From Comamonas testosteroni TK102 (GTDB lineage: Bacteria; Pseudomonadota; Gammaproteobacteria; Burkholderiales; Burkholderiaceae_C), in NCBI RefSeq assembly GCF_000739375.1, contig NZ_CP006704.1:3968001-4032000 (forward strand): DNA of 64,000 nucleotides. The letters run 5' to 3'. This document shows, one piece after another, positions 1-64,000 of this stretch. The position numbers and the translations under genes were made by a program. The notes below the pieces were generated by a model. That model was not told the DNA's origin and did not search any database. It was given only the letters and a program-made list of their open reading frames with translations. Position 1 is the first letter of the stretch, and each line of letters starts with the position of its first letter.

Positions 1-135
1 CTCTGCAAGTCGCTCCCCGCGGAAGCTGGTGTTGATGTGGACGGGCTCGCTGCTGCCCGGCAAGGCATAGCAGACGGCCTCAGAACTCGCAAAATGGAAC
101 TCTGTAACTCTCTTGCTCACAACCTTTGGCGTCAT
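1..135 (-). CDS. Unrecognised protein, N-terminal fragment cut by the left window edge
   Basis: An open frame of 45 codons starts with ATG at 135 (MTPKVVSKRVTEF...) and runs off the left edge without a stop. A GTG at about 120 is an alternative start; an AAAGG lies only two bases before it, which is too close for a good ribosome site. The visible residues contain no motif I recognise. The gene is called mainly because the frame stays open to the edge with ordinary codon choice. It could be spurious because too little is visible. Confidence 0.4.
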   Translation of the reverse strand, partial: MTPKVVSKRVTEFHFASSEAVCYALPGSSEPVHINTSFRGERLAE

Positions 136-695
136 GCCAGCGCCGCGCAGGAGACTGAAGTTCAGGCCAAGCTTGTTGCCTGATCGACAAGACTCATCAC
201 ATTTGCCTGACGAGCGACCGCAAGGCGGTGCTGAAGGGATGGCGTCACCAATCCCCAGGCCAAACAAATCACGCGGACAGGCTGTGAAGCGGCGATAGGC
301 TAGACACAGCGCATTTGGAGATTTTCCTTTCCACGATAGCAAGGCGGAGCCTCCGGTTTCCGGCCGGTGTTCTTGACGCATAACCTTGCATGCGAAGCCG
401 TGCGTTGATGGCTGATCTCCTGGCAACACCATCAAACAATTGGATTCGAATGCAAATCTAGCACAACGCATGCAAGAATTTGTTTCAAAAATCACTCAAA
501 CAGCCGAACTTCGAATTTTTTGCCCGGAATTGGCAATTCTTTTCATTCGTTCTTTATATCAAAGAAACCAAGAATCAATACCGCATCCGCTCTCGTTATT
601 CCCGCTGGGGTTAACGCAATCGGACGAAATCAGACCCGTTCCTACAGGGAAGCCGTCATCAAATGCTTCACGCCGTATCGCTGCGGCAATAGAAA
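136..695. other. Gene-poor stretch beside tRNA-Pro
   Basis: No convincing gene is seen on either strand. The short frames present (for example 440-712) have no recognisable domain and no ribosome site. Bases 420-600 are noticeably more AT-rich than the flanks. The stretch lies on the 3' side of a tRNA, where integrative elements often insert, but I see no integrase, repeat of the tRNA end or other element feature. Confidence 0.5.
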
Positions 696-727
696 AAGGG
701 CTTCTGACTTGATAGTCAGAAGCCCTT
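696..727 (-). terminator. Intrinsic terminator of tRNA-Pro
   Basis: A perfect 14-bp stem (696-709 with 714-727) and a 4-base loop are followed, on the minus strand, by a run of T (complement of 693-697). It begins eight bases past the tRNA 3' end. Confidence 0.85.
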
Positions 728-734
728 GTCTAAT

Positions 735-811
735 TGGTCGGAATGGCGGGATTCGAACTCGCGACCCCTTGCACCCCATGCAAGTGCGCTACCAGGCTGC
801 GCTACATTCCG
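735..811 (-). tRNA. tRNA-Pro (anticodon GGG)
   Basis: The minus strand folds as a 77-nt tRNA with CCA encoded (735-737). The acceptor stem is CGGAATG/CATTCCG, the T-loop is GTTCGAATC, and the anticodon stem CTTGC/GCAAG encloses ATGGGGT, giving anticodon GGG. A TATAAT -10 box lies just upstream on the complement of 821-826, close to the 3' end of the MerR-type gene. A strong terminator follows. Confidence 0.97.
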
Positions 812-841
812 AAGACCTCAATTATACACAGAAATCCGACA

Positions 842-1291
842 TCAAAGAGAAAGAAGCGCCCTGATCTGCAAAAGCTCTTCTTTGACCTCTTCCATGCCCA
901 TGACACCGGCAGGCTCTGAGAGGCCCTGTTGCAGCATTGCGCTCAGCAGATGGCTCTGCGCCAGGTCCTCTCCCGGCACAGGCAGTGCCGACTGCGCAAG
1001 CGCCGCCTGCGGCTCGACTGCCCTGCCGTGGCCCGTCACCAGTTCGCGCAGACGATTTCTTGCACCGCTGATGGTGAAGCCCTGCTCGTACAGCAGCTCC
1101 CGGATGCGGCGCACCATCAATACCTCGTGGTGCTGGTAGTAGCGGCGGTTGCCGCGCCGCTTCATGGGCTTGAGCTGCACAAACTCCTGCTCCCAGTAAC
1201 GCAGCACATGAGGCTTGACGTCGCACAGATCCGCCACTTCACCGATGGTGAAATAGCGCTTGGCAGGAATTGCCGGCAAAGATGAAGCCAT
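842..1291 (-). CDS. MerR-family transcriptional regulator
   Basis: This 149-residue protein carries an N-terminal MerR winged-helix DNA-binding domain (about residues 12-80: RYFTIGEVADLCDVKPHVLRYWEQ...), a following helix and a short C-terminal coiled region. No cysteine pattern typical of metal-sensing MerR proteins is present, so the effector is unknown. I chose ATG 1291 (MASSLPAIPAKRYF) because the longer open frame upstream has no MerR homology. The gene directly follows ihfA on the same strand, a common arrangement in Burkholderiales, and is often annotated only as a MerR-type regulator. A large inverted repeat separates the two genes. Confidence 0.85.
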   Translation of the reverse strand: MASSLPAIPAKRYFTIGEVADLCDVKPHVLRYWEQEFVQLKPMKRRGNRRYYQHHEVLMVRRIRELLYEQGFTISGARNRLRELVTGHGRAVEPQAALAQSALPVPGEDLAQSHLLSAMLQQGLSEPAGVMGMEEVKEELLQIRALLSL

Positions 1292-1432
1292 GGCTGGTTG
1301 CAAGCAGTCGGTGAAGGGACGAGTGAAAGATAGGCCATCACGGCTTGTGCAAATCAGGATCGGGCACGGTGCTTTGCCGATAGCAAAGCCCGTTGCGCCT
1401 CCCTCTTTGTACAAGTCCTTGCAATATAGCGC

Positions 1433-1484
1433 GAAGAGCTGACAGGACCTTGCACCGCGCGCGACGCAAGACTGTCAGCTCTTC
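1433..1484. repeat. Large hairpin between ihfA and the MerR-type gene
   Basis: Perfect 13-bp inverted arms (1433-1445 and 1472-1484) enclose an inner 5-bp stem (CTTGC 1449-1453, GCAAG 1466-1470) and a GC-rich centre. No T-run follows on either strand, so it is not a standard intrinsic terminator. It may be an mRNA processing or stabilising element. Confidence 0.7.
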
Positions 1485-1531
1485 AGTGACCGATGCTCCG
1501 CTTGACAGTGCATCAGCCGTGTGCAAGTCGC

Positions 1532-1858
1532 TTAAGACCCCGAACTCTCGCCCTGGATCAGCTCCTTGAGCTTGCTGCTGGCATGGAAGGTCACCACGCG
1601 GCGAGCAGCGATGGGAATCAGCTCACCGGTGCGCGGGTTGCGTCCGGGACGTGGTGCCTTGGTGCGGATCTGGAAGTTGCCGAAGCCCGAAAGCTTGACA
1701 TCTTCGCCTTCCACCAGCTTTTGCGAGATCAGGTCGAAAAACGCATCCACCATGTCCTTGGCTTCGCGCTTGTTCAGACCGATTTCGTCAAACAGCAGAT
1801 CGGCCAGCTGCGCCTTGGTCAGCGCGGGGCTGTCGATGCTCTCTACGGCAAGCTCCAT
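1532..1858 (-). CDS. ihfA: Integration host factor subunit alpha
   Basis: This 108-residue HU/IHF-fold protein is the alpha subunit of the IHF heterodimer, which bends DNA at specific sites for transcription, replication and recombination. Hallmarks are [30 protein letters not shown] at the N-terminus, the [11 protein letters not shown] core and the [11 protein letters not shown]-intercalating arm around residues 70-77. ATG 1858 is chosen over upstream ATGs because AAGGAG lies 8-9 bases before it and it gives the family length. The stop of pheT is 28 bases upstream, so the pheS-pheT-ihfA operon order of enterobacteria is kept. Confidence 0.96.
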
Positions 1859-1886
1859 GGGTCGATCTCCTTGTGGATTGAACATA

Positions 1887-4340
1887 TCAGCGCAGACGAG
1901 CCGCAACGCGTTCAACCAGCGCCGCAATGGTGCCCTGCATGGCGGCCTCGATTTCCGCATCGGTCAGCGACGCGGTGTCGCTGCCCAGCGTCAGGCGCAC
2001 GGCCAGGCTCTTCTCGTCCTGGGCCAGACTGCCCGGCGCCGCTTCCTCGCCAGCCTTGAGCTTCTTGGGACGGAAGACGTCGAACAGCACGGCCGAGCGC
2101 AGAATGCCGCCCTGCACACCTTGCTGCACGGCCTCCATCACCTGGGCGTGGGTCACGGCTTCCTTGACGACCACGGCAATGTCGCGCTCCACGGCCTGGT
2201 GCTTGGTCACGGGCTTGAAGACCGGCACCTGGCGGGCCAGCACGGCATCGAGCTCGAGCTCGAACATCACGGGAGCCTGGGCCAGATCCCATTCCTGGCG
2301 CCACTGGGGATGCAGCTCGCCGACAAAGCCGATGGCCTTGCCGTCCAGCAGCACGCGCGCGCAGCGGCCGGGGTGCATGGCCGGATGCTCGGCGGGCTCG
2401 AACACCGGCTTGGCCGGAGCCAGCAGTGCTTCCACATCTCCCTTGACGTCATAGAAGTCGACCTTGGCTTCTGCCCTGCCCCACTGCAGCTGGTCGGCTG
2501 CGCCGTAGGCGAGACCCGCCACGCGCATGGGCTGATAAAAGCCCTTGACGGTGGTGTCGGAGTCGGCCACGGACTCGTCCTTGAAGAACACGCGACCCAG
2601 CTCGAACACGCGCACGCGCTGAGCCTTGCGGTCCACGTTGAACTTGAGCACCTGCAGCAGCGAACCCAGCAGGGACGAGCGCATCACGCTCAGATGGCTG
2701 GCAATGGGGTTGAGCAGCTTGATGGCGTTGCTGTTGCCGGCCAGCTCCTGCTCCCACTTTTCTTCGACAAAGCTGAAGTTGATGGTTTCCTGGTAGCCCA
2801 GGCCCGCCAGCTCGTGGCGCACGGCATAGGGGCTGCGCTCGTTCTCGGCGCGCAGCTTGGGCGAGATCGGGGCCAGCGGCTTGGTGGTCGGCAGGTTTTC
2901 GTAGCCGATCATGCGGGCCACTTCCTCGATCAGATCTTCTTCCAGATTGATGTCGAAGCGGAAGGTCGGAGCAGTCACCGAAATCACGCCTTCCGAAGCC
3001 ACGGTGGCAGGCAGACCCAGGCCGTTCAGGGCATCCAGGCATTGCTGCTGCGTCACGGCCATGCCGATGACCTTGGCCGCACGCGCCACGCGCAGTTGCA
3101 CGGCCTTGGAGGCGGGCATATTGGGCTTCTGGTCGTCCATGGCACCGACTTGCGTCTCGGGCGTGCCGCAGATTTCCAGCACCAGCGCGGTGATGCGCTC
3201 GATGTGCTCGGTGGTGAACTCGGGGTCCACGCCGCGCTCGAAGCGGTGACCGGCGTCGGTCGAGAAGTTGAAGTGGCGCGAACGGCCGGCCACGGCCTTG
3301 GGGAACCAGAACGCGGCTTCGATGTAGATGTTCCTGGTGTCGTCGGACACGGCCGTGGCGTCGCCGCCCATGATGCCGGCCAGCGACTCGACCTGCTTGT
3401 CATCGGCAATCACGCCGACCTTGAGGAAATCGTCGATCTTGATGGTGTTGCCATTGAGCAGCTTGAGCGTTTCGCCCTCCTTGCCCCAGCGCACATTCAG
3501 GCCGCCGCTGATCTTGTCCAGATCGAAGATATGGCTGGGACGGCCCAGCTCGAACATCACGTAGTTCGAGATGTCCACCAGAGGGCTGACCGAGCGCTGG
3601 CCGCAGCGTGCCAGGCGGTCCACCATCCACTGGGGCGTCTTCACCCGGGTGTTGACATTGCGCACGATGCGGCCCGAGAAGCGGCCGCACAGGTCGGTGG
3701 CTTCAATCTTGACCGGCAGCTTGTCTTGCAAGGCCACGGCCGCAGCGGGGAAGGACAGGGCTTTGAGCGGCGTGCCGGTCAGCGCCGACAGCTCGCGCGC
3801 CACGCCGTAGACGCTCAGGCAATGCGCCAGATTGGGCGTCAACTTCAGCGTGAACAGCGTGTCGTCCAGATTCAGGTACTCGCGCACGTTCTGGCCCAGA
3901 GGCGCATCGGCGGGAAACTCCAGCAAGCCGCTGGCGTCTTCGTCGATGCCCAGCTCCTTGGCCGAACACAGCATGCCAAAGCTCTGCACGCCGCGCAGCT
4001 TGCCGATCTTGATCTTGAAGGGCTTGCCATCGGCACCGGGCGGCAGCTCGGCGCCCACGGTGGCGCAGGGAATGCGGATGCCCACGCGCGCATTGGGCGC
4101 GCCGCAGACGATGTTCAGCAGCTCGGGGCCGCCCACGTCGACCTGGCAGATGCGCAAGCGGTCGGCGTCGGGGTGCTGCACGGCTTCCTTGATTTCACCG
4201 ACCACGATACCGGTGAAGGGAGGCGCCACAGGATCCAGCTCTTCCACCTCCAGACCGGCCATGGTCAGGGTATCGGCCAGTTGCTGGGTGGTCAGATTGG
4301 GGTTGCAGTATTCGCGCAACCAGGATTCAGGAAATTGCAT
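1887..4340 (-). CDS. pheT: Phenylalanyl-tRNA synthetase beta subunit
   Basis: This 817-residue subunit of the cytoplasmic (alpha-beta)2 enzyme charges tRNA-Phe. Visible domains in order are the N-terminal tRNA-binding OB fold (about 40-150, [24 protein letters not shown]), B3/B4 editing domain (about 210-370), B5 DNA-binding-like domain (about 410-485), a catalytic-like core and a C-terminal anticodon-binding FDX-ACB domain (about 720-815, [18 protein letters not shown]). The length is typical. It is the second gene of pheST and is separated from pheS by 166 bases that contain a dispersed repeat. The long opposite-strand frame over this gene is a coding shadow. Confidence 0.98.
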
Positions 4341-4404
4341 AGTCAGACTCTTTGGCGTTCATGCCAGTCGCACCGCAGGCGGTCTGCAACTGGCTGGGCA
4401 TGCG

Positions 4405-4500
4405 TATTTCAAAAAGATGAGCTATTAGCGCTCGGCTCACAACGATCTCAGCATCAAAACTATCTGAAATTGTTTCATATCATGCGCTAGCAGCTCACTT
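4405..4500. repeat. Dispersed AGCTGCTAGCGC-type repeat, copy 1 (pheS-pheT gap)
   Basis: Read on the minus strand, GAGCTGCTAGCGC near 4484-4496 faces GCGCTAATAGCTC near 4413-4425, giving two inverted arms around an AT-rich centre. The 13-mer AGCTGCTAGCGCA (complement of 4483-4495) recurs exactly inside cysN at 60259-60271. Confidence 0.65.
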
Positions 4501-4506
4501 TTTTAA

Positions 4507-5559
4507 TTACTGAAACTGCGACAGGAAACGGATGTCGCCGTCGAAGAACAGGCGCAGGTCGTTGACGCCATAACGCAGCATGGTCAGGCGGTCGGGGCCC
4601 ATGCCAAAGGCAAAGCCGATGTATTTTTCGGGGTCCAGGCCCATGTTGCGCACCACATTGGGGTGCACCTGGCCGGCGCCCGAGACCTCCAGCCAGCGAC
4701 CGGCCAGCGGGCCGCTCTGGAACTGGATGTCGATTTCGGCCGAAGGCTCGGTGAACGGGAAGAAGCTGGGACGAAAGCGCAGCACCAGATCATCCTGCTC
4801 GAAGAAGGTCTTGCAGAAATCGGTGAACACCACCTTCAGGTCCTTGAAGCTCACGTTCTCGCCGATCCACAGGCCTTCGCACTGGTGGAACATGGGCGAG
4901 TGGGTGGCATCCGAGTCCACACGGTAAGTGCGGCCGGGGGCAATCACGCGGATTTCGGGCATGGTCTGGCCGGCGTCGAGCGCGTTGCGGTAATTCTTCA
5001 CATGCTGCACGGCATGACGCACCTGCATGGGGCTGGTGTGTGTGCGCAGCAGATTGGGCGCGTGCTGGGTGCCGCCTTCGACATAGAAGGTGTCGTGCAT
5101 GGAACGCGCGGGATGGTCTTCGGGCGTGTTCAGCGCCGTGAAGTTGAACCAGTCGGATTCGATCTCGGGGCCCTGGGCCACATCAAAGCCCATGGAGCCG
5201 AAGATGCCCTCGATACGCTCCATGGTGATGGAGACGGGGTGCAGCCCTCCCGCGCCACGACGGCGACCGGGCAGAGTCACATCCAGCACCTCGGCTTTCA
5301 GATGGGCCTGCAGCTCGGCATCCGCCAAGGCCTTGCGGCGGGCGGTCAGAGCCGCTTCGATCGCCTGCTTGGCCACGTTGATGGCAGCGCCGCGCGACTT
5401 TTTCTCTTCGACGGAAAGCTGCGCCATGCCCTTCATGAGCTCGGTCATCTTGCCCGACTTGCCCAGAAACTGCGCCTTGGCATTTTCCAGATCAGCGGGG
5501 GTGTGGGCTTGCGCAAACAGTTGCTGTGCGCTTTCGACCAGAGAATCCAACTCGTTCAT
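4507..5559 (-). CDS. pheS: Phenylalanyl-tRNA synthetase alpha subunit
   Basis: This 350-residue catalytic subunit of PheRS activates phenylalanine with ATP. An N-terminal coiled-coil tRNA-binding segment (about 1-85) is followed by the class II catalytic core with motif 2 ([18 protein letters not shown], about 225-242), [13 protein letters not shown] and motif 3 ([22 protein letters not shown]). The length is normal. A hairpin with a U-tract ends only about 20 bases before the ATG, leaving no room for a promoter in between, so expression must read through that element. pheT follows. Confidence 0.98.
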
Positions 5560-5580
5560 ATCGACTCTTTATCGACTTGT

Positions 5581-5623
5581 AAAAATAAACAAGGGCTAGT
5601 GCCTTTTCAAGCCCTAGCCCTTG
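5581..5623 (-). terminator. Terminator-like hairpin between rplT and pheS
   Basis: On the minus strand CAAGGGCTAG (5614-5623) pairs with CTAGCCCTTG (5590-5599), followed by TTTATTTTT (5581-5589). It lies after rplT and just before pheS. Its arms resemble the GCGCTAG-type dispersed repeat. It may act as a leaky terminator that sets the pheST level. Confidence 0.7.
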
Positions 5624-5760
5624 CTGTTTGTGCATCAGCAGCTACTGAACAAGACACGACTTCTGCAATCAAGTTCAAGCAAGATGCTCGCCCATCGGCA
5701 AATGCCTTTGAGGATCCTTGTCTGCAAAAGTCCTACAAGAAGTAACTACCGATCGTGACC

Positions 5761-6120
5761 TCAGGCAGCCAGCTTGGCCTTGACTTGGTCGACGATAGCT
5801 GCAAAAGCAGCCTTGTCGTGCACGGCGATATCGGCCAGCATCTTGCGGTCGATTTCGATGGCAGCCTTCTTCAGGCCGTTGGCGAATTGGCTGTAAGTCA
5901 GACCCAGTTCACGTGCAGCAGCGTTGATACGAGCGATCCACAGCTGACGGAACACGCGCTTCTTGGTACGACGGTCACGGTAGGCATATTGACCAGCCTT
6001 CATGACCGCTTGCTTGGCAACGCGGAAGACGTTACCACGGCGACCGCGGAAACCCTTGGCCAGATTCAGAACTTTTTTGTGACGGGCGCGAGCCGTTACA
6101 CCACGTTTGACGCGAGGCAT
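5761..6120 (-). CDS. rplT: 50S ribosomal protein L20
   Basis: This 119-residue protein of the large subunit binds 23S rRNA early in assembly. It starts [33 protein letters not shown], the diagnostic basic N-terminal extension, and has the usual length. It lies 26 bases after rpmI. In E. coli, L20 also represses rpmI-rplT translation. The multi-hairpin stretch upstream of rpmI here is a candidate control region, but no specific L20 site was identified. Confidence 0.98.
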
Positions 6121-6146
6121 GTGTTTTCTCCTAGTTCGTCAGTGAA

Positions 6147-6350
6147 TTACAGGCCTGCGGAAGGCAACATCTTTGCGATGGAGCCCATATCGCCGGAATG
6201 CACGTTGACAATGCCACGCAGGTGACGCTTGTTCTTCGTGGTCTTCTTGGTCAAGATGTGACGCTTGAAGGCTTGACCGCGCTTGACGGTACCACCGGGA
6301 CGAACGCGAAAACGCTTCTTCGCGCTGCTCTTGGTCTTCATTTTGGGCAT
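6147..6350 (-). CDS. rpmI: 50S ribosomal protein L35
   Basis: This 67-residue basic protein of the large ribosomal subunit reads [20 protein letters not shown]... and ends ...MLPSAGL, matching the L35 family over its full length. ATG 6350 is used. A longer frame upstream would add unrelated residues. It is translated with rplT from the infC-rpmI-rplT transcript, although a terminator-like hairpin follows infC. Confidence 0.97.
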
Positions 6351-6385
6351 GTGAATGCTCCTATTGAATTTGTGCTCGCAAGGCG

Positions 6386-6475
6386 GTGTGCAACCCGCAC
6401 ACACTTCGCTGGCCTCCGAGGCACTTGTTTGTCAGTCCGGCCAGGCCGGACTGACTATTGCAGGCAAGCCTGCAA
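6386..6475. promoter_or_regulatory. Hairpin cluster in the rpmI leader
   Basis: Three perfect inverted repeats stand in a row: GTGTGC/GCACAC (6386-6391, 6397-6402), a 12-bp pair with a one-base centre (6431-6442, 6444-6455) and TTGCAGGC/GCCTGCAA (6458-6465, 6468-6475). They fill the untranslated leader of rpmI-rplT on the minus strand. A role in L20 feedback or transcript processing is inferred only from position. Confidence 0.55.
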
Positions 6476-6493
6476 ATTCTTTGTCTGCCGCAC

Positions 6494-6534
6494 AAAACAA
6501 AAGTGGGCCAAGCCCACTCTTGCCCGAAAGGCAA
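6494..6534 (-). terminator. Terminator after infC
   Basis: On the minus strand a small TTGCC/GGCAA stem (6530-6534, 6520-6524) is followed by AGTGGGC/GCCCACT (6512-6518, 6502-6508) and then a T-rich tract with single G interruptions. It lies just after the infC stop and may be partial, because rpmI has little other promoter sequence visible. Confidence 0.7.
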
Positions 6535-6542
6535 AACCGCAA

Positions 6543-7166
6543 TTATGCCTTATCTGCAGCCTCAGGTGCAGCAGCGACACCATCGCCTTGTGGTTTTGCA
6601 CCACCAGCGGGCTTCTTGCCACCTGCACGAGCCGGCGCAACCATCATGATCATCTGACGGCCTTCCAGCTTGGGGAACTGCTCCACCTGGATGGAATCGG
6701 CCAGATCGTCACGCAGACGGTTGAGCAGATTCAGACCCAGCTGCTGGTGCGTGATTTCACGGCCGCGGAAACGCAGCGTGATCTTGCACTTGTCGCCTTC
6801 CGCCAGAAAACGGCGGATATTGCGCAGCTTGATGTTGTAGTCACCATCATCCGTACCAGGGCGGAACTTCACTTCCTTGATTTCGATGACGGTCTGCTTG
6901 GCCTTGGCTTCGGCAGCCTTCTTCTGTTCCTGGTACTTGAACTTGCCGTAATCCATCAAACGGCAGACCGGAGGAGATGCGTTGGCCGCGATTTCCACCA
7001 GGTCGACATCCAGCTCGCCGGCCATGCGCAGCGCTTCTTGCAGCGGCACGATGCCCAGAGGCTCGTTCTCAGGACCAGACAGACGCACTTCAGGCGCCAT
7101 GATTTCTCGGTTCAGTCGATGCTTGCGCTCTTCACGGTGGCGCCGATCGCGAAATTCAGTAGCTAT
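6543..7166 (-). CDS. infC: Translation initiation factor IF-3 (ATA start codon)
   Basis: This 207-residue protein binds the 30S subunit, blocks 50S joining and proofreads start codons. The N-domain ([59 protein letters not shown]) and C-domain (about 95-178) are complete, followed by an unusual Ala/Gly/Pro-rich tail of about 29 residues. The start is set at ATA 7166 ([15 protein letters not shown]): AAGGG lies 8 bases before it, and no ATG gives the family N-terminus. A GTG nine bases upstream overlaps the Shine-Dalgarno region. Rare infC starts let IF-3 control its own synthesis in E. coli, where the codon is AUU. Confidence 0.93.
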
Positions 7167-7257
7167 GGTTTTCACCCTTGGATTGAAATGGCTACAACAG
7201 CGTAGCCGGCTAGCGTGCCTTGCACGCTGACCGACCCGCCACAAAAATTAATCTGCT

Positions 7258-9177
7258 TCAGGCCTTGGCCGTGATGTCCTTGGCGAGCAATTCAATGAAT
7301 GCATCAACCGACATCACTCCGAGGTCTTTGTTACCCCGGGCGCGCACTGCAACCGCACCAGCGGCCTTCTCCTTGTCGCCCGCGACAAGGATGTAGGGCA
7401 GCTTCTGCATGGAATGCTCGCGTATTTTATACGTAATCTTTTCATTGCGCAGATCTGTCACTACCCTAAGGCTTTGATTCGGCAATGCTTTTTGCAGCTT
7501 CTGCGCAACTTCCTGCGCATAGTCGGCCTGAGCGTCCGTAATATTGAGCACGGCAGCCTGCACGGGAGCCAGCCAGGCAGGCAGCGCGCCCGAGTGATGC
7601 TCGACCAAAATGCCGATGAAACGCTCGAGCGAACCCAGAATCGCGCGGTGCAGCATGATGGGACGATGGCGCTCGCCATCCTCGCCCACGAATTCCGCAT
7701 CAAGACGCTCGGGCATGTTCGGGTCCACCTGGATGGTGCCGCACTGCCATTCGCGGCCCAGCGCATCCTTCAGGGTGTACTCGATCTTCGGGCCGTAGAA
7801 AGCGCCCTCGCCAGGCAGATACTCGAACTCGCAACCCGATGCGCGCAGACCCTCGGCCAGCGCGTTCTCCGCCTTGTCCCAGGCTTCATCGGTGCCGATG
7901 CGCTTCTCGGGACGGGTAGACAGGCGATACAGGATATTGGTGAAGCCGAAGTCGGCATACACCTTCTGCAGCAGCGAAGTGAAAGCCGTCACCTCAGCCT
8001 GGATCTGGTCTTCGGTACAGAAGATGTGACCATCGTCCTGGGTGAAGGCACGCACGCGCATGATGCCGTGCAGCGAACCGGTGGGCTCGTTGCGATGGCA
8101 GTTGCCGAACTCGCCAAAGCGCAACGGCAGATCGCGATAGCTCTTGATGCCTTGCTTGAAGATGATGATGTGGCCCGGGCAGTTCATGGGCTTCAGGGCA
8201 TATTCACGCTTTTCCGAATCGGTGGTGAACATGTTTTCGCGATACTTGTCCCAGTGGCCGGTCTTCTCCCACAGGCCCTTGTCCAGAATCTGCGGAGCCT
8301 TGACTTCCTGGTAGCCGTTGTCCTGATAGACGCGGCGCATGTACTGCTCGACCTGCTGCCAGACCGCCCAACCCTTGGGGTGCCAGAACACGGTGCCGGG
8401 CGAATGCTCATCGATGTGGAACAGATCCAGCTCGCGCCCCAGCTTGCGGTGATCGCGCTTTTCGGCTTCTTCCAACCTGAACAGATAGTCCTTAAGCTCG
8501 TCTTTGGTCGCCCAAGCGGTACCGTAGATGCGCTGCAGCATCTCGTTGCGGTGGTCGCCACGCCAGTAGGCACCGGCCACCTTCATCAACTTGAAGTGCT
8601 TGAGCTTGCCAGTGCTGGGCACGTGAGGGCCGCGGCACAGATCCTCGAAAGCGCCTTCGCGGTAAAGGCTCACGTCCTCGTTGCTGGAAATGGAGGCAAT
8701 GATCTCGGCCTTGTAGGCTTCGCCGAGACCCTTGAAGTACTGCACGGCCTCGTCGCGAGGCAGCACGCGGCGCACCACCTGCTCGTCCTTGTTGGCCAGC
8801 TCGGTCATCTTCTTTTCGATGGCAGCCAGATCTTCGGGAGTGAAGGGGCGCTTGTACGAGAAGTCGTAGTAGAAACCGTTCTCGATCACGGGGCCGATGG
8901 TGACCTGGGCATCGGGAAACAGCTCCTTGACAGCATACGCCAGCAAGTGAGCGGTGGAGTGACGAATCACTTCCAGACCATCGGCATCCTTGGCGGTGAT
9001 GATGGACAGCGGCGAATCCTGCTCGATCACAAAGCTGGTGTCCACGACCTTGCCGTTGATCTTGCCGGCCAGTGCGGCCTTGGCCAGGCCGGAGCCGATC
9101 GAAGCAGCGACTTCAGCGACCGAAACCGGACCTGGATATTCGCGCTTGGAGCCATCGGGGAGCGTGATGTTGATCAT
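7258..9177 (-). CDS. thrS: Threonyl-tRNA synthetase
   Basis: This 639-residue class II synthetase charges tRNA-Thr in the cytoplasm. Domains in order: TGS (about 1-62), the editing domain with its zinc-like histidines ([16 protein letters not shown] and [10 protein letters not shown]), the catalytic core (about 245-535, with [12 protein letters not shown] and the motif-2 region [23 protein letters not shown]) and the anticodon-binding C-domain. ATG 9177 ([11 protein letters not shown]) is preferred to an in-frame TTG at 9192 because AAGGAA precedes it closely. A Thr-rich leader peptide and a terminator/antiterminator array lie between 9247 and 9363. infC follows 91 bases downstream. Confidence 0.97.
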
Positions 9178-9246
9178 GAAATTCCTTGTCAAACCAAATT
9201 TGTGTGGGGGAAAGCCAGCGCCAGAGCTTTGGAATCGCCTGAAAGC

Positions 9247-9363
9247 AAAAAGCGCGGAACCAGTCCGCGCTTTGATGAGGATGTCGAGAAATCTCGGGCA
9301 GGCGCGAACCGCCAGCTGCCATCAGCAGCTGAAATACATCTCCGATGTAGTTCGCGGTGTCAT
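9247..9363 (-). promoter_or_regulatory. Candidate threonine attenuator in the thrS leader
   Basis: On the minus strand four segments form mutually exclusive pairs. Segment 1, CGCGAAC (9350-9356, inside the Thr codons of the leader peptide), pairs with segment 2, GTTCGCG within 9301-9310. Segment 2 (TTCGCGC) also pairs with segment 3 (GCGCGGA, about 9264-9270). Segment 3 pairs with segment 4 as a 10-bp stem (9264-9273 with 9249-9258) followed by a short T-tract, which is an intrinsic terminator. A ribosome stalled at Thr codons would cover segment 1 and favour the 2:3 antiterminator. The pairing is seen in sequence; the mechanism is inferred. Confidence 0.6.
9322..9363 (-). CDS. Putative thrS leader peptide (13 residues, Thr-rich)
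   Basis: The frame reads MTPRTTSEMYFSC and stops at TGA 9322-9324. Three of thirteen residues are Thr, two of them adjacent (ACT ACA). GAGAAAGG lies about 11 bases upstream. An in-frame ATG at 9408 would lengthen it to 28 residues with five Thr codons, but that ATG overlaps a TTAAAAT box that could be the promoter -10. The stop lies 12-20 bases before segment 2 of the attenuator, as expected of a leader peptide. Translation is unproven. Confidence 0.5.
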   Translation of the reverse strand: MTPRTTSEMYFSC

Positions 9364-9423
9364 AACCGTTGATGCCTTTCTCGCCCTTGTGAATTGAAGT
9401 CGTGGCATTTTAACCCGGCAATC

Positions 9424-9455
9424 AAAAAAGCGCCCGAGACTTTCGCCCCGGGCGC
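9424..9455 (-). terminator. Terminator of aceA
   Basis: On the minus strand GCGCCCG pairs with CGGGCGC (9449-9455 with 9430-9436), followed by TTTTTT (9424-9429). It is 44 bases past the aceA stop and directly abuts the thrS leader. Confidence 0.85.
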
Positions 9456-9498
9456 ATAACCCCTTTTTTACCTAGACAGAATCACGATTGATCGCAAC

Positions 9499-10830
9499 TC
9501 AATGGAACTGCTCTTCCTCGGTGGAGCCGGTCAGCGCCTTGACGCTGGACGAGCCGCCCTGGATCACGGTGGTCACGTCGTCGAAGTAACCTGCGCCCAC
9601 TTCCTGCTGGTGCGAGACAAAGGTGTAGCCCTTGTCACGTGCCGCGAATTCGGGCTCCTGGATCATTTCCACGTAGTGCTTCATGCCCTCGCCGCGAGCG
9701 TACTCGTGGGCGAACTTGAAGGTGTTGTACCAGTTGCTGTGGATGCCGGCCAGCGTGATGAACTGGAACTTGTAGCCGAGCGCGGACAGGTCTTCCTGGA
9801 AGGAGGCGATCTGGCTGTCGTTGAGATTCTTCTTCCAGTTGAACGAAGGCGAGCAGTTGTAGCTCAGCAGCTTGCCTGGGCAGGCGGCATGCACGGCCTG
9901 GGCGAATTCGCGGGCAAAGCCGATATCGGGCACACCGGTTTCGCACCACACCAGATCCGCGTAGGGAGCGTAGGCCACGCCACGGCTGATGGATTGCTCC
10001 AGGCCGTTCTTGACGCGGTAGAAGCCTTCTTGCGTACGCTCGCCGGTCAGGAACGGAATGTCGTTCTCGTCGTGGTTGCTGGTGATCAGATTGGCCGCTT
10101 CGGCATCGGTACGGGCCAGCACGATGGTGGGCACGCCCATCACGTCGGCGGCAAAGCGAGCCGCGATCAGCTTCTCGACCGCTTCACGGGTGGGCACCAG
10201 CACCTTGCCGCCCATATGACCACACTTCTTGACTGCAGCCAGCTGGTCTTCAAAGTGCACGCCGGCAGCGCCCGCCTGAATCATGTTCTTCATCAGCTCG
10301 AACGCGTTGAGCACGCCGCCAAAACCGGCTTCCGCATCAGCCACGATGGGCAGGAAGTAGTCGATGAACTCCTTGTCGCCGGGGTTGATGCCCTTGCCCC
10401 ACTGGATTTCGTCGGCACGCTTGAAGGTGTTGTTGATGCGGCGCACCATGGTGGGCACGGAATCGTAGGCGTACAGAGACTGGTCGGGATACATGGTCTC
10501 CGAGGTGTTGCCGTCGGCAGCCACTTGCCAGCCCGACAGGTACACAGCTTCCAGACCGGCCTTGGCCTGCTGCATGGCCTGGCCCGCAGAGATGGCACCG
10601 AAGGCGTTCACATAGCCCTTCTTCGAGCTGCCGTTGATCTTGTCCCACAGCACTTCGGCTCCGCGCTGGGCCAGGGTGTACTCGGGCTGCAGGCTGCCAC
10701 GCAGACGCACCACATCGGCGGCGCTGTAGCCGCGCTTGACGCTCTTCCAGCGTGGGTTCTGTGCCCAGTCTTTTTCGAGGGCTGCGATTTGCTGTTCACG
10801 GCTCAGTTGCTGGGTCAGGGATTGGGGCAT
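9499..10830 (-). CDS. aceA: Isocitrate lyase
   Basis: This 443-residue cytoplasmic enzyme splits isocitrate into glyoxylate and succinate, the first step of the glyoxylate shunt used for growth on acetate and fatty acids. The catalytic loop KKCGH (in [18 protein letters not shown], near residue 205) and metal-binding acidic residues in [12 protein letters not shown] are present. AAGGAG lies 7 bases before ATG 10830. The gene stands alone between its own terminator and a 500-base AT-rich upstream region. No malate synthase is in the window. Confidence 0.97.
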
Positions 10831-11338
10831 GGTGCACTCCTTAGCGGTTAAACAAGATGGGTTGGTGTTCGTCCTTGGGATTTACTTTATGTCTGCAACG
10901 CTTTTTCTCAGAGTCTTATGTCTTATAAAAGACTGAAATTTATTTCAACAAAATCAACATCTTATTTTTATTTTTCACAATAAGAAAACACATTTCTCAT
11001 ATCGAGAAATTTTGCGGCAGCGCAGCATTTCGTTTTTTCATAATACGGAATCGAATTCTTGCTTCATGAAAATTTGGCGCATTCCTGGCCATCAGAACCG
11101 GAATCTCTCCGGTGCGGCACGAAACAAGCCGTGCCGTATGCACTGAAGCGCTCATTTGCCAGCCACCTTGCCCGGTTCAACGCACTTGAACCCAAACAGG
11201 TGACACGGCAAAGACAGGGCGCCAGTCGCGCGAGAACCAAAAAACAACAGTTCCCTGCGTCCGAGCCAAAAGCATGCAACAGCCCTGCCACACTGCCTTG
11301 CCACCTTCTTCTCCCTCTGACCTTCATCCCGCCACCTC
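10831..11338. other. AT-rich promoter region between aceA and the EamA gene
   Basis: No gene is convincing here. Bases 10900-11050 are strongly AT-rich. On the minus strand TTGTTG and TATAAG are spaced 18 bases apart near 10919-10950 and could form the aceA promoter. Two small inverted repeats are visible: TTCTC/GAGAA near 10992-11007 and CGGCACG/CGTGCCG at 11115-11121 and 11130-11136. Operator function is not established. Confidence 0.4.
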
Positions 11339-12250
11339 ATGCACACGCCCAGCCGCCCACTTGCCTATCTCTGCCTGGCGCTCAGCATGTCTCTGGTGGG
11401 CAGCTATGTGGCCCTGTCCAAGCCTCTGGCAGCCATCTTTCCGGTCATGTTGCTGGCATGGCTGCGCTTTGGCATCGGCGCCGTGGCCATGCTCGGCTGG
11501 CTCAAGGCCCCCGCACATGAGACGGCCCTGACCCGGCAGACCAAGTGGCTGCTGTTCTTTGAATCCCTCTTCGGCAATTTCCTGTTCACGCTCTGCATGA
11601 TCAGTGGCGTGGCCATGACCAGCGCCGTCACTGCCGGAGTGACCATGGCCGCGATTCCCGCCGCCGTCGCCATCATGAGCTGGCTTTTTCTGCGTGAGGC
11701 CGTGGGTGCACGTACGTGGACAGCGATTGTTTTCGCGGTGGCCGGAATAGGACTGAACGCCTTGAGCAAAACCGATGGCAGCAACGTTGCCCCCGCCACT
11801 CAGCAAGGCCTGGGCCAGTTGCTGTTGATTGCCGCCGTGCTCTGCGAAGCCGCATATGCCGTGATCGGCAAAAAACTCACCGCCAGCGTAAGCCCCAAGC
11901 GCATTACCGCTCTGATCAATCTCTGGGGCTTTGCGCTCTCCGCCCCGGCCGGGCTCTATCTGGCCTGGCAGTTTGATTTTTCCCAGGTCTCTGCGCCTGC
12001 ATGGGGCCTGCTGCTGTTCTACGCGCTGGCCGCCTGCGTCTGGACGGTGTGGTTGTGGATGACGGGACTACGCGCCGTGCCCGCATCGCAGGCCGGCATT
12101 TTTACCGTGCTGCTGCCTGTCAGCGCGGCGCTGGTGGGCATGCTGGCCCTTGGGGAGCGCATCAGCACCGTGCAGCTGCTGGCCTTCGGTATCGCCCTGA
12201 GCAGCGTGGTGATTGCCACCTGGCCCCGCCCGCTGCAGATCAGGCGCTAG
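11339..12250 (+). CDS. EamA/DMT-superfamily membrane exporter
   Basis: This 303-residue inner-membrane protein shows about ten hydrophobic segments arranged as two EamA repeats (about 8-140 and 155-295). Each repeat ends with the family signature of a glycine/proline-rich helix, for example AIPAAVAIMSWLFLREAVGARTW and TVLLPVSAALVGMLALGERIS. Such proteins usually export amino acids or other metabolites by proton exchange; the substrate cannot be read from sequence. No clear Shine-Dalgarno precedes ATG 11339. The convergent RraA-like gene ends 14 bases past its stop. Confidence 0.85.
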   Translation: MHTPSRPLAYLCLALSMSLVGSYVALSKPLAAIFPVMLLAWLRFGIGAVAMLGWLKAPAHETALTRQTKWLLFFESLFGNFLFTLCMISGVAMTSAVTAGVTMAAIPAAVAIMSWLFLREAVGARTWTAIVFAVAGIGLNALSKTDGSNVAPATQQGLGQLLLIAAVLCEAAYAVIGKKLTASVSPKRITALINLWGFALSAPAGLYLAWQFDFSQVSAPAWGLLLFYALAACVWTVWLWMTGLRAVPASQAGIFTVLLPVSAALVGMLALGERISTVQLLAFGIALSSVVIATWPRPLQIRR

Positions 12251-12263
12251 GCTGCACAGCCCA

Positions 12264-12779
12264 TCAGGCAAGCAGGTTGCGGCGGCTGAGCACAATGCCG
12301 TCGGCATCGGCATATAGCCAGTCGCCCGGACGAATCCACAGGCCCGCGATCTGAACATAGACATCGCGCAGTCCCTGACCCTGCTTGACCGTGGGCATGG
12401 GGTTGAGCGCCAGTGCATAAAGCCCCACGGAAGCGGCTTTCAACTCGGCCAGGTCGCGCACGCAACCGTAGACCAGCACCCCGGCCCAGCCGTTCTGGGC
12501 CGCCGATGCAGCCACATTGCCGCCCACCAGGGCACGACGCAGCGAACCGCCGCCATCGACCACCAGCACACGGCCGTCACCGGGCTCGGCCAGCGCCGCC
12601 CGTACCAGGCTGTTGTCGTCAAGGCATTGCACGGTGCTGACCTCGCCCATGAAGCCGACATTCGCTCCATAGCTGTGGAACACGGGTGGCAGGACGCGGA
12701 AATCGCTGCTGTCGTCGCTGATATGCGCATCGCAAAGATCGCAGGTGCTGAAGGGCAGAGAAGCCGGGGAATCGCTCAT
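12264..12779 (-). CDS. RraA-like protein / 4-hydroxy-4-methyl-2-oxoglutarate aldolase family
   Basis: This 171-residue protein has the RraA fold. TCDLCDAHISDD is the usual N-terminus, and GGSLRRALVGGNVAASAAQNGWAGVLVYGCVRD contains the G-x20-R-D metal and substrate signature of HMG/CHA aldolases. In E. coli RraA inhibits RNase E, while in pseudomonads relatives cleave 4-carboxy-4-hydroxy-2-oxoadipate. The R-D pair favours the aldolase role, but no aromatic-degradation genes are adjacent, so the assignment stays open. ATG 12779 is chosen because GGAG precedes it by a standard distance. Confidence 0.85.
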   Translation of the reverse strand: MSDSPASLPFSTCDLCDAHISDDSSDFRVLPPVFHSYGANVGFMGEVSTVQCLDDNSLVRAALAEPGDGRVLVVDGGGSLRRALVGGNVAASAAQNGWAGVLVYGCVRDLAELKAASVGLYALALNPMPTVKQGQGLRDVYVQIAGLWIRPGDWLYADADGIVLSRRNLLA

Positions 12780-13057
12780 GAAAATCTCCACAGGGTCAGG
12801 TTTCGCCCATCTTGCCTCCAGCGCGGGCACTAGCACAAGCACAAGCGAGCACCCACGGAGAGCAACTTTTTCACAACACTATCGAGGAAAAACCCATGAA
12901 AACAGGCGCTAAAAGGCCCGAGATCAACAAATCGAGGCAAAAAAACAGCTGACGAGCTTGGAAGAGAGATTTTTTGCCATTAGCATCAGACTCAGCCAGT
13001 GGATTGCAGCTGTATTTCGCTGGTGATAAGTCCACTACCCAATTAGGAATAAGCAAA

Positions 13058-13366
13058 ATGGCAACTGCAAAGAAGGCACCCGCTGCAGCACCGGCAGCAG
13101 CTCCCGCCGCTAAGAAGCGCACTCCCAACGCTGCCTTCATGAAACCCCTGACACCCAGCGCTGCTCTGGCCGCAGTGGTTGGCAAGGACCCCCTGCCCCG
13201 TACCGAAATCATCAGCAAGCTGTGGGTCTACATCAAGGCCAACAACCTGCAAGACGCCGCCAACAAGCGCATGATCAACGCCGACGCCAAGCTCAAGGAA
13301 GTCTTCGGCAAGCCCCAAGTCTCCATGTTCGAGATGGCCGGCCTGATCGGCAAGCACGTCAAGTAA
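13058..13366 (+). CDS. SWIB/MDM2-domain protein with Ala/Pro/Lys-rich N-terminus
   Basis: This 102-residue protein has a low-complexity tail of about 25 residues (MATAKKAPAAAPAAAPAAKKR), resembling bacterial histone H1-like tails, followed by a SWIB domain (about 28-102: MKPLTPSAALAAVVGKDPLPRTEIISKLWVYIKANNLQD). SWIB domains in eukaryotes act in chromatin remodelling; stand-alone bacterial versions occur in chlamydiae and Burkholderiales with no settled function. ATG 13058 is chosen for AGGA about 9 bases upstream. It is monocistronic, with a strong terminator 24 bases after the stop. A nucleoid-associated role is an inference. Confidence 0.85.
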   Translation: MATAKKAPAAAPAAAPAAKKRTPNAAFMKPLTPSAALAAVVGKDPLPRTEIISKLWVYIKANNLQDAANKRMINADAKLKEVFGKPQVSMFEMAGLIGKHVK

Positions 13367-13389
13367 GCACTGCGCTTGCGCTGACCACA

Positions 13390-13415
13390 AAAAAGCTGGC
13401 ACGAGCCAGCTTTTT
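13390..13415. terminator. Bidirectional terminator after the SWIB gene
   Basis: An 11-bp perfect stem (13390-13400 with 13405-13415) has T-runs in both directions. It can serve the SWIB gene and the convergent flavoprotein operon, whose last stop is at 13524. Confidence 0.9.
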
Positions 13416-13523
13416 GTGTTTCTGGAGATGGCTGATGGCCCTGCCCAACGTCAGGCCTGCCGCAAAGCCACCGTGCGACATGCCTATGCCTGCACGGCAA
13501 TGAAAGTGGTGTATCTCAGGAGC

Positions 13524-14927
13524 TCAATACACATCGCGCCGGTAGCGACCCGAGCCCAGCAACTCCGCCACCTTGGCCTCGCCCAGGATAGCCTGCAGCG
13601 TCAGATGCACGCCCTGTCCCATGCCATTGAGGCTGCCGCAGACATAGATGGCCGCGCCACGCTCCACCCACTGCCGGACTTCCTCGGCATGGCTGCGCAG
13701 CAAATCCTGCACATAGCGCGAGTCCTTGCCGTTGCGCGACCAGGCCTGATCCAGCCGCGCCAATCGCCCCTGCTCTACCCACGCCGCCAACTGCTCGGCA
13801 CAGAAGGCATCATGCTGTGGGCTGCGCTCCCCGAACAACAGCCATTGATCATTTCGGTCTTGCTGCACACGCGCCTTGATGTGGCTGAGAAGGCCTGCCA
13901 GGCCCGAGCCATTGCCGATCAGGATCAGCGGCCGACCAGCGTTGTCCCCGAGCCTGAAGCCACGGTGCTCGCGCAGCGTCAGCGACAGTACATCTCCCTC
14001 TGCCATGCCGCAGCACAGCCAGTGAGAGGCCAGCCCCGGCGAGCCGTCGGCACGCGTGCTCTCGCGCACCAGCAACTGCAGACTGCCGTCGGCCGTGATC
14101 GAGGCGATCGAATAGTCTCGTGCGCGCTCCGGATCGGCGGGCACGCACAGGGACACCAGATCGCCCGACTCCCACGGCGGCAGCTCGCCAGACTGCGGTG
14201 TCCATTCCAGCTGATACAGCGCCCCGCCCTGGCTGCCGGGATTGAGCAAATGCCGCCGGCTGAGCACAAAAGCTACGCTTGCCGGTGCCTGCAACCAGTC
14301 TGCATCCAGCTCCTGAGCCGATGCAGACTCGCCCAGCAGGCTCTGCCTTATCTGCCCGACCTGGGCCTGCCAGCTCTGCAAACTCGGCCCATCCATATTG
14401 TCGACACAGACGAGATCGCTGCGCGCGCCGCTGGTCTGCAGCCATTCGTGCACCTGCACACCAAAAGCACAGAACTCCTGATACTCGCGATCACCCAGCG
14501 CCAGCACCAGGCTTTGGTGCCGGGTCAGCACGGGCTGCGCAGCCATAAGTTGCTGCACAAAGCCCAGCGCATGGTCGGGCGCATCGCCTTCGCCCGTGGT
14601 GGACAGCATCCACAGGCTATGCGCATATTCCTGCAGCAGCTCGGTCGTCAGCTTCTCCACGGGCAGCAGGCGCACCTGAAGCCCGCCTTCGACCAGCATC
14701 TTGGCCGTGGCACGGGCCAGAGCCTCGGCCTGCCCCGTCTGACTGGCATAGGCGACCAGGACGGCAGGCGCCTGGGCATCGCCCTGCGATAACTGGCTCT
14801 GGGCTTCGTCGACCAGGCGCTGCCTGCGTACCCTGGAGCCGATACCCCAGCACATGCCGGCGTACGCTGCAACCAGGCCCATGGCGCCATAGATGCGCTC
14901 GGGCGTCAAAATCCATTCCACTGTCAT
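13524..14927 (-). CDS. Membrane-anchored flavodoxin-FAD-NADPH reductase (CPR/CysJ-like)
   Basis: This 467-residue protein starts with one transmembrane helix (about 10-32), then a flavodoxin-like FMN domain (about 54-190: VLVAYASQTGQAEALA, LSTTGEGDAPDHA), an FAD-binding domain (about 210-325, with the RDYSIAS motif) and an NADPH-binding domain (about 330-467: PLILIGNGSGLAGLLSHIKAR, VCGSLNGMGQGV, ending RRDVY). It should move electrons from cytoplasmic NADPH to a membrane partner. It is the last gene of a five-gene operon with ApbE, DUF4198, DUF2271 and PepSY proteins. Its ATG overlaps the apbE stop by four bases. It is likely an electron donor for periplasmic iron-siderophore reduction rather than a sulfite reductase subunit. 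Confidence 0.85.
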   Translation of the reverse strand: MTVEWILTPERIYGAMGLVAAYAGMCWGIGSRVRRQRLVDEAQSQLSQGDAQAPAVLVAYASQTGQAEALARATAKMLVEGGLQVRLLPVEKLTTELLQEYAHSLWMLSTTGEGDAPDHALGFVQQLMAAQPVLTRHQSLVLALGDREYQEFCAFGVQVHEWLQTSGARSDLVCVDNMDGPSLQSWQAQVGQIRQSLLGESASAQELDADWLQAPASVAFVLSRRHLLNPGSQGGALYQLEWTPQSGELPPWESGDLVSLCVPADPERARDYSIASITADGSLQLLVRESTRADGSPGLASHWLCCGMAEGDVLSLTLREHRGFRLGDNAGRPLILIGNGSGLAGLLSHIKARVQQDRNDQWLLFGERSPQHDAFCAEQLAAWVEQGRLARLDQAWSRNGKDSRYVQDLLRSHAEEVRQWVERGAAIYVCGSLNGMGQGVHLTLQAILGEAKVAELLGSGRYRRDVY

Positions 14928-16048
14928 GCCTCAAATTGGTTGATCCAGGCGGGTGTCTTGATCACCTGCCTGCGGGTCTCATTGCCATCGGATGCAAGAT
15001 GCGATGTCAGCACGGCTGCAATCCCATGCTGAAGGGCAAAGTCCATGCCTTGCTGAGGCCCCAGCACCGTGAGCACGGTGGCCAGGGCATCGGCATGCAT
15101 GCACTCCTCATGAAACACCGTGACGCTGGCCAGATCATGCGCCACCGGCCAGCCGGTGCGCGGATCCAGCGTGTGCGAATAGCGCTTGCCGGCATGCGTG
15201 AACTGGTGCCAGAAGTCGCCCGATGTGGCAAAAGCGCCCTCGCGGCAGGCCACGATCAGGGACTCCGCCTCGGTAGTGCCGCCCGTGCCCAGCTGCACCT
15301 GCCAGGGCCGGCCATCGGGCCTCTGCCCCCAGCTGCGCAGCTCGCCGCCGATTTCGAACAGGCCCCCAGCCCAGCCTGCTGCCTGCAGCTTCTGCACCGC
15401 CCAGTCCACGGCAAAGCCCTTGGCAATGCCGCAAAAATCCAGCTCCAGGCCACCGCTCTGCTGCAATTGCCGGGTCTGCGCATTCCAGTGCAGATGACGA
15501 CAGCCGCTGGTCTGCAGCAGGCGCTGGATCTCATCACCAGGCGGCGTTTGCCCGTGATGCGGCTGCAAGGGGTTCTGACGTGGGCCGAACCCCCATAGCG
15601 AGACCAGCGCCCCCATGCAGGGATCCATGGCTGCGCCAGACAATCGGGCCCAGTGCAAGGCCGCCTCCAGAACATGCGCAAACTCTGCCGGCATCACATG
15701 CATTTCACCGGGTCTTGAACGATTGAACCGGGTGATCAGCGAATCGGTCTCCCAGTTGCTCATCTGGGCGACGACATCCTCAAAGACCTGCTGCAACAGC
15801 GCCTGCACCGGCGCCATGGGCAGGTAATCCGGGTTGACCAGTCGCAGCGACCAGTGCGTGCCCATGGTCTGGCCGGACAGGCGGTGAATGCGCCCATCCT
15901 GCTGGTGCTGCAGGCTTGCCGGCCTCCAGCGCTGCACGCCGAAGTCCGGCGCCGGCGTCCGCTCATGCACCTGGCTCTGCCCCTCGGATGAGGGCAGTTG
16001 CCAGAGGCTGGCATCGAAGCGTACGCGGACAGAAGTGGTCATGGGCAT
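14924..16048 (-). CDS. apbE: FAD:protein FMN transferase (ApbE family)
   Basis: This 374-residue protein transfers FMN from FAD onto Ser or Thr of target proteins outside the cytoplasm. SGQTMGTHWSLRLVNP (about 57-72), GLELDFCGIAKGFAVDWAVQKL (nucleotide-binding, about 205-226) and YSHTLDPRTGWPVAHDLASVTV (about 290-312, with the metal-binding Thr/Asp region) are all present. No clear signal peptide or lipobox is visible at the N-terminus, unlike many ApbE proteins. The gene overlaps the downstream flavoprotein by four bases. A target may be the DUF2271 protein two genes upstream. Confidence 0.9.
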   Translation of the reverse strand: MPMTTSVRVRFDASLWQLPSSEGQSQVHERTPAPDFGVQRWRPASLQHQQDGRIHRLSGQTMGTHWSLRLVNPDYLPMAPVQALLQQVFEDVVAQMSNWETDSLITRFNRSRPGEMHVMPAEFAHVLEAALHWARLSGAAMDPCMGALVSLWGFGPRQNPLQPHHGQTPPGDEIQRLLQTSGCRHLHWNAQTRQLQQSGGLELDFCGIAKGFAVDWAVQKLQAAGWAGGLFEIGGELRSWGQRPDGRPWQVQLGTGGTTEAESLIVACREGAFATSGDFWHQFTHAGKRYSHTLDPRTGWPVAHDLASVTVFHEECMHADALATVLTVLGPQQGMDFALQHGIAAVLTSHLASDGNETRRQVIKTPAWINQFEA

Positions 16049-16126
16049 GCGGACAAGGGCACAACAGCAGTGAAAACAACGACGCGCCCGGATCGGGCGC
16101 GTATTCAGTCCATCAAGCGACAGCGC

Positions 16127-16927
16127 TTAAGGCAGCACTTCCAGAGTCGCGATATAGCCCAGGCGGCGCTCCGTGGCCTTGGCGATGCTGGTCTTCTTGT
16201 CCGTGGCATCGGCGTTCAGCCAGAACAGTCCTGCGCGAGGGAACTTGATCTTGACCTGGCCCTTGGCATCGGTCTTGAGCTTCGTGGCATCCACACCGTC
16301 GCGGTAGCGAATGCCGTCGGCCACCAGCTCCAGCTCCAGATCCACAGCAGGCTTGCCGTCGATCTGAAATTCGAAAGTCGCCTCTTCGCTGGCCACCAGA
16401 TCATTGGGGTGGGTCACGGGCTTGAGTTCCAGGCCCTTGCCGGTCAGCGCCAGTGCCGAGGGCTTGCCCAGGGACACAAAGGTTTCCATGCGACGCAGGT
16501 TCTCGGTCACGCGCACTTCCTTGGCATCGGCAGGAATCTGCTTGAGCACTTCTTCCACCGAGCCACGCAGGCGCTTGGGCTGGCCGTTGGCATCCTTGTA
16601 GCCGCCCATCACGCCGGTCATCAGCATGGTGACGCGGTAGGTACCTGTCTTCTCGGGCTTGAAGTCGAACATGCTGCGCAGCTCGCCCTTGGCCACATTC
16701 TTCATTTCCACCGCCGCACCATCGGGCGCGGTCACCTTGACGGCCTCCAGACCCAACGGACGATGGTTGAAGAAGAACACATCGTTGGACACGGCGGCAT
16801 CCACCGTGACCCAGTCAGACTTGGACAGCACGGTGCTGGAAGGCTTGAACCACAGATCATGCGCCTGAGCGCCCAGGGCAGCCAGAGCCAGAGTTGCAGC
16901 GACGATGGCGCGAGTTTGGAACTTCAT
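16127..16927 (-). CDS. DUF4198 periplasmic protein
   Basis: This 266-residue protein has a clear signal peptide (MKFQTRAIVAATLALAALGAQA, cleavage near residue 22) followed by HDLWFKPSSTVL, the typical DUF4198 opening with an exposed N-terminal histidine. The rest is predicted beta-rich, with an Ig-like carrier domain near residues 170-245 (ADGIRYRDGVDATKLKTDAKGQVKIKFPRAGLFWLNA). DUF4198 proteins occur with transition-metal uptake genes; the biochemical role is not settled. ATG 16927 has AAGGA about 8 bases upstream. The gene is separated from the preceding DUF2271 gene by a dispersed repeat. Confidence 0.85.
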   Translation of the reverse strand: MKFQTRAIVAATLALAALGAQAHDLWFKPSSTVLSKSDWVTVDAAVSNDVFFFNHRPLGLEAVKVTAPDGAAVEMKNVAKGELRSMFDFKPEKTGTYRVTMLMTGVMGGYKDANGQPKRLRGSVEEVLKQIPADAKEVRVTENLRRMETFVSLGKPSALALTGKGLELKPVTHPNDLVASEEATFEFQIDGKPAVDLELELVADGIRYRDGVDATKLKTDAKGQVKIKFPRAGLFWLNADATDKKTSIAKATERRLGYIATLEVLP

Positions 16928-16999
16928 ATCAGGTCCTTGAAAACAGAAAGGGTGACAAATCCGAAAATGAGGCGATGCCCAGGCCAGGAACACCGAACA

Positions 17000-17091
17000 A
17001 GAGCCGCCTCGCAGCGAAGGTGCTGCCCCTCTCCGCGAAGCAGAGAGGGGGAAGGCGCGGGGCCGCCTAGGCCAAGCGCCTCAGAGGGCGA
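17000..17091 (-). repeat. Dispersed GC-rich 3' repeat, copy A1
   Basis: Read on the minus strand it begins immediately after the DUF2271 stop: GCCCTCTGAGGCGCTT, then a C5-tract/G5-tract stem with a CTCTCTGC...GAGAGG core, then CTTCGCTGCGAGGCGGC. The order of blocks matches the copies at 44652, 49096, 52440 and 60076. Confidence 0.75.
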
Positions 17092-17613
17092 TCAAGGCTT
17101 CAATTCCAGCTTGATCGCGCCCAGCTCGGTGCTGCCATTGGCGCTCAGGCTGGTGGCCTGCTTGACGGGCCACTCGAAGGGAATGGATACCAGCTCGCGG
17201 CCGCCGACTTCACGGGCGGCTTCCACCATCAGCTTGTACTGACCGGGAGCCAGCTGGGGCAGCGGGTTCTTGCCTTCGGCAAAGGACAGCGCATGGCTGC
17301 CCACGGGCTTGGTCGGCTGGGTCACACCGTCGATGGGGAAGCTCAGCTCACGGCCCGTACGGCGCCACCACTGGCGCATGTCCTTGAGCCACTTGGTGCC
17401 CTCGGCATTCTTCATCTTTGCGTCGTACCAGACGGACAGATTGGCGGCCACGCCGCCATCGGCCTTTTCCAGCCACACAGCAACATAGGGCTTGTGGTAT
17501 TCGGCCACCTGCAACTGGGGCACGGTCACCGCCACATTCATGCCGCCCGCGAGTGCCGGCAGGCCCACCACGGCGCTCAATGCCACCGAGGTTTTGAAAA
17601 TCCGCTTAGCCAT
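17092..17613 (-). CDS. DUF2271 periplasmic protein, candidate flavinylated electron carrier
   Basis: This 173-residue protein has a signal peptide (about 1-23) and the DUF2271 core: PYVAVWLEKADGG, VWYDAKMKNAEGTKWLKDMRQWWRRTGRELSFPIDGVTQPT and FEWPVK. The DGVTQPT stretch (residues 95-101) sits where a D-G-x-T-G-A-T-like flavinylation motif would fit; here Gly-Ala is replaced by Gln-Pro. With an ApbE transferase in the operon, covalent FMN on Thr98 or Thr101 is plausible but unproven. ATG 17613 has a strong AAGGAAGAG site upstream. The start is 28 bases after the PepSY gene stop. Confidence 0.85.
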   Translation of the reverse strand: MAKRIFKTSVALSAVVGLPALAGGMNVAVTVPQLQVAEYHKPYVAVWLEKADGGVAANLSVWYDAKMKNAEGTKWLKDMRQWWRRTGRELSFPIDGVTQPTKPVGSHALSFAEGKNPLPQLAPGQYKLMVEAAREVGGRELVSIPFEWPVKQATSLSANGSTELGAIKLELKP

Positions 17614-17641
17614 TTTCTCTTCCTTCACAAAATTCTTGGAC

Positions 17642-18292
17642 TCAGTGCACGAGCAGCAGAACCAGCAGGGCCGGCAGCACCAGCCCCAGACCCACCATGG
17701 GCCAGGTCATCGGCCGGCGCTGTGCATGCATCTTCAGAATCAGCAGACCCGTGATGCAGAACACCAGGCAACCGACCGCAAAGATGTCGATGAACAAGCT
17801 CCAGGCACCGCCGGTATTACGCCCCTTGTGCAAGTCGTTGAGGTAGGAGATCCAGCCCCGGTCGGTCTTCTCGTACTCGACCGAGCCCTCCTTCAGGTCC
17901 ACGCGCAGCCAGGCATCGCCGCCCGGGCGCGGCATGGGCACATAGGCCTCGTCCTCGCTCCATTCCACGGCAAAGCCCTTGGCACTGACCTTGATCTGCT
18001 GAGCCAGCCAACCATCCACATCGGCAGGCATACCCACCGCATCCTTGCCGGCAGCCAGCAAGCCCTGCTTCTGGGCTTGCTGGAGCTTTTCGAGCAATTC
18101 CGGGGGCAGCTGTGCGTCACGCGATTCGACCTTGGGCTTGGACTCGATCTGCCCGGCGTGATTCAGGGTGAACCCCGTCACGGCAAACAGCAGCATGCCG
18201 ATCAGACAGATGGCGGAGCTGATCCAGTGCCACTCATGTAATTTTTTGAGCCAATACGCCCGCTGCGGAGCGTTGGAGGAAGCCGCGGTCAT
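17642..18292 (-). CDS. PepSY-associated transmembrane protein
   Basis: This 216-residue inner-membrane protein has a first transmembrane helix near 24-46 preceded by WLKKLHEWHWISSA, a periplasmic loop of about 110 residues with a PepSY-like segment (GFAVEWSEDEAYVPMPRPGGDAWLRVDLKEGSVEY), then two helices near 165-185 and 194-215. Histidines at about 19, 22, 45 and 155 near membrane edges are candidates for haem or metal contact, as in other PepSY-type reductases. It is the first gene of the operon that ends in the NADPH flavoprotein and is divergent from a TonB-dependent receptor, indicating a part in ferric-siderophore reduction. Confidence 0.87.
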   Translation of the reverse strand: MTAASSNAPQRAYWLKKLHEWHWISSAICLIGMLLFAVTGFTLNHAGQIESKPKVESRDAQLPPELLEKLQQAQKQGLLAAGKDAVGMPADVDGWLAQQIKVSAKGFAVEWSEDEAYVPMPRPGGDAWLRVDLKEGSVEYEKTDRGWISYLNDLHKGRNTGGAWSLFIDIFAVGCLVFCITGLLILKMHAQRRPMTWPMVGLGLVLPALLVLLLVH

Positions 18293-18595
18293 TCAGAACT
18301 TTCTGGGATTGCATCGCCGCCGGGCCGAACCGGCCTGCGCGACATCGCGCCACAAGGCCCGGCCTTGGGTACACGGCAAGGCGGCATTCTAGTTGCGCAA
18401 AATTCTAAATGCATATCACTTCTATTTACTTTACCTGGCGTAAACAAAGCGCCCGGTCATGACCAGGGTCATTGAGCCGTCCCGAGAACCCACGGCGGCG
18501 CGGGTCCCACGCCCTCGCATAGCCGCCTCGCATCCTATTCTGTTGCCCTGCTGCAACAAAACGTAGGGTATCCGCAGCCATTATTGAATGGTATC

Positions 18596-18614
18596 GAGAA
18601 TTATTATCAATATC
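18596..18614. promoter_or_regulatory. Fur-box-like operator in the divergent receptor/PepSY region
   Basis: GAGAATTATTATCAATATC matches 15 of 19 positions of the classical GATAATGATAATCATTATC. A TTGAAT that could be a -35 box lies at 18584-18589, so the site would overlap the receptor promoter. The whole 369-base divergent region (18293-18661) has no gene; its AT-rich patch at 18390-18435 is the likely PepSY-operon promoter, with no clear second Fur box. Confidence 0.75.
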
Positions 18615-18661
18615 ACCTAGAATCCGCACGCTTTTTCAAAAATCGACTCTTCATCAAAAGC

Positions 18662-20953
18662 ATGTCCAACCACTATCTGACCCCCACTGACTCCAACGGC
18701 TTGCGCTGCGAGCTCAAGCAAATCGTGATTGCCGCAGGCCTGTGCCTGATTGGTGCCAGCGCGATGGCTCAGCAGGAAACCACCTTGTCCACCGTGAATG
18801 TGGAAGCCGCGGCCGACGCCAGCTTCAAGACCGAAGCCAGCCCCCAGGGCAAGTTCACCGCGCCCCTGCTGGACACGCCCAAGACCGTTCAGGTCATCAA
18901 TGAAGAGATCATCAAGCAGACCGGTGCCACCAGCCTGCAGGATGCTCTGCGCTCCACCCCCGGCATCACCTTCGGCAACGGCGAAGGTGGCAACCCCACC
19001 GGCGACCAGCCCTTCATCCGCGGCATGGACGCCCAGTCCAGCACCTTTGTGGACGGCATGCGTGACATCGCTTCCGGCACGCGCGAGTTGTTCAACGTGG
19101 AATCCGTGGAAGTCATCAAGGGCGCGGACTCGGCCTACGCCGGTCGTGGCGGCGCCGGCGGCTCCATCAACATCACCACCAAGAAGGCCAAGAACGAGAA
19201 TTTCATCTCCGGCGATGTGGGCCTGGGCACCGACAACTACCTGCGCGGCACCCTGGACATCAACCGCAAGATCAACGAGGCCACCGGCATTCGTCTGAAC
19301 GCCATGGGTCACAGCGCCGACGTTCCGGGTCGCAACGGCCCCGACAACAAGCGCTGGGGCATTGCCCCCACCGTGACCTTCGGCATGGGCACCCCCACCG
19401 AAGTGACCCTGTCCTGGCAGCATCTGCAGACCGACAGCATGCCCGATGGCGGCGTGCCTTATCTGTACAGCAATGCCGCCATGGCCAAGCTGGCCGGCGG
19501 CTCGACGGTTCGCCCCAGCTATGGCAGCAACAGCGCCAACTGGTACGGCATGAACAACCGTGACTACCAGAAGGAAAAGAGCGATCTGTTCACGGCCTCG
19601 GTGGAACACAAGTTCACCGACACCAACAAGATCCGCAACAGCCTGCGCTACAGCAAGAGCAAGCAGGACTATGTCTGGACCCAGCCCGACGACTCCAAGG
19701 GCAACGTTCTCAACGGCTATGTCTGGCGCCGCGGCAACTTCCGCTTCTCCGATGTGGAAACCCTGCAGAACGTGACCGAGTTCACCGGCAAGGAGCAGAC
19801 CGGCTCCATCGGCCACAGCTATGCCTTCGGCCTGGAGCTGTCCAAGGAAAAGTCCGATGCCCAGTCCGGCGCCATACAAGACGGCACCACCAGCACTTGC
19901 ACATCACTCAATATGTGGTGCACCTCGCTGAACAATCCCGATGCCTCCACGCCCTGGAACTACGCCTGGGACAAGGGTCGCACCACCCGCAACAAGATCG
20001 ACACCGTTGCGATCTATGGCTTCGACACCTTGAAGTTCAATGAGCAATGGCTGCTCAATGCGGGCCTGCGCGTCGACCACTACAAGACATCGACTGCGGC
20101 TCCTGACTACACCAACCCCATCACCAACGCCAAGTCTGCCGCCTTCGACTACTCTCGCAGCGACACCTTGTTCAACTACCAGCTGGGTCTGGTCTACAAG
20201 CCCGCCGCCAATGGCAGCATCTACGCCAATATCGGCACCTCCTCGCGTCCCGGCGGCTCGACCCTGGGCAACGGCAGCGAAGATCTGGCCATCACCTCCG
20301 ATGCGCTGGCCAATCTGAAGCCCGAGAAAACCCGCTCCATGGAGCTGGGCACCAAGTGGGATCTGCTGGACAAGAACCTGGGCCTGACTGCCGCCATCTT
20401 CCGCAACAACGTCACCAATGTCCGTATCACCGATGGCACTGGTGCCGTCTTCATGGGTGGCGACAAGGTGGTCAACGGTCTGGAGCTGGGCTTCACCGGC
20501 CGCATCCTGTCCAACCTGAGCGTCTTCGGCGGCTATACCTATATGGATAGCGAGCAGAAGAACGCTGGACAGACCTGCTCCGGCACGCCTCTCAAATGCG
20601 TCACCTCGGCCGCCAACGGTCAGGCCTTCATCAACACGCCCAAGCACAGCTTCAGCCTGTGGACCAGCTACAAGCCCATGCCCAAGCTGACCCTGGGTCT
20701 GGGCGTCTATGCGCAAAGCAGCGTCAATGCAGCCTATGCATACAGCAATTCTGGCGGCATCGTGACCAAGGGCGTCGGCGGCTACACCCGCTTTGACGCG
20801 ATGATGGCCTACCAGATCGACAAGAATCTGGCCTTCCAGCTGAATGTCTTCAACCTGGGCGACAAGGTCTACTACAGCGGCGTGCGTTCACCCCACTACG
20901 CCACCATGGCTGCCGGCCGCTCTGCCGTGGCTTCGCTCAAGTTCACGTACTGA
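18662..20953 (+). CDS. TonB-dependent siderophore receptor, Fiu/PiuA-like (catecholate type)
   Basis: This 763-residue outer-membrane receptor has a signal peptide (cleavage near AMAQQ, residue 36), a plug domain (about 60-180: LLDTPKTVQVINEEIIKQTGATSLQDALRSTPGITF, then TGDQPFIRGMDAQSSTFVDGMRD, close to Fiu) and a 22-strand barrel ending VASLKFTY, with a terminal aromatic as required for barrel assembly. ATG 18662 is chosen because it gives a normal export signal. The adjacent piuC gene reproduces the E. coli fiu-ybiX pairing. A Fur-like site precedes it, and the flavin reductase operon is divergent. The exact siderophore is not readable. Confidence 0.93.
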   Translation: MSNHYLTPTDSNGLRCELKQIVIAAGLCLIGASAMAQQETTLSTVNVEAAADASFKTEASPQGKFTAPLLDTPKTVQVINEEIIKQTGATSLQDALRSTPGITFGNGEGGNPTGDQPFIRGMDAQSSTFVDGMRDIASGTRELFNVESVEVIKGADSAYAGRGGAGGSINITTKKAKNENFISGDVGLGTDNYLRGTLDINRKINEATGIRLNAMGHSADVPGRNGPDNKRWGIAPTVTFGMGTPTEVTLSWQHLQTDSMPDGGVPYLYSNAAMAKLAGGSTVRPSYGSNSANWYGMNNRDYQKEKSDLFTASVEHKFTDTNKIRNSLRYSKSKQDYVWTQPDDSKGNVLNGYVWRRGNFRFSDVETLQNVTEFTGKEQTGSIGHSYAFGLELSKEKSDAQSGAIQDGTTSTCTSLNMWCTSLNNPDASTPWNYAWDKGRTTRNKIDTVAIYGFDTLKFNEQWLLNAGLRVDHYKTSTAAPDYTNPITNAKSAAFDYSRSDTLFNYQLGLVYKPAANGSIYANIGTSSRPGGSTLGNGSEDLAITSDALANLKPEKTRSMELGTKWDLLDKNLGLTAAIFRNNVTNVRITDGTGAVFMGGDKVVNGLELGFTGRILSNLSVFGGYTYMDSEQKNAGQTCSGTPLKCVTSAANGQAFINTPKHSFSLWTSYKPMPKLTLGLGVYAQSSVNAAYAYSNSGGIVTKGVGGYTRFDAMMAYQIDKNLAFQLNVFNLGDKVYYSGVRSPHYATMAAGRSAVASLKFTY

Positions 20954-21007
20954 TGCAAGCCCTGCCTGCGCTTGATCTGGCGCAGGCTTGCTGCAAACCA
21001 TGCCCCG

Positions 21008-21043
21008 AAGCCCCGCAGGCTCCTGATGCCAGCGGGGCTTTTT
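21008..21043 (+). terminator. Terminator of the siderophore receptor gene
   Basis: AAGCCCCGC (21008-21016) pairs with GCGGGGCTT (21032-21040), followed by a short T-run, 55 bases after the stop. Confidence 0.85.
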
Positions 21044-21105
21044 ACATGCACACTTGGCGGGTCAAGCGCATTGCCGCTGGCTCGCAAAGTCTGATTTGCC
21101 ATCAA

Positions 21106-21193
21106 AACCATAGCTTCTTGCGCCCGCCTACAAACGTTTTCAAGTCAAAAATCCACTGAAAACAATAATTAACAAGCGCTACCAGCTATGGTT
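21106..21193. repeat. Dispersed AGCTxCTxGCGC-type repeat, copy 2
   Basis: Terminal inverted arms AACCATAGCT (21106-21115) and AGCTATGGTT (21184-21193) enclose TCTTGCGC and AAGCGCTACC blocks. It lies between the receptor terminator and piuC. Confidence 0.6.
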
Positions 21194-21242
21194 ATTGATG
21201 TAACCACGATCATCCACAGATAGATATCGCCTCACTCCTGCC

Positions 21243-21923
21243 ATGCTGCTACGCATCCCCAGCCTGCTCACTCCCGATGAAGTACGCCACTGCCGCCAGG
21301 CGCTGGAAGCCGCCAGCTGGCAGGACGGCAAGGCCACAGCCGGTCATGTGGCGGCTCAGGTCAAGAGCAATCTGCAGCTGCCGCTGGACAGCAAGACCGG
21401 CCAGCAGATCGGCGACCTGATCCTGGACCGGCTGGGCCGCAACCCCCTGTTCATGTCGGCAGCCCTGCCGCTCAAGGTCTTGCCGCCGCGCTTCAATCGC
21501 TACGAGGGCGGAGGCACTTATGGCAACCATATCGACAATGCATTCTTCACCATTCCGGGTACCGCCATCAAGGTCAGAACCGATGTCTCCACCACGGTCT
21601 TCTTCAGCGATCCCGACGAATACGAAGGCGGCGAGCTGATGGTGGAAGATACCTTCGGCCAGCAAGGCGTGAAACTGGCGGCCGGCGATGCCATCGTCTA
21701 CCCCGGCACCAGCCTGCACCGCGTCAACCCCGTCACGCGCGGCACGCGCTATGCATCGTTCTTCTGGACGCACAGCCTGGTCAAGTCGGCGGAGCAGCGC
21801 CGTCTGCTGTTCGATCTGGACCAGAGCATTCAGCAACTCACCCAGGAGCAGCCCGAACACCCGCGCGTCGCCGCCCTCTCGGGCACTTATCACAATCTGT
21901 TGCGCATGTGGTCTGAAAGCTAG
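21243..21923 (+). CDS. piuC: Fe(2+)/2-oxoglutarate-dependent hydroxylase PiuC (PKHD type, YbiX)
   Basis: This 226-residue cytoplasmic dioxygenase carries the iron triad His96-x-Asp98 ([10 protein letters not shown]) and His159 ([16 protein letters not shown]), with the 2-oxoglutarate arginine near 169. PiuC/YbiX accompanies catecholate TonB receptors such as PiuA and Fiu and affects uptake of siderophore-drug conjugates. Its substrate is not known. The length matches the family. It lies 289 bases downstream of the receptor, beyond a terminator, so it may have its own promoter. Confidence 0.95.
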
Positions 21924-22026
21924 CCCCCGGGGGACGACAGCCTGCGCTGCTGGGCAGGCCTTGCCAGCTGCCCCCCCTGCACCGTGCCTGCTCTGCCGCC
22001 CCATCCCCCTCCAACCGGCTTGATTT

Positions 22027-23169
22027 ATGACTGTTGAACGTTTGAATGCCGCAGGCCAGCCCGTCAAACCGCCACTGCCGCAGATTTCCGCGCAGATAGG
22101 CTCCCTGGCGGACTACGCCCGGCTGGCGCGCGAGCATATGGAAGCCCACTCCTGGGCGCATATCGAAAGCGGCGCCGATCAGGGGCTGACGCTGGCACAT
22201 AACAGGCAGGCGTTTGACCGCTTTCGCCTCTGCCCGGAACCGCTGGCCGATCTGTCAGATGCCCATACGCGGCAAAGCCTGCTGGGCCGGAGTCTGGACT
22301 GGCCGTTGCTGCTGGCACCTGTAGCCTATCAACAGCTGGCGCATCCCGAAGGCGAACTCGCCACGGCACGCGCGGCCATGGCCATGCGCACCGGCATGGT
22401 GGTCAGCACCCTGTCCAGTTACACCCTGGAAGCCATTGCCCAGGCCGCACAAGCCGCAGCCCAGGAGCTGGGGCGCAGCGGCCCGCTCTGGTTTCAGCTC
22501 TACCAGCAGGCGGCACGCGAGCACACGCTGCAGCTGATCCGGCGTGCCGAAGACGCCGGTTATCAGGCACTGGTCTGGACGGTGGACGCCCATATCAAAC
22601 GCTCCAGCTACCCGCTGCCGCCAGGCGTAGAGGCCGTCAATCTGCACGGCATGCCCAGGCAGAGCCAGAGTGGCGATCTGATGAGCGAGCATATTCTGTT
22701 CGGCTCCGAGCTGGCCCGAGGCGCCCCCACCTGGGACGACCTGGTCTGGCTGCGCCAGCAAACCCGGCTGCCGCTGATCGTCAAGGGCCTGCTCTCGGCC
22801 CGCGCCGCCGCGAAAGCCGTGGAACTGGGGGCCGATGCCATTGTGGTCTCCAACCATGGCGGGCGCGTGCTGGACAGCGCCGTCTCCGCCCTGGAAGTGC
22901 TGCCTGCCATACGCGAGGCCACGCCTGCCCATATCCCGCTGCTGATGGATGGCGGCGTGCGTCAGGGAACCGATGTGCTCAAGGCCATCGCCCTGGGCGC
23001 CAGTGCCGTGCTGCTGGGACGGCCCCAGATGCATGCCCTGGCAGTGGCCGGGATGCTGGGCGTGGCCCATATGCTGTATTTGCTGCGCGCCGAGCTGGAA
23101 CTGGCCATGGCGCAGACAGGCTGCGCCAGCCTCGATCAGATCGGGCCCGGGCTCTTAACCACTTGCTGA
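22027..23169 (+). CDS. FMN-dependent alpha-hydroxy-acid oxidase family (LldD-like), substituted active site
   Basis: This 380-residue TIM-barrel flavoenzyme belongs to the lactate dehydrogenase/glycolate oxidase family. The catalytic histidine and substrate arginine are present in SNHGGRVLDS (about 277-286), and the FMN lysine in LIVKGLLSARAA. The N-terminal active-site Tyr-Tyr before SGA, which binds the substrate carboxylate in typical members, reads His-Ile here (SWAHIESGADQGLTL), so the substrate may differ. The gene lies 103 bases after piuC and before bfd, inside the iron block; it is absent from the E. coli fiu locus. Confidence 0.85.
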   Translation: MTVERLNAAGQPVKPPLPQISAQIGSLADYARLAREHMEAHSWAHIESGADQGLTLAHNRQAFDRFRLCPEPLADLSDAHTRQSLLGRSLDWPLLLAPVAYQQLAHPEGELATARAAMAMRTGMVVSTLSSYTLEAIAQAAQAAAQELGRSGPLWFQLYQQAAREHTLQLIRRAEDAGYQALVWTVDAHIKRSSYPLPPGVEAVNLHGMPRQSQSGDLMSEHILFGSELARGAPTWDDLVWLRQQTRLPLIVKGLLSARAAAKAVELGADAIVVSNHGGRVLDSAVSALEVLPAIREATPAHIPLLMDGGVRQGTDVLKAIALGASAVLLGRPQMHALAVAGMLGVAHMLYLLRAELELAMAQTGCASLDQIGPGLLTTC

Positions 23170-23193
23170 ATGTGCGTAATTTGGCGGCATGCA

Positions 23194-23222
23194 TTGCAAA
23201 TGCGATGGATTCTCATTTATAC
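23194..23222 (+). promoter_or_regulatory. bfd promoter with overlapping Fur-like site
   Basis: TTGCAA (23194-23199) and TTATAC (23217-23222) are spaced 17 bases. The 13-mer ATTCTCATTTATA (23209-23221) overlies the spacer and -10, and its complement contains an AATGAGAAT half like that of a Fur box. The same 13-mer recurs at 28220-28232 upstream of the MnSOD operon. Confidence 0.65.
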
Positions 23223-23264
23223 TCCGCCTATTGCATCAATAGCCAGCAACAACTGCCTGTAGCC

Positions 23265-23558
23265 ATGATCGTCTGTGTATGCCGCCGGGTTTCTGACCGA
23301 GAAATAGCACGCCACGCGCATGCGGGGATGAGCTTTGACGAAATCCAGTTTGAATTGGGCGTTGCCACACAATGCGGGCGCTGCGAAGGCTGCGCACGCG
23401 ATGTCGTCGCCCAGTGCAGTGCCAGTCATCCGATCGCGGCCATCCACAACGAAGCGCAATCCCGCGCGTCGATGCAGACGGTTCAGCTTGCCACCAATAT
23501 CCTGGAAAGCAAAGCATGGCCCACCTCTCCGTCCTCTCAGCCGTCTTCGGCAGTCTGA
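23265..23558 (+). CDS. bfd: Bacterioferritin-associated ferredoxin-like [2Fe-2S] protein
   Basis: This 97-residue protein has a Bfd fold in its first 65 residues, with cysteines 4, 6, 37 and 40 spaced as C-x-C...C-x2-C (MIVCVCRRVSDREI, ATQCGRCEGC). Bfd donates electrons to bacterioferritin so that stored iron is released as Fe2+. A C-terminal tail of about 30 residues is longer than in most Bfd proteins, and the end overlaps a possible small membrane-protein gene in another frame. The Fur-like promoter and tonB downstream fit induction by iron starvation. No bacterioferritin gene is in the window. Confidence 0.88.
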   Translation: MIVCVCRRVSDREIARHAHAGMSFDEIQFELGVATQCGRCEGCARDVVAQCSASHPIAAIHNEAQSRASMQTVQLATNILESKAWPTSPSSQPSSAV

Positions 23559-23599
23559 TCCTCGTGATGGTATGCACCTGGTGGATCCTGCGTGAATGA
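23516..23599 (+). CDS. Possible 27-residue single-helix membrane protein
   Basis: The frame MAHLSVLSAVFGSLILVMVCTWWILRE encodes one strongly hydrophobic helix (about 4-24) with a positive end. It overlaps the last 43 bases of bfd in the +1 frame. Its ribosome site is weak (GGAAAG about 9 bases upstream). The composition is typical of bacterial micro-membrane proteins and not of random GC-rich frames, but coding is unproven. It would lie between bfd and tonB in an iron-regulated transcript. Confidence 0.4.
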   Translation: MAHLSVLSAVFGSLILVMVCTWWILRE

Positions 23600-23702
23600 T
23601 GCGTTCCTGTCTGCGTGCCCTGTTTCCTGTGCCTGCTATTGCCGGTTGACCAGCGCTTCTCCTTTCTGATTCCAGCCTGCGCTGGTTGCTCTTCTCGCTC
23701 TT

Positions 23703-24431
23703 ATGTCCCAGTCTGATCGATTTGCACCTGCCAGCGGCCCAAGCCGCAATATGGCAGTTGCTGGTGCTGTGGTGGTTGCGCATGCTGCTGCCCTGTGGGC
23801 CATGCAACATGGTCTGGCACAGCAAAAGCTGCCAGAGGTAGTGATTCCCGCCAGCGTGATTGCCCAGTTTGTGGCACCGCCTGCCGCCGAACCCACCCCG
23901 CCGGCTCCGCCTCCGCCCCCCAAGCCTCCTGCACCAGCGCCCAAACCCGTACCCAAGCCACAGCCCAAGCCCGAGATCAAGAAGGCTCCGCTGCCCAAGG
24001 CCATCAAGGATCCAACGCCGGCACCGGCCGCGCCTCAGGGCGCCCTGGAGAACAGCGACAGCAAACCGGACAAGACGCCGCCAGCGCCACCCGCGCCCCC
24101 GGCTCCTCCAGCCCCGCCCGCACCTCCGGCACCACCAGCTCCGCCCAAGATCGAGCAGCCATCGAGCAATGCGGCCTATCTGAACAACCCCGCTCCCGCT
24201 TATCCTTCGGTCAGCAAGCGCATGGGTGAACAAGGCAAGGTGCTGCTGCGCGTCTATATCAACGAGCAGGGCCAGCCCGAGAAAATCGAAATCAAGCAGT
24301 CCAGCGGCTTTGACCGTCTGGATGAAGCGGCCGTCAATACCGTGCGCCAGTGGAAGTTTGTCCCCGGCAAGCGCAACGGCGTGGCCGAACCCATGTGGCA
24401 CATCGTGCCCATCAACTTTGTTCTCAAATAA
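23703..24431 (+). CDS. tonB: TonB energy transducer
   Basis: This 242-residue inner-membrane anchored protein couples ExbBD proton-motive energy to outer-membrane receptors. A transmembrane helix (about 17-35, AVAGAVVVAHAAALWAM) is followed by a long Pro-rich spacer (about 60-150) with Pro-Lys repeats and a run of seven Ala-Pro-Pro units, then the TonB C-terminal domain (about 163-242: NPAPAYPSVSKRMGEQGKVLLRVYINEQGQPEKIEIKQSSGFDRLDEAAVNTVRQWKFVPG). The in-frame codons of the APP run are near-repeats, so the spacer length may vary between strains. exbB and exbD follow in one operon. Confidence 0.96.
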   Translation: MSQSDRFAPASGPSRNMAVAGAVVVAHAAALWAMQHGLAQQKLPEVVIPASVIAQFVAPPAAEPTPPAPPPPPKPPAPAPKPVPKPQPKPEIKKAPLPKAIKDPTPAPAAPQGALENSDSKPDKTPPAPPAPPAPPAPPAPPAPPAPPKIEQPSSNAAYLNNPAPAYPSVSKRMGEQGKVLLRVYINEQGQPEKIEIKQSSGFDRLDEAAVNTVRQWKFVPGKRNGVAEPMWHIVPINFVLK

Positions 24432-24454
24432 ATCTGCAGTTCTCAGGAGTACCC

Positions 24455-25177
24455 ATGGAATCCCAATTCGGCATTGCCCACGTCTGGACACAGGGCGACT
24501 TCGTGACCAAAGGCGTGGCCATCATCTTGCTGGTCATGTCGGTGGCCTCTTGGCTGGTCATCGTTCTCAAGGCCCTGGATATCGTGAAATTCAAGAAGTT
24601 CGCCACCCAGGCGCAGGACTTCTGGCACAGCCCCGATCTGGCCACCGGCCTGGAAAAGCTCGGTGACGACAAGCAGAACCCCTTCCGCTTCATGGTGCTC
24701 GAAGGCCGTGAAGCCTCGGCTCACCACCGCAAGACCAGCGTCCATCTGCATGACACACTGGACATCAGCGACTGGGTGACACGCTGCCTGCGCAACGGCA
24801 TCAACGAATTCACTGCCCGCCTGCAATCCGGTCTGGCGATTCTGGCTTCCGTGGGCTCCACCGCCCCCTTCATCGGCCTGTTCGGTACCGTCTGGGGCAT
24901 CTACCACGCACTGGTGGCCATCGGCATGTCGGGTCAGTCCTCCATCGACAAGGTGGCCGGCCCCATCGGCGAAGCGCTGATCATGACCGCACTGGGTCTG
25001 GCCGTCGCCATCCCTGCCGTGCTGGGCTACAACGCCCTGGTACGCGGCAACAAGGGCATTCTGAATGCACTGAACAGCTTTGCCCACGACGTGCACGCCT
25101 ATTTCGTGACCGGTGCCCGCGTTTCCGTGGACGGTCAGATTTCCGGCAATGTGCTGCCCCTGAAGAAAGGCGCCTAA
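24455..25177 (+). CDS. exbB: ExbB proton-channel subunit (MotA/TolQ/ExbB family)
   Basis: This 240-residue inner-membrane protein has three transmembrane helices (about 20-42, 130-155 and 170-195). The second and third carry the family's conserved stretch LASVGSTAPFIGLFGTVWGIYHAL and GPIGEALIMTALGLAVAIPAVLGYN. With ExbD it forms the proton-driven motor for TonB. ATG 24455 follows CAGGAG at a good distance. It lies 23 bases after tonB and 3 bases before exbD. Confidence 0.96.
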   Translation: MESQFGIAHVWTQGDFVTKGVAIILLVMSVASWLVIVLKALDIVKFKKFATQAQDFWHSPDLATGLEKLGDDKQNPFRFMVLEGREASAHHRKTSVHLHDTLDISDWVTRCLRNGINEFTARLQSGLAILASVGSTAPFIGLFGTVWGIYHALVAIGMSGQSSIDKVAGPIGEALIMTALGLAVAIPAVLGYNALVRGNKGILNALNSFAHDVHAYFVTGARVSVDGQISGNVLPLKKGA

Positions 25178-25180
25178 GCC

Positions 25181-25597
25181 ATGTCGTTCGGAACCATGGA
25201 TGATGGGGACAGCGATGATGTGATGAACGAAATCAACATGACCCCTCTGGTGGACGTCATGTTGGTGCTGCTCATCATCTTCATCATCACCGTGCCCGTG
25301 ATGAAGCACTCGGTCAACGTGGACCTGCCCCGCGCCACCAACCAGCCCGAGGACACCAAGCCTGCCACCGTGCAGCTGGGCATCACGGCCGACGGCAAGT
25401 ATTCCTGGAACGGCCAGGACATCAGCGACGAGCAGCTGGAGACCAATCTCCAGGCCGAAGCCGTCAAGGAGCCTCAGCCCGACCTGCACATCCGCGGCGA
25501 CAAGGACGTGCGCTACGAACGTGTGGCTCAGGCCATGGCCGCCGCCCAGCGCGCTGGCGTCAAGAAAATCGGCTTTGTGACCGACCCCACCCAGTAA
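25181..25597 (+). CDS. exbD: ExbD proton-channel subunit
   Basis: This 138-residue protein has one N-terminal transmembrane helix containing the essential proton-carrying aspartate (Asp25 in MTPLVDVMLVLLIIF) and a periplasmic domain (about 50-138) ending KKIGFVTDP. Together with ExbB it energises TonB. The start is three bases after the exbB stop, so the genes are translationally linked. A strong terminator follows 14 bases past the stop and closes the tonB-exbB-exbD operon. Confidence 0.96.
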   Translation: MSFGTMDDGDSDDVMNEINMTPLVDVMLVLLIIFIITVPVMKHSVNVDLPRATNQPEDTKPATVQLGITADGKYSWNGQDISDEQLETNLQAEAVKEPQPDLHIRGDKDVRYERVAQAMAAAQRAGVKKIGFVTDPTQ

Positions 25598-25611
25598 GCG
25601 CATGCTTATTC

Positions 25612-25638
25612 AAAAAACGGCCCTCCGGGGCCGTTTTT
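25612..25638. terminator. Terminator of tonB-exbB-exbD
   Basis: An AAAAACGGCCC/GGGCCGTTTTT-type stem with a tiny loop and T-runs on both strands, immediately after exbD. Confidence 0.9.
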
Positions 25639-25791
25639 TATGACTCGAATGACATCGAGCAATGGCATCCGCATCCCGCCCGCCCAGCTCTTGCACACCA
25701 TCGCAAGGCAGAAATCCCGGGCTGGCGCACGGACGGACAGATTCCGCCAGAAAATAAACAATGTTTTTTCGCAAATGAGACTAAGTATCAC

Positions 25792-25823
25792 TTGCGTTTC
25801 AATTGAGAATTGTTATCATTACA
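25792..25823 (+). promoter_or_regulatory. hemP promoter with Fur-box-like site
   Basis: TTGCGT (25792-25797) and TATCAT (25814-25819) are spaced 16 bases. GAGAATTGTTATCATTACA (25805-25823) overlaps the -10 and matches about 13 of 19 positions of the Fur consensus. It shares GAGAATTxTTATCA with the receptor site at 18596. Confidence 0.7.
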
Positions 25824-25850
25824 CCAGTTTTGAACTTAAGGAATCACGGC

Positions 25851-26060
25851 ATGTCTGCACCGCTTGTTGCGACCTCACAGCCCAACAACCGCAGCTCTTC
25901 CTCCATGGCTGCTGCAAATCCCTCAGCCGCTGCCGGCTCCAGCCTGGGCCTGGACAGCGCCCTGCTGCTCAACGGCCAGAAGGCCGTCACCATCCTGCAC
26001 AATGGCACGCCCTATCGTCTGCAGGCCACCAAGCTGGGCAAGCTCATCCTGACCAAATAG
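25851..26060 (+). CDS. hemP: Hemin uptake protein HemP
   Basis: This 69-residue protein has the HemP core at its C-terminus (about 36-69: LLLNGQKAVTILHNGTPYRLQATKLGKLILTK) preceded by a Ser/Ala-rich tail. HemP family proteins in betaproteobacteria are needed for expression or function of haem-uptake receptors. AAGGA lies 8 bases before ATG 25851. A Fur-like site overlaps its promoter. No haem receptor or hmuTUV genes follow; the gene stands alone before a strong terminator, next to a convergent HbpS/GlcG-like gene. Confidence 0.9.
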   Translation: MSAPLVATSQPNNRSSSSMAAANPSAAAGSSLGLDSALLLNGQKAVTILHNGTPYRLQATKLGKLILTK

Positions 26061-26183
26061 ACCGTTTCATCGTGGGGCGACACCGCAAGTGTCGATTCGC
26101 CAGCCATAGTCGTTGCAGAGCACCTGCCCTCTCTTGTGCCCACACTTCACATAGCCACGCGTTTTTTCCTCATTCGCAACCCG

Positions 26184-26231
26184 CCAAAACAAAACCCCTG
26201 CGCGCATCAAGCGGCAGGGGTTTTGTTTTGG
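26184..26231. terminator. Bidirectional terminator between hemP and the HbpS-like gene
   Basis: A perfect 18-bp inverted repeat (26184-26201 with 26214-26231) with A- and T-rich ends and a 12-base loop separates two convergent genes. Confidence 0.92.
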
Positions 26232-26265
26232 CCTCTGCCACCGCAGTGGCAGAAATCAAGCGCGA

Positions 26266-26673
26266 TTACAGACCCAGGGCCGCAATGCCGGCCTTGGCAA
26301 CCTGTGCGTCTTCATTGGCCTTCACGCCGGAGACACCCACGGCGCCCAGCACCTGGCCGTCCTTGACGATGGCCACGCCACCTTCGAGCAGACCGTCCAC
26401 AAAGGGAGCGCTCAGAAAAGCGGTACGACCGTTGTTGATCATGTCTTCGAAAGCCTTGGTGTCCTTGCGGCCCACGGCTGCAGAGCGCGCCTTGGCGGGC
26501 GCGATATGGGAAGAAATGGGAGCAGCACCATCCATGCGCTGCAACAGCAGCAGATGGCCGCCGTCGTCCACGATGGAGATCGTCACGGGCCAGTTGTTCT
26601 TCAGTGCTTCAGCTTCGGCAGCCGCAGCGATGGCTTTCACATCGGCCAGTTCGAGTTCGTGCTTGGTTTTCAT
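26266..26673 (-). CDS. GlcG/HbpS-family haem-binding-like protein
   Basis: This 135-residue protein is a complete GlcG/HbpS (DUF336) domain: LELADVKAIAAAAEAEALKNNWPVTISIVDDGGHLLLLQRMDGA, KARSAAVGRKDTKAFED and VKDGQVLGAVGVSGVKANEDAQVAKAGIAAL. It has no signal peptide, so it acts in the cytoplasm. HbpS of Streptomyces binds haem and iron, and GlcG-type members occur in small-molecule catabolic operons. The convergent position beside hemP suggests, but does not prove, a haem or iron role. AT-rich sequence (26674-26865) separates it from the divergent BI-1 gene. Confidence 0.85.
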   Translation of the reverse strand: MKTKHELELADVKAIAAAAEAEALKNNWPVTISIVDDGGHLLLLQRMDGAAPISSHIAPAKARSAAVGRKDTKAFEDMINNGRTAFLSAPFVDGLLEGGVAIVKDGQVLGAVGVSGVKANEDAQVAKAGIAALGL

Positions 26674-26865
26674 GAGATAAAAAGCTCCGTTGGATTGTCA
26701 ATGCAGCAAGCATATTCTGTACCTTGCAGGCAAAAGTAGATGCGATGTGAAAAACATTCCATCCTAAAACTGCCGCATTGCAACGGGGTATTGCAAAGGC
26801 TTCTCAAGACCCCCACCTAGAATGACAATGTTTCAACCCACAATTCCTGAAGGAGGAATGGCTAC

Positions 26866-27558
26866 ATGAACGAACAAGTCACCACACTGGGCTCTGCGGG
26901 CTACGGTGTCTCGCAGCAAGAGCGCAACCGTGTCTTGCGCAATACCTACTGGCTGCTGGCACTCAGCCTGATCCCCACCGTGCTGGGCGCTTGGCTGGGC
27001 GTAGCCACTGGCATGACTCGCGCGCTGACGGGCGGCGTGGGCCTGATCGTGTTCATGGTCGGCGCCTTCGGCTTCATGTTCGCGATCGAGAAGACCAAGC
27101 ACAGCGCCGCCGGCGTGCCCGTGCTGCTGGCCTTCACCTTCTTCATGGGCCTGATGCTCTCGCGCCTGATCGGCATGATCCTGGGCTTCTCCAACGGCAC
27201 CCAGCTGATCATGACGGCATTTGCGGGCACCGCTGGCGTGTTCTTCGTGATGGCCATGCTGGCCACCGTGATCAAGCGCGACCTGTCGGGCATGGGCAAG
27301 TTCCTGTTCGTGGGCGCTCTGGTGCTGATGGTGGGTGCCATCATCAACGTCTTCGTGGGCTCCACGGCAGGCATGATGGCCATCTCCATGCTGGCTATCG
27401 GCATCTTCTCCGCCTATATGCTGTATGACCTCAAGCAGATCATCGATGGCGGCGAGACCAACTACATCAGCGCCACCCTGGCCCTGTACCTGGACCTGTT
27501 CAACGTGTTCCAGAGCCTGCTGGCCCTGCTCGGCATCATGGGCGGCGATCGCGACTAA
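26866..27558 (+). CDS. Bax inhibitor-1/YccA-family membrane protein
   Basis: This 230-residue protein of the BI-1 (TMBIM) family has seven hydrophobic helices and ends in the family's charged tail (SATLALYLDLFNVFQSLLALLGIMGGDRD). The motif AYMLYDLKQIIDGGETNYI holds the Asp pair used for pH-dependent Ca2+ leak in structurally studied members. In E. coli YccA modulates FtsH proteolysis. A perfect AAGGAGG lies 9 bases before ATG 26866. It is monocistronic, with a terminator 22 bases after the stop. Confidence 0.92.
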   Translation: MNEQVTTLGSAGYGVSQQERNRVLRNTYWLLALSLIPTVLGAWLGVATGMTRALTGGVGLIVFMVGAFGFMFAIEKTKHSAAGVPVLLAFTFFMGLMLSRLIGMILGFSNGTQLIMTAFAGTAGVFFVMAMLATVIKRDLSGMGKFLFVGALVLMVGAIINVFVGSTAGMMAISMLAIGIFSAYMLYDLKQIIDGGETNYISATLALYLDLFNVFQSLLALLGIMGGDRD

Positions 27559-27580
27559 GCCTCGCTGCTGCTCGGTCAAG

Positions 27581-27607
27581 AAGGAGTGCCTTGCGCACTC
27601 CTTTTTG
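27581..27607 (+). terminator. Terminator of the BI-1 family gene
   Basis: AAGGAGTGC (27581-27589) pairs with GCACTCCTT (27595-27603) and is followed by a T-run. Confidence 0.88.
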
Positions 27608-27702
27608 TTTGCAGTAATCTGATGCCGGGCGCGGCCATCGCCGCAATGGAAATTTCAGCCATGGCCTAAATTCCCGGCTGCCGCTGCCGATAAGCAAACA
27701 AG

Positions 27703-28056
27703 ATGAAGCCAAACCACCTTCCCCGCGCACTTGCCATTGCCCTGCTGCCTCTGGTACTGGCAGGCTGCAAGATCGAAGACATTCCGGGCCTGGGCCCTGA
27801 TCCACGCACCGTGGCGCGCGAATCCGAAGCCAAGGCCATTGGCGGCGCCTGTCGGCATGCCATGCGCGGACTGGAAGACTGCTACGTCCTCAACCCCAAG
27901 GCACCCAAGGCGCTGGTGTTTGCGGGCTGGAAGGACATGGATGAATACATGCGCTCCAACAAGATCGAAGGCGTGCCTTCCGTGCTGGGACAGAGTGCCG
28001 CCGAAAAGCGCGGTGCTGCAGAGCCCGACAACGGCAGCAGCCGTAACCGCAGCTGA
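27703..28056 (+). CDS. Small lipoprotein of unknown function
   Basis: This 117-residue protein has a lipoprotein signal with lipobox LAGC (Cys22). The mature part is mostly hydrophilic, with two cysteines (CRHAMRGLEDC) that could form a disulfide, and a Ser/Asn-rich C-terminus. I do not recognise the family. It is a single gene flanked by terminators on both sides. The residue after Cys22 is Lys, so no Asp+2 inner-membrane retention signal is present and outer-membrane sorting is likely. Confidence 0.75.
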   Translation: MKPNHLPRALAIALLPLVLAGCKIEDIPGLGPDPRTVARESEAKAIGGACRHAMRGLEDCYVLNPKAPKALVFAGWKDMDEYMRSNKIEGVPSVLGQSAAEKRGAAEPDNGSSRNRS

Positions 28057-28120
28057 AATCGCTGATGGCAGGCCCGGAGCATGAGCTCCTGGCACTGTCA
28101 CTGAACATCGATCGGCACTG

Positions 28121-28148
28121 GCCGTAGCAACACTGCTACGGCTTTTTT
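28121..28148 (+). terminator. Terminator of the small lipoprotein gene
   Basis: GCCGTAGCA (28121-28129) pairs with TGCTACGGC (28134-28142), followed by six T. Confidence 0.92.
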
Positions 28149-28206
28149 CATATCCGGCAACCGCCCTGTCCACGCACTCCCGGATGGCATATTTTCTTTG
28201 CGTGTA

Positions 28207-28234
28207 TTGAATACAAACAATTCTCATTTATATT
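28207..28234 (+). promoter_or_regulatory. Promoter of the DUF2325-MnSOD-ZIP operon with Fur-like site
   Basis: TTGAAT (28207-28212) and TATATT (28229-28234) are spaced 16 bases. ATTCTCATTTATA (28220-28232), identical to the 13-mer in the bfd promoter, lies over the spacer and -10. This suggests iron-dependent repression of the operon that encodes the manganese superoxide dismutase. Confidence 0.65.
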
Positions 28235-28323
28235 CATGAATTATTGATTCCATTCTTAGCTGCACATACGCGCATCCCAGCGACGAGTTCTGTTGTGCTC
28301 TCAACCATGGGGACAAGACTGCC

Positions 28324-28869
28324 GTGCCAGATGATGACTTCAACCAACTACGCCTTGAGCATGAGGCCCTCATGCTGACCTACATGGAAGTGCAGACCCG
28401 CTGCACGGCACAGATGCAATCGCTGGCTCGCGAAGTGGAGGCGCTCAAGCGGCAGCTGGTGCACCTCAGGGCCAAAGTCATTGTCCGTGACAGCGCTCTG
28501 GCCTGGGAGCGTGAGCAGCGCCACGCGCTGGCCCAGGCCATGGCACTGAATCTGGTGCAAGCCCCGCTTCAAGTACCCCCAGCATCTCAGGCAGCCACGG
28601 CAGCCGGCATTGACTGGCCTTTGGTCGAGGCGGCCGACAGCCAGCAGCAGTTGCTGGAGGACAGCCTGCACGCTGCCGATCTGGTGATCTGCCAGACGGG
28701 CTGCATCAGTGATGGCGCCTACTGGCGCGTGAAGGATCACTGCAAGCGCACCGGCAAGACCTGCCTGCTGGTGGATCAGCCGAACGCCTTGCGGGTGGTG
28801 CGCATTCATCCATCGGGAGAGGACGGAAAAGTCGTGGCAGCCCAAGCCTGCATCGAGGGCGCCTCATGA
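28324..28869 (+). CDS. DUF2325-domain protein
   Basis: This 181-residue protein has an N-terminal coiled-coil (about 5-80, rich in Glu, Leu and Arg) and a C-terminal DUF2325 domain (about 112-178) with DLVICQTGCISDGAYWRVKDHCKRTGKTCLLVDQPNALRVV. Its cysteines and conserved G-C-x-S might bind metal or take part in redox chemistry; the function is unknown. The start is a GTG at 28324. It heads an operon with a four-base overlap to the next gene and then MnSOD and a ZIP transporter. Similar small genes precede sodA/sodM in Fur-controlled operons of other proteobacteria. Confidence 0.8.
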   Translation: MPDDDFNQLRLEHEALMLTYMEVQTRCTAQMQSLAREVEALKRQLVHLRAKVIVRDSALAWEREQRHALAQAMALNLVQAPLQVPPASQAATAAGIDWPLVEAADSQQQLLEDSLHAADLVICQTGCISDGAYWRVKDHCKRTGKTCLLVDQPNALRVVRIHPSGEDGKVVAAQACIEGAS

Positions 28870-29381
28870 AAGTCCGCACGACAAACGCCTCGGCTGCCGA
28901 TTTGCTGTCCGCATGGAAGCGGCACACCCGCACGGCGCTGGCGGCAACGCTGGAGCATCGCCATCTCTCGGCGCAAAAGCACTATCGCCATGCGCAGCAG
29001 CTGGGTCTGCAGCTACTCAACGCGGAACCCGGAGACATTGCCGACGATGACCGCGTTGCAGCCTTTGTCGTGGCCCACCTGAATCTGGCGGATGCCTTTG
29101 CTGCCGCAGGCCAGCCGGGTTCGTCCTCCGAATGTCTGCATGAAGTGCAGCAGACCCTGATGTCACTGCTGCAGCAGGGCTGTGCCAGCCCTTCCCTGAG
29201 TCTGGCGATATACCGTCATCTGCCCCAGCTGCTGGCCGCACGGGCCGGGCACGGTGCAGCAGCCCCTCATGCCGCCGCGGGCGTCTGCGCCTCGACATCC
29301 GCTTTCCCTCTCACTCACCCCGCCAGCGACAGGCAGTCCTGCCTTGCCAGCTTCGAGTCCGTGCATTCATCACTGCACTGA
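28866..29381 (+). CDS. Unrecognised protein encoded upstream of sodA
   Basis: This 171-residue protein has no domain I recognise. Residues 10-125 are predicted mostly helical, with a tetratricopeptide-like feel ([40 protein letters not shown]), and the last 45 residues are low-complexity Ala/Ser. It has no signal peptide. The ATG overlaps the DUF2325 stop by four bases and sodA follows 29 bases downstream, so it is translated as part of the operon. Genes of unknown function in this position occur next to MnSOD in pseudomonads (orfX); relatedness was not tested. Confidence 0.75.
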
Positions 29382-29410
29382 CCTCTCTCTCACTGCCAAG
29401 GCATTCAATC

Positions 29411-30046
29411 ATGAGCTATACCCTGCCCCCACTGGCCTACGACTACGCGGCACTGGAGCCGCATATCGATGCGCAAACCATGGAGATCCACTACTGCAGG
29501 CACCATCAGACCTACGTCAACAACCTCAATGCGGCACTCGAAGGCAGCGAGTACGCGCAATGGTCGCTGGACGATCTGCTCGCCAAGGTCGAATCGCTGC
29601 CGCAAGCGCTGCGGCAGGCCGTGCGCAACAACGGCGGCGGCCATGCCAATCACAGCCTGTTCTGGCAAGTCATGTCTCCCGGCGGCGGAGGTCTTCCGCA
29701 GAACGCTCTTGCAGCAGCCATTGACAAGGACCTTGGCGGCTTCGAGAACTTCAAGACCGAATTCACCAAGGCTGCCATCAGCCGCTTTGGCAGCGGCTGG
29801 GCCTGGCTCAGCGTGGACCGCAGCGGCAAGCTGCATGTGGAAAGCAGCGCCAACCAGGACAACCCTCTGATGCTGGGCATTGGCAGCGGCAACACGCCGA
29901 TTCTGGGCCTGGACGTCTGGGAGCATGCCTATTACCTGAAATACCAGAACCGCCGCCCCGAATACATCGCCGCCTTCTACAACGTGGTGGACTGGAATGA
30001 AGTGGCGCGCCGCTTTGCTGCCGCCACCCAGGCTGTCAGGAGCTGA
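29411..30046 (+). CDS. sodA: Superoxide dismutase, manganese type
   Basis: This 211-residue cytoplasmic enzyme converts superoxide to peroxide and oxygen. Metal ligands His27, His81 and the Asp/His pair in [20 protein letters not shown] are present. The [11 protein letters not shown] and MSPGGGGLP stretches are typical of the Mn class; Fe enzymes have Gln in AAQxWNH instead. The Fur-like promoter upstream and the ZIP transporter downstream (3 bases after the stop) fit a low-iron swap to a manganese enzyme with its own metal supply. Confidence 0.93.
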
Positions 30047-30049
30047 ACC

Positions 30050-30967
30050 ATGGGCCCGGACGGACTGCAGACCGCCTCCTCCAGCCAGACGCCCCTGCCG
30101 CTCAGGACCAGGCTCGGGCTGCTGATCTCTGCGGCCGGTGCTCTGGTGCTGGCATCCATGGTCTGGAAGCAGCTGCAGACCAATCCCGCAGCACTGAATG
30201 CACTGCTAGGCGGAAGCGTAGCGGCACTGGCGACCGCGCTGGGCGCTTTGCCGGTGCTGCTGACCCAACATCCATCCGAGCGCACACAGGACACGCTGTT
30301 TGGCTTTGGCGCAGGCGTGATGCTGGCTGCCTGCGCCTTTTCATTGATCCTCCCCGGACTGGAAGCCGCCAAGGCAGCGACCTCGCCCGCCAGCAGCGAA
30401 TGGCTGAGCGGTGCCTTGATCGGCGCAGCCATCTTGCTCGGAGGTGCAGCCCTGCTGGTCATGGATCGCCTGCTGCCGCACGAGCACTTCATCAAAGGCC
30501 GTGAAGGCGCCGATGCCAAGCAGCTGCGGCGCACCTGGCTGTTTGTCATTGCCATCACCCTGCACAATCTTCCGGAGGGTCTGGCCATAGGCGTGGGTTA
30601 TGCCGCCAATGAGGGGCTGCGTGCCAGCTCGCTGACGCTGGGCATTGCCATCCAGGATGTGCCCGAGGGTTTTGTCGTCGCGGCCTCTTTGCTGGCAGCC
30701 GGCTATACCCGCGGTTTTGCAGTGGTGCTGGGGGCTCTGACAGGGTTGATCGAGCCCCTGGGCGCCGTGATCGGCGCCATCGTGGTCAGCAGCTCCACCA
30801 TGCTGCTGCCCTGGGGTCTTGGCTTCGCCGCTGGTGCCATGCTGTTTGTCATCAGCCACGAAATCATTCCCGAATCGCATCGCAAAGGCCATGAAGCCTG
30901 GGCCACCACAGGGCTCATGCTGGGCTTTGTCTTGATGATGATTCTGGACACCACCCTGGGCGGCTGA
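30050..30967 (+). CDS. ZIP-family divalent metal transporter
   Basis: This 305-residue inner-membrane protein has eight or more hydrophobic segments. Helix IV carries HNLPEGLAIGVGYAANEG and helix V carries AIQDVPEGFVVAASLL, the two metal-binding helices of ZIP transporters. A further helix has HEIIPESHRKGHEAW. ZIP proteins import Zn2+, Fe2+ or Mn2+. Translational coupling to the MnSOD gene makes Mn2+ the leading guess for the cargo. A His-Asp patch between helices III and IV may be the regulatory loop. Confidence 0.9.
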   Translation: MGPDGLQTASSSQTPLPLRTRLGLLISAAGALVLASMVWKQLQTNPAALNALLGGSVAALATALGALPVLLTQHPSERTQDTLFGFGAGVMLAACAFSLILPGLEAAKAATSPASSEWLSGALIGAAILLGGAALLVMDRLLPHEHFIKGREGADAKQLRRTWLFVIAITLHNLPEGLAIGVGYAANEGLRASSLTLGIAIQDVPEGFVVAASLLAAGYTRGFAVVLGALTGLIEPLGAVIGAIVVSSSTMLLPWGLGFAAGAMLFVISHEIIPESHRKGHEAWATTGLMLGFVLMMILDTTLGG

Positions 30968-31004
30968 ACTGCGCCATGCCGGCGCAGTTCATGCGCTTGC
31001 GCTC

Positions 31005-32504
31005 TTATGCGCGCTCGAAAACGGCCATGGACTCCACATGCGCCGTATGCGGGAACATATTCACCACACCCGCTGCCACGCAGCGATAGCCCGCCTGATG
31101 CACCAGCAAGCCCGCATCACGCGCCAGCGTGGCCGGGTTGCAGCTCACATAGACAATGCGCTTGGGGAACTGCCAGTTTTCCTGCCCCTCGGGCAGCGGC
31201 GGCAGCAAATCGGGCTGCTCTTCGGAAGCCACACCAGTCTGCTTGGCGCCGATGCGGATCTGGTGAATATCGGCCAGTGCCTTGGAAAGCGCAAACGCAC
31301 CTTCACGCGGGGGATCGACCAGCCATTTGTCGGAGTTGCCGTCGGCAATCAGCATGGCAGGCGTCATCTCGAACAGATTGCGCGCCACGAAGCTGGTGGG
31401 AGCCAGCTTGTCATCTTCGCTGCGCGTGGCATTGTTGCCAGCGTAGTTTTCGTGCGAGCGCTTGACCAGGGTTTCCGAGCCTTCGATGCCCAGCACCTCG
31501 CGGGCCATGGTGGCGATCGGCAGCGTGAAATTGCCCAGGCCGCAGAACCAGTCGATGACGCGCTCGTCTTCTTTCGCATCGAGCAGGCGCAGCGAGCGCG
31601 TGACCAGCACGCGGTTGATATGCGGATTGACCTGGGTGAAGTCGGTAGGCTTGAAAGGCATGGTGATGCCGAAGTCCGGCAGACCATAAGACAGCTGTGT
31701 GCCGCCTTCCTCCATCAGATGCACGGTATCCGGGCCCTTGGGCTGCAGCCACCATTGCACGTTCTGCGCAGCAGCGAAGTCGCGCAGGCGCTGCTTGTCG
31801 GCATCCGACAGAGGCTCCAGATGGCGCAGCACCAGGGCGGTGACATGGTCACCGCAAGCCACTTCGATCTGCGGGCAGGTTTCGCGGGCATCCATGCTGG
31901 CGATCAAAGCCCGCATGGGCATGAGCATGGCATCCACATGGGGCGGCAAAATCTTGCAGACCTCCATGTCGGCGATGTAGCGGCTCTTGCGCTCGTGAAA
32001 GCCCACCAGCACCTTGCCCTTCTTGGCCACATAGCGCACCGACAGGCGCGAGCGGAAGCGATAGCCCCAGGCCGGTCCTTCGATGGGGCGCAGCAGCGTC
32101 TCGGGTTTGACCTTGGCCAGATGCCAGAGGTTGTCCTCCAGCACACGCTGCTTGATCGCGACCTGGGCCGCCACATGCAGATGCTGCATCTTGCAGCCGC
32201 CGCAGGCACCGGCGTGCAGGCCGAAATTAGGGCAGCCAGGCGTAACGCGCTGCGAGGATTCGCGATGGATTTCGGTCAGCGTGGCTGCTTCCCAGTTGTT
32301 CTTCTTGCGATGGGTGTTGGCGCTGACGATTTCACCGGTCAGGGCGCCGTCGATGAAGACGACCTTGCCATCAGGCTTGCGGGCTACACCCTGGGCATCC
32401 ATGTCCATGGACAGCACTTCCAGCCAACCCTCGGGCAACGCCGGGGCATCAGATGGGACTTCGGGCAGGTTCTCGGGAATTTTGTTGTCGCGGGATTCAC
32501 TCAT
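31005..32504 (-). CDS. rlmD: 23S rRNA (uracil-1939-C5)-methyltransferase
   Basis: This 499-residue SAM-dependent enzyme has a TRAM domain (about 25-95), the iron-sulfur cysteines in [14 protein letters not shown] (about 103-116), the SAM-binding [12 protein letters not shown] (about 330) and the catalytic cysteine in [12 protein letters not shown] (about 457). The RumA/RlmD class is indicated by the [4Fe-4S] motif, which the tRNA enzyme TrmA lacks. ATG 32504 ([11 protein letters not shown]) is taken; the longer open frame upstream shows no homology. It stands alone, convergent with the ZIP gene. Confidence 0.94.
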
Positions 32505-32597
32505 GGTGGCCGATTGTCTCAGGCCACCCCATACCCGAGGGCAGACCACGGCAAAAAACTGTACGGGCTGCGGGATGACGCCCTGGCCCCTGCATCT

Positions 32598-32665
32598 GCC
32601 GTGAATCAGATAGCAAGCATAAAAAGTGCCTCAAACGCTTATTGAAAAAGCGCTGGAAGCTATGT
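32598..32665. repeat. Dispersed AAGCGCTxGAAGCTAT-type repeat, copy 3
   Basis: AAAAAGTGCCTCAAACGCTTATTGAAAAAGCGCTGGAAGCTAT-like layout: ACGCTT faces AAGCGC, and TAGC near 32605 faces GCTA near 32660. It lies in the gap between rlmD and the next leftward gene. Confidence 0.6.
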
Positions 32666-32667
32666 AA

Positions 32668-32979
32668 TCAGAAGCGCTGCTCTTCGCGCAGGCGACGCTC
32701 GCGGTTGTTGCGCGCCGCGGCAATCTGGGCACGCTCGGCAATCAGATTGACCTCGGTAGCGCAGTTGTACTCGTCGAGCGAGAAAAACATGCGCGCTCCG
32801 GGGGAGAGTTGCGACACCGTCTGGTGCAGGGGCAAGGAGAGATCGACTGGCGCCACATTGGAGCGATAGATCAGCTCGTTATTGGGCGCATAGACAAAAT
32901 AGCAGGCGGCCGACGCGGCCTGTGCCAAGGCGCAGGCCGACAAAATCAAGGCGGCACGCAAGGCGGATGCAGCGGTCAT
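32668..32979 (-). CDS. Small secreted protein of unknown function
   Basis: This 103-residue protein has an export signal ending ASAA at about residue 24, followed by CYFVYAPNNELIYRSNVAPVDLSLPLHQTVSQLSPGARMFF and a charged helix ending in RRLREEQRF. Two cysteines (25 and about 73) could pair. I do not recognise the domain, although such short secreted genes are frequent in Comamonadaceae. Cys25 directly after AASA is not a good lipobox (no Leu at -3), so a free periplasmic protein is favoured. Confidence 0.7.
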   Translation of the reverse strand: MTAASALRAALILSACALAQAASAACYFVYAPNNELIYRSNVAPVDLSLPLHQTVSQLSPGARMFFSLDEYNCATEVNLIAERAQIAAARNNRERRLREEQRF

Positions 32980-33165
32980 GAACTCTCCCTTCCCTGACGG
33001 GGCTCCATGCCCCCTGTAATGCGGCTATTTTACGAGTACGGACACCGTGAGCGAATCTGCTCGAATTTTCTTCAGCCCAAGAAAATCCGCTTCCAATCCT
33101 CCCCGCCGGAGTGCGCTGATCACATGAGCATTGCCCTAAGCAGAAAAGCGGCTGCTCAAAAATTC

Positions 33166-33189
33166 AAATTTCTGTATTGACAGAAATTT
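33166..33189. promoter_or_regulatory. Perfect palindromic operator before the GbsR-type gene
   Basis: AAATTTCTGT (33166-33175) and ACAGAAATTT (33180-33189) are exact inverted copies with four bases between them. The site ends 23 bases before the chosen start of the regulator gene. It is probably the regulator's own operator; it was not matched to a database motif. Confidence 0.7.
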
Positions 33190-33212
33190 CGAGCAAGACC
33201 ACACTGCATCTC

Positions 33213-33764
33213 ATGCAACTGAGTCCTATCGCTGAACGCTTTGTGCACCACTGGGGAGACATGGGGAACGCCTGGGGCGTGAATCGCACGGTGGCGCAAA
33301 TTCATGCACTCCTGTTCTTTCATGGCCGCCCCCTCAATGCCGATGAGATCTGCGAAACCCTGGGCGCGGCCCGCTCCAACGTCAGCAACAGCCTCAAGGA
33401 GCTGCTGAACTGGAACCTGATTCGCACCAGCCGCAGGAGCGGCGATCGGCGTGAATATTTCGAGACCTCGGCCGATGTCTGGGAGTTGCTGCGCACCATT
33501 GTGCGAGAGCGCAAGCAGCGCGAGTTCGATCCCACCAGCGCGCTGCTGCGCGAGCTGATCGCCAGGCCCGAATTCGAGCAGGAGACAGCCGATACCCAGG
33601 ACCGCGTGCACGAGACCCTGCGCCTCATGGATTCGCTGGGCATCTGGACCGACGAGATGCTGCGCCTGTCCCCTGCCACGCTGGACAAGATCCTGCGCCT
33701 GGGTGCCAGCGTCCAGCGCTTTGTCCGCGGCAGGGACGGCGGCCAGGGCAAGGACAACGACTGA
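33213..33764 (+). CDS. GbsR/MarR-type transcriptional regulator
   Basis: This 183-residue winged-helix protein starts MQLSPIAERFVHHWGDMGNAWGVNRTVAQIHALLFFHGRPLNADEICETLGAARSNVSNSLKELL, typical of the GbsR family (the glycine-betaine regulator of Bacillus). A C-terminal dimerisation helix follows. ATG 33213 is preferred over an in-frame TTG at 33177, because the latter lies inside the 24-bp palindrome. It leads a four-gene operon with an SDR protein, a DoxX-like protein and a DUF2269 protein. The inducer is unknown. Confidence 0.88.
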   Translation: MQLSPIAERFVHHWGDMGNAWGVNRTVAQIHALLFFHGRPLNADEICETLGAARSNVSNSLKELLNWNLIRTSRRSGDRREYFETSADVWELLRTIVRERKQREFDPTSALLRELIARPEFEQETADTQDRVHETLRLMDSLGIWTDEMLRLSPATLDKILRLGASVQRFVRGRDGGQGKDND

Positions 33765-33811
33765 AACCGAGCTGAATTCTGTCAAGGCAGAAAACTGAAA
33801 AGGAGTAGCGT

Positions 33812-34696
33812 ATGCGAGTTCTGATCTGCGGCGGCACCGGTTTTCTGGGCCGACATATCGTGAATGCCCTGGCCCTGCTGGGCCACGACCCCGTGGTGCG
33901 CAGCCGCCACAGCCAGCCGCCTCTGGATTTCAGCGTCTGCACGACAGCCGAGGCGTGGCTTGAGCATCTGCATGGCATCGACGCCGTCATCAATGCAGTA
34001 GGCGCTCTGCGCGACAAGCCCGGCCAGGATCTGCAGACCCTGCACGCCCTGGCACCCATGGCGCTGTTCGATGCCTGTGCGCAGGCCGGCGTGCGCCGCG
34101 TGGTTCAGGTCTCGGCACTGGGCGCGGGACTGAGCGGCACCCAGTACGCCACGACCAAGCGCGCTGCCGACGAACACCTGCTGGCGCTGGGCAGGCAGGG
34201 CCTGCTCAATCCCGTCGTCGTGCGCCCCAGCATCATCTTCGGTGCGGGGGGCGCCAGCAGCCAGCTGTTCATGAATCTGGCCAGGCTGCCCCTGTTGCTG
34301 CTGCCCGAGCTCATGCGCAGCAGCCAGATACAGCCCGTGGCCGTGCGTGATCTGGCCGATGTGCTCGCGCATATGGCGACATCGGATGCCCCCGAAGGCA
34401 TGGTCGAAATCGGTGGCCCCGAGCCGCTTTCGACAGAGGCCTTCATCGCCAGCCTGCGCAGCCAGATGGGTTATGGCCCGGCATCGGTATACGCGCTGCC
34501 CGACTGGATGAGCAAGGGCAGTGCCAGAGTCGGCGACCAGATTCCCACCCTGCCCTGGTGCAGCGAAACCATGGCCTTGCTGGAAAACGACAACGTCACC
34601 GATCCCCGGACCCTGGCCACGTTGCTGGGGCGTGCGCCCGTGGCTCCGGGTGCCATGCTGGGTACCGTGCCCAGGGAAGGCCGCCGCCATGCCTGA
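33812..34696 (+). CDS. NAD(P)-binding SDR/NDUFA9-like protein
   Basis: This 294-residue atypical short-chain dehydrogenase carries the nucleotide-binding MRVLICGGTGFLGRHIVNAL at the N-terminus, VINAVGALRD, and YATTKRAADEHL, where Tyr and Lys occupy catalytic-type spacing. The C-terminal part (about 200-294) resembles NDUFA9 and NAD(P)H-binding sensor proteins. The substrate is unknown. The gene has AAAGGAG before ATG 33812. It overlaps the following DoxX-like gene by eight bases. Confidence 0.85.
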   Translation: MRVLICGGTGFLGRHIVNALALLGHDPVVRSRHSQPPLDFSVCTTAEAWLEHLHGIDAVINAVGALRDKPGQDLQTLHALAPMALFDACAQAGVRRVVQVSALGAGLSGTQYATTKRAADEHLLALGRQGLLNPVVVRPSIIFGAGGASSQLFMNLARLPLLLLPELMRSSQIQPVAVRDLADVLAHMATSDAPEGMVEIGGPEPLSTEAFIASLRSQMGYGPASVYALPDWMSKGSARVGDQIPTLPWCSETMALLENDNVTDPRTLATLLGRAPVAPGAMLGTVPREGRRHA

Positions 34697-35120
34697 TCTG
34701 CAGAACAGAAGCCACGCCAGCGAACAGGCAGCCAGATACATGCACGCCAGCCTGGTCGTCGTCTGGCTGGGCACGGCCCTCGTCAGCGCACTGGACTATT
34801 TCGGACTCTCGGGACTCAGGCACGAAGGTGCAAGCCTGCTGGCCGAAGGCGGCATCGTCGATGCGCGCTGGCAGGCACTGCTGATCTGGTCCGGGCTGCT
34901 GGCCGATTTGGCGCTGGGCCTGGCCTTGCTGCTGCGCCCGGGGCGGGCCAGCTATCTGACAGCCCTGTTGCTGATGACGGCCATGACCGTGATCGGCACG
35001 GCGCTTCAACCCGCGCTGTGGCTGCATCCGCTCGGGCCGCTGCTCAAGAACCTGCCCATCGCCGCCATGTTGTGGTTTTTGCTGCAGGCACACAACTCTT
35101 CCCACAGGCTTGAATCATGA
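34689..35120 (+). CDS. DoxX-like integral membrane protein
   Basis: This 143-residue protein has four hydrophobic helices (about 20-40, 60-80, 88-105 and 120-138) and GLSGLRHEGASLLA between the first two, in keeping with DoxX-like proteins of unknown biochemical activity. ATG 34689 overlaps the SDR stop by eight bases and its own stop overlaps the DUF2269 start (ATGA), so all three proteins are translationally coupled. Such a trio of soluble oxidoreductase plus two small membrane proteins suggests a membrane redox or quinone-linked process; that is an inference. Confidence 0.75.
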   Translation: MPDLQNRSHASEQAARYMHASLVVVWLGTALVSALDYFGLSGLRHEGASLLAEGGIVDARWQALLIWSGLLADLALGLALLLRPGRASYLTALLLMTAMTVIGTALQPALWLHPLGPLLKNLPIAAMLWFLLQAHNSSHRLES

Positions 35121-35593
35121 ATACCTATCTGCTGCTCAAGACGCTGCACATCCTCTCCAGTGTGCTGCTGGTCGGCACCGGCCTGGGGTCGGCCTTCTAT
35201 ATGTTCTTTGCCAACCGCAGTGGTTCGGTCGCGGCCCAGGCCGTGGTCAGCCGCCTGGTGGTTCGGGCCGACTGGTGGTTCACCACTCCCTGCGTCTTTA
35301 TCCAGCCCATCACGGGCATTGCCATGGCCTATCTCGCAGGCTGGCCGCTGACCACGCCCTGGCTCGCGCTTTCGCTGGGCTTGTATGCGCTGGCCGGCAT
35401 TTGCTGGCTTCCCGTGGTCTGGCTGCAGATCCGCATGGCGGCGATGGCGACTCAGGCCCATAGCCAGAGCCAAGCCCTGCCGCCGCTTTTCCGGCAGTAT
35501 CAGTTGCGCTGGGAGGCCCTGGGCTACCCCGCCTTTGTAGCCATGGCCGGCACCTATTATTTGATGGTGAACAAGCCAGCGCTCTGGGGCTGA
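35117..35593 (+). CDS. DUF2269 integral membrane protein
   Basis: This 158-residue protein has four transmembrane helices and the DUF2269 opening YLLLKTLHILSSVLLVGTGLGSAFYMFFANRSG, with a conserved histidine (His11) in the first helix, then WWFTTPCVFIQPITGIAMA and FRQYQLRWEALGYPAFVAM. His in helix I and Trp/Arg near the membrane edge resemble small haem- or quinone-associated proteins, but no function is known. It is the last gene of the GbsR operon, with a four-base overlap to the DoxX-like gene. Confidence 0.85.
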   Translation: MNTYLLLKTLHILSSVLLVGTGLGSAFYMFFANRSGSVAAQAVVSRLVVRADWWFTTPCVFIQPITGIAMAYLAGWPLTTPWLALSLGLYALAGICWLPVVWLQIRMAAMATQAHSQSQALPPLFRQYQLRWEALGYPAFVAMAGTYYLMVNKPALWG

Positions 35594-35683
35594 GGTACTT
35601 GTCACGGGCTGATCGCCCACATCCTGCCCAAGCAGGGCAGCCCGCAGCCCATCGCAGCCATCGGACTGCCCTGAATTCGCCAG

Positions 35684-37225
35684 CTACCGGAACACGCCAA
35701 TCGCTTCCACGAGATTCTTCACCTGCCATTGCATGCTGCTGGAGGCCTGCGCGCCCTGAGTCACCAGTTGCGCGTTCTGCTGCGTCAGATAGTCCATGTC
35801 CGCCACCGACTTGCCGACCTGGGTGATCTCCTCGCTCTGCTCGCGCGTGGCCTTGCTGATCTCGGCAATGAAGTCCGCAACGCTGCGGGCCTGGGAAACG
35901 ATATCGCCGATGTTGCGCCCCGCATCGTTCACGACGAGAGAGCCGGCTTCGATATTGGCGGTGCTGGCCTGAATGAGTGTCTTGATCTCCTTGGCTGCAT
36001 CTGCGCTGCGCTGAGCCAGTGCCCGTACCTCGCCGGCAACCACCGCAAAGCCCCTGCCGTGCTCGCCCGCACGAGCTGCCTCCACGGCTGCATTCAGGGC
36101 CAGCAAATTGGTTTGAAACGCAATGCTGTCAATCACGCCGACGATGTCGGCAATGCGGCGGGAGTTGGCCGTAATGGACTCCATGGTGGCGACGATCTGA
36201 TCCATGGACTGCCCCCCGCGCAAGGCCGCCGCGCTGGCTTCGCTGGCCAGCACACCGGCTTTTTGCGCCGTATCAGCGCTGGACTGAACCCGGGCCGTGA
36301 TCTGCTCCATGGACGCCGAGGTCTGGGCCACATTCACCGCCAGTTGCTCCGTCTGCCCGTGCAGATAGCTGTTGCCCTGCTCGATCTCGTTACAGGCCTG
36401 CTGGACATTCAGGGCCTGCTGATTCACATCGTCCACCAGCCAGCGAAACATGAGACCGATCTGGTTGACCGTACGCAGCGTGGTGCCGATTTCATCCGTG
36501 CGCTGCAGATATTCCGTCTGCCGGTTGTTGCCGGTTGCCACGTTCAGCGACTGACGCTTGAGCAGCTCCAGCGGCGTGGCGAACTGGCTCTCGAGCAATA
36601 GCGTCATGACCATCAGGGCGACCGTCATGAAGGCCGCCATCGACAGAAACTGCATCTGGCTTTGGCCCAGCAGCCAGGCGCCGAGCACCAGGGCGCCCCA
36701 CAAGGCCAGCGAGTTCAGCCGGATACGCCGGCGCACCCCCATGTGCCGCCAGATCGAAAGCACCTTCCCCAGCCCCTTCCTGGAGACGATGCCCTTGTGC
36801 AGCTCGGGGGCGGCAGCGCCCTTGTCATGCATGGTTTCATACAGCTTTTGTGCCGCTTCCACCTCTTTGCGCTCGGGCTGCGTGCGCACCGACATATAGC
36901 CCTTGGCCCGGTCATTGCGGATGATGGGAATGGCATTCGCGCGAACCCAGTAGTGGTCCCCGTTCTTGCGCCGGTTCTTGACCAGTGCGCTCCAGGGCTC
37001 GCCGCTTTTGAGCGTGGCCCACATGTCGGCAAAGGCAGCCGGGGGCATGTCCGGGTGGCGCACCAGATTGTGCGTCTGGCCAAGAACCTCTTGCGGCTCG
37101 AAGCCGCTGACCTCCATGAATGCCTGATTGGCATATTTGATGTAGCTCTCCGTGTCCGTGGTGGACATCAGAGTGGCATTTTCATCAAAGCTGTACTCAC
37201 GCTGTGTCACTGGTGCATTGACTCG
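35684..37225 (-). CDS. Methyl-accepting chemotaxis protein with PAS domain (Aer-like)
   Basis: This 513-residue energy-taxis receptor begins [43 protein letters not shown], a PAS domain (about 8-110) like FAD-binding Aer. Two closely spaced hydrophobic segments (about 165-205) anchor it, followed by a HAMP-like region and the MCP signalling domain (about 250-513) with the tip [34 protein letters not shown]. The C-terminus lacks a CheR-binding pentapeptide. ATG 37225 is taken because it fits Aer N-termini; an upstream ATG adds 14 residues. It is a single gene. Confidence 0.92.
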
Positions 37226-37425
37226 CATAGATGCCGCTTTCTGGTCATTGATCGAGAAAGACTGCACAGCCTTGTGCCGCAGTCTGCGCTGCAGCAGCCA
37301 CCTCTGTGTGTATCAATTATTTACATGTTTTTTGCGCCCCATCCATTCCTGAAAAATCAGTTGTTGCTAGCCCGCATCAACGCAGACACAGAGCCCTGAT
37401 CCCTTCATTCAAACGCGCTCCTCTC

Positions 37426-37902
37426 CTACAAAGGCAGCCGCGCATCGTCCTTGATCTCCTCCATCACCGCATAGGTTCTGGTCTCGCGCACACCCGGAAG
37501 CTGCCATAGCACCCGGCCCGCAAAGTCGCGGTAGGCGGCCATATCGGCCATGCGGGTCTTGAGCAGATAGTCAAAGCCGCCTGCCACCATATGGCATTCC
37601 ATGATGGCGGGATAGGCCAGCACGGCGGCCTTGAACTCATCAAACACATGGGGAGTGGTGCGATCCAGCAGCACCTCGACAAACACCGTCATGCCCACGC
37701 CCAGCTTCTGCGGATTCAGACGCGCCTCGTAGCCCAGGATGTAGGCGTCGCGCGTGAGCCGGGCCACGCGAGCCTGTACGGCCGTGGGTGAAAGCGCCAC
37801 CTGTTCAGCCAGACGCAGATTGGAGATACGCCCGTCGGTTTGCAGAATTGCCAGTATTTTTCGATCAATCCTGTCGATATCCACTTCTGAAGCGTCATTC
37901 AT
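37426..37902 (-). CDS. Lrp/AsnC-family regulator, probable PutR
   Basis: This 158-residue protein has an Lrp-type helix-turn-helix (about 8-65: DRIDRKILAILQTDGRISNLRLAEQVALSPTAVQARVARLTRDAYILGYEARLNPQKL) and an AsnC ligand-binding domain (about 75-150). It is divergent from putA with 109 bases between starts. In several alphaproteobacteria and betaproteobacteria an adjacent Lrp-type PutR activates putA with proline, and the PutA here lacks a DNA-binding domain, which supports that role. Effector specificity is inferred from position. Confidence 0.88.
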   Translation of the reverse strand: MNDASEVDIDRIDRKILAILQTDGRISNLRLAEQVALSPTAVQARVARLTRDAYILGYEARLNPQKLGVGMTVFVEVLLDRTTPHVFDEFKAAVLAYPAIMECHMVAGGFDYLLKTRMADMAAYRDFAGRVLWQLPGVRETRTYAVMEEIKDDARLPL

Positions 37903-38011
37903 TGGTGAATTCCTCTTTCTAATTCACTCAATATAGTGATTCATTCTTCAGCAAACCAGCAATGATTTTCCCTATGTAGACAGCCGCGTCCGCGCCGCTT
38001 GCAATGCAGCT

Positions 38012-41000
38012 GTGAACATGGTGAAGGCCGCGCACCCGCTCGCGTCCAGGCTCTTTGACACCTGCACCGACATGCCGACCTTCACTGTGCTGCCTGACAG
38101 CAAACGCCCTGCCGACGCACTGCGCCAGGCCATTACCGCCGCTACCCGCATGGCCGAGACCGATGCCGTGGCCCGGCTGCTGCCCGCCGCCACCCTGCCC
38201 CCAGCACAGGCGGCCCAGGTTGCCGTTCATGCGCAAAGGCTGGTCGAGCAGTTGCGTGCCCAGCCTGCCAGCGCGGGACGCCAGGGACTGGTGCAAGGCT
38301 TGCTGCAGGAGTTCTCTCTGTCCTCGCAGGAAGGCGTGGCGCTGATGTGTCTTGCCGAGGCCTTGCTGCGCATACCCGATGCCGCCACGCGCGACGCACT
38401 GATCCGCGACAAGCTGCGCGGCGGCGACTGGCAGGCGCATCTGGGCAAAAGCCCTTCGCTCTTTGTCAATGCCGCCGCCTGGGGGCTGGTGGTCACTGGC
38501 AAGCTGGTCGATACGCATAGCGAACCGGGCCTGCTCGCGGCGCTCAAGCGTGTCACGACCAGAGGGGGCGAGCCGCTGGTGCGCAAGGCCGTGGATATGG
38601 CCATGCGCCTGATGGGCGAGCAGTTTGTGATGGGCGAGACCATTGCCCAGGCCCTGGAGCGCGCGCGAGAGTTGCAGGCCCGAGGCTTTCGCTATTCCTA
38701 CGACATGCTGGGGGAGGCGGCTCTCACAGCCCAGGACGCGCAGCGCTATCTGCAATCCTATGTGGATGCGATTCATGCCATTGGCAAGGCCGCTGGCGGC
38801 ATGGGCCTCTATGAAGGACCGGGTATTTCCATCAAGCTCAGCGCCCTGCATCCACGCTATAGCCGCACCCAATGGCAGCGCGTGATGAGCGAGTTGCTGC
38901 CGCGCGTGCTGCAGTTGTGCGAGCTGGCGCGCAGCTACGGCATAGGTCTCAATATCGACGCCGAAGAAGCCGATCGGCTGGAGCTGTCGCTGGACCTGCT
39001 GGAGCAACTGGCCCATGGCCCCAGCCTGGCGGGCTGGAACGGCCTGGGCTTTGTGATTCAGGCCTATCAGAAACGCTGTCCCTATGTGATCGACTATCTG
39101 ATCGATCTGGCCCGGCGCAGCAGACGGCGCCTGATGGTACGTCTGGTCAAGGGCGCTTACTGGGACAGCGAGATCAAGCGTGCCCAGATAGACGGCCTGC
39201 GCGACTATCCCGTCTATACCCGCAAACACCACACCGATGTGGCTTACATCGCTTGCGCGCGCAAGCTGCTGGCCGCGCCCGATGCCATCTACCCGCAATT
39301 CGCCACCCACAATGCTCAGACGGTAGCAAGCATCGAATCACTCGCCAGCGCCCTTCCCTACAGCGTAGGCAGCTATGAATTTCAATGTCTGCATGGCATG
39401 GGCGAGCCTCTCTACCGCCATGTGGTCGAAGCCGAGGACAAGGCCGCGCGCCGCCCCTGCCGCATCTATGCACCTGTGGGCACGCACGAGACGCTGCTGG
39501 CCTATCTGGTGCGCCGCTTGCTGGAGAACGGCGCCAACAGCTCGTTCGTGCACCGCATTGCCAACCCCGACTGGCCGGTCTCCGACCTGATAGCAGCCCC
39601 CGCAGATCAGGTGCTGGCCCAAAGCCAGTTCGATGCTCAGGCTGCGCAGGATGCGGCGCAAGACATAGGCCTGCCCCATCCTCGCATAGGACTGCCGCGC
39701 GACCTGCTGGGTGCGCAGCGCATCAACTCGACAGGCCTGGATCTGAGCGATGACGGTGTGCTGGGCGCCTTGTCTCAGGCGCTTGTGCAGACCCGGCAGG
39801 CACTCCGGCCCCAGGACGGCCATGCCGCCGATGCCGTCGGCACCATCATCACCAACCCGGCCAATCATCAGGAGCTGCTGGGCCATATCAGCGATGCCAC
39901 GCCCGCGCAGATTCAACAGGCACTGCAGACAGCCGTGCAGGCCCAGCCCTCATGGGGGGCAAGCCCGGCCGAACAACGCGCCTGCCTGCTGGAGAGCGCC
40001 GCCGACAGCTTCGAGACCCAGATGCTGCCGCTGATGACCCTGCTGATGCGCGAAGCTGGCAAGACCGCCGCCAATGCCGTAGCCGAGGTGCGCGAGGCCA
40101 CCGATTTTCTGCGCTATTACGCGGCCCAGATTCGGCGACAGGCAGCTGCGGATCTGCTCGCCCCCGGCATTGGCCCGGTAGTCTGCATCAGCCCCTGGAA
40201 TTTTCCGCTGGCCATCTTCACCGGGCAGGTCGCCGCCGCCCTTTCAGCCGGCAACGCAGTACTTGCCAAGCCCGCCGAGCAGACCCCGCTGATCGCCCAG
40301 GAAGCCGTGCGCCTGCTGCATCAGGCCGGCATCGGGCCTGGTGTGCTGCAACTGCTGCCCGGCCGGGGCGAAACTGTGGGGGCAGCGCTGGTGGCCGATG
40401 CGCGTGTGGCAGGCGTGCTGTTCACGGGCTCCACCGAGGTTGCGCGGCTGCTGAATCTGCAGACCGCCGCCAGGCTGCGGCCCGACGGCCAGCCCGTGGT
40501 GCTGGTGGCCGAAACCGGCGGCCAGAACGCCATGCTGGTGGACTCATCCGCACTGGTCGAGCAAGCCGTGCAGGACATTGCTGCATCCGCCTTCGACAGC
40601 GCCGGCCAGCGCTGCTCGGCTCTGCGCCTGCTGTGCGTGCAAAGCGACTGCGCCGACCGGCTGCTGGCCATGCTGCGCGGCGCCATGCAGGAGCTGCATT
40701 GCGGCGACCCGGCCGAGCTGGCCACCGATGTGGGCCCCGTGATCGATGCCGATGCCAAGGCAGCCATCGAGCGGCACATCGCCAGGCTGGGAGCTCTGGG
40801 CCTGCGCATCCATCAATCGCCGCTGAGCCCGGAAACTGCCGTACAAGGGCATTTTGTGGCCCCCACGCTGATCGAGCTGCCCGATCTGCAGCCGCTCGAG
40901 CGCGAAGTCTTCGGCCCCGTACTCCATGTGCTGCGGTATCAAAGGCGTGAGCTGCCGCAGCTGCTGGAGCACATCAACGCCCTGGGCTATGGCCTGACCA

Positions 41001-41842
41001 TGGGCTTGCACACGCGCATCGACGAGACCGTGCAGCAGGTCGCCCAGGCTGCACATGTAGGCAATCTGTATGTGAATCGCAATATGGTGGGAGCCGTGGT
41101 CGGTGTTCAGCCCTTTGGCGGCGAAGGGCTGTCGGGCACCGGCCCCAAGGCCGGCGGGCCGCTGTATCTGCCGCGCCTGCAGCAGGCACCCGGCTCGCCG
41201 CTACAGCTGCTGAACCTGCTGCTGCACCAGTGCGGCGAGGCTCAGCTCACTGCCGCCCCCGCCACCTCTGCTGCCACAGTCGCCTTGCAGCAGCTGGGTC
41301 ACTGGGCCAGGCAGCATGGTGAGGCCATCGTCAGCCGTCATTGCGAGGGCCTGCAATCGGCCCTGCCCGATCTGCATGCCGCACGCCTGCTGCCAGGCCC
41401 CACCGGCGAGCGCAATCTCTACCAACTGCTTGGCAAGCCGCACACCCTGTGTCTGGCGCAGGACAGGACCATGCTGCTGCTGCAACTGGCCGCCGCACTG
41501 GCCTGCGGCTCACAAGCCCTGTGGCCAGCCAGCCCGCTCGGCACCGCCGTGCACCACAAGCTGCCTGAGGCACTGCGCCACCATGTGCGGCTGTTGCCTG
41601 ACAAGCTGAGCATCGAGGAAATTGCGCAGACCGAGGCCATGGACGCTGCACTGCTGGAATGCGACGACGCAGGCTTTCTGCAATGGTCGCAGGCATTGGC
41701 AGGACGGCCCGGCCCGCTGGTTCTGCCCATACGCTGCCAAGCAGGCCAGCTCGTGCGACTGGAGCGGCTCTGGCACGAGCGTGCGCTGTCGCACAACACG
41801 GCGGCCGCCGGCGGCAACGCCGCCTTGATGACCCTGGAGTAA
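38012..41842 (+). CDS. putA: Bifunctional proline dehydrogenase / glutamate semialdehyde dehydrogenase
   Basis: This 1276-residue enzyme oxidises proline to glutamate. The proline dehydrogenase barrel (about 185-480) includes RFSYDMLGEAAL-like RYSYDMLGEAALT, GISIKLSALHPRY and RLMVRLVKGAYWDSEIKRAQ. The aldehyde dehydrogenase domain (about 610-1060) has the Glu in AETGGQNAMLVD and the catalytic Cys in SAGQRCSALRLL. A C-terminal ALDH-like domain follows. The N-terminal ribbon-helix-helix repressor of E. coli PutA is absent, so the gene should be regulated by the divergent Lrp-type protein. The frame opens with GTG 38012; ATG 38018 is an alternative. Confidence 0.95.
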   Translation: MNMVKAAHPLASRLFDTCTDMPTFTVLPDSKRPADALRQAITAATRMAETDAVARLLPAATLPPAQAAQVAVHAQRLVEQLRAQPASAGRQGLVQGLLQEFSLSSQEGVALMCLAEALLRIPDAATRDALIRDKLRGGDWQAHLGKSPSLFVNAAAWGLVVTGKLVDTHSEPGLLAALKRVTTRGGEPLVRKAVDMAMRLMGEQFVMGETIAQALERARELQARGFRYSYDMLGEAALTAQDAQRYLQSYVDAIHAIGKAAGGMGLYEGPGISIKLSALHPRYSRTQWQRVMSELLPRVLQLCELARSYGIGLNIDAEEADRLELSLDLLEQLAHGPSLAGWNGLGFVIQAYQKRCPYVIDYLIDLARRSRRRLMVRLVKGAYWDSEIKRAQIDGLRDYPVYTRKHHTDVAYIACARKLLAAPDAIYPQFATHNAQTVASIESLASALPYSVGSYEFQCLHGMGEPLYRHVVEAEDKAARRPCRIYAPVGTHETLLAYLVRRLLENGANSSFVHRIANPDWPVSDLIAAPADQVLAQSQFDAQAAQDAAQDIGLPHPRIGLPRDLLGAQRINSTGLDLSDDGVLGALSQALVQTRQALRPQDGHAADAVGTIITNPANHQELLGHISDATPAQIQQALQTAVQAQPSWGASPAEQRACLLESAADSFETQMLPLMTLLMREAGKTAANAVAEVREATDFLRYYAAQIRRQAAADLLAPGIGPVVCISPWNFPLAIFTGQVAAALSAGNAVLAKPAEQTPLIAQEAVRLLHQAGIGPGVLQLLPGRGETVGAALVADARVAGVLFTGSTEVARLLNLQTAARLRPDGQPVVLVAETGGQNAMLVDSSALVEQAVQDIAASAFDSAGQRCSALRLLCVQSDCADRLLAMLRGAMQELHCGDPAELATDVGPVIDADAKAAIERHIARLGALGLRIHQSPLSPETAVQGHFVAPTLIELPDLQPLEREVFGPVLHVLRYQRRELPQLLEHINALGYGLTMGLHTRIDETVQQVAQAAHVGNLYVNRNMVGAVVGVQPFGGEGLSGTGPKAGGPLYLPRLQQAPGSPLQLLNLLLHQCGEAQLTAAPATSAATVALQQLGHWARQHGEAIVSRHCEGLQSALPDLHAARLLPGPTGERNLYQLLGKPHTLCLAQDRTMLLLQLAAALACGSQALWPASPLGTAVHHKLPEALRHHVRLLPDKLSIEEIAQTEAMDAALLECDDAGFLQWSQALAGRPGPLVLPIRCQAGQLVRLERLWHERALSHNTAAAGGNAALMTLE

Positions 41843-41885
41843 GGCCTGGGCACTGCGCGACAGCGCATTGCCCGCCAAAAAGAAA

Positions 41886-41915
41886 ACCCCCGGCGCAGGC
41901 AGCTGCGCGGGGGTT
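41886..41915. terminator. Bidirectional terminator between putA and mop
   Basis: AACCCCCGGCGCAG faces CTGCGCGGGGGTT with one bulge. The genes on both sides converge on it. Confidence 0.85.
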
Positions 41916-41935
41916 GTGTGGAAAAGGTTTGAGGA

Positions 41936-42151
41936 TTACAGCTTGGCGATGGACACCTCGGTGGACTTGACCAGGGCCACGACCTCGGAGCCCACGGCCA
42001 GACCCAGATCATTGACCGAACGCGTGGTGATCACGGAAGTGACGATGCCCCAAGGCGTCTCCACATCCACTTCCGAAACCACATCACCGCGGATGATTTC
42101 CTTGACCTTGCCCTTGAACTGATTGCGCACGTTGATGGCTTGAATGGACAT
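41936..42151 (-). CDS. mop: Molbindin (single TOBE-domain molybdate-binding protein)
   Basis: This 71-residue protein is one TOBE/Mop unit: MSIQAINVRNQFKGKVKEIIRGDVVSEVDVETPWGIVTSVITTRSVNDLGLAVGSEVVALVKSTEVSIAKL. Mop proteins form hexamers that bind molybdate in the cytoplasm for storage or homeostasis; some TOBE proteins bind tungstate or other oxyanions. The TTRSV and VKSTEV stretches match the family binding sites. No molybdate transporter (modABC) is adjacent. ATG 42151 follows an AGGAG-like site. The 464 bases upstream contain its promoter region. Confidence 0.9.
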   Translation of the reverse strand: MSIQAINVRNQFKGKVKEIIRGDVVSEVDVETPWGIVTSVITTRSVNDLGLAVGSEVVALVKSTEVSIAKL

Positions 42152-42615
42152 GCAAAATTCTCCTGAGAACTCGTGAAGGTTATGACAACAGTGTTTGCTG
42201 CACTGCATGAAAACAATTCTGAAACCTTCTCCACAAAACTCAAAAGAATAAAAACAAAAATTTTTATACCAAAAACATCTTATGCAGATCATCAGCTCGC
42301 GAGTCTGCGCAATCGCAGCGGTTCAAAAAGACCTTCACCAGGATTTGACTGGAGCAAAGAGGCAGGGCCTAAAACAGCATCAGGCCCTGCTGGGGCCAGT
42401 GGTATGGCCCAGTCCCGTCGCAGTCCAGAACCACGCGCATGGCTGAGCCGCGCCAGGCACCCGCAACAGACCCGAGGATGTGCAAGCATGTTCAGGCCTT
42501 GCCAAGTCCCTCAAGGCTGGGAGCGGCAGGCTTGGGGCGGCGATCCAGGCCAAGCAGCCCGCAGCACTGTGACAGCCAGCGCTCGGGCCTTTGCCGATGG
42601 AATTCGCCTCAGACT
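42152..42615. other. Gene-free stretch upstream of mop
   Basis: No gene is convincing; the open frames here (for example 42292-42489 on the minus strand) lack ribosome sites and recognisable domains. The 100 bases next to mop are AT-rich and probably hold its promoter. CAGGGCCT/AGGCCCTG arms near 42363-42389 form a possible hairpin without a T-run. Nothing else is identified. Confidence 0.45.
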
Positions 42616-43548
42616 TCAACCTTCTGCAGACTGCAGTGCAGCGCGTACCACCTCAGGCTTCAGCGTGGGCACAAAGCTCTCGATAAAAGCATAGGCATAG
42701 CCTCGCAACCAGGCATCGCGGCGCAGGGCCAGCCGTGTGAGATTGACTTCGAACAGGTGGCGCGCATCGATGGCACGCAGATGGCGGTCACGCTCAGCAT
42801 CGAAAGCGATGGAGGCGATGATGCCCACGCCCATGCCCAACTCCGCATAGGTCTTGATCACGTCGGCATCCATGGCGGTCAGCACCACTTCGGGCACCAG
42901 TGCAGCGGCAGCAAACGCCTTGTCGATATGGGCACGCCCGGTGTAGCCCTGTTCGTAAGTGATGATGGGGTGGCGCGCCAGATCCTCCAGCGTCAGCGGT
43001 CCGCAGGCATCGAGCAGCGCATGGCCAGGCGGCACGACCACACTGTGGGACCAGCGATAGCAAGGCAGGGTCACCAGATTCTCGTAACTGCCCAGCGCCT
43101 CGGTGGCCACACCGATATCGGCCTCGCCCGAGAGCAGCATCTCGGCCACCTGCCGCGGCGAGCCCTGATGCAGATGCAGCGAAACCTGGGGGTAAAGCCT
43201 GCGGAAATCACGCACCACCTGGGGCAAGGCATAGCGTGCCTGAGAGTGCGTGGCGGCAATCGACAGGCCTCCGCGCTCGCTGGCATGGAAGTCCTCACCC
43301 GCGCGGCGCAGATTGTCGGCCTCAAGCAGCATGCGCTCGACAATGGGCAGCAAGGCTGTGCCGGGCGGCGTCAGCCCCGTCAGGCGCTTTCCTGCGCGCA
43401 CGAATATATCGATGCCCAACTCCTCCTCGAGCTCACGAATCTGCCGGCTCACACCAGGCTGCGAGGTGTGGAGCATGGCCGCCACTTCGGTCAGATTGAA
43501 GCCACGCCTTGCCGTTTCCCGGACCGAACGCAGTTGCTGAAAATTCAT
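42616..43548 (-). CDS. CysB/Cbl-type LysR regulator
   Basis: This 310-residue protein opens MNFQQLRSVRETARRGFNLTEVAAMLHTSQPGVSRQIRELEEELGIDIFVRAGKRLTGLTPPG, the CysB-subfamily helix-turn-helix, followed by a sulfate/acetylserine-type effector domain (about 90-300) with THSQARYALPQVV and MDADVIKTYAELGMGVGIIA. CysB and Cbl activate sulfate and sulfonate assimilation genes when sulfur is scarce. It is the last gene after ssuB on the same strand (69-base gap), pointing to control of this ssu cluster. CysB versus Cbl cannot be separated here. Confidence 0.9.
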   Translation of the reverse strand: MNFQQLRSVRETARRGFNLTEVAAMLHTSQPGVSRQIRELEEELGIDIFVRAGKRLTGLTPPGTALLPIVERMLLEADNLRRAGEDFHASERGGLSIAATHSQARYALPQVVRDFRRLYPQVSLHLHQGSPRQVAEMLLSGEADIGVATEALGSYENLVTLPCYRWSHSVVVPPGHALLDACGPLTLEDLARHPIITYEQGYTGRAHIDKAFAAAALVPEVVLTAMDADVIKTYAELGMGVGIIASIAFDAERDRHLRAIDARHLFEVNLTRLALRRDAWLRGYAYAFIESFVPTLKPEVVRAALQSAEG

Positions 43549-43617
43549 ATCTTGATGGCAGGCGGCACAGCTTGCGGCTGCGCCCGCCGCCTGTTTCTCT
43601 TTGTTTTCGTTGGAAGC

Positions 43618-44604
43618 TCAAATCGCCCAGCGCAGGCCCGTAGCCGGCACGCCAGGCCAATCCTGCAATCCGGCGTCCTGTTCTGGCTCGGGCTTTTGCA
43701 GCACGCGGTCCAGAATGCGTGTCTCCAGCGCGGCAAAGCGGGCATCTCCATGTACACGCGGACGTGGCAAGTCGATGCGCTCGTCAAGCGCAATGCGTCC
43801 GTCCTCGATCAGCACCACGCGATCGGCAAGAGCCACGGCCTCCTGTACATCGTGAGTGACCAGCAAGGCCGTGAAGCCATGGCTGCGCCACAGACCTTCG
43901 ATGAGGCGGTGCATCTCAATGCGCGTGAGCGCATCGAGAGCACCCAGCGGCTCATCGAGCAGCAGCAGCCGTGGCTGGTGCACCAGGGCGCGCGCCAGGG
44001 CCACACGCTGGCGCTGGCCGCCCGACAGCCTTGCCGGCCATTCGTTTTCACGGTCGGCCAATCCCACCTGCGCCAGCACCTTGCGGCCCTGCTCGCGCGC
44101 TGAATCGGGCAGACCCAGAATCACGTTGTCCAGCACCCGCTTCCAGGGCAACAAACGCGCATCCTGAAACATGATGCGCGTGTCCCCGCTCTGCTGGCCC
44201 TCGCCCCCATCGATCAGCAACTGCCCGGCGCTGGCCTTCTCCAGCCCCGCGACAAGGCGCAGCAAGGTGGATTTTCCGCAGCCGCTGCGCCCCACAATGG
44301 CGATGAACTCACCGGGCCGGACATCGAGCTGCACCTGCTTGAGCACTTCACGCTCGCCATAGCGCTTGGTCAGCTGCAGCGTCTGCAAATGCACACCCTG
44401 GGCCATTTTCTGCGGCACATCCGGCTGCTTGCTGCTGCCCTGCTGATCTGCTTCCTCATCCTTGGTCCGCTGCCACAGCTTCCCACTCGCCTGCAAGGCC
44501 TCGGCCTCGTCCCAGGAGGCCTCCCAGGCCACCAGCGGCTGACGCGCATTCAGCGCACCTGCACCCACCAGCGACTGGGCCAAACGACTCCACAAACTAC
44601 TCAT
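43618..44604 (-). CDS. ssuB: Sulfonate ABC transporter ATP-binding protein with N-terminal extension
   Basis: This 328-residue ATPase has Walker [10 protein letters not shown] (about 109-117), the signature [16 protein letters not shown] (about 193-208), Walker [13 protein letters not shown] (about 213-224) and the switch His in [13 protein letters not shown] 66-residue N-terminal extension of unclear purpose precedes the usual start ([17 protein letters not shown], Met67). It should be translated, because AGAGGAG lies 7 bases before ATG 44604 while Met67 has no ribosome site. It powers SsuC. ssuC ends 124 bases upstream, across a dispersed repeat. Confidence 0.92.
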
Positions 44605-44651
44605 CGCAAGCTCCTCTCATTCTTGAAACCGACACGCACCAACCCAGAGAC

Positions 44652-44735
44652 GCCTAGCAAGGGCCTAGGCGGCCCCGCCGCCCCGCAGCGAAGGCGTCGT
44701 CCCCCTCCGGGGGAGGCCGCGAAGCAGCTCAGGGG
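44652..44735 (-). repeat. Dispersed GC-rich 3' repeat, copy A2
   Basis: Read on the minus strand, CCCCTGAGCTGCTTCGCGG, then CCTCCCCCGGAGGGGGACGACGCC, then TTCGCTGCGGGGCGGCG, matching the block order of copies A1 and A3-A5. The TGA of ssuC (44729-44731) lies inside the first block. Confidence 0.8.
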
Positions 44736-45574
44736 GCTCCATAGCTCGGATGCCAGCGCAGCCACCAGCGCTCCAGGGAACGGGCAAACACATCGGCCAG
44801 CTTGCCCAGAATCGCGTAGAGCAGAATGCCCACCAGCACCACATCGGTCTGCAGAAATTCGCGTGCATTCATGGTCAGGTAGCCGATGCCGGCCTGCGCC
44901 GAAATCGTCTCGGCCACGATCAGAATCACCCACATCAGTCCCAGCGAAAAGCGCAGGCCCACGAGGATGGAGGACAGAGCCCCCGGCAACACGATGTCGC
45001 GGTACAGCTGCCAGCGTGTGAGGCCGTAGCTGCGCCCCATCTCGATCAGACCCGGGTCCACATTGCGGATGCCGTGGAAGGTGTTGAGGTAGATGGGGAA
45101 GAACACTGAAATGCTGATCAGGAACAGCTTGGCCGACTCGTCGATGCCGAACCACAGAATGACCAGCGGAATCAGCGCCAGCGCAGGGATGTTGCGCACC
45201 ATCTGGATCGTGGAATCAAGCAGCGTCTCGGCCCAGCGCAGCGAACCCGTGAGCAGGCCCAGCAGCAGGCCCAGGCTGCCGCCTATGGCCAGCCCTGCCA
45301 GCGCGCGCCCGGCACTGACCTTGACATGCGTCCAGAGCTCGCCCGACTCGGCCAGCGTCCAGGCCGCGCGCAGCACATCCAGCGGTGCGGGCAGCACCCG
45401 CGTGGACAGCCAGCCCCAGGCCGATGCAGCCTGCCAGAGCGCGATCAGCGCGACCGGCAGCAGCCAGGGCAACAGCCGCAAGGCGAACTGGCGTGCCAGC
45501 AGCTCCAGGCGCGGCACCGGCGGGCGTGCAGGCTGGACCGCAGCCTGCAACGTCAGCGTTTGAACATCACTCAT
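44729..45574 (-). CDS. ssuC: Sulfonate ABC transporter permease
   Basis: This 281-residue inner-membrane permease has about six helices and the BPD_transp_1 domain (about 85-270), including the EAA-type loop MGRSYGLTRWQLYRDIVLPGALSSILVGLRFSLGLMWVILIVAE. It imports alkanesulfonates with SsuB and SsuA. ATG 45574 (MSDVQTLTLQ) is chosen; the open frame further upstream covers ssuD in another frame. It lies 10 bases after ssuD. Its C-terminus and stop codon are formed by the start of a dispersed repeat, so the last residues (SYGAP) may be repeat-derived. Confidence 0.93.
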   Translation of the reverse strand: MSDVQTLTLQAAVQPARPPVPRLELLARQFALRLLPWLLPVALIALWQAASAWGWLSTRVLPAPLDVLRAAWTLAESGELWTHVKVSAGRALAGLAIGGSLGLLLGLLTGSLRWAETLLDSTIQMVRNIPALALIPLVILWFGIDESAKLFLISISVFFPIYLNTFHGIRNVDPGLIEMGRSYGLTRWQLYRDIVLPGALSSILVGLRFSLGLMWVILIVAETISAQAGIGYLTMNAREFLQTDVVLVGILLYAILGKLADVFARSLERWWLRWHPSYGAP

Positions 45575-45584
45575 GCTCTCTCCT

Positions 45585-46808
45585 TCAGCTTTGCGATACC
45601 CGGATCTGCTCGCGCTCTGCAGCAGCGGCTCCCGAAGCAGCGGCTCCCGAAGCAGCGGCTCGCGGCGAGTACAGATTGGCCACGGTCTCGCCAAACGGAC
45701 CGCCGGGGTTGCCGCCGCCGAGCTTTTGCTGCACGTTGACGGGCAGCAGCGGGAAGACCAGCTCGGCGAAGCGATAGGCTTCCTCGAGATGCGGGTAGCC
45801 CGAGAGCACAAAAGTGTCTATGCCCAGATCGGCATATTCCTTGATGCGATCGGCCACGGTCTGGGCACTGCCCACCAGAGCCGTCCCTGCACCGCCACGC
45901 ACCAGACCCACACCGGCCCAGAGATTGGGGCTGATTTCCAGATCCTTGCGGCTGCGCTTGGTACCGCCCGCGTGCAGCTGGGCCATGCGGCGCTGGCCTT
46001 CGGAGTCCATGCGCGCAAACGCGGCCTGGGCCTGGATCACGGTCTCGTCCTGCAGACGGCTGATCAGTCGCTCGGCATCGGCCCAGGCCTCTTCATCGGT
46101 CTCGCGCACGATCACATGCAGACGAATGCCGAACTTGACCTGGCGGCCATGGCGCTCGGCCTTCTCGCGCACATCGGCAATCTTTTTGGCGACTTCGGCT
46201 GGCGGCTCGCCCCAGGTCAGATAGGCATCGACCTGCTCTGCCGCCAGCTCATGGGCAGCGGGCGAAGAGCCACCGAAATAAACAGGTGGATAAGGCTTTT
46301 GCAGCGGCGGAAACAGCAGCTTGGCGCCCTTGACCTGCAGATGCCGGCCTTCGAAATCCAGCGACTGACCCTCATGGCTGCGCGCCAGAATTTCGCGCCA
46401 GATCTCGATGAACTCGGCCGATTGCTCGTAGCGCGTCGCATGGTCGAGAAACACGCCATCGCCCTCCAGCTCGGCCTGATCGCCGCCTGTGACCAGGTTG
46501 ATCAGCAGACGTCCACCCGAGAGGCGGTCAAAGCTGGCCGCCATGCGCGCAGCCAGGCTGGGCTGATGCAGTCCGGGACGCACGGCCACCAGGAACTTGA
46601 GGCGCTTGGTGACGGGCAGCAGGCTGGACGCCACTACCCAGGGGTCTTCGCAGGAGCGGCCCGTGGGAATCAGCACGCCTTCGTAACCCAGGCTGTCGGC
46701 CGCCACGGCCACCTGCTTGACATAGTCATGGCTCAGCTGGCGTGCGCCTTCACTGCTGCCCAGGTAGCGGGCATCACCATGGGTGGGAATGAACCAGAAC
46801 ACTTGCAT
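45585..46808 (-). CDS. ssuD: FMNH2-dependent alkanesulfonate monooxygenase
   Basis: This 407-residue enzyme splits alkanesulfonates into aldehyde and sulfite with FMNH2 from SsuE. The bacterial luciferase fold is clear: [65 protein letters not shown] and the active-site segment near [25 protein letters not shown]. It is about 25 residues longer than E. coli SsuD because of an AAASG-repeat tail. AAGGAG precedes ATG 46808. Sulfite from this reaction can feed CysI encoded at 56240. Confidence 0.95.
45621..45665. repeat. Three 15-bp tandem repeats in the 3' end of ssuD
   Basis: AGCAGCGGCTCCCGA occurs at 45621-45635 and 45636-45650, with an imperfect third copy at 45651-45665. In the ssuD frame each unit adds five residues (Ala-Ala-Ser-Gly-Ala type). 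The unit is a multiple of three, so slippage would change length without breaking the frame. Confidence 0.85.
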
Positions 46809-46831
46809 GACGAAATCTCCTTGAACCTGAT

Positions 46832-47914
46832 TTAGAGCCTGGATGCCACGGCGGGCGTGATGGATGAAGCGGCTGGGCTTGTCTGGCCATGGATGGCGTA
46901 TTCCGCCGCCATGGGCTGCCAGACGATGTCAGCCACCTTCACCTGGCGCGGAATCACGCCCAGGCGAAAAAAGGCGTCGGCCACGCGCTGCTGCTCGACC
47001 ACCATGGCGGGATTGAGCAGCGTGGTCGGCGAGCTGGGCCTGCGGCCGATGAAGCGGCTGACCACATTCGCGTCCAGACCGCTGAAGGCGGCCAGCAGCT
47101 GCACGGCCTCCTTGCGCGAGGCCTGCACCAGCTGGTCGGCACGCGTAAGCTCGTCGAACAAGGCCTTGATGAGCTGGGGATGGTGCTCGACCAGGCCACG
47201 CGAGGCCAGATAGAACGAGTTGTTGCCCGTCAGCCCCTCTCCGCTGCTGAGCACGCGTGCTCGGATGCTCTGCTCGGTGGCCGCGTAAAACGGGTCCCAA
47301 ATGGCCCAGGCATCGACACTGCCGCGCTCGAACGCCGCGCGCGCGTCGGCCGGAGCCAGGTAAACGGGCTGGATGTCGGCCCAGGCAATACCGGCCTTGT
47401 CCAGCGCGCGCACCAGCAGGTAGTGGGCGCTCGAGCCTTTTTGCAGTGCCACACGCCGGCCCTTGAGGTCGGACAGTGACTTCAGCGGCGAGTCGGCCAG
47501 CACCAGAATGGCCGAGCTTTCGGGCTTGGGAGGCTCAGCCCCGACATAGCGCAGGTCCTTGCCGGCAGCCTGGGCAAACACGGGCGGCGAATCGCCGGTC
47601 AGGCCGAAGTCCAGGCTGCCGGCCGACAGCGCCTCCAGCAGCTGCGGCCCCGCCGGAAACTCCAGCCAGCTGATCCTGGTGGCCGGAAAGCGCTTTTCCA
47701 GCACGCCATGCTGCTTGAGCACGACCAGATTGACGGCCGACTTCTGATAGCCGATGCGCAGCTGGGCCGGTGCCGCCACGGCCGGCGTAGGCTGGGCCAG
47801 CGCATCGTCGGCGTAATAGGCAGCCAGGGTCCAGCTGAAGGCCGTGGTGCCCAGCAGCTGCAGCGCCTGACGGCGACCGCGCCGGAAACGGGGTGGAGTG
47901 GATGCAGAACTCAT
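46832..47914 (-). CDS. ssuA: Sulfonate ABC transporter substrate-binding protein, paralogue 2
   Basis: This 360-residue periplasmic binding protein has a twin-arginine-like signal ([33 protein letters not shown], cleavage near 40), then [29 protein letters not shown], the SsuA core and [21 protein letters not shown] 47914 is taken because the open frame beyond it belongs to the neighbouring gene in another phase. It is a diverged paralogue of the preceding gene: both share KGSxxHYxLVxxxxK and the DARAAFExGSVDAWxIWDPF block. Two binding proteins for one permease suggests a widened sulfonate range. Confidence 0.9.
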
Positions 47915-47931
47915 GGCGGTGGCGGCCTGTC

Positions 47932-48954
47932 TCAGCGGCTGGCCAGCAGATCCACGGGAGCTGCATGCAGCAGATTGAGCTTCTTGGGGATCAGCTTGAG
48001 ATCGAAGAAGGTATCGGCAATCTTTTGCTGCTCGCCCAGGATTTCGGCATTCACGGCCTTGGTGCCGAATTCGGTACGGTTCAGATACAGCTCGGTCACG
48101 GCGGTGTCCAGGCCCAGGATCTGCGACAGCTCTGCCGCTGCTGCGCTCTTGTTCTTGCTGGCCCAGGCATCGATGGCGGCGATTTCCTCGATCGCGATGC
48201 GCAGCACATCGGCATTGCGGCTTGCATAGTCGCGCGAGGTGAAGTAGTAGGCACGGTTGTTGACCACGCCCCTGGCATCGGCCAGCAAGCGCGCATCCAG
48301 GGTCTTCTGGGCCGAGGCCAGGAACGGATCCCAGATCACCCAGGCATCGACCGAGCCCTTCTCGAAGGCGGCCCGCGCATCGGGCGGCGCCAGAAAGACC
48401 GACTGCACATCGCCGTACTTGAGACCATGCTTTTCCACCAGCTTGACCAGGAAGTAATGGACGTTGGAGCCCTTGTTGTAGGCAATGCGCTTGCCCTTGA
48501 GGTCGGCCACGCTGCGGATCGGCGAGCCCTTGGGCACGATCACGGCTTCCAGACCGGGCCGCGCCACGGTGGCACCGGCATAGACCAGGGGTGCACCGGC
48601 GGCCTGGGCAAAGATCGGCGGAGCCTCGCCCACATCGCCGAAGTCGATGGAGCCCACATTGAGCGCCTCCAGCTGTACGGGGCCAGCGTTGAACTCGACC
48701 CAGCGCACGGCCACGCCCAGCGGACTCAAGCGCTTTTCCAGCGTGCCGCGATTCTTGAGAATCGACAACCAGCCTTTTTGATGGCCCACGCGCAGCACGC
48801 GCGGGGCGCCTGCCGTGCCATTGCCCTGCTGCGCATGCAGACGCCCCGAAGCCAGGGCCAGGGCAGAAACAGCCGTCCCCGCCAGCCACTGGCGGCGCGA
48901 GGCACTTGGCAGTTGCGACGAAATAGCCGATGAAGTGTTGTTGCGATCGGTCAT
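47932..48954 (-). CDS. ssuA: Sulfonate ABC transporter substrate-binding protein, paralogue 1
   Basis: This 340-residue periplasmic protein has a Tat-like signal (SRRQWLAGTAVSALALASGRLHAQ), then VLRVGHQKGWLSILKNRGTLEKRL and IDFGDVGEAPPIFAQAAG, with the SsuA/NrtA-type binding fold. It lies 17 bases before the second ssuA copy and 219 bases after ssuE, across a repeat. AAGGA occurs about 11 bases before ATG 48954. It probably binds linear alkanesulfonates; the paralogue may bind others. Confidence 0.92.
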   Translation of the reverse strand: MTDRNNTSSAISSQLPSASRRQWLAGTAVSALALASGRLHAQQGNGTAGAPRVLRVGHQKGWLSILKNRGTLEKRLSPLGVAVRWVEFNAGPVQLEALNVGSIDFGDVGEAPPIFAQAAGAPLVYAGATVARPGLEAVIVPKGSPIRSVADLKGKRIAYNKGSNVHYFLVKLVEKHGLKYGDVQSVFLAPPDARAAFEKGSVDAWVIWDPFLASAQKTLDARLLADARGVVNNRAYYFTSRDYASRNADVLRIAIEEIAAIDAWASKNKSAAAAELSQILGLDTAVTELYLNRTEFGTKAVNAEILGEQQKIADTFFDLKLIPKKLNLLHAAPVDLLASR

Positions 48955-49095
48955 GAGAAATCAATCCTTGGAGTTCCCAGTCCACACACTTCAGGCATCT
49001 CTTGGGCCTGATTTCAGGCGCAGCTCGGCCTTCTCAGTGCGGGGACTGCTATCAAAAAAAGAGACATGGGGAAATGGGCACCGCCCCATCAAAGG

Positions 49096-49168
49096 ACAGC
49101 AAGCAAGGGCCCCCGCAGCGAGGCTGTCGTCCCCCTCGGGGGAAGCCGCGTGGCAGCTCAGGGGGGCG
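49096..49168 (-). repeat. Dispersed GC-rich 3' repeat, copy A3
   Basis: On the minus strand, starting 6 bases past the ssuE stop: CGCCCCCCTGAGCTGCC, then TTCCCCCGAGGGGGACGACAGCC, then TCGCTGCGGGGGCCCTTGCT. Block order matches the other four copies. It separates ssuE from ssuA within one operon. Confidence 0.8.
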
Positions 49169-49173
49169 TTAAT

Positions 49174-49770
49174 TCAAACGCTACATCGCACATCGGCGAA
49201 GGCGATGCTCTCAAAGTCATTGGCGGCTGCCCACTGGGCACTGCGGCGCAGGTCGGTGGCCAGCAGCTGGGCGGCATCCTCGACGCGCTCGGCAATCTCG
49301 GGAGCCAGGCCGTAACCGCCCTCGGGCAGCAGCGGCACGCCCTGGTCGGTGGCATAGATACCCGGCAGGATATGCCGCGCTCCCAGCGACTGCAGCACCG
49401 GGCGCAGTGCGTAGTCCAGCGCCAGCATATGGTGGGGGCTGCCGCCCGTGGCCAGGGGCAGGACCAGCTTGCCCTTGAGCGCGGTCTGCGGCAGCACATC
49501 GAGAAAGACCTTGAGCAGACCGCTATAGGCTGCCTTGTAGACGGGGGTGGCCACCACCACCGCATCGGCCCGGGCCACGCGCTCGGTCACGGCACGAATC
49601 TCGGCATGATCGAAGCGGGCATGCAGCAGGGCTGCGGGGTCCAGCTGGTTGAGCTGCAGCACGGACTCGGTGTTCAGACCCTGGGCCTGGAGACGCACGG
49701 CCACGGCATTGAGCAGGGCACTGGAGCGCGAGGGCTGCGAGGGACTACCGGCAATCAGCAAAATCGACAT
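49174..49770 (-). CDS. ssuE: NAD(P)H-dependent FMN reductase of the sulfonate system
   Basis: This 198-residue flavodoxin-fold reductase supplies FMNH2 to SsuD. ILLIAGSPSQPSRSSALLNAV at the N-terminus (FMN phosphate loop), ADAVVVATPVYKAAYSGLLKVFLDVLPQ and PLATGGSPHHMLALDYALRPVL are family motifs. It is the first gene of the leftward ssuE-ssuA-ssuA-ssuD-ssuC-ssuB series; sbp lies 69 bases upstream on the same strand and could be co-transcribed. Confidence 0.93.
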   Translation of the reverse strand: MSILLIAGSPSQPSRSSALLNAVAVRLQAQGLNTESVLQLNQLDPAALLHARFDHAEIRAVTERVARADAVVVATPVYKAAYSGLLKVFLDVLPQTALKGKLVLPLATGGSPHHMLALDYALRPVLQSLGARHILPGIYATDQGVPLLPEGGYGLAPEIAERVEDAAQLLATDLRRSAQWAAANDFESIAFADVRCSV

Positions 49771-49839
49771 GGGCTTGGCTCTATCTTTTTGTCATTGCAA
49801 AGACAGGAGCACTCATCGCTCTCCCGTCCTGCGTTTCTC

Positions 49840-50871
49840 TTATTTCTTGGTGTAGATCTGATCAAAGCTGCCGCCATCGGCGAAGTGGGCCTTGTCTGCC
49901 GCTGCCCAGCCGCCAAAAGCCTTGTCGATGGTGAACAGCTCCAGCTTGGGGAACTGGCTCGCGAACTCGGCGGCCACCTTGGCATCGGTCGGACGGTAGA
50001 AGTTCTTGCCGGCGATGCGCTGGGCCTCTTCGGAGTACAGATACTTCAGATAGGCCTCGGCCACGGTGCGCGTGCCCTTTTTATCGACCACCTTGTCGAC
50101 CACGGCCACCGAAGGCTCGGCCAGGATGGACAGCGAAGGTGCGACGATCTGGAACTTTTCTGGGCCGAACTCCTTGAGCGCCAGATAGGCCTCGTTCTCC
50201 CAGGCCAGCAGCACATCGCCCAGACCCCGCTGCACAAAGGTCACCGTGGAGCCGCGCGCGCCGGTGTCCAACACGGGCACGTTCTTGTAGAGCTTGGTGA
50301 TGAAGTCCTTGGCCTGTGCATCGCCGCCGTATTTGCGCTTGGCAAATTCCCAGGCCGCCAGATAGTTCCAGCGTGCACCACCCGAGGTCTTGGGGTTGGG
50401 CGTGATCACCTGGATGCCGGGCTTGACCAGATCGTCCCAGTCCTTGATACCCTTGGGATTGCCCTTTTTGACCAGGAACACGATGGTGGAGCTGTAGGGC
50501 GCGCTGTTGTGCGGCAGGCGCTTTTGCCAGTCGGCCTTGACATTGCCGTTCTTGACCAGGGCGTCGATATCGCCGGCCAGGGCCAGCGTGGCCACGTCGG
50601 CCTCGATGCCGTCGATGATGGAGCGTGCCTGCTTGCCCGAGCCGCCATGCGACTGCTTGATGGTCACATCCTGATTCTGCGTGGCCTTCCAGTGCTTGGC
50701 GAACGCCTGGTTGTAGTTCACATAGAGCTCGCGTGTCGGGTCGTAGGAGACGTTGAGCAGTTGCACGCCAGTCTGCGCAAAAGCGGGCAATGTGGGCAGA
50801 GCCGAGAGGGTCAAGCCAGCAATCAGACCGGCAGCCAGAGGAAACTTGATAAAGTTGCGACGATTTTTCAT
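49840..50871 (-). CDS. sbp: Sulfate/thiosulfate-binding periplasmic protein
   Basis: This 343-residue binding protein has a signal peptide (about 1-31, [33 protein letters not shown]) and the Sbp/CysP core: [48 protein letters not shown] (oxyanion site), [19 protein letters not shown] and [12 protein letters not shown]. It delivers sulfate to a CysTWA transporter, but no cysT, cysW or cysA is adjacent, so it must work with a transporter encoded elsewhere. ATG 50871 is used because it begins the signal peptide. It lies at the head of the ssu cluster. Confidence 0.93.
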
Positions 50872-51014
50872 TGGACTGTGTTCTTGGAGTGAATGGATAA
50901 CGGGCTTCTGCCCCGTTGCTACGCATTCTTGAGCCGCATTCTTAAAACTCAAACTACTAAGATTTCAGTTTGTTATTACCCAAACATCTGAGATCAACCA
51001 AGAGGACCCTACAC

Positions 51015-51290
51015 ATGGCACGTACCGTTCACTGCATCAAGCTTGGTCAAGACGCTGAAGGCCTGGATTTCCCTCCTGCCCCCGGCGAACTGGGCAAGCG
51101 CATCTATGAAAGCGTGAGCAAGCAGGCCTGGGCCGACTGGCTCAAGCACCAGACCATGCTGATCAATGAAAACCGCCTGAACCTGGCCGATGCCCGTGCC
51201 CGCCAATACCTGGCCCGCCAGATGGAAAACCATTTCTTTGGCGGCGGCGCAGATGCCGCAGCAGGCTATGTGCCTCCCAGCGCCGAGTAA
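51015..51290 (+). CDS. yggX: YggX-family Fe(2+)-trafficking / oxidative damage protection protein
   Basis: This 91-residue protein starts [56 protein letters not shown], a near-complete YggX domain with its conserved Cys7. YggX protects Fe-S proteins from superoxide and aids iron movement in enteric bacteria. GAGGA precedes ATG 51015 by a suitable distance. It stands alone with its own terminator and is divergent from sbp. Confidence 0.95.
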
Positions 51291-51310
51291 GTTCGGTCGA
51301 CCTGGACACC

Positions 51311-51342
51311 AAGCCCCCTGGCCCAGGCCTCGGGGCTTTTTT
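51311..51342 (+). terminator. Terminator of yggX
   Basis: AAGCCCC (51311-51317) pairs with GGGGCTT (51332-51338), followed by a T-run, 20 bases after the stop. Confidence 0.9.
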
Positions 51343-51495
51343 CTTGCGGGCTGCCGAACAGCCAACCGGTGAGAGCAAGGGCGCGCCCAGGCAGCCCAGG
51401 GGCACCCGAGGCTGACAGCCGCAAGACCGCTCAAACCCAATTGATACAGGTATTAACCCGAATAAAGTCGTTGGAACTGGCTAGAATCGCGCCCA

Positions 51496-51735
51496 TCCCG
51501 CGGGAGAGCGGAACCTGTCAACGGTTCCCGCCGAAGGCGCAAACTCCCATAATCGCTCAGGCAATAAGTACCGCAGGTGGGTCTGACAGGACCCGGATAT
51601 CGCCAACTGGAGAGCAGCCCGCGACCACAAGTCTGCAGGGCTCACCGAAGGGGCAAGCATGCGCACCGCGAAGGCGCCCATGTGCAACTCTCAGGTAAAA
51701 GGACAGCGGGAGAGGCAAGCCGGACACTCCCGCTG
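51496..51735 (+). promoter_or_regulatory. Tandem glycine riboswitch
   Basis: Two glycine aptamers are arranged in tandem. The first has GGGAGAGC near 51502, CCGCCGAAGGCGCAA near 51529 and CGCTCAGGCAA near 51554. The second has TGGAGAGC near 51608, CACCGAAGGGGCAAGC near 51640 and CTCTCAGGTAAAAGGACAG near 51688. A 9-bp hairpin CAGCGGGAG/CTCCCGCTG (51704-51712, 51727-51735) then ends exactly at an ATG and is the likely expression platform. A TAGAAT -10 box lies at 51482-51487. The element controls the PF03458-type membrane gene downstream. Confidence 0.92.
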
Positions 51736-51768
51736 ATGCGAGTGGCTGGCCTATTTTCAAGTGCCTTC

Positions 51769-52434
51769 ATGCTTCCCTCCATCTCTTTGCTGGACTCGTT
51801 CCAGGCCTCCAACTTCACCGTCATGCTGGTCATCTATCTGGTGGCCATTACCGCCGAAGCCATGTCCGGCGCCCTTGCTGCAGGCCGGCGCAATATGGAT
51901 ATCTTTGGCGTCGTGGTCATCGCCTTCGTCACCGCGCTGGGGGGTGGCACCATCCGCGACATGGTGCTGGGCCATTACCCCATAGGCTGGACTCAGCACC
52001 CCGAATATGTGTATCTGGTCATCAGCTTCGGCCTGCTGACCACGGTGATCGCCCGCCATATGCACCGCCTCAAGCAGGTGTTTCTGCTGCTGGACGCCAT
52101 GGGCCTGATCGCCTTTTCGCTGATCGGCTGCAATACCGCGCTGGAACTGGGCTACCCGACCATCGTCATCATCATGGCCGGCATGATTACCGGCATCAGC
52201 GGCGGCATTTTGCGTGACGTGCTCTGCAACCAGGTCCCCGTGGTGTTCCGCCGCGAGCTGTATGCCAGCGTGTCGCTGTCCGTATGCCTGATGTTCCTGG
52301 GCCTGCGCTATCTGGAGGTAAGCTCCAATATCAGCACCCTTGTCTGTTTTGCAGGCGGTCTGGCCTTCCGTCTGGCCGCGATTCGTTTCAAGTGGCGCCT
52401 GCCAGTTTTCTCTTACCAGCAGCGCTGGGAGTGA
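51769..52434 (+). CDS. UPF0126/TRIC-type membrane protein (PF03458), glycine-controlled
   Basis: This 222-residue inner-membrane protein has seven predicted helices in two UPF0126 repeats: SGALAAGRRNMDIFGVVVIAFVTALGGGTIRDMVLG (about 37-72) and MITGISGGILRDVLCNQVPVVFRRELYAS (about 128-157). The GGGTIRD and GGILRD motifs are the repeat signatures. PF03458 proteins are named glycine transporters in Pfam because of riboswitch association; structurally they resemble TRIC cation channels. ATG 51769 is chosen for length, but ATG 51736, directly after the riboswitch hairpin, is possible. Neither has a clear Shine-Dalgarno. Confidence 0.88.
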   Translation: MLPSISLLDSFQASNFTVMLVIYLVAITAEAMSGALAAGRRNMDIFGVVVIAFVTALGGGTIRDMVLGHYPIGWTQHPEYVYLVISFGLLTTVIARHMHRLKQVFLLLDAMGLIAFSLIGCNTALELGYPTIVIIMAGMITGISGGILRDVLCNQVPVVFRRELYASVSLSVCLMFLGLRYLEVSSNISTLVCFAGGLAFRLAAIRFKWRLPVFSYQQRWE

Positions 52435-52439
52435 TCGAG

Positions 52440-52542
52440 ACTCCCCCTGTGGCGCTGTGCGCCTTCCCCCTCTCTTGCTGCGCAGAAGGGGGACGCAGCC
52501 ATCGCTGCGGGGCGGCGGGGCCGCTAGGCCCTTGCTTGGCTG
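52440..52542 (+). repeat. Dispersed GC-rich 3' repeat, copy A4
   Basis: It starts 6 bases past the stop of the riboswitch-controlled gene: CTCCCCCTGTGGCGCT, CGCCTTCCCCCTCTCTTGC, AGAAGGGGGACGCAGCCATC, GCTGCGGGGCGGCGGGGCC, CCCTTGCT. It is the plus-strand counterpart of A1-A3 and is the longer form with A5. Confidence 0.8.
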
Positions 52543-52589
52543 CTCTGACCTAGACTGCGCCATGCATTACCCATGTAGTTTCACTTTCC

Positions 52590-54557
52590 ATGTCTGAACC
52601 CATCACATGGATGCCGGATGGCACCCCCTACAACACCCGATTTGGCGACCGCTATCACAGCGAGCTGGGCGGCCTTGACCAGGCCCGACAGGTCTTTCTC
52701 GGCGGCTGCGGTCTGCCTGCGGCCTGGGCCGATGCGGCTCAGTGGCGCATTCTGGAAACCGGCTTCGGCTTGGGCCTGAACTTTCTCGTCACCTGGGCGG
52801 CATGGAAAGCCGACCCGAAACGCCCGCGCATGCTGCATTTTGTCTCGGTGGAAGCCCACCCGGTCTCGCGCGAGGATCTGCTCAAGTCCTTGCCCGCCGG
52901 CGAGACACTGCGTCCGCTTGGCGAGCAGCTGGCCGCGCAATGGTGGGGGCTGCTGCCCGGCGTGCACCGCCTTTCGTTCGACGACGGCCAGGTGCTGCTG
53001 ACGCTCTATATAGGCGACGCCAAGACCATGTTGCGCAAGCAGCAGCTGACGGCAGACAGCGTGTACCTGGATGGCTTTTCTCCCCAGCTCAACCCCGAGA
53101 TGTGGGACGAAGACGCCATGAAGAACATTGCCCGCCATTGCCGCCGGGGCACCCGGCTGGCCACCTGGTGCGTAGCCGGACATGTGCGCCAGGCGCTCAA
53201 GGCTCAGGGTTTTGAAGTCAAGAAGCGCGCCGGCGTGCCACCCAAGCGCCATAACCTGCATGCGGCCTACAACCCGGCCTGGGAACCGCGCCATCGCAGC
53301 GACGGCCTGCCTGCGCCGGTGAGCCAGGCCGGTCGCTGTCTGGTGCTGGGTGCGGGTCTGGCCGGTGCCGCCGCCGCCGCCAGCCTGGCCAGGCGTGGCT
53401 GGGAAGTGACCGTACTGGATGCGGCGGCCGCGCCTGCTGCAGGGGCCTCGGGCCTGCCTGCCGGCCTGTTCTGCCCGCATATTTCGCCCGACGACAGCGT
53501 CCTGTCACGCCTGTCCAGAAGCGGCGTGCGCACAACGCTACAGAATCTGCAGCAACTGAGCCAGGCAAACAAACTGCAGCCTGCCCGAGACTGGGCTCAT
53601 GGCGGGGTGCTCGAACACGACCTGAACGAGCCTTCCCATCTGCCCAGGTCATGGCTGCAGCCCGGAAGCGATACCTACCCCTGGGGTCTGCACTGGAGCG
53701 CGCCCGTGCAGCCGGACCAGCTGGCTGCGGCCCATCTGCCCGCAGACAGTCAGGCTGTCTGGCATGAGCAGGCGGGCTGGGTGCGCCCTGCACAACTGGT
53801 GCAGGCGCTGCTGCAATCCCCCGGAATTCATTGGCAAGGTCATGCTTCGGCCTCAAGGCTGCTGCGCGATCCGCTGCGCCAGCTCTGGCAAGTGCAGGAT
53901 GCCCAGGGCCAGACCCTGGCCGAAGCCCCGATGCTGGTGCTGGCCCTGGGCCCGGATACCAGGCCCTTGCTGCAGGCTAGCGGGCTGGCGGCAGGCGAAT
54001 GGGAGCTGCAAGCCATACGCGGCCAGGTCAGCGTGGCCGAGCATGATGCCGGGACGCTGGCAGCCATGCCGCCCTTCCCCGTCAACGGTCACGGCAATCT
54101 GGTGCCGGACTTTCCCTCGGCCGACCGGGCCGGCGCGCACCAGTGGATCATGGGATCGACCTTCGAGCGCGATGTGACCGAGCTGCCGCCCACCGCCGAC
54201 GACCAGCAGGCCGCCCATGCCAGCAATGGCGAAAAGCTGGCCGCTTTGCTGCCCGGCTGCAGGCAGGCGCTGCGCTCCTTCTTCGATGCTGAGCAGCGAC
54301 CCGCCACCTGGGCGCGCCTGCGTTGCGCGGCCTATGACCGTCTGCCGCTGGCAGGCCCTGCCGGGCAGTCGGCAGCCGATCTACCGGGCCTATGGGTGCT
54401 GACGGGGCTGGGCTCACGCGGGCTGACGCTGTCCATGCTTTGCGGCGAGCTGCTGGCGGCGCGCCTGCATGGCGAGCCGCTGCCGCTGGATGCCAGACTG
54501 GCGCAGGCCCTGGGTACGCAGCGCCTGTGGAGCCGCTCCCTGCAGCAGCCCAGGTAA
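52590..54557 (+). CDS. mnmC: Bifunctional tRNA mnm5s2U34 biosynthesis protein MnmC
   Basis: This 655-residue fusion completes the wobble modification of tRNAs for Lys, Glu and Gln. The N-terminal methyltransferase domain (about 1-235) has WRILETGFGLGLNFLVTWAAW as SAM site and the DGFSPQLNPEMWDEDAM catalytic region. The C-terminal FAD oxidase (about 250-640) begins CLVLGAGLAGAAAAASLARRGWEVTVLDAA and removes the carboxymethyl group. It follows the PF03458 gene on the same strand, separated by a dispersed repeat. The C-terminal RYD-like segment RCAAYDRLPLAGP is conserved. No clear ribosome site precedes ATG 52590. Confidence 0.94.
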   Translation: MSEPITWMPDGTPYNTRFGDRYHSELGGLDQARQVFLGGCGLPAAWADAAQWRILETGFGLGLNFLVTWAAWKADPKRPRMLHFVSVEAHPVSREDLLKSLPAGETLRPLGEQLAAQWWGLLPGVHRLSFDDGQVLLTLYIGDAKTMLRKQQLTADSVYLDGFSPQLNPEMWDEDAMKNIARHCRRGTRLATWCVAGHVRQALKAQGFEVKKRAGVPPKRHNLHAAYNPAWEPRHRSDGLPAPVSQAGRCLVLGAGLAGAAAAASLARRGWEVTVLDAAAAPAAGASGLPAGLFCPHISPDDSVLSRLSRSGVRTTLQNLQQLSQANKLQPARDWAHGGVLEHDLNEPSHLPRSWLQPGSDTYPWGLHWSAPVQPDQLAAAHLPADSQAVWHEQAGWVRPAQLVQALLQSPGIHWQGHASASRLLRDPLRQLWQVQDAQGQTLAEAPMLVLALGPDTRPLLQASGLAAGEWELQAIRGQVSVAEHDAGTLAAMPPFPVNGHGNLVPDFPSADRAGAHQWIMGSTFERDVTELPPTADDQQAAHASNGEKLAALLPGCRQALRSFFDAEQRPATWARLRCAAYDRLPLAGPAGQSAADLPGLWVLTGLGSRGLTLSMLCGELLAARLHGEPLPLDARLAQALGTQRLWSRSLQQPR

Positions 54558-54566
54558 GCCACTCAC

Positions 54567-54606
54567 AAAAAAAAGCACGCAGCGCTTACGGAGAAGTGCT
54601 GCGTGC
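54567..54606 (-). terminator. Terminator of the CorC/CNNM-type gene
   Basis: GCACGCAGC-x-CTT faces AAG-x-GCTGCGTGC (54575-54587 with 54594-54606), followed on the minus strand by eight T (54567-54574). It also closes mnmC from the other side. Confidence 0.85.
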
Positions 54607-54634
54607 CGTTTCGGCCCTGATTCTGAAGCCGGGT

Positions 54635-55954
54635 TTATTCGCTGCTTAACGATGCCACGGTGACCAGGGGCTCCAGTCTGGTCGCCAGCACCTTGTCCAG
54701 CGTCTTGCCATCCATGTCAACGACTTCAAAGCGCCAGTCTTCCCACTCCACCACGTCGGCTTCGGTGGGCACGCGGCCCAGCAGCAGCATGATCATGCCG
54801 CTCAGGGTGTGATAGCGGCCGCGCTCTTCCTCGGGCACGGCATGCAGGCCCAGCCGGTCCTTGAGCTCGGGCACGGGAATATGGCCGTCCAGCAACCAGC
54901 TGCCGTCTTCGCGCTGCACGGCCCAGCTGGTCTCAGGGTCGCGCGGCTGGAATTCGCCGGTAATCGCCTCGATCAGGTCCTGCAGCGTGACAATGCCCTG
55001 CACCTCGCCGTACTCGTCGATCACAAAAGCCATATGCAGATCGGAGGTGCGGAAGTTGTCCAGCAGCTCCATGCCGGTAATGGTCTCGGGCACATAGAGG
55101 GCCGCCTGCAAAGGCTGGTCCTTGAGCGCCTGCCTGCCCTTGTTGAGCAAGGCCTGCGTCAGCCACTGGCGGGCATTGAGCACGCCCACGATATTGTTCA
55201 TATCGCCGCGCACGACCGGGAAGCGCGCATGGTCGGCCTGTTCGACACGGGCCAGAGTCTCTTCCAGGCTCTCGTCGATATCGAGACAGATGACATCGCT
55301 GCGCGGCACCATCAGCGAGCCGATCTGGCGATCGTCCAGACGGAACACGTTGCGCACCATGGTGTGCTCCTGCGACTCGATCACGCCGGCCGTGTGGCCC
55401 TCCACCAAAATGGCCTGGATTTCCTCTTCGGTCACCACGCTGCCATTGCTTTCCTTGACGCCCAGCACCTTGAGCAGGCCGCGCGTCGATGCCGACAGCA
55501 ACCAGACAAAGGGTTTGGTGGCCAGGGCCAGGAAGTTGATGGGACGCGAGATCAGGCGCGCCAGGGCCTCGGGATGGGTCTGGCCCAGGCGCTTGGGAAC
55601 CAGCTCGCCCACGACGATGGAGAAGTAGGTGATCAGCACCACCACCAGGCCGGTGGAGAGGTAGTCGGCATATTTCTGGGTCATGCCCATGGTGATCAGC
55701 CAGTTCTCCAGCGGGCCGGCCAGAGCCGCCTCGCCGACGATGCCGTTGAGCACGCCGATGGAGGTGATACCGATCTGGATGGTGGAGAGGAAACGCGTCG
55801 GATCCTCTCCCAGTTTGATAGCAGCTGCCGCGCCGCTGTCGCCCTCATCCACCAGTTTCTGCATGCGGCTCTTGCGGGCGGTGACCAGCGCGATTTCCGA
55901 CATGGCGAACACGCCGTTCAGACAGATGAGAGCGAAAAGTATGGCTATTTCCAT
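54635..55954 (-). CDS. CNNM/CorC-type hemolysin-family membrane protein
   Basis: This 439-residue protein has an N-terminal DUF21 (CNNM) domain with about four helices (about 1-195), two CBS domains (about 210-340: MVPRSDVICLDIDESLEETLARVEQADHARFPVVRGDMNNIVGVL and MAFVIDEYGEVQGIVTLQDLIEAITGEFQ) and a CorC/HlyC-type C-terminal domain (about 350-430). Relatives mediate Mg2+ or Co2+ efflux or sodium-coupled Mg2+ transport; the older name hemolysin is not supported by function. It is a single gene with its own terminator. Confidence 0.92.
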   Translation of the reverse strand: MEIAILFALICLNGVFAMSEIALVTARKSRMQKLVDEGDSGAAAAIKLGEDPTRFLSTIQIGITSIGVLNGIVGEAALAGPLENWLITMGMTQKYADYLSTGLVVVLITYFSIVVGELVPKRLGQTHPEALARLISRPINFLALATKPFVWLLSASTRGLLKVLGVKESNGSVVTEEEIQAILVEGHTAGVIESQEHTMVRNVFRLDDRQIGSLMVPRSDVICLDIDESLEETLARVEQADHARFPVVRGDMNNIVGVLNARQWLTQALLNKGRQALKDQPLQAALYVPETITGMELLDNFRTSDLHMAFVIDEYGEVQGIVTLQDLIEAITGEFQPRDPETSWAVQREDGSWLLDGHIPVPELKDRLGLHAVPEEERGRYHTLSGMIMLLLGRVPTEADVVEWEDWRFEVVDMDGKTLDKVLATRLEPLVTVASLSSE

Positions 55955-56239
55955 AGTCAGGCACCCGCTTTCAATCCAGGCGCCTCAATCATTGAACAAG
56001 CCCCGATTCTAGAGAATGCGCGGCGCAGGGCCGCTCACAAAATGCAAGCGCGCAGAAAGGAAATTCGCCGAGGCACCCTGTTCGACCTGTGAACCAGCCC
56101 TCTCACATATTCAATCAGATATATATGAAGCACTAAATAATCGTTTGTTTTTATATAAAGCCTCTCTACAGTTCAGTCCAACGATCCAAGTGCAATGCTA
56201 CGCGTGGCAGGGCATACGCTCCACGGAAGAACTGAAGAC
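55955..56239. other. Promoter region of the cys operon
   Basis: No gene is seen. The stretch 56100-56185 is strongly AT-rich, with repeated ATATAT and TTTTATAT tracts, as expected for CysB-type binding regions. A TTGTTT and TATAAA pair near 56143-56160 could be the promoter of cysI. CysB sites are poorly conserved, so none is assigned. Confidence 0.4.
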
Positions 56240-58024
56240 ATGTATCAATACACCGATTTCGACAAAGCGTTCGTCAAGCAACGCGCCGACCAGTTCCGTG
56301 ACCAGCTCCAGCGCTGGCAGGCAGGCAAGCTCACGGAAGACGACTTCCGCCCGCTGCGTCTGCAAAACGGCTGGTACGTGCAGCGCTATGCGCCCATGCT
56401 GCGTGTGGCCGTGCCCTACGGTGAAATCAATTCCGCCCAGATCCGCGTACTGGCCAGGGTGGCGCGCGAGTATGACGAGCCCGAGGCCGAAGTCTTCAAA
56501 CAGGCTCTGGAAGGCCAGGGCAAACTGGGCACCACCTATCTGCCCAAGAACTGCGCCCATTTCACCACCCGCACCAATGTGCAGTTCAACTGGATTCCGC
56601 TGAGCAAGTCTGCCGATGTGATGGATCTGCTGGCATCGGTGAACCTGCACGGCATCCAGACCAGCGGCAACTGCATCCGCAACACCACCACCGATGCACT
56701 GGCCGGTATCGCACCCGACGAGATCGTCGACCCCCGTCCCTATGCAGAAATTCTGCGTCAGTGGACCACGCTGCACCCCGAGTTCGCGTTTCTGCCACGC
56801 AAGTTCAAGATCGCCATCACCGGCGCCAGCGAAGACCGCGCCGCCACGGGCTGGCATGACGTGGGCCTGCACATGGTCAAGAACGAAGCCGGCGAGATCG
56901 GCTTCAAGGTCTTCGTGGGCGGCGGCATGGGCCGCACACCCGTGATCGGCACCGTGATCCGCGAGTTCCTGCCCTGGAACCAGATCATGAACTACATCGA
57001 GGCCATCGTCCGCGTCTACAACGAGCTGGGCCGCCGCGACAACAAGTACAAGGCACGCATCAAGATTCTGGTCAAGGCCGAAGGCCAGGCCTATATCGAT
57101 GCCGTCGAAGAGGAATTCCGCCAGATCGTCGAAGTGGACGGCGGCCCTCACACCGTGCCCCAGGCAGAGTTCGATCGCGTGTCTGCCATGTTCACCACGC
57201 CCGCTCTGCCCGTGGTGGCCGATGCCGCAGGCGATGAGCAGGCCCTGATTGCCCAGACCGCCAAGGAACCCGCTTTTGCACGCTGGATTGCCCGCAACGT
57301 CCACGCCCACCGTGTGGCCGGTCTGCGCGCCGTGACCCTGTCCTTCAAGCGTGTGGGCCAGGCCCCCGGCGATGCACAGAGCGAACAGCTCGACGCACTG
57401 GCTCATCTGGTGGACAAGTTCTCTGCCGGCGAAGCCCGCGTGACGCACGACCAGAACGTGATGCTGCCCTGGGTGCAGGTCGGCCAGCTGCATGCGCTGT
57501 GGACCGAGGCCAAGGCCCTGGGCCTGGCCAGCACCAATGTGGCGCTGCTCACCGACATGATCGCCTGCCCCGGCGGTGACTTCTGCGCGCTGGCCAATGC
57601 CCGCAGCCTGCCGATTGCCGACGCCATCACGGCCCGCTACCAGGATCTGGACGAGCTGGACGACATCGGCGAGATCGATCTGCATATCAGCGGTTGCATC
57701 AACAGCTGTGGCCACCACCACAGCGGCCATATCGGCATCCTGGGCGTGGATAAGGACGGCAAGGAGTGGTATCAGGTCACGCTGGGCGGCTCCGACGGCT
57801 CGACCCTGTCCGGCCAGGCCGTGGCCGGCAAGGTCATCGGCCCCTCGTTCAGCGCCGCCGAAGTGCCCGATGTGATCGAAGCCGTGCTCAGCACCTATCG
57901 CGACCTGCGCCAGCCCGGCGAGCACTTCATCGACGCTGTGCGCCGCATCGGCCTGGATCCCTTCAAGGAGGCCGGCAAGGCCGCCCGCCACCCTGTGGAA
58001 ACCGAAGAAGAAGCGCTGGCCTGA
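56240..58024 (+). CDS. cysI: Sulfite reductase, sirohaem subunit (nitrite/sulfite reductase family)
   Basis: This 594-residue enzyme reduces sulfite to sulfide with six electrons. Two ferredoxin-like half domains and two sirohaem domains are present. The [4Fe-4S]-sirohaem cysteines lie in ACPGGDFC (about 446-453) and SGCINSCGHHHSGHIG (about 486-501); THFTTRTNVQFNW-type residues line the active site. ATG 56240 (MYQYTDFDKAF) has GAAG upstream. No flavoprotein subunit CysJ is adjacent; a ferredoxin and its reductase at 61754-63190 could be the donors. The operon continues with DUF934, cysH, cysD and cysN. Confidence 0.93.
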   Translation: MYQYTDFDKAFVKQRADQFRDQLQRWQAGKLTEDDFRPLRLQNGWYVQRYAPMLRVAVPYGEINSAQIRVLARVAREYDEPEAEVFKQALEGQGKLGTTYLPKNCAHFTTRTNVQFNWIPLSKSADVMDLLASVNLHGIQTSGNCIRNTTTDALAGIAPDEIVDPRPYAEILRQWTTLHPEFAFLPRKFKIAITGASEDRAATGWHDVGLHMVKNEAGEIGFKVFVGGGMGRTPVIGTVIREFLPWNQIMNYIEAIVRVYNELGRRDNKYKARIKILVKAEGQAYIDAVEEEFRQIVEVDGGPHTVPQAEFDRVSAMFTTPALPVVADAAGDEQALIAQTAKEPAFARWIARNVHAHRVAGLRAVTLSFKRVGQAPGDAQSEQLDALAHLVDKFSAGEARVTHDQNVMLPWVQVGQLHALWTEAKALGLASTNVALLTDMIACPGGDFCALANARSLPIADAITARYQDLDELDDIGEIDLHISGCINSCGHHHSGHIGILGVDKDGKEWYQVTLGGSDGSTLSGQAVAGKVIGPSFSAAEVPDVIEAVLSTYRDLRQPGEHFIDAVRRIGLDPFKEAGKAARHPVETEEEALA

Positions 58025-58048
58025 AGCCATAAGAACAAGGATAAAGTC

Positions 58049-58435
58049 ATGAAAATTCTGGCAAGCAACGAATACCAGGCCCCCACCGAAAGCACCGGCA
58101 ATGTGCTGGTGCTGGCGAACGATGTGAACGCCCTCGAAGCCAATCTCGACGGCATCATCCAGGTGGATCTGCATTTCCCCAACTTCACCGACGGCCGCGC
58201 CTTCAGCCAGGCCTATCTGCTGCGTCGCCGCCTGAAGTTTGCGGGCGACATCCGCGCCACCGGCGATGTGCTGATCGACCAGCTGGTTCAGATGGAGCGC
58301 ACAGGCTTCAGCAGCGCCGTGCTGCGCGAAGGCGTGGACGCCGCCGATGCCCAGCGCCAGTTCGAGCGCTTTGGCGGTTTCTACCAGGCCGATGCCGTGC
58401 ACACCCAGCCTCATTTCGCCGAGGTGCAAGCATGA
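58049..58435 (+). CDS. DUF934-domain protein of sulfate assimilation
   Basis: This 128-residue protein matches DUF934 over its length (VLVLANDVNALEANLDGIIQVDLHFPNFTDGRAFSQAYLLRRRLKFAGDIRATGDVLIDQLVQMERTGF). DUF934 genes are found almost always between cysI and cysH in proteobacteria; the activity is unknown, and an accessory role to sulfite reductase is assumed from position. It lies 24 bases after cysI, and its stop overlaps the cysH start by four bases. Confidence 0.9.
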   Translation: MKILASNEYQAPTESTGNVLVLANDVNALEANLDGIIQVDLHFPNFTDGRAFSQAYLLRRRLKFAGDIRATGDVLIDQLVQMERTGFSSAVLREGVDAADAQRQFERFGGFYQADAVHTQPHFAEVQA

Positions 58436-59079
58436 GCCAGCTCGCCCCCGCAAGCACCCTCGACCTGGATCTGGCACGAATCAATGCCGAGCTGGGCCGC
58501 GACGCCCAGGCGCTGGTGGACTGGGCCGTGGGCCTGGGTCAGTCCACCATCGTCACCACCAACTTCCGTCCCTTCGAGGCGGTGATCCTGCACATGGTGA
58601 CGCGCGCCAACCCCGACGTGCCCGTGGTCTGGATGGACAACGGCTACAACACCGAAGCCACCTATCAGTTTGCCGATGCGGTGACCAAGCAGCTTGGGCT
58701 CAAGCTCAAGATCTACCTGCCGCTGCGCTCACGCGCCCACCGCGAGGCCGTGGAAGGCGCCACGCCGGCATTGGACGACCCGCGCCATGCGGCCTTCACC
58801 GAAGAGGTGAAGCTGGAGCCCTTTGCCCGCGCCCTGCGCGAGACCGCACCCAAGGTCTGGTTCACCGCTCTGCGCGCCACCGACACCGCCGTGCGTGCGC
58901 AGATGGACCCCGTGAGCATCAACCCCGACGGTCTGGTCAAGGTTGCGCCGCTGCTGCACTGGTCGTCCAAGGAGCTGTACGAATACTGCGAAAAGCACGG
59001 CCTGCCCAACAACTTTGACTATGTGGACCCCACCAAGGGCGAAGACAACCGCGAGTGCGGCCTCCACATTGCTCACTAA
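58432..59079 (+). CDS. cysH: Phosphoadenylyl-sulfate reductase-type protein, shortened and motif-poor
   Basis: This 215-residue CysH-family protein should reduce (phospho)adenylyl-sulfate to sulfite. The C-terminal catalytic motif RECGLHIAH (Cys211) is present, and VWMDNGYNTEATYQFADAV and KVAPLLHWSSKELYEYCEKHGLPNN fit the family. However, the segment between KHGLPNN and ECGLH, which normally holds the GYxSxGxxxTT substrate loop, is missing (about 25-30 residues), and the usual GLRREQSxxR reads ALRATDTAVRAQ. There are no CC...CxxC cysteines, so it is not an Fe-S APS reductase. It is a genuine in-operon gene, but a divergent one. Confidence 0.8.
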   Translation: MSQLAPASTLDLDLARINAELGRDAQALVDWAVGLGQSTIVTTNFRPFEAVILHMVTRANPDVPVVWMDNGYNTEATYQFADAVTKQLGLKLKIYLPLRSRAHREAVEGATPALDDPRHAAFTEEVKLEPFARALRETAPKVWFTALRATDTAVRAQMDPVSINPDGLVKVAPLLHWSSKELYEYCEKHGLPNNFDYVDPTKGEDNRECGLHIAH

Positions 59080-59083
59080 AAAA

Positions 59084-59120
59084 TAGCAACCAGCGCTTGC
59101 TAGATATGCGCTAGAGAACT
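59084..59120. repeat. Dispersed AGCGCTTGCTAG-type repeat, copy 4 (cysH-cysD gap)
   Basis: AATAGCAACCAGCGCTTGCTAGATATGCGCTAGAGAAC-like: AGCGCTTGCTAG faces CTAG/GCGCTAG. It belongs to the same family as copies 1-3 and lies inside the cys operon. Confidence 0.6.
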
Positions 59121-59141
59121 GTTTCGCTTGAAAGTGTATTT

Positions 59142-60074
59142 ATGAACGCCCGTGTGGATACTTCCGTGTTGAGCCATCTCAGCAATCGCCACCTGGATGC
59201 GCTGGAAGAAGAAACCATCTTCATCCTGCGCGAAGTGGCCGCCGCTTTTGAACGCCCCACCCTGCTGTTTTCGGGCGGCAAGGATTCGCTGGTCATGCTT
59301 CGCTGCGCCGAAAAAGCCTTTGGCGCAGGCCGCATCCCCTACCCTCTGCTGATGATCGACACCGGCCACAACTTCCCAGAAGTGACCGATTTCCGCGACC
59401 AGCGAGCCAGGGAACTGGGCGCCGAGCTCATCGTGCGCAGTGTGGAAGACTCGATGGCACGCGGCACCGTGCGCCTGGCCCACCCCGGCGAATCGCGCAA
59501 TGTGCACCAGTCCGTGACGCTGCTGGAGGCGATTGACGAGTTCCGCTTCGATGCCCTGATCGGCGGCGCGCGCCGCGACGAGGAAAAGGCCCGCGCCAAG
59601 GAACGCATCTTCAGCCACCGCGACAGCTTCGGCCAGTGGCAGCCCAAGGCCCAGCGCCCCGAACTGTGGACGCTGTTCAACACCCGTATTGCGCAGGGAG
59701 AGCATTTCCGCGTCTTCCCCATCAGCAACTGGACCGAGCTGGACGTGTGGCAGTACATCGCCCGAGAAAACATCGCCCTGCCATCGATCTACTACACCCA
59801 CAAGCGCGATGTGGTGGAGCGCAAGGGCCTGCTGGTGCCCGTGACCGAGCTGACGCCTCCCAGGGATGGCGAAGAAGTGGTGGTACGTGATGTGCGTTTC
59901 CGCACCGTGGGTGACATCACCTGCACCTGCCCCGTGGAAAGCACGGCAGCAACGGCCGAAGACATCGTGATCGAAACCCTGGCCGCCGAGGTCAGCGAAC
60001 GTGGCGCGACGCGCATGGATGACAAGACCAGCGAAGCGTCCATGGAAAAGCGCAAGAAAGACGGTTACTTCTAA
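59142..60074 (+). CDS. cysD: Sulfate adenylyltransferase subunit 2
   Basis: This 310-residue catalytic subunit of ATP sulfurylase makes adenylyl-sulfate. It has the PP-loop LLFSGGKDSLVMLRCAEKAF (about 47-66), LLMIDTGHNFPEVTDFRD, GGARRDEEKARAKERIFSHRD and the C-terminal FRTVGDITCTCPVES and SERGATRMDDKTSEASMEKRKKDGYF. CysN supplies GTP-driven energy. It is separated from cysH by a short repeat and from cysN by 161 bases holding another repeat. Confidence 0.96.
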   Translation: MNARVDTSVLSHLSNRHLDALEEETIFILREVAAAFERPTLLFSGGKDSLVMLRCAEKAFGAGRIPYPLLMIDTGHNFPEVTDFRDQRARELGAELIVRSVEDSMARGTVRLAHPGESRNVHQSVTLLEAIDEFRFDALIGGARRDEEKARAKERIFSHRDSFGQWQPKAQRPELWTLFNTRIAQGEHFRVFPISNWTELDVWQYIARENIALPSIYYTHKRDVVERKGLLVPVTELTPPRDGEEVVVRDVRFRTVGDITCTCPVESTAATAEDIVIETLAAEVSERGATRMDDKTSEASMEKRKKDGYF

Positions 60075-60075
60075 C

Positions 60076-60180
60076 GCTCCCCCTGTGGCGCTATCGCGCC
60101 TTCCCCCTCTCTCGTCAGGCTTCGCCTTCGGGAGGGGGACGACACCAGCGCAGCGGGACGGCCCTTGCGCGGTGTCCGGG
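60076..60180 (+). repeat. Dispersed GC-rich 3' repeat, copy A5
   Basis: It begins about 2 bases past the cysD stop: CGCTCCCCCTGTGGCGCT, CGCGCCTTCCCCCTCTCTCG, CTTCGGGAGGGGGACGACACC, AGCGCAGCGGGACGGCCCTTGC. It lies between the two subunit genes cysD and cysN of one enzyme. Confidence 0.8.
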
Positions 60181-60235
60181 GTTGGGCCATGCCTGTTCAA
60201 GGATCACGCCCAGGCCTGATCGAAGAAAGAATGCG

Positions 60236-61609
60236 ATGACTGAAACTATTAATTCCATAGCTGCTAGCGCAAGTCCATCAAGCGTTACAGACCAATTTGA
60301 TGCACATACCAGCAGCGCGCTGCGCTTTATCACCTGCGGCTCGGTCGATGACGGCAAGAGCACGCTGATCGGCCGCCTGCTGGTGGACACCCGCGCCGTG
60401 CTGCAGGATCAGCTGGCCGGCGTCACCAAGTCCGGCGAAACCGATCTGGCCCTGCTGACCGACGGCTTGGCCGCCGAGCGCGAGCAAGGCATCACGATCG
60501 ACGTGGCCTACCGCTACTTCGCCACCGAGTCGCGCAAGTTCATCATTGGCGATGCACCTGGTCACGAGCAGTACACCCGCAATATGGTGACGGCCGCATC
60601 AAGCGCCGATGCCGCCGTGGTGCTGGTCGACGCCACCAAGCTGGACTGGAAGAATGCCGATCTGGAGCTGCTGCCCCAGACCCGCCGTCACAGCCTGCTG
60701 GCCCACCTTCTACGCGTGAACTCGCTGGTGTTTGCCGTCAACAAGCTCGATGCCGTTCAGGACCCGGCCCTGGCCTTTGCCCATATCAGCGCCGCGCTGC
60801 AGAAGTTCACGGCCTCCGCAGACATCAAGATCACGGCCACCGTGCCTGTGTCCGCGCTCAAGGGCTACAACGTGGTCAACAGCGCCGACGGCTGGGCCGG
60901 CTACCAAGGCCCCAGCTTGCTGCAGCTGCTGGAGCAACTACCCAACACACCCACCGACAGCGATCTGGCATTGGCCTTCCCCGTGCAGTGGGTGGAGAAG
61001 TTCTCCTCCTCGTCCGACACCAGCCAGGGTCGCCGCGTGTTCTGGGGCCGTGTCGCCACGGGCCTGGCCCAGGTCGGTGCCCAGGTGCAGATTCTGCCCA
61101 GTGGCCAGCTCGCCACCGTGGCCCAGGTCATAGATCACGCCCGCGCCCCCAAGGAAGTGGCTGCCGGCCTGTCCGCCGGCATCACGCTGGACCGTGAGGT
61201 CGACGTCTCGCGCGGCGACTGGATCATTGCTGCACCCGTGCAAGCAGAAGTGGCCGACGATGACTTCGATGCCCCTGCTGCCGCAAGCCCCTGGCCCAGC
61301 AGCCGCGAGATCACCGCCACCGTGGCCTGGATGGACAACGAGCCCCTGGTGCCCGGCCGTGTCTACTGGGCGCTGCACGGCCACCGCTGGGTCAAGGCCA
61401 AGGCCCGCCGCCTGGTTCACCGCCTCAACATCAACACGCTGGACAAGGAAGATGCCCAGCAGCTCGAAGCCAACGCCATAGGCCAGGTGGAACTGGTGCT
61501 GCAGGAAGCGATTCCGGCGGCTCCCTTCACCCAGGCTCGCCAGCTGGGCTCGCTGATTCTGGTGGACACCGCCAGCAACGCCACAGCCGGCGCCGCGCTG
61601 GTGAACTGA
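60236..61609 (+). CDS. cysN: Sulfate adenylyltransferase subunit 1 (GTPase)
   Basis: This 457-residue GTPase couples GTP hydrolysis to adenylyl-sulfate formation by CysD. The EF-Tu-like domain (about 29-240) has CGSVDDGKSTLIGRLL (P-loop), GITIDVAYRYF, GDAPGHEQYTRNMVT and VNKLDAV; beta-barrel domains follow (about 250-450). No APS-kinase (CysC) domain is fused. ATG 60236 follows GAAGAAAG. Residues 4-24 (TINSIAASASPSSVTDQFDAH) are encoded by a stretch that looks like a copy of the AGCTGCTAGCGC dispersed repeat. Confidence 0.95.
   Translation: MTETINSIAASASPSSVTDQFDAHTSSALRFITCGSVDDGKSTLIGRLLVDTRAVLQDQLAGVTKSGETDLALLTDGLAAEREQGITIDVAYRYFATESRKFIIGDAPGHEQYTRNMVTAASSADAAVVLVDATKLDWKNADLELLPQTRRHSLLAHLLRVNSLVFAVNKLDAVQDPALAFAHISAALQKFTASADIKITATVPVSALKGYNVVNSADGWAGYQGPSLLQLLEQLPNTPTDSDLALAFPVQWVEKFSSSSDTSQGRRVFWGRVATGLAQVGAQVQILPSGQLATVAQVIDHARAPKEVAAGLSAGITLDREVDVSRGDWIIAAPVQAEVADDDFDAPAAASPWPSSREITATVAWMDNEPLVPGRVYWALHGHRWVKAKARRLVHRLNINTLDKEDAQQLEANAIGQVELVLQEAIPAAPFTQARQLGSLILVDTASNATAGAALVN
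60257..60300 (+). repeat. Dispersed AGCTGCTAGCGC-type repeat, copy 5, inside the cysN coding region
   Basis: ATAGCTGCTAGCGCAAG, a CCATCAAGCGTTACAG block and CCAATTTGATG have the layout of the intergenic copies. AGCTGCTAGCGCA (60259-60271) is identical to the complement of 4483-4495. Confidence 0.6.
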
Positions 61610-61753
61610 GGCAACCGAAGGCAGGGCCGTACCCCGATCTGGCCGTCAAACCGGATCTCCATACGGCCTTATCCGGCCAGGCACTGGCGCTGCGCGGGAA
61701 AAAACCTAAAATCAAGGGGTTTTACCAATCCCCACCCAAGAAGAAGATTCTCA

Positions 61754-62083
61754 ATGACTCACGTCGTTACCGAAAACTGCATCAAGTGCAAGTACACCGA
61801 TTGCGTGGACGTATGCCCCGTGGACTGCTTCCGTGAAGGCCCCAACTTTCTGGTGATTGATCCCGATGAATGCATTGACTGCGCCGTCTGCATTCCTGAA
61901 TGCCCGGCCAATGCCATCTTTGCCGAAGAAGATGTGCCGGCCGATCAACTGGCCTTTATCAAGCTGAACGTGGATCTGTCCCAGCTCAAGAGCTGGAAGA
62001 GCATCACCAAGCGCAAGGCCTCGCTGCCCGACGCCGACGAGTGGAATGGCAAGCCGAACAAAGTGGATTTGCTGGAGCGCTGA
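61754..62083 (+). CDS. fdxA: 7Fe ferredoxin FdxA
   Basis: This 109-residue ferredoxin has the cysteine pattern of 7Fe proteins: Cys9, Cys17 and Cys50 for a [3Fe-4S] cluster, and Cys21, Cys40, Cys43 and Cys46 for a [4Fe-4S] cluster ([29 protein letters not shown]). A C-terminal extension of about 45 residues is typical of the Azotobacter FdI type. A TAAAAT box near 61707 lies in a promoter-like stretch. It precedes a ferredoxin-NADP reductase gene by 36 bases and follows cysN, so it may supply electrons to CysI. Confidence 0.95.
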
Positions 62084-62119
62084 GCCAGTCTGGGCGCTGA
62101 CTGCGCTACGCTTGCCCGC

Positions 62120-63190
62120 ATGAGCCTGTCCAACGCAACGACCAACGCTTTTCTCACTCAACAACAACCCGCCGTGGAAACCGACGCCATCATCATTGGC
62201 GCAGGTCCGGCGGGTTTGTTTCAGGCCTTCCAGCTCGGCCTTCAGGGCATTCAAGCCCATCTGATCGACGCCCTGCCCCATGTCGGCGGCCAGTGCAGCC
62301 AGCTCTATGCGCACAAGCCCATCTACGACATTCCCGGCATTCCTGTCTGCACGGGTCTGGAGCTGGTGCAACTGCTGGAAAAGCAGATCGCGCCCATGCA
62401 GGTAACGCGCCATCTTTCACAGCAAGTACAGGCCCTGCAGGCCCTTGAGGACGGGCGCTGGCAGGTCGGCACCACGGCTGGAGCCGTCTTTCACACGCGC
62501 ACCGTTTTCATCGCCGCAGGAGTCGGCGCCTTTGTTCCCAAGGCCCTCAAGGCGCCGGGAGTGGATGGACTCGAACCAGGCCAGCTGCACTATCACCCGC
62601 AGCAGCCGGACATGGCTGCAGGCCGCCAGGCGCTGGTCTATGGCGGCGATGAGGAAGCCGTGGCCGCAGCCATTGCCTGCACTGCCAATGCAGCCAGAAC
62701 CGTTCTCATGCACCGCCGCGACAGCTTCAATGCCGAGCCCGCGCAACTGGCCCAGCTGCAGCAGCTGCGCGAATCTGGCGCCGTAGAAGTCCTGATTGGC
62801 CAGATCACCGAAGTGCGGCACGGCAATGGCCGGCTGCAGGCCGTGCAATGGATGGATGGCGAAGGCGATGAACATACGCTGCACGTCGAGCTGCTGCTGG
62901 TTTATCAGGGCATCTCGCCCAAGCTGGGCCCTTTGACGGACTGGGGCCTGGCGCTGGAGCGCAAGCAGCTGGCGGTGGATCCGGCAACGCTTGCCACCAG
63001 TGCCCCGGGAATCTATGCCGTCGGCGACATCGTCAGCTACAGCGGCAAGAAGCGGCTGATCCTCTGCGCATTTCATGAGGCCACCATGGCCGCGTTCGCG
63101 GCCGCCGAATACCTGCAGGGCAGCAAGCCTTTGCTGGAATACACGACGACCAGCGCCCGCCTGCACGCCATCCTGGGCGTGTCGCACTGA
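62120..63190 (+). CDS. Ferredoxin-NADP(+) reductase, thioredoxin-reductase-like type
   Basis: This 356-residue FAD protein has [42 protein letters not shown] (FAD site, about 23-64), [10 protein letters not shown], an NADPH site near [22 protein letters not shown] (about 172-193) and the second FAD motif [19 protein letters not shown] (about 294-312). There is no CxxC redox pair, which separates it from thioredoxin reductase and matches the TrxR-like FNR class of Chlorobium and Bacillus. It reduces or oxidises ferredoxin, most likely the FdxA encoded just upstream. Confidence 0.92.
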
Positions 63191-63246
63191 AGCGCTTGCG
63201 GCGCATTTCTCCCACGCTCTAGGCACCGCCGCCTTTCAGACAGGCA

Positions 63247-63283
63247 TAAAAAAACCGCTATCCCTCGTATGCGGGATAGCGGT
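63247..63283 (-). terminator. Terminator of the NCS2 permease gene
   Basis: ACCGCTATCCC (63254-63264) faces GGGATAGCGGT (63273-63283), an 11-bp perfect stem, followed on the minus strand by a T-run (63247-63253). It lies about 50 bases past the permease stop. Confidence 0.9.
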
Positions 63284-63331
63284 GTAAATCACGACGGGGT
63301 CAGACCCCACCGCGCGCACTTTGATCTCGAG

Positions 63332-64000
63332 TCAATGACCATGAGCCGGCTTGACCGGAATGATGGGAACTTCCTTGCCTTCCTTGTCGTAGATCTTGCC
63401 ACCTTCGACGCGGTCGCCATCGGCCAGGGCTTCCAGTACATGCTGGCTCAGGGCACGGCCATAGCCGGCTTCAAAGACGGAAGGCTGATCGGAATTGCCT
63501 TGCTTGAAGTGGTTGTAGAGCAGGTTCAGGGTCACAGCAACCAGAGCGGTTGCGCTGATGCCCGAGTGGAAAATCGTGGCAAACCATGCGGGGAACTGGT
63601 CATAGAACTTGGGAGCCACCACCGGCAGCAGACCCGCGCTCACCGAGGTGGCAACAATGATCAGATTCATATTGTTGTTGTACTCCACCTTGGCCAGGGT
63701 ACGGATGCCGCTCGCAGCCACGGTACCGAACAGCACCAGGCCGGCGCCGCCCAGCACGGAGGGAGGCACGCAGGCCACGATACGCCCCATCACCGGCAGC
63801 ACGCCAAATACGATCAGGATCAGGCCGGAGAAAGCCACCACAAAACGGCTCTTGATTCCAGTCACGGCCACCAGACCCACGTTCTGCGCAAAAGCGCTTT
63901 GCGTGAAGCCGCCGAAGATGGGAGCCACGATGCTGGACAGCATGTCGGCGCGCAGACCGTCACCGAGTCGACGACCGTCCACGGGGCTGTCCACGATTTC
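63332..64000 (-). CDS. NCS2 purine/xanthine permease, C-terminal part
   Basis: The frame is open to the right edge and shows the C-terminal 223 residues of a nucleobase:cation symporter-2. LGDGLRADMLSSIVAPIFGGFTQSAFAQNVGLVAVTGIKSRFVVAFSGLILIVFGVLPVMGRIVACVPPSVLGGAGLVLFG contains the family's QNVG substrate segment, followed by two more helices and a hydrophilic tail with a Lys/His-rich end. Members import xanthine or uric acid with protons. The start lies beyond the window, and the tail after the last helix (about 65 residues) is rather long. Confidence 0.9.
   Translation of the reverse strand, partial: EIVDSPVDGRRLGDGLRADMLSSIVAPIFGGFTQSAFAQNVGLVAVTGIKSRFVVAFSGLILIVFGVLPVMGRIVACVPPSVLGGAGLVLFGTVAASGIRTLAKVEYNNNMNLIIVATSVSAGLLPVVAPKFYDQFPAWFATIFHSGISATALVAVTLNLLYNHFKQGNSDQPSVFEAGYGRALSQHVLEALADGDRVEGGKIYDKEGKEVPIIPVKPAHGH

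Follow-up and report, generated by a model that had tools for sequence, protein, structure and literature searches.

Upstream of thrS, the gene for threonine--tRNA ligase, the 64,000-nucleotide stretch of Comamonas testosteroni TK102 DNA analyzed here (hereafter, the window) carries a short open reading frame with three threonine codons, followed by a terminator hairpin, which raises the question of whether transcription into thrS is set by translation of a leader peptide. The first-pass annotation had read this arrangement as a classic threonine attenuator. We find that reading supported, with the threonine codons and the terminator conserved and a geometry that fits ribosome-mediated attenuation, and we consider it very likely that thrS is controlled here, probably together with infC, rplT and rpmI (the last identified by eye), by a ribosome-mediated attenuator that senses charged tRNA-Thr. 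What the sequence analysis establishes is the leader ORF, its threonine codons, the alternative pairings, the terminator, the location of the stop codon near one of the pairing segments and the conservation of the whole before thrS.

The leader and its neighborhood in the window

The controlled gene, thrS, occupies positions 7258-9177 of the minus strand, on which all features below lie unless stated otherwise, and matches TIGR00418 with 726 bits. It is probably in one operon with infC (6543-7166, searched against its family model as 6543-7205), and no terminator was found between the two genes on the minus strand. Family models confirmed the identities of thrS, infC, rplT, pheS and the upstream gene aceA. 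The start of infC was placed by eye at 7166-7164, where it is apparently ATA, a rare start codon. Further along, a hairpin with a stem of 10 bp, a loop of 14 nt and a T-rich tail (5623-5581) precedes pheS, whose start was placed by eye at 5559. E. coli has a pheST attenuator before pheS; no Phe-rich leader was seen by eye before pheS in the window. Elsewhere in the window, two adjacent glycine riboswitch aptamers lie on the plus strand at 51491-51716 (Rfam RF00504).

The leader peptide ORF, MTPRTTSEMYFSC, comprises 13 codons and a stop at 9363-9322, with ACA, ACT and ACA as its threonine codons, and is preceded by a putative Shine-Dalgarno sequence, GAGAAAGG, at 9382-9375, in alignment columns that are largely conserved. 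A 17-base core that is near-invariant in relatives, TTATGACACCGCGAACT, lies at 9349-9365. As the first-pass annotation had claimed, the ORF is present with its three threonines and overlaps the first of four pairing segments: segment A (CGCGAAC, 9356-9350) sits inside leader codons 3-5. A hairpin, CAGCTGC/GCAGCTG, recognized from the fold and from changes in aligned leaders, surrounds the leader stop codon (9313-9331), and segment B (GTTCGCGC, 9309-9302) can partner either A or C. Segments C (9273-9264) and D (9258-9249, followed by a T-tract) are the left and right arms of the attenuator terminator, which the terminator scan placed at 9273-9249, ending ∼70 nt short of position 9177, where thrS starts. 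The duplex energies are -11.2 kcal/mol for A:B, -12.5 kcal/mol for B:C and -16.1 kcal/mol for C:D. The 7-bp pairing of A with B and the terminator stem with its T-tract before thrS were thus found as they had been described, as was a separate terminator of aceA ahead of the leader, which the scan located at 9455-9430 with an 11-bp stem and a T-tract. The pairing of B with C also stands, though the length of about 7 bp that had been given is slightly short, as we count 8 bp, one of them G-U, and the stalled fold has 10 bp.

Within the window, the strength of this evidence differs between components. The terminator scan of 8900-9900 returned two terminators, those of aceA and of the attenuator, against a mean of 1.0 in shuffled sequences, and for that reason the attenuator hairpin is unremarkable when taken alone. 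The fold of 9240-9408 gave a z-score of -2.2, with 3 of 200 shuffles folding as well, and that of 9270-9420, which omits most of the terminator, gave -1.5, with 16 of 200 as good. The A:B pairing is absent from the unconstrained MFE structure of the leader, and in the truncated window transcript segment A is paired downstream with a probability of 0.55. That the element exceeds chance is confirmed by its single core match, the 17-base core occurring once in the window even when up to three mismatches are allowed (0.07 expected), together with its conservation before thrS.

Conservation, codon usage and predicted switching among relatives

From 118 of the 201 genus and family genomes searched, we collected one thrS upstream region apiece: the window's own, 29 from other genomes of the genus, 28 from the closest genomes of the family and 60 from further family genomes. 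The genus part consists of genomes that gave a locus and are closest in ThrRS. The sample as a whole thus favors closer relatives. An in-frame M-T-P-R-T, in any codons, precedes thrS in 102 of the 118 regions, with 0.04 of 118 expected from shuffles, and 110 have a terminator within 150 nt upstream of the thrS start, compared with 0.6 in shuffles. The threonine codons and the terminator are therefore kept in relatives, which was the test that the first-pass annotation had set for its own proposal. Removing near-duplicates from the leader set left 74 non-redundant leaders.

The remaining 16 regions lack an M-T-P-R-T leader on either strand. Twelve of these leaderless genomes keep a hairpin before thrS, seven of them (L045, L057, L059, L077, L096, L113 and L114) together with five (L050, L081, L090, L093 and L098) in which a -10-like hexamer lies 21-34 nt before the hairpin, and in leaderless loci the hairpin may now act as a 5′ stem-loop. 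Two of the 16 need a caveat: L110, which is motif-free on both strands, entered the terminator and promoter listings in the wrong orientation, and L057, also motif-free, was placed slightly off the thrS start. Separately, six loci (L013, L017, L018, L019, L032 and L033) have a different leader, beginning MTPRTQ and with another spacer, before a closely similar thrS; because such loci occur both within the genus and beyond it, they suggest that the thrS unit has been exchanged. A second thrS-like gene, 57-59% identical, is present in three genus members (G038, G050 and G019).

A putative -10 hexamer of the thrS leader, TAAAAT, lies at 9412-9407 and has conserved counterparts in relatives. The pattern TA[ACG]AAT occurs upstream of the leader in 60 of the 74 non-redundant leaders, compared with 1.9 expected in shuffles, and the hexamer mostly falls 40-59 nt before the leader start. 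Between the terminator and thrS the same pattern is found in none of the 74, which says little because only 1.1 were expected. No sigma-70 consensus promoter was found in a scan of 8900-9900.

Codon usage in the leaders points to selection both on threonine as an amino acid and on the core as nucleotides. Threonine stands at codons 2 and 5 in all 74 leaders, which is partly built into the search pattern; the third base of codon 2, which the pattern leaves free, is A in 73. At codon 6, outside the pattern, threonine occurs in 53 of 74, and since it is written with all four codons (ACA 15, ACG 22, ACC 13, ACT 3), it is selected there as an amino acid. Codon 7 is threonine in 34 leaders, and 67 of 74 have threonine somewhere past residue 5. 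Over all positions past codon 5, threonine makes up 151 of 674 residues, compared with 5.3% in 30 ORFs of the window, in a stretch of the peptide that is otherwise variable.

The core itself was examined with synonyms allowed: 82 of 102 leaders read ACA CCG CGA ACT, 16 have ACG as the last codon and 4 depart in other ways, so that 98 of 102 use ACA CCG CGA AC(T/G), and to judge from these codons the core is selected at the nucleotide level. These are not common codons in the 30 window ORFs, where ACA and ACT, the codons at leader positions 2 and 5 in the window, make up 6.7% and 6.6% of threonine codons, and CGA 4.7% of arginine codons. Conservation also reaches ahead of the start codon, with GG at -4 and -3 in 74 of 74 leaders and GGT in 73. 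Because B varies while A stays constant, the conservation of the core exceeds what the A:B pairing needs.

To model the switch, we cut each transcript after arm C and placed a ribosome with Thr5 in its A site. Across the 102 leaders, the probability that C is paired upstream rises from 0.36 in the free transcript to 0.73 with the ribosome at Thr5, compared with 0.58 and 0.63 when the spacers are shuffled. The difference exceeds 0.3 in 60 of the 102 leaders and in 41 of the 74 non-redundant ones, and is zero or reversed in 12 of the 74. Among 44 order-level rows, in four of which a genome's leader is represented a second time, the corresponding values are 0.37 free and 0.64 stalled, with 0.53 and 0.55 in shuffles; here the difference exceeds 0.3 in 20 and is absent or reversed in 12. 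A ribosome stalled at Thr5 is thus predicted to let B capture C from the terminator.

Taking B as the best partner of C, we find a median distance of 1 nt from the leader stop to the start of B. The distance is no more than 12 nt in 64 of 74 leaders, whereas shuffles achieve this in 30.4 leaders on average and in 38 at most. In most leaders B is therefore placed where a ribosome bound at the stop would block the antiterminator. In the window the placement is marginal: B starts ∼10 nt past the stop, so a ribosome there would cover only the edge of B and block it partially.

The stems were also followed through an alignment of 26 leaders, chosen from the 74 as alignable. Paired cells amount to 92.3%, compared with 35-45% when the alignment is slid, and cells changed on both sides number 21, compared with 9.8 in shuffles. 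Six pairs are changed on both sides when the three stems are taken together, a count that 122 of 500 shuffles reach. The support for covariation comes from the hairpin around the stop codon, with changes on both sides in five of its six pairs, and from one pair of the C:D terminator. The B:C stem has one such pair, in three sequences, and 441 of 500 shuffles reach as much. A:B shows no compensatory changes among the 26 aligned leaders, because segment A is nearly invariant.

Range of the core and the tRNA-Val gene in other lineages

Allowing up to one mismatch, a search of 349 genomes of the order found the 17-base core in 45, at 46 places, compared with 5 places in 4 genomes for the reversed control. 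Thirty of the 46 places were read, and at all 30 the core precedes thrS; a further one-mismatch site, in G070, lies outside these 30. An exact 19-mer of the core, searched blind in named genomes, occurs in at least 118 stretches. Among the matches listed, thrS lies downstream in 115 of 118 (77 of 80 and 38 of 38), and the remaining three stretches end too soon, 43, 212 and 347 nt after the motif. The titles listed are mostly Comamonas, Delftia, Acidovorax, Variovorax, Polaromonas and Rhodoferax, with Hydrogenophaga, Massilia, Janthinobacterium, Cupriavidus and similar names in addition, and a few MAGs among the matches listed bear other titles (one Alphaproteobacteria, one Chitinophaga). The element extends beyond the family and is wider than the first-pass annotation had supposed.

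Across the order, we took thrS upstream regions from 88 of the 110 genomes searched, covering 45 families; in a few of them the thrS start is unconfirmed by pattern. MTPRT is present in 8 of these loci and absent from 80, many of which are without any leader that could be named. A short ORF with a threonine run nevertheless occurs in 18 of the 80, compared with 0.4 in shuffles, and an arginine CGA followed by a threonine codon also occurs in 18, compared with 1.4 in shuffles (maximum 5). Examples of threonine-rich leaders from other families are MSFRTTTTGTLNLG, MQLNRTTTTS and MFKRTTTTRISR. A terminator lies before thrS in 61 of the 88 loci, compared with 0.7 in shuffles.

A tRNA-Val(GAC) gene lies upstream of thrS, in the same direction, in 65 of the 88 loci (27 of 30 hand-picked and 38 of 58 others), and in several families (for example at L194, L208, L210 and L227) the features immediately after it are a terminator and then thrS, and no leader is apparent. 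Valine-rich ORFs, seen in 17 of the 80 loci without MTPRT, were considered as a valine leader and rejected, since we attribute them to the tRNA-Val gene that these stretches also contain.

Of 85 other genomes searched, belonging to other orders of the class, 28 loci were examined, and 21 of these have tRNA-Val(GAC) upstream of thrS. In L252 and L254, both of which were read, a terminator stands between tRNA-Val(GAC) and thrS and there is no leader. No comparable leader was found in the 28 loci; two hold weak threonine-bearing ORFs (L250 and L258), and the loose MTPRT matches in L252 and L254 lie far from the thrS start, so nothing here supports a shared leader in other orders. Since tRNA-Val precedes thrS in loci of other orders that have no comparable leader, this arrangement looks older than the leader.

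Proposed mechanism, rival explanations and known systems

In the mechanism we propose, transcription would begin immediately after 9407. With uncharged tRNA-Thr, the ribosome would stall at codon 2, 5 or 6 and cover A, allowing B to pair with C and RNA polymerase to continue into thrS. With charged tRNA-Thr, the ribosome would instead reach the stop codon and hinder B, or leave so that A:B can form; with B hindered or held in A:B, C would pair with D and transcription would end.

Apart from this mechanism, the hairpin could be an ordinary terminator, of tRNA-Val or of aceA, that happens to precede thrS, with the leader ORF incidental. Loci in several families and outside the order, where a terminator and then thrS come after tRNA-Val and no leader can be seen, are what one would expect in that case, as is the retention of the hairpin in 12 of the 16 leaderless genomes. 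In the window, however, a separate terminator serves aceA, with a conserved -10-like hexamer in between, and the threonine codons, the stop position and the predicted switching all exceed their shuffled controls, which makes this explanation improbable. The nucleotide-level conservation of the core and of the GG before the leader start bears on a different possibility, that ThrRS itself binds the leader in the style of the E. coli thrS operator and that the near-invariant core is its site. Such binding would account for constant nucleotides, but no tRNA-like arm was seen in the folds, which were inspected without a model search, the terminator loops vary, and outside the core, threonine codons are under selection as codons; we consider this very unlikely.

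The excess of core conservation over what A:B pairing asks, B varying where A does not, would also be explained if the terminated leader were chiefly a source of a trans-acting small RNA or of a working peptide, its linkage to thrS being secondary. Against this, the core precedes thrS wherever there is enough sequence to tell, both at the order-level places read and among the listed 19-mer matches, and the peptide is variable past residue 5, so we give this idea scarcely any credence. A ribosome-mediated attenuator thus remains our reading of the locus. As to its origin, it is conceivable, though we hold it with low confidence, that the thrS attenuator of the Burkholderiales grew from the terminator of a tRNA-Val(GAC) gene already present upstream of thrS across the wider class, where, as in the order, this neighbor is common, with the threonine leader arising in the 3′ trailer of the tRNA and a promoter being gained later in the window's family, and that the 19-base core is kept by a second role at the RNA level, such as ThrRS binding or a trans-acting RNA. 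If the trailer origin is true, a tRNA shared its transcript with a sensor for the charging of a different tRNA.

The leader has no Rfam match in the window, where the enterobacterial threonine operon leader is absent up to an E-value of 10 and no match to the T-box covariance model was listed. Leader-peptide attenuators control the enterobacterial his, thr, trp and pheST operons, and the thrS element resembles them in its cognate-codon leader ORF, its mutually exclusive hairpins and its intrinsic terminator before the gene. It differs from them in the gene, thrS, in the lineage, Burkholderiales, in the almost invariant start of its leader and in the tRNA-Val gene found upstream in many other families. 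At thrS itself, the E. coli operator works at translation, with ThrRS binding tRNA-like arms by the ribosome binding site; there the gene is the same and feedback acts on ThrRS, whereas the window element, with its leader ORF and terminator, appears to be transcriptional. In Firmicutes, T-box control of thrS likewise reads the charging of tRNA-Thr and acts on a terminator before the gene, but the T-box reads the tRNA directly and has no leader peptide.

A comparative survey of 2010 reportedly treated attenuation of aminoacyl-tRNA operons and may hold a prior prediction; no description of this element was found in the literature searched. E. coli ThrRS is named among proteins that regulate their own expression, and leader-peptide attenuators of hisS are predicted in bacilli (PMC2965389). 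The hisS elements are likewise leader peptides predicted to control an aminoacyl-tRNA synthetase gene, for histidine and in bacilli, a likeness that is one of description. The element is best read as an attenuator of a known kind, with a gene and lineage that are new as far as we have seen.

The frozen 19-base core presents a clear experimental puzzle, and with living families ranging from tRNA, terminator and thrS up to the complete leader attenuator, the way in which an attenuator originates becomes open to study. If the proposed mechanism is true, threonine supply would set the expression of the thrS operon, with IF3 and ribosomal proteins, through a leader peptide, and the leader would be a third solution at thrS beside ThrRS binding in E. 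coli and the T-boxes of Firmicutes.
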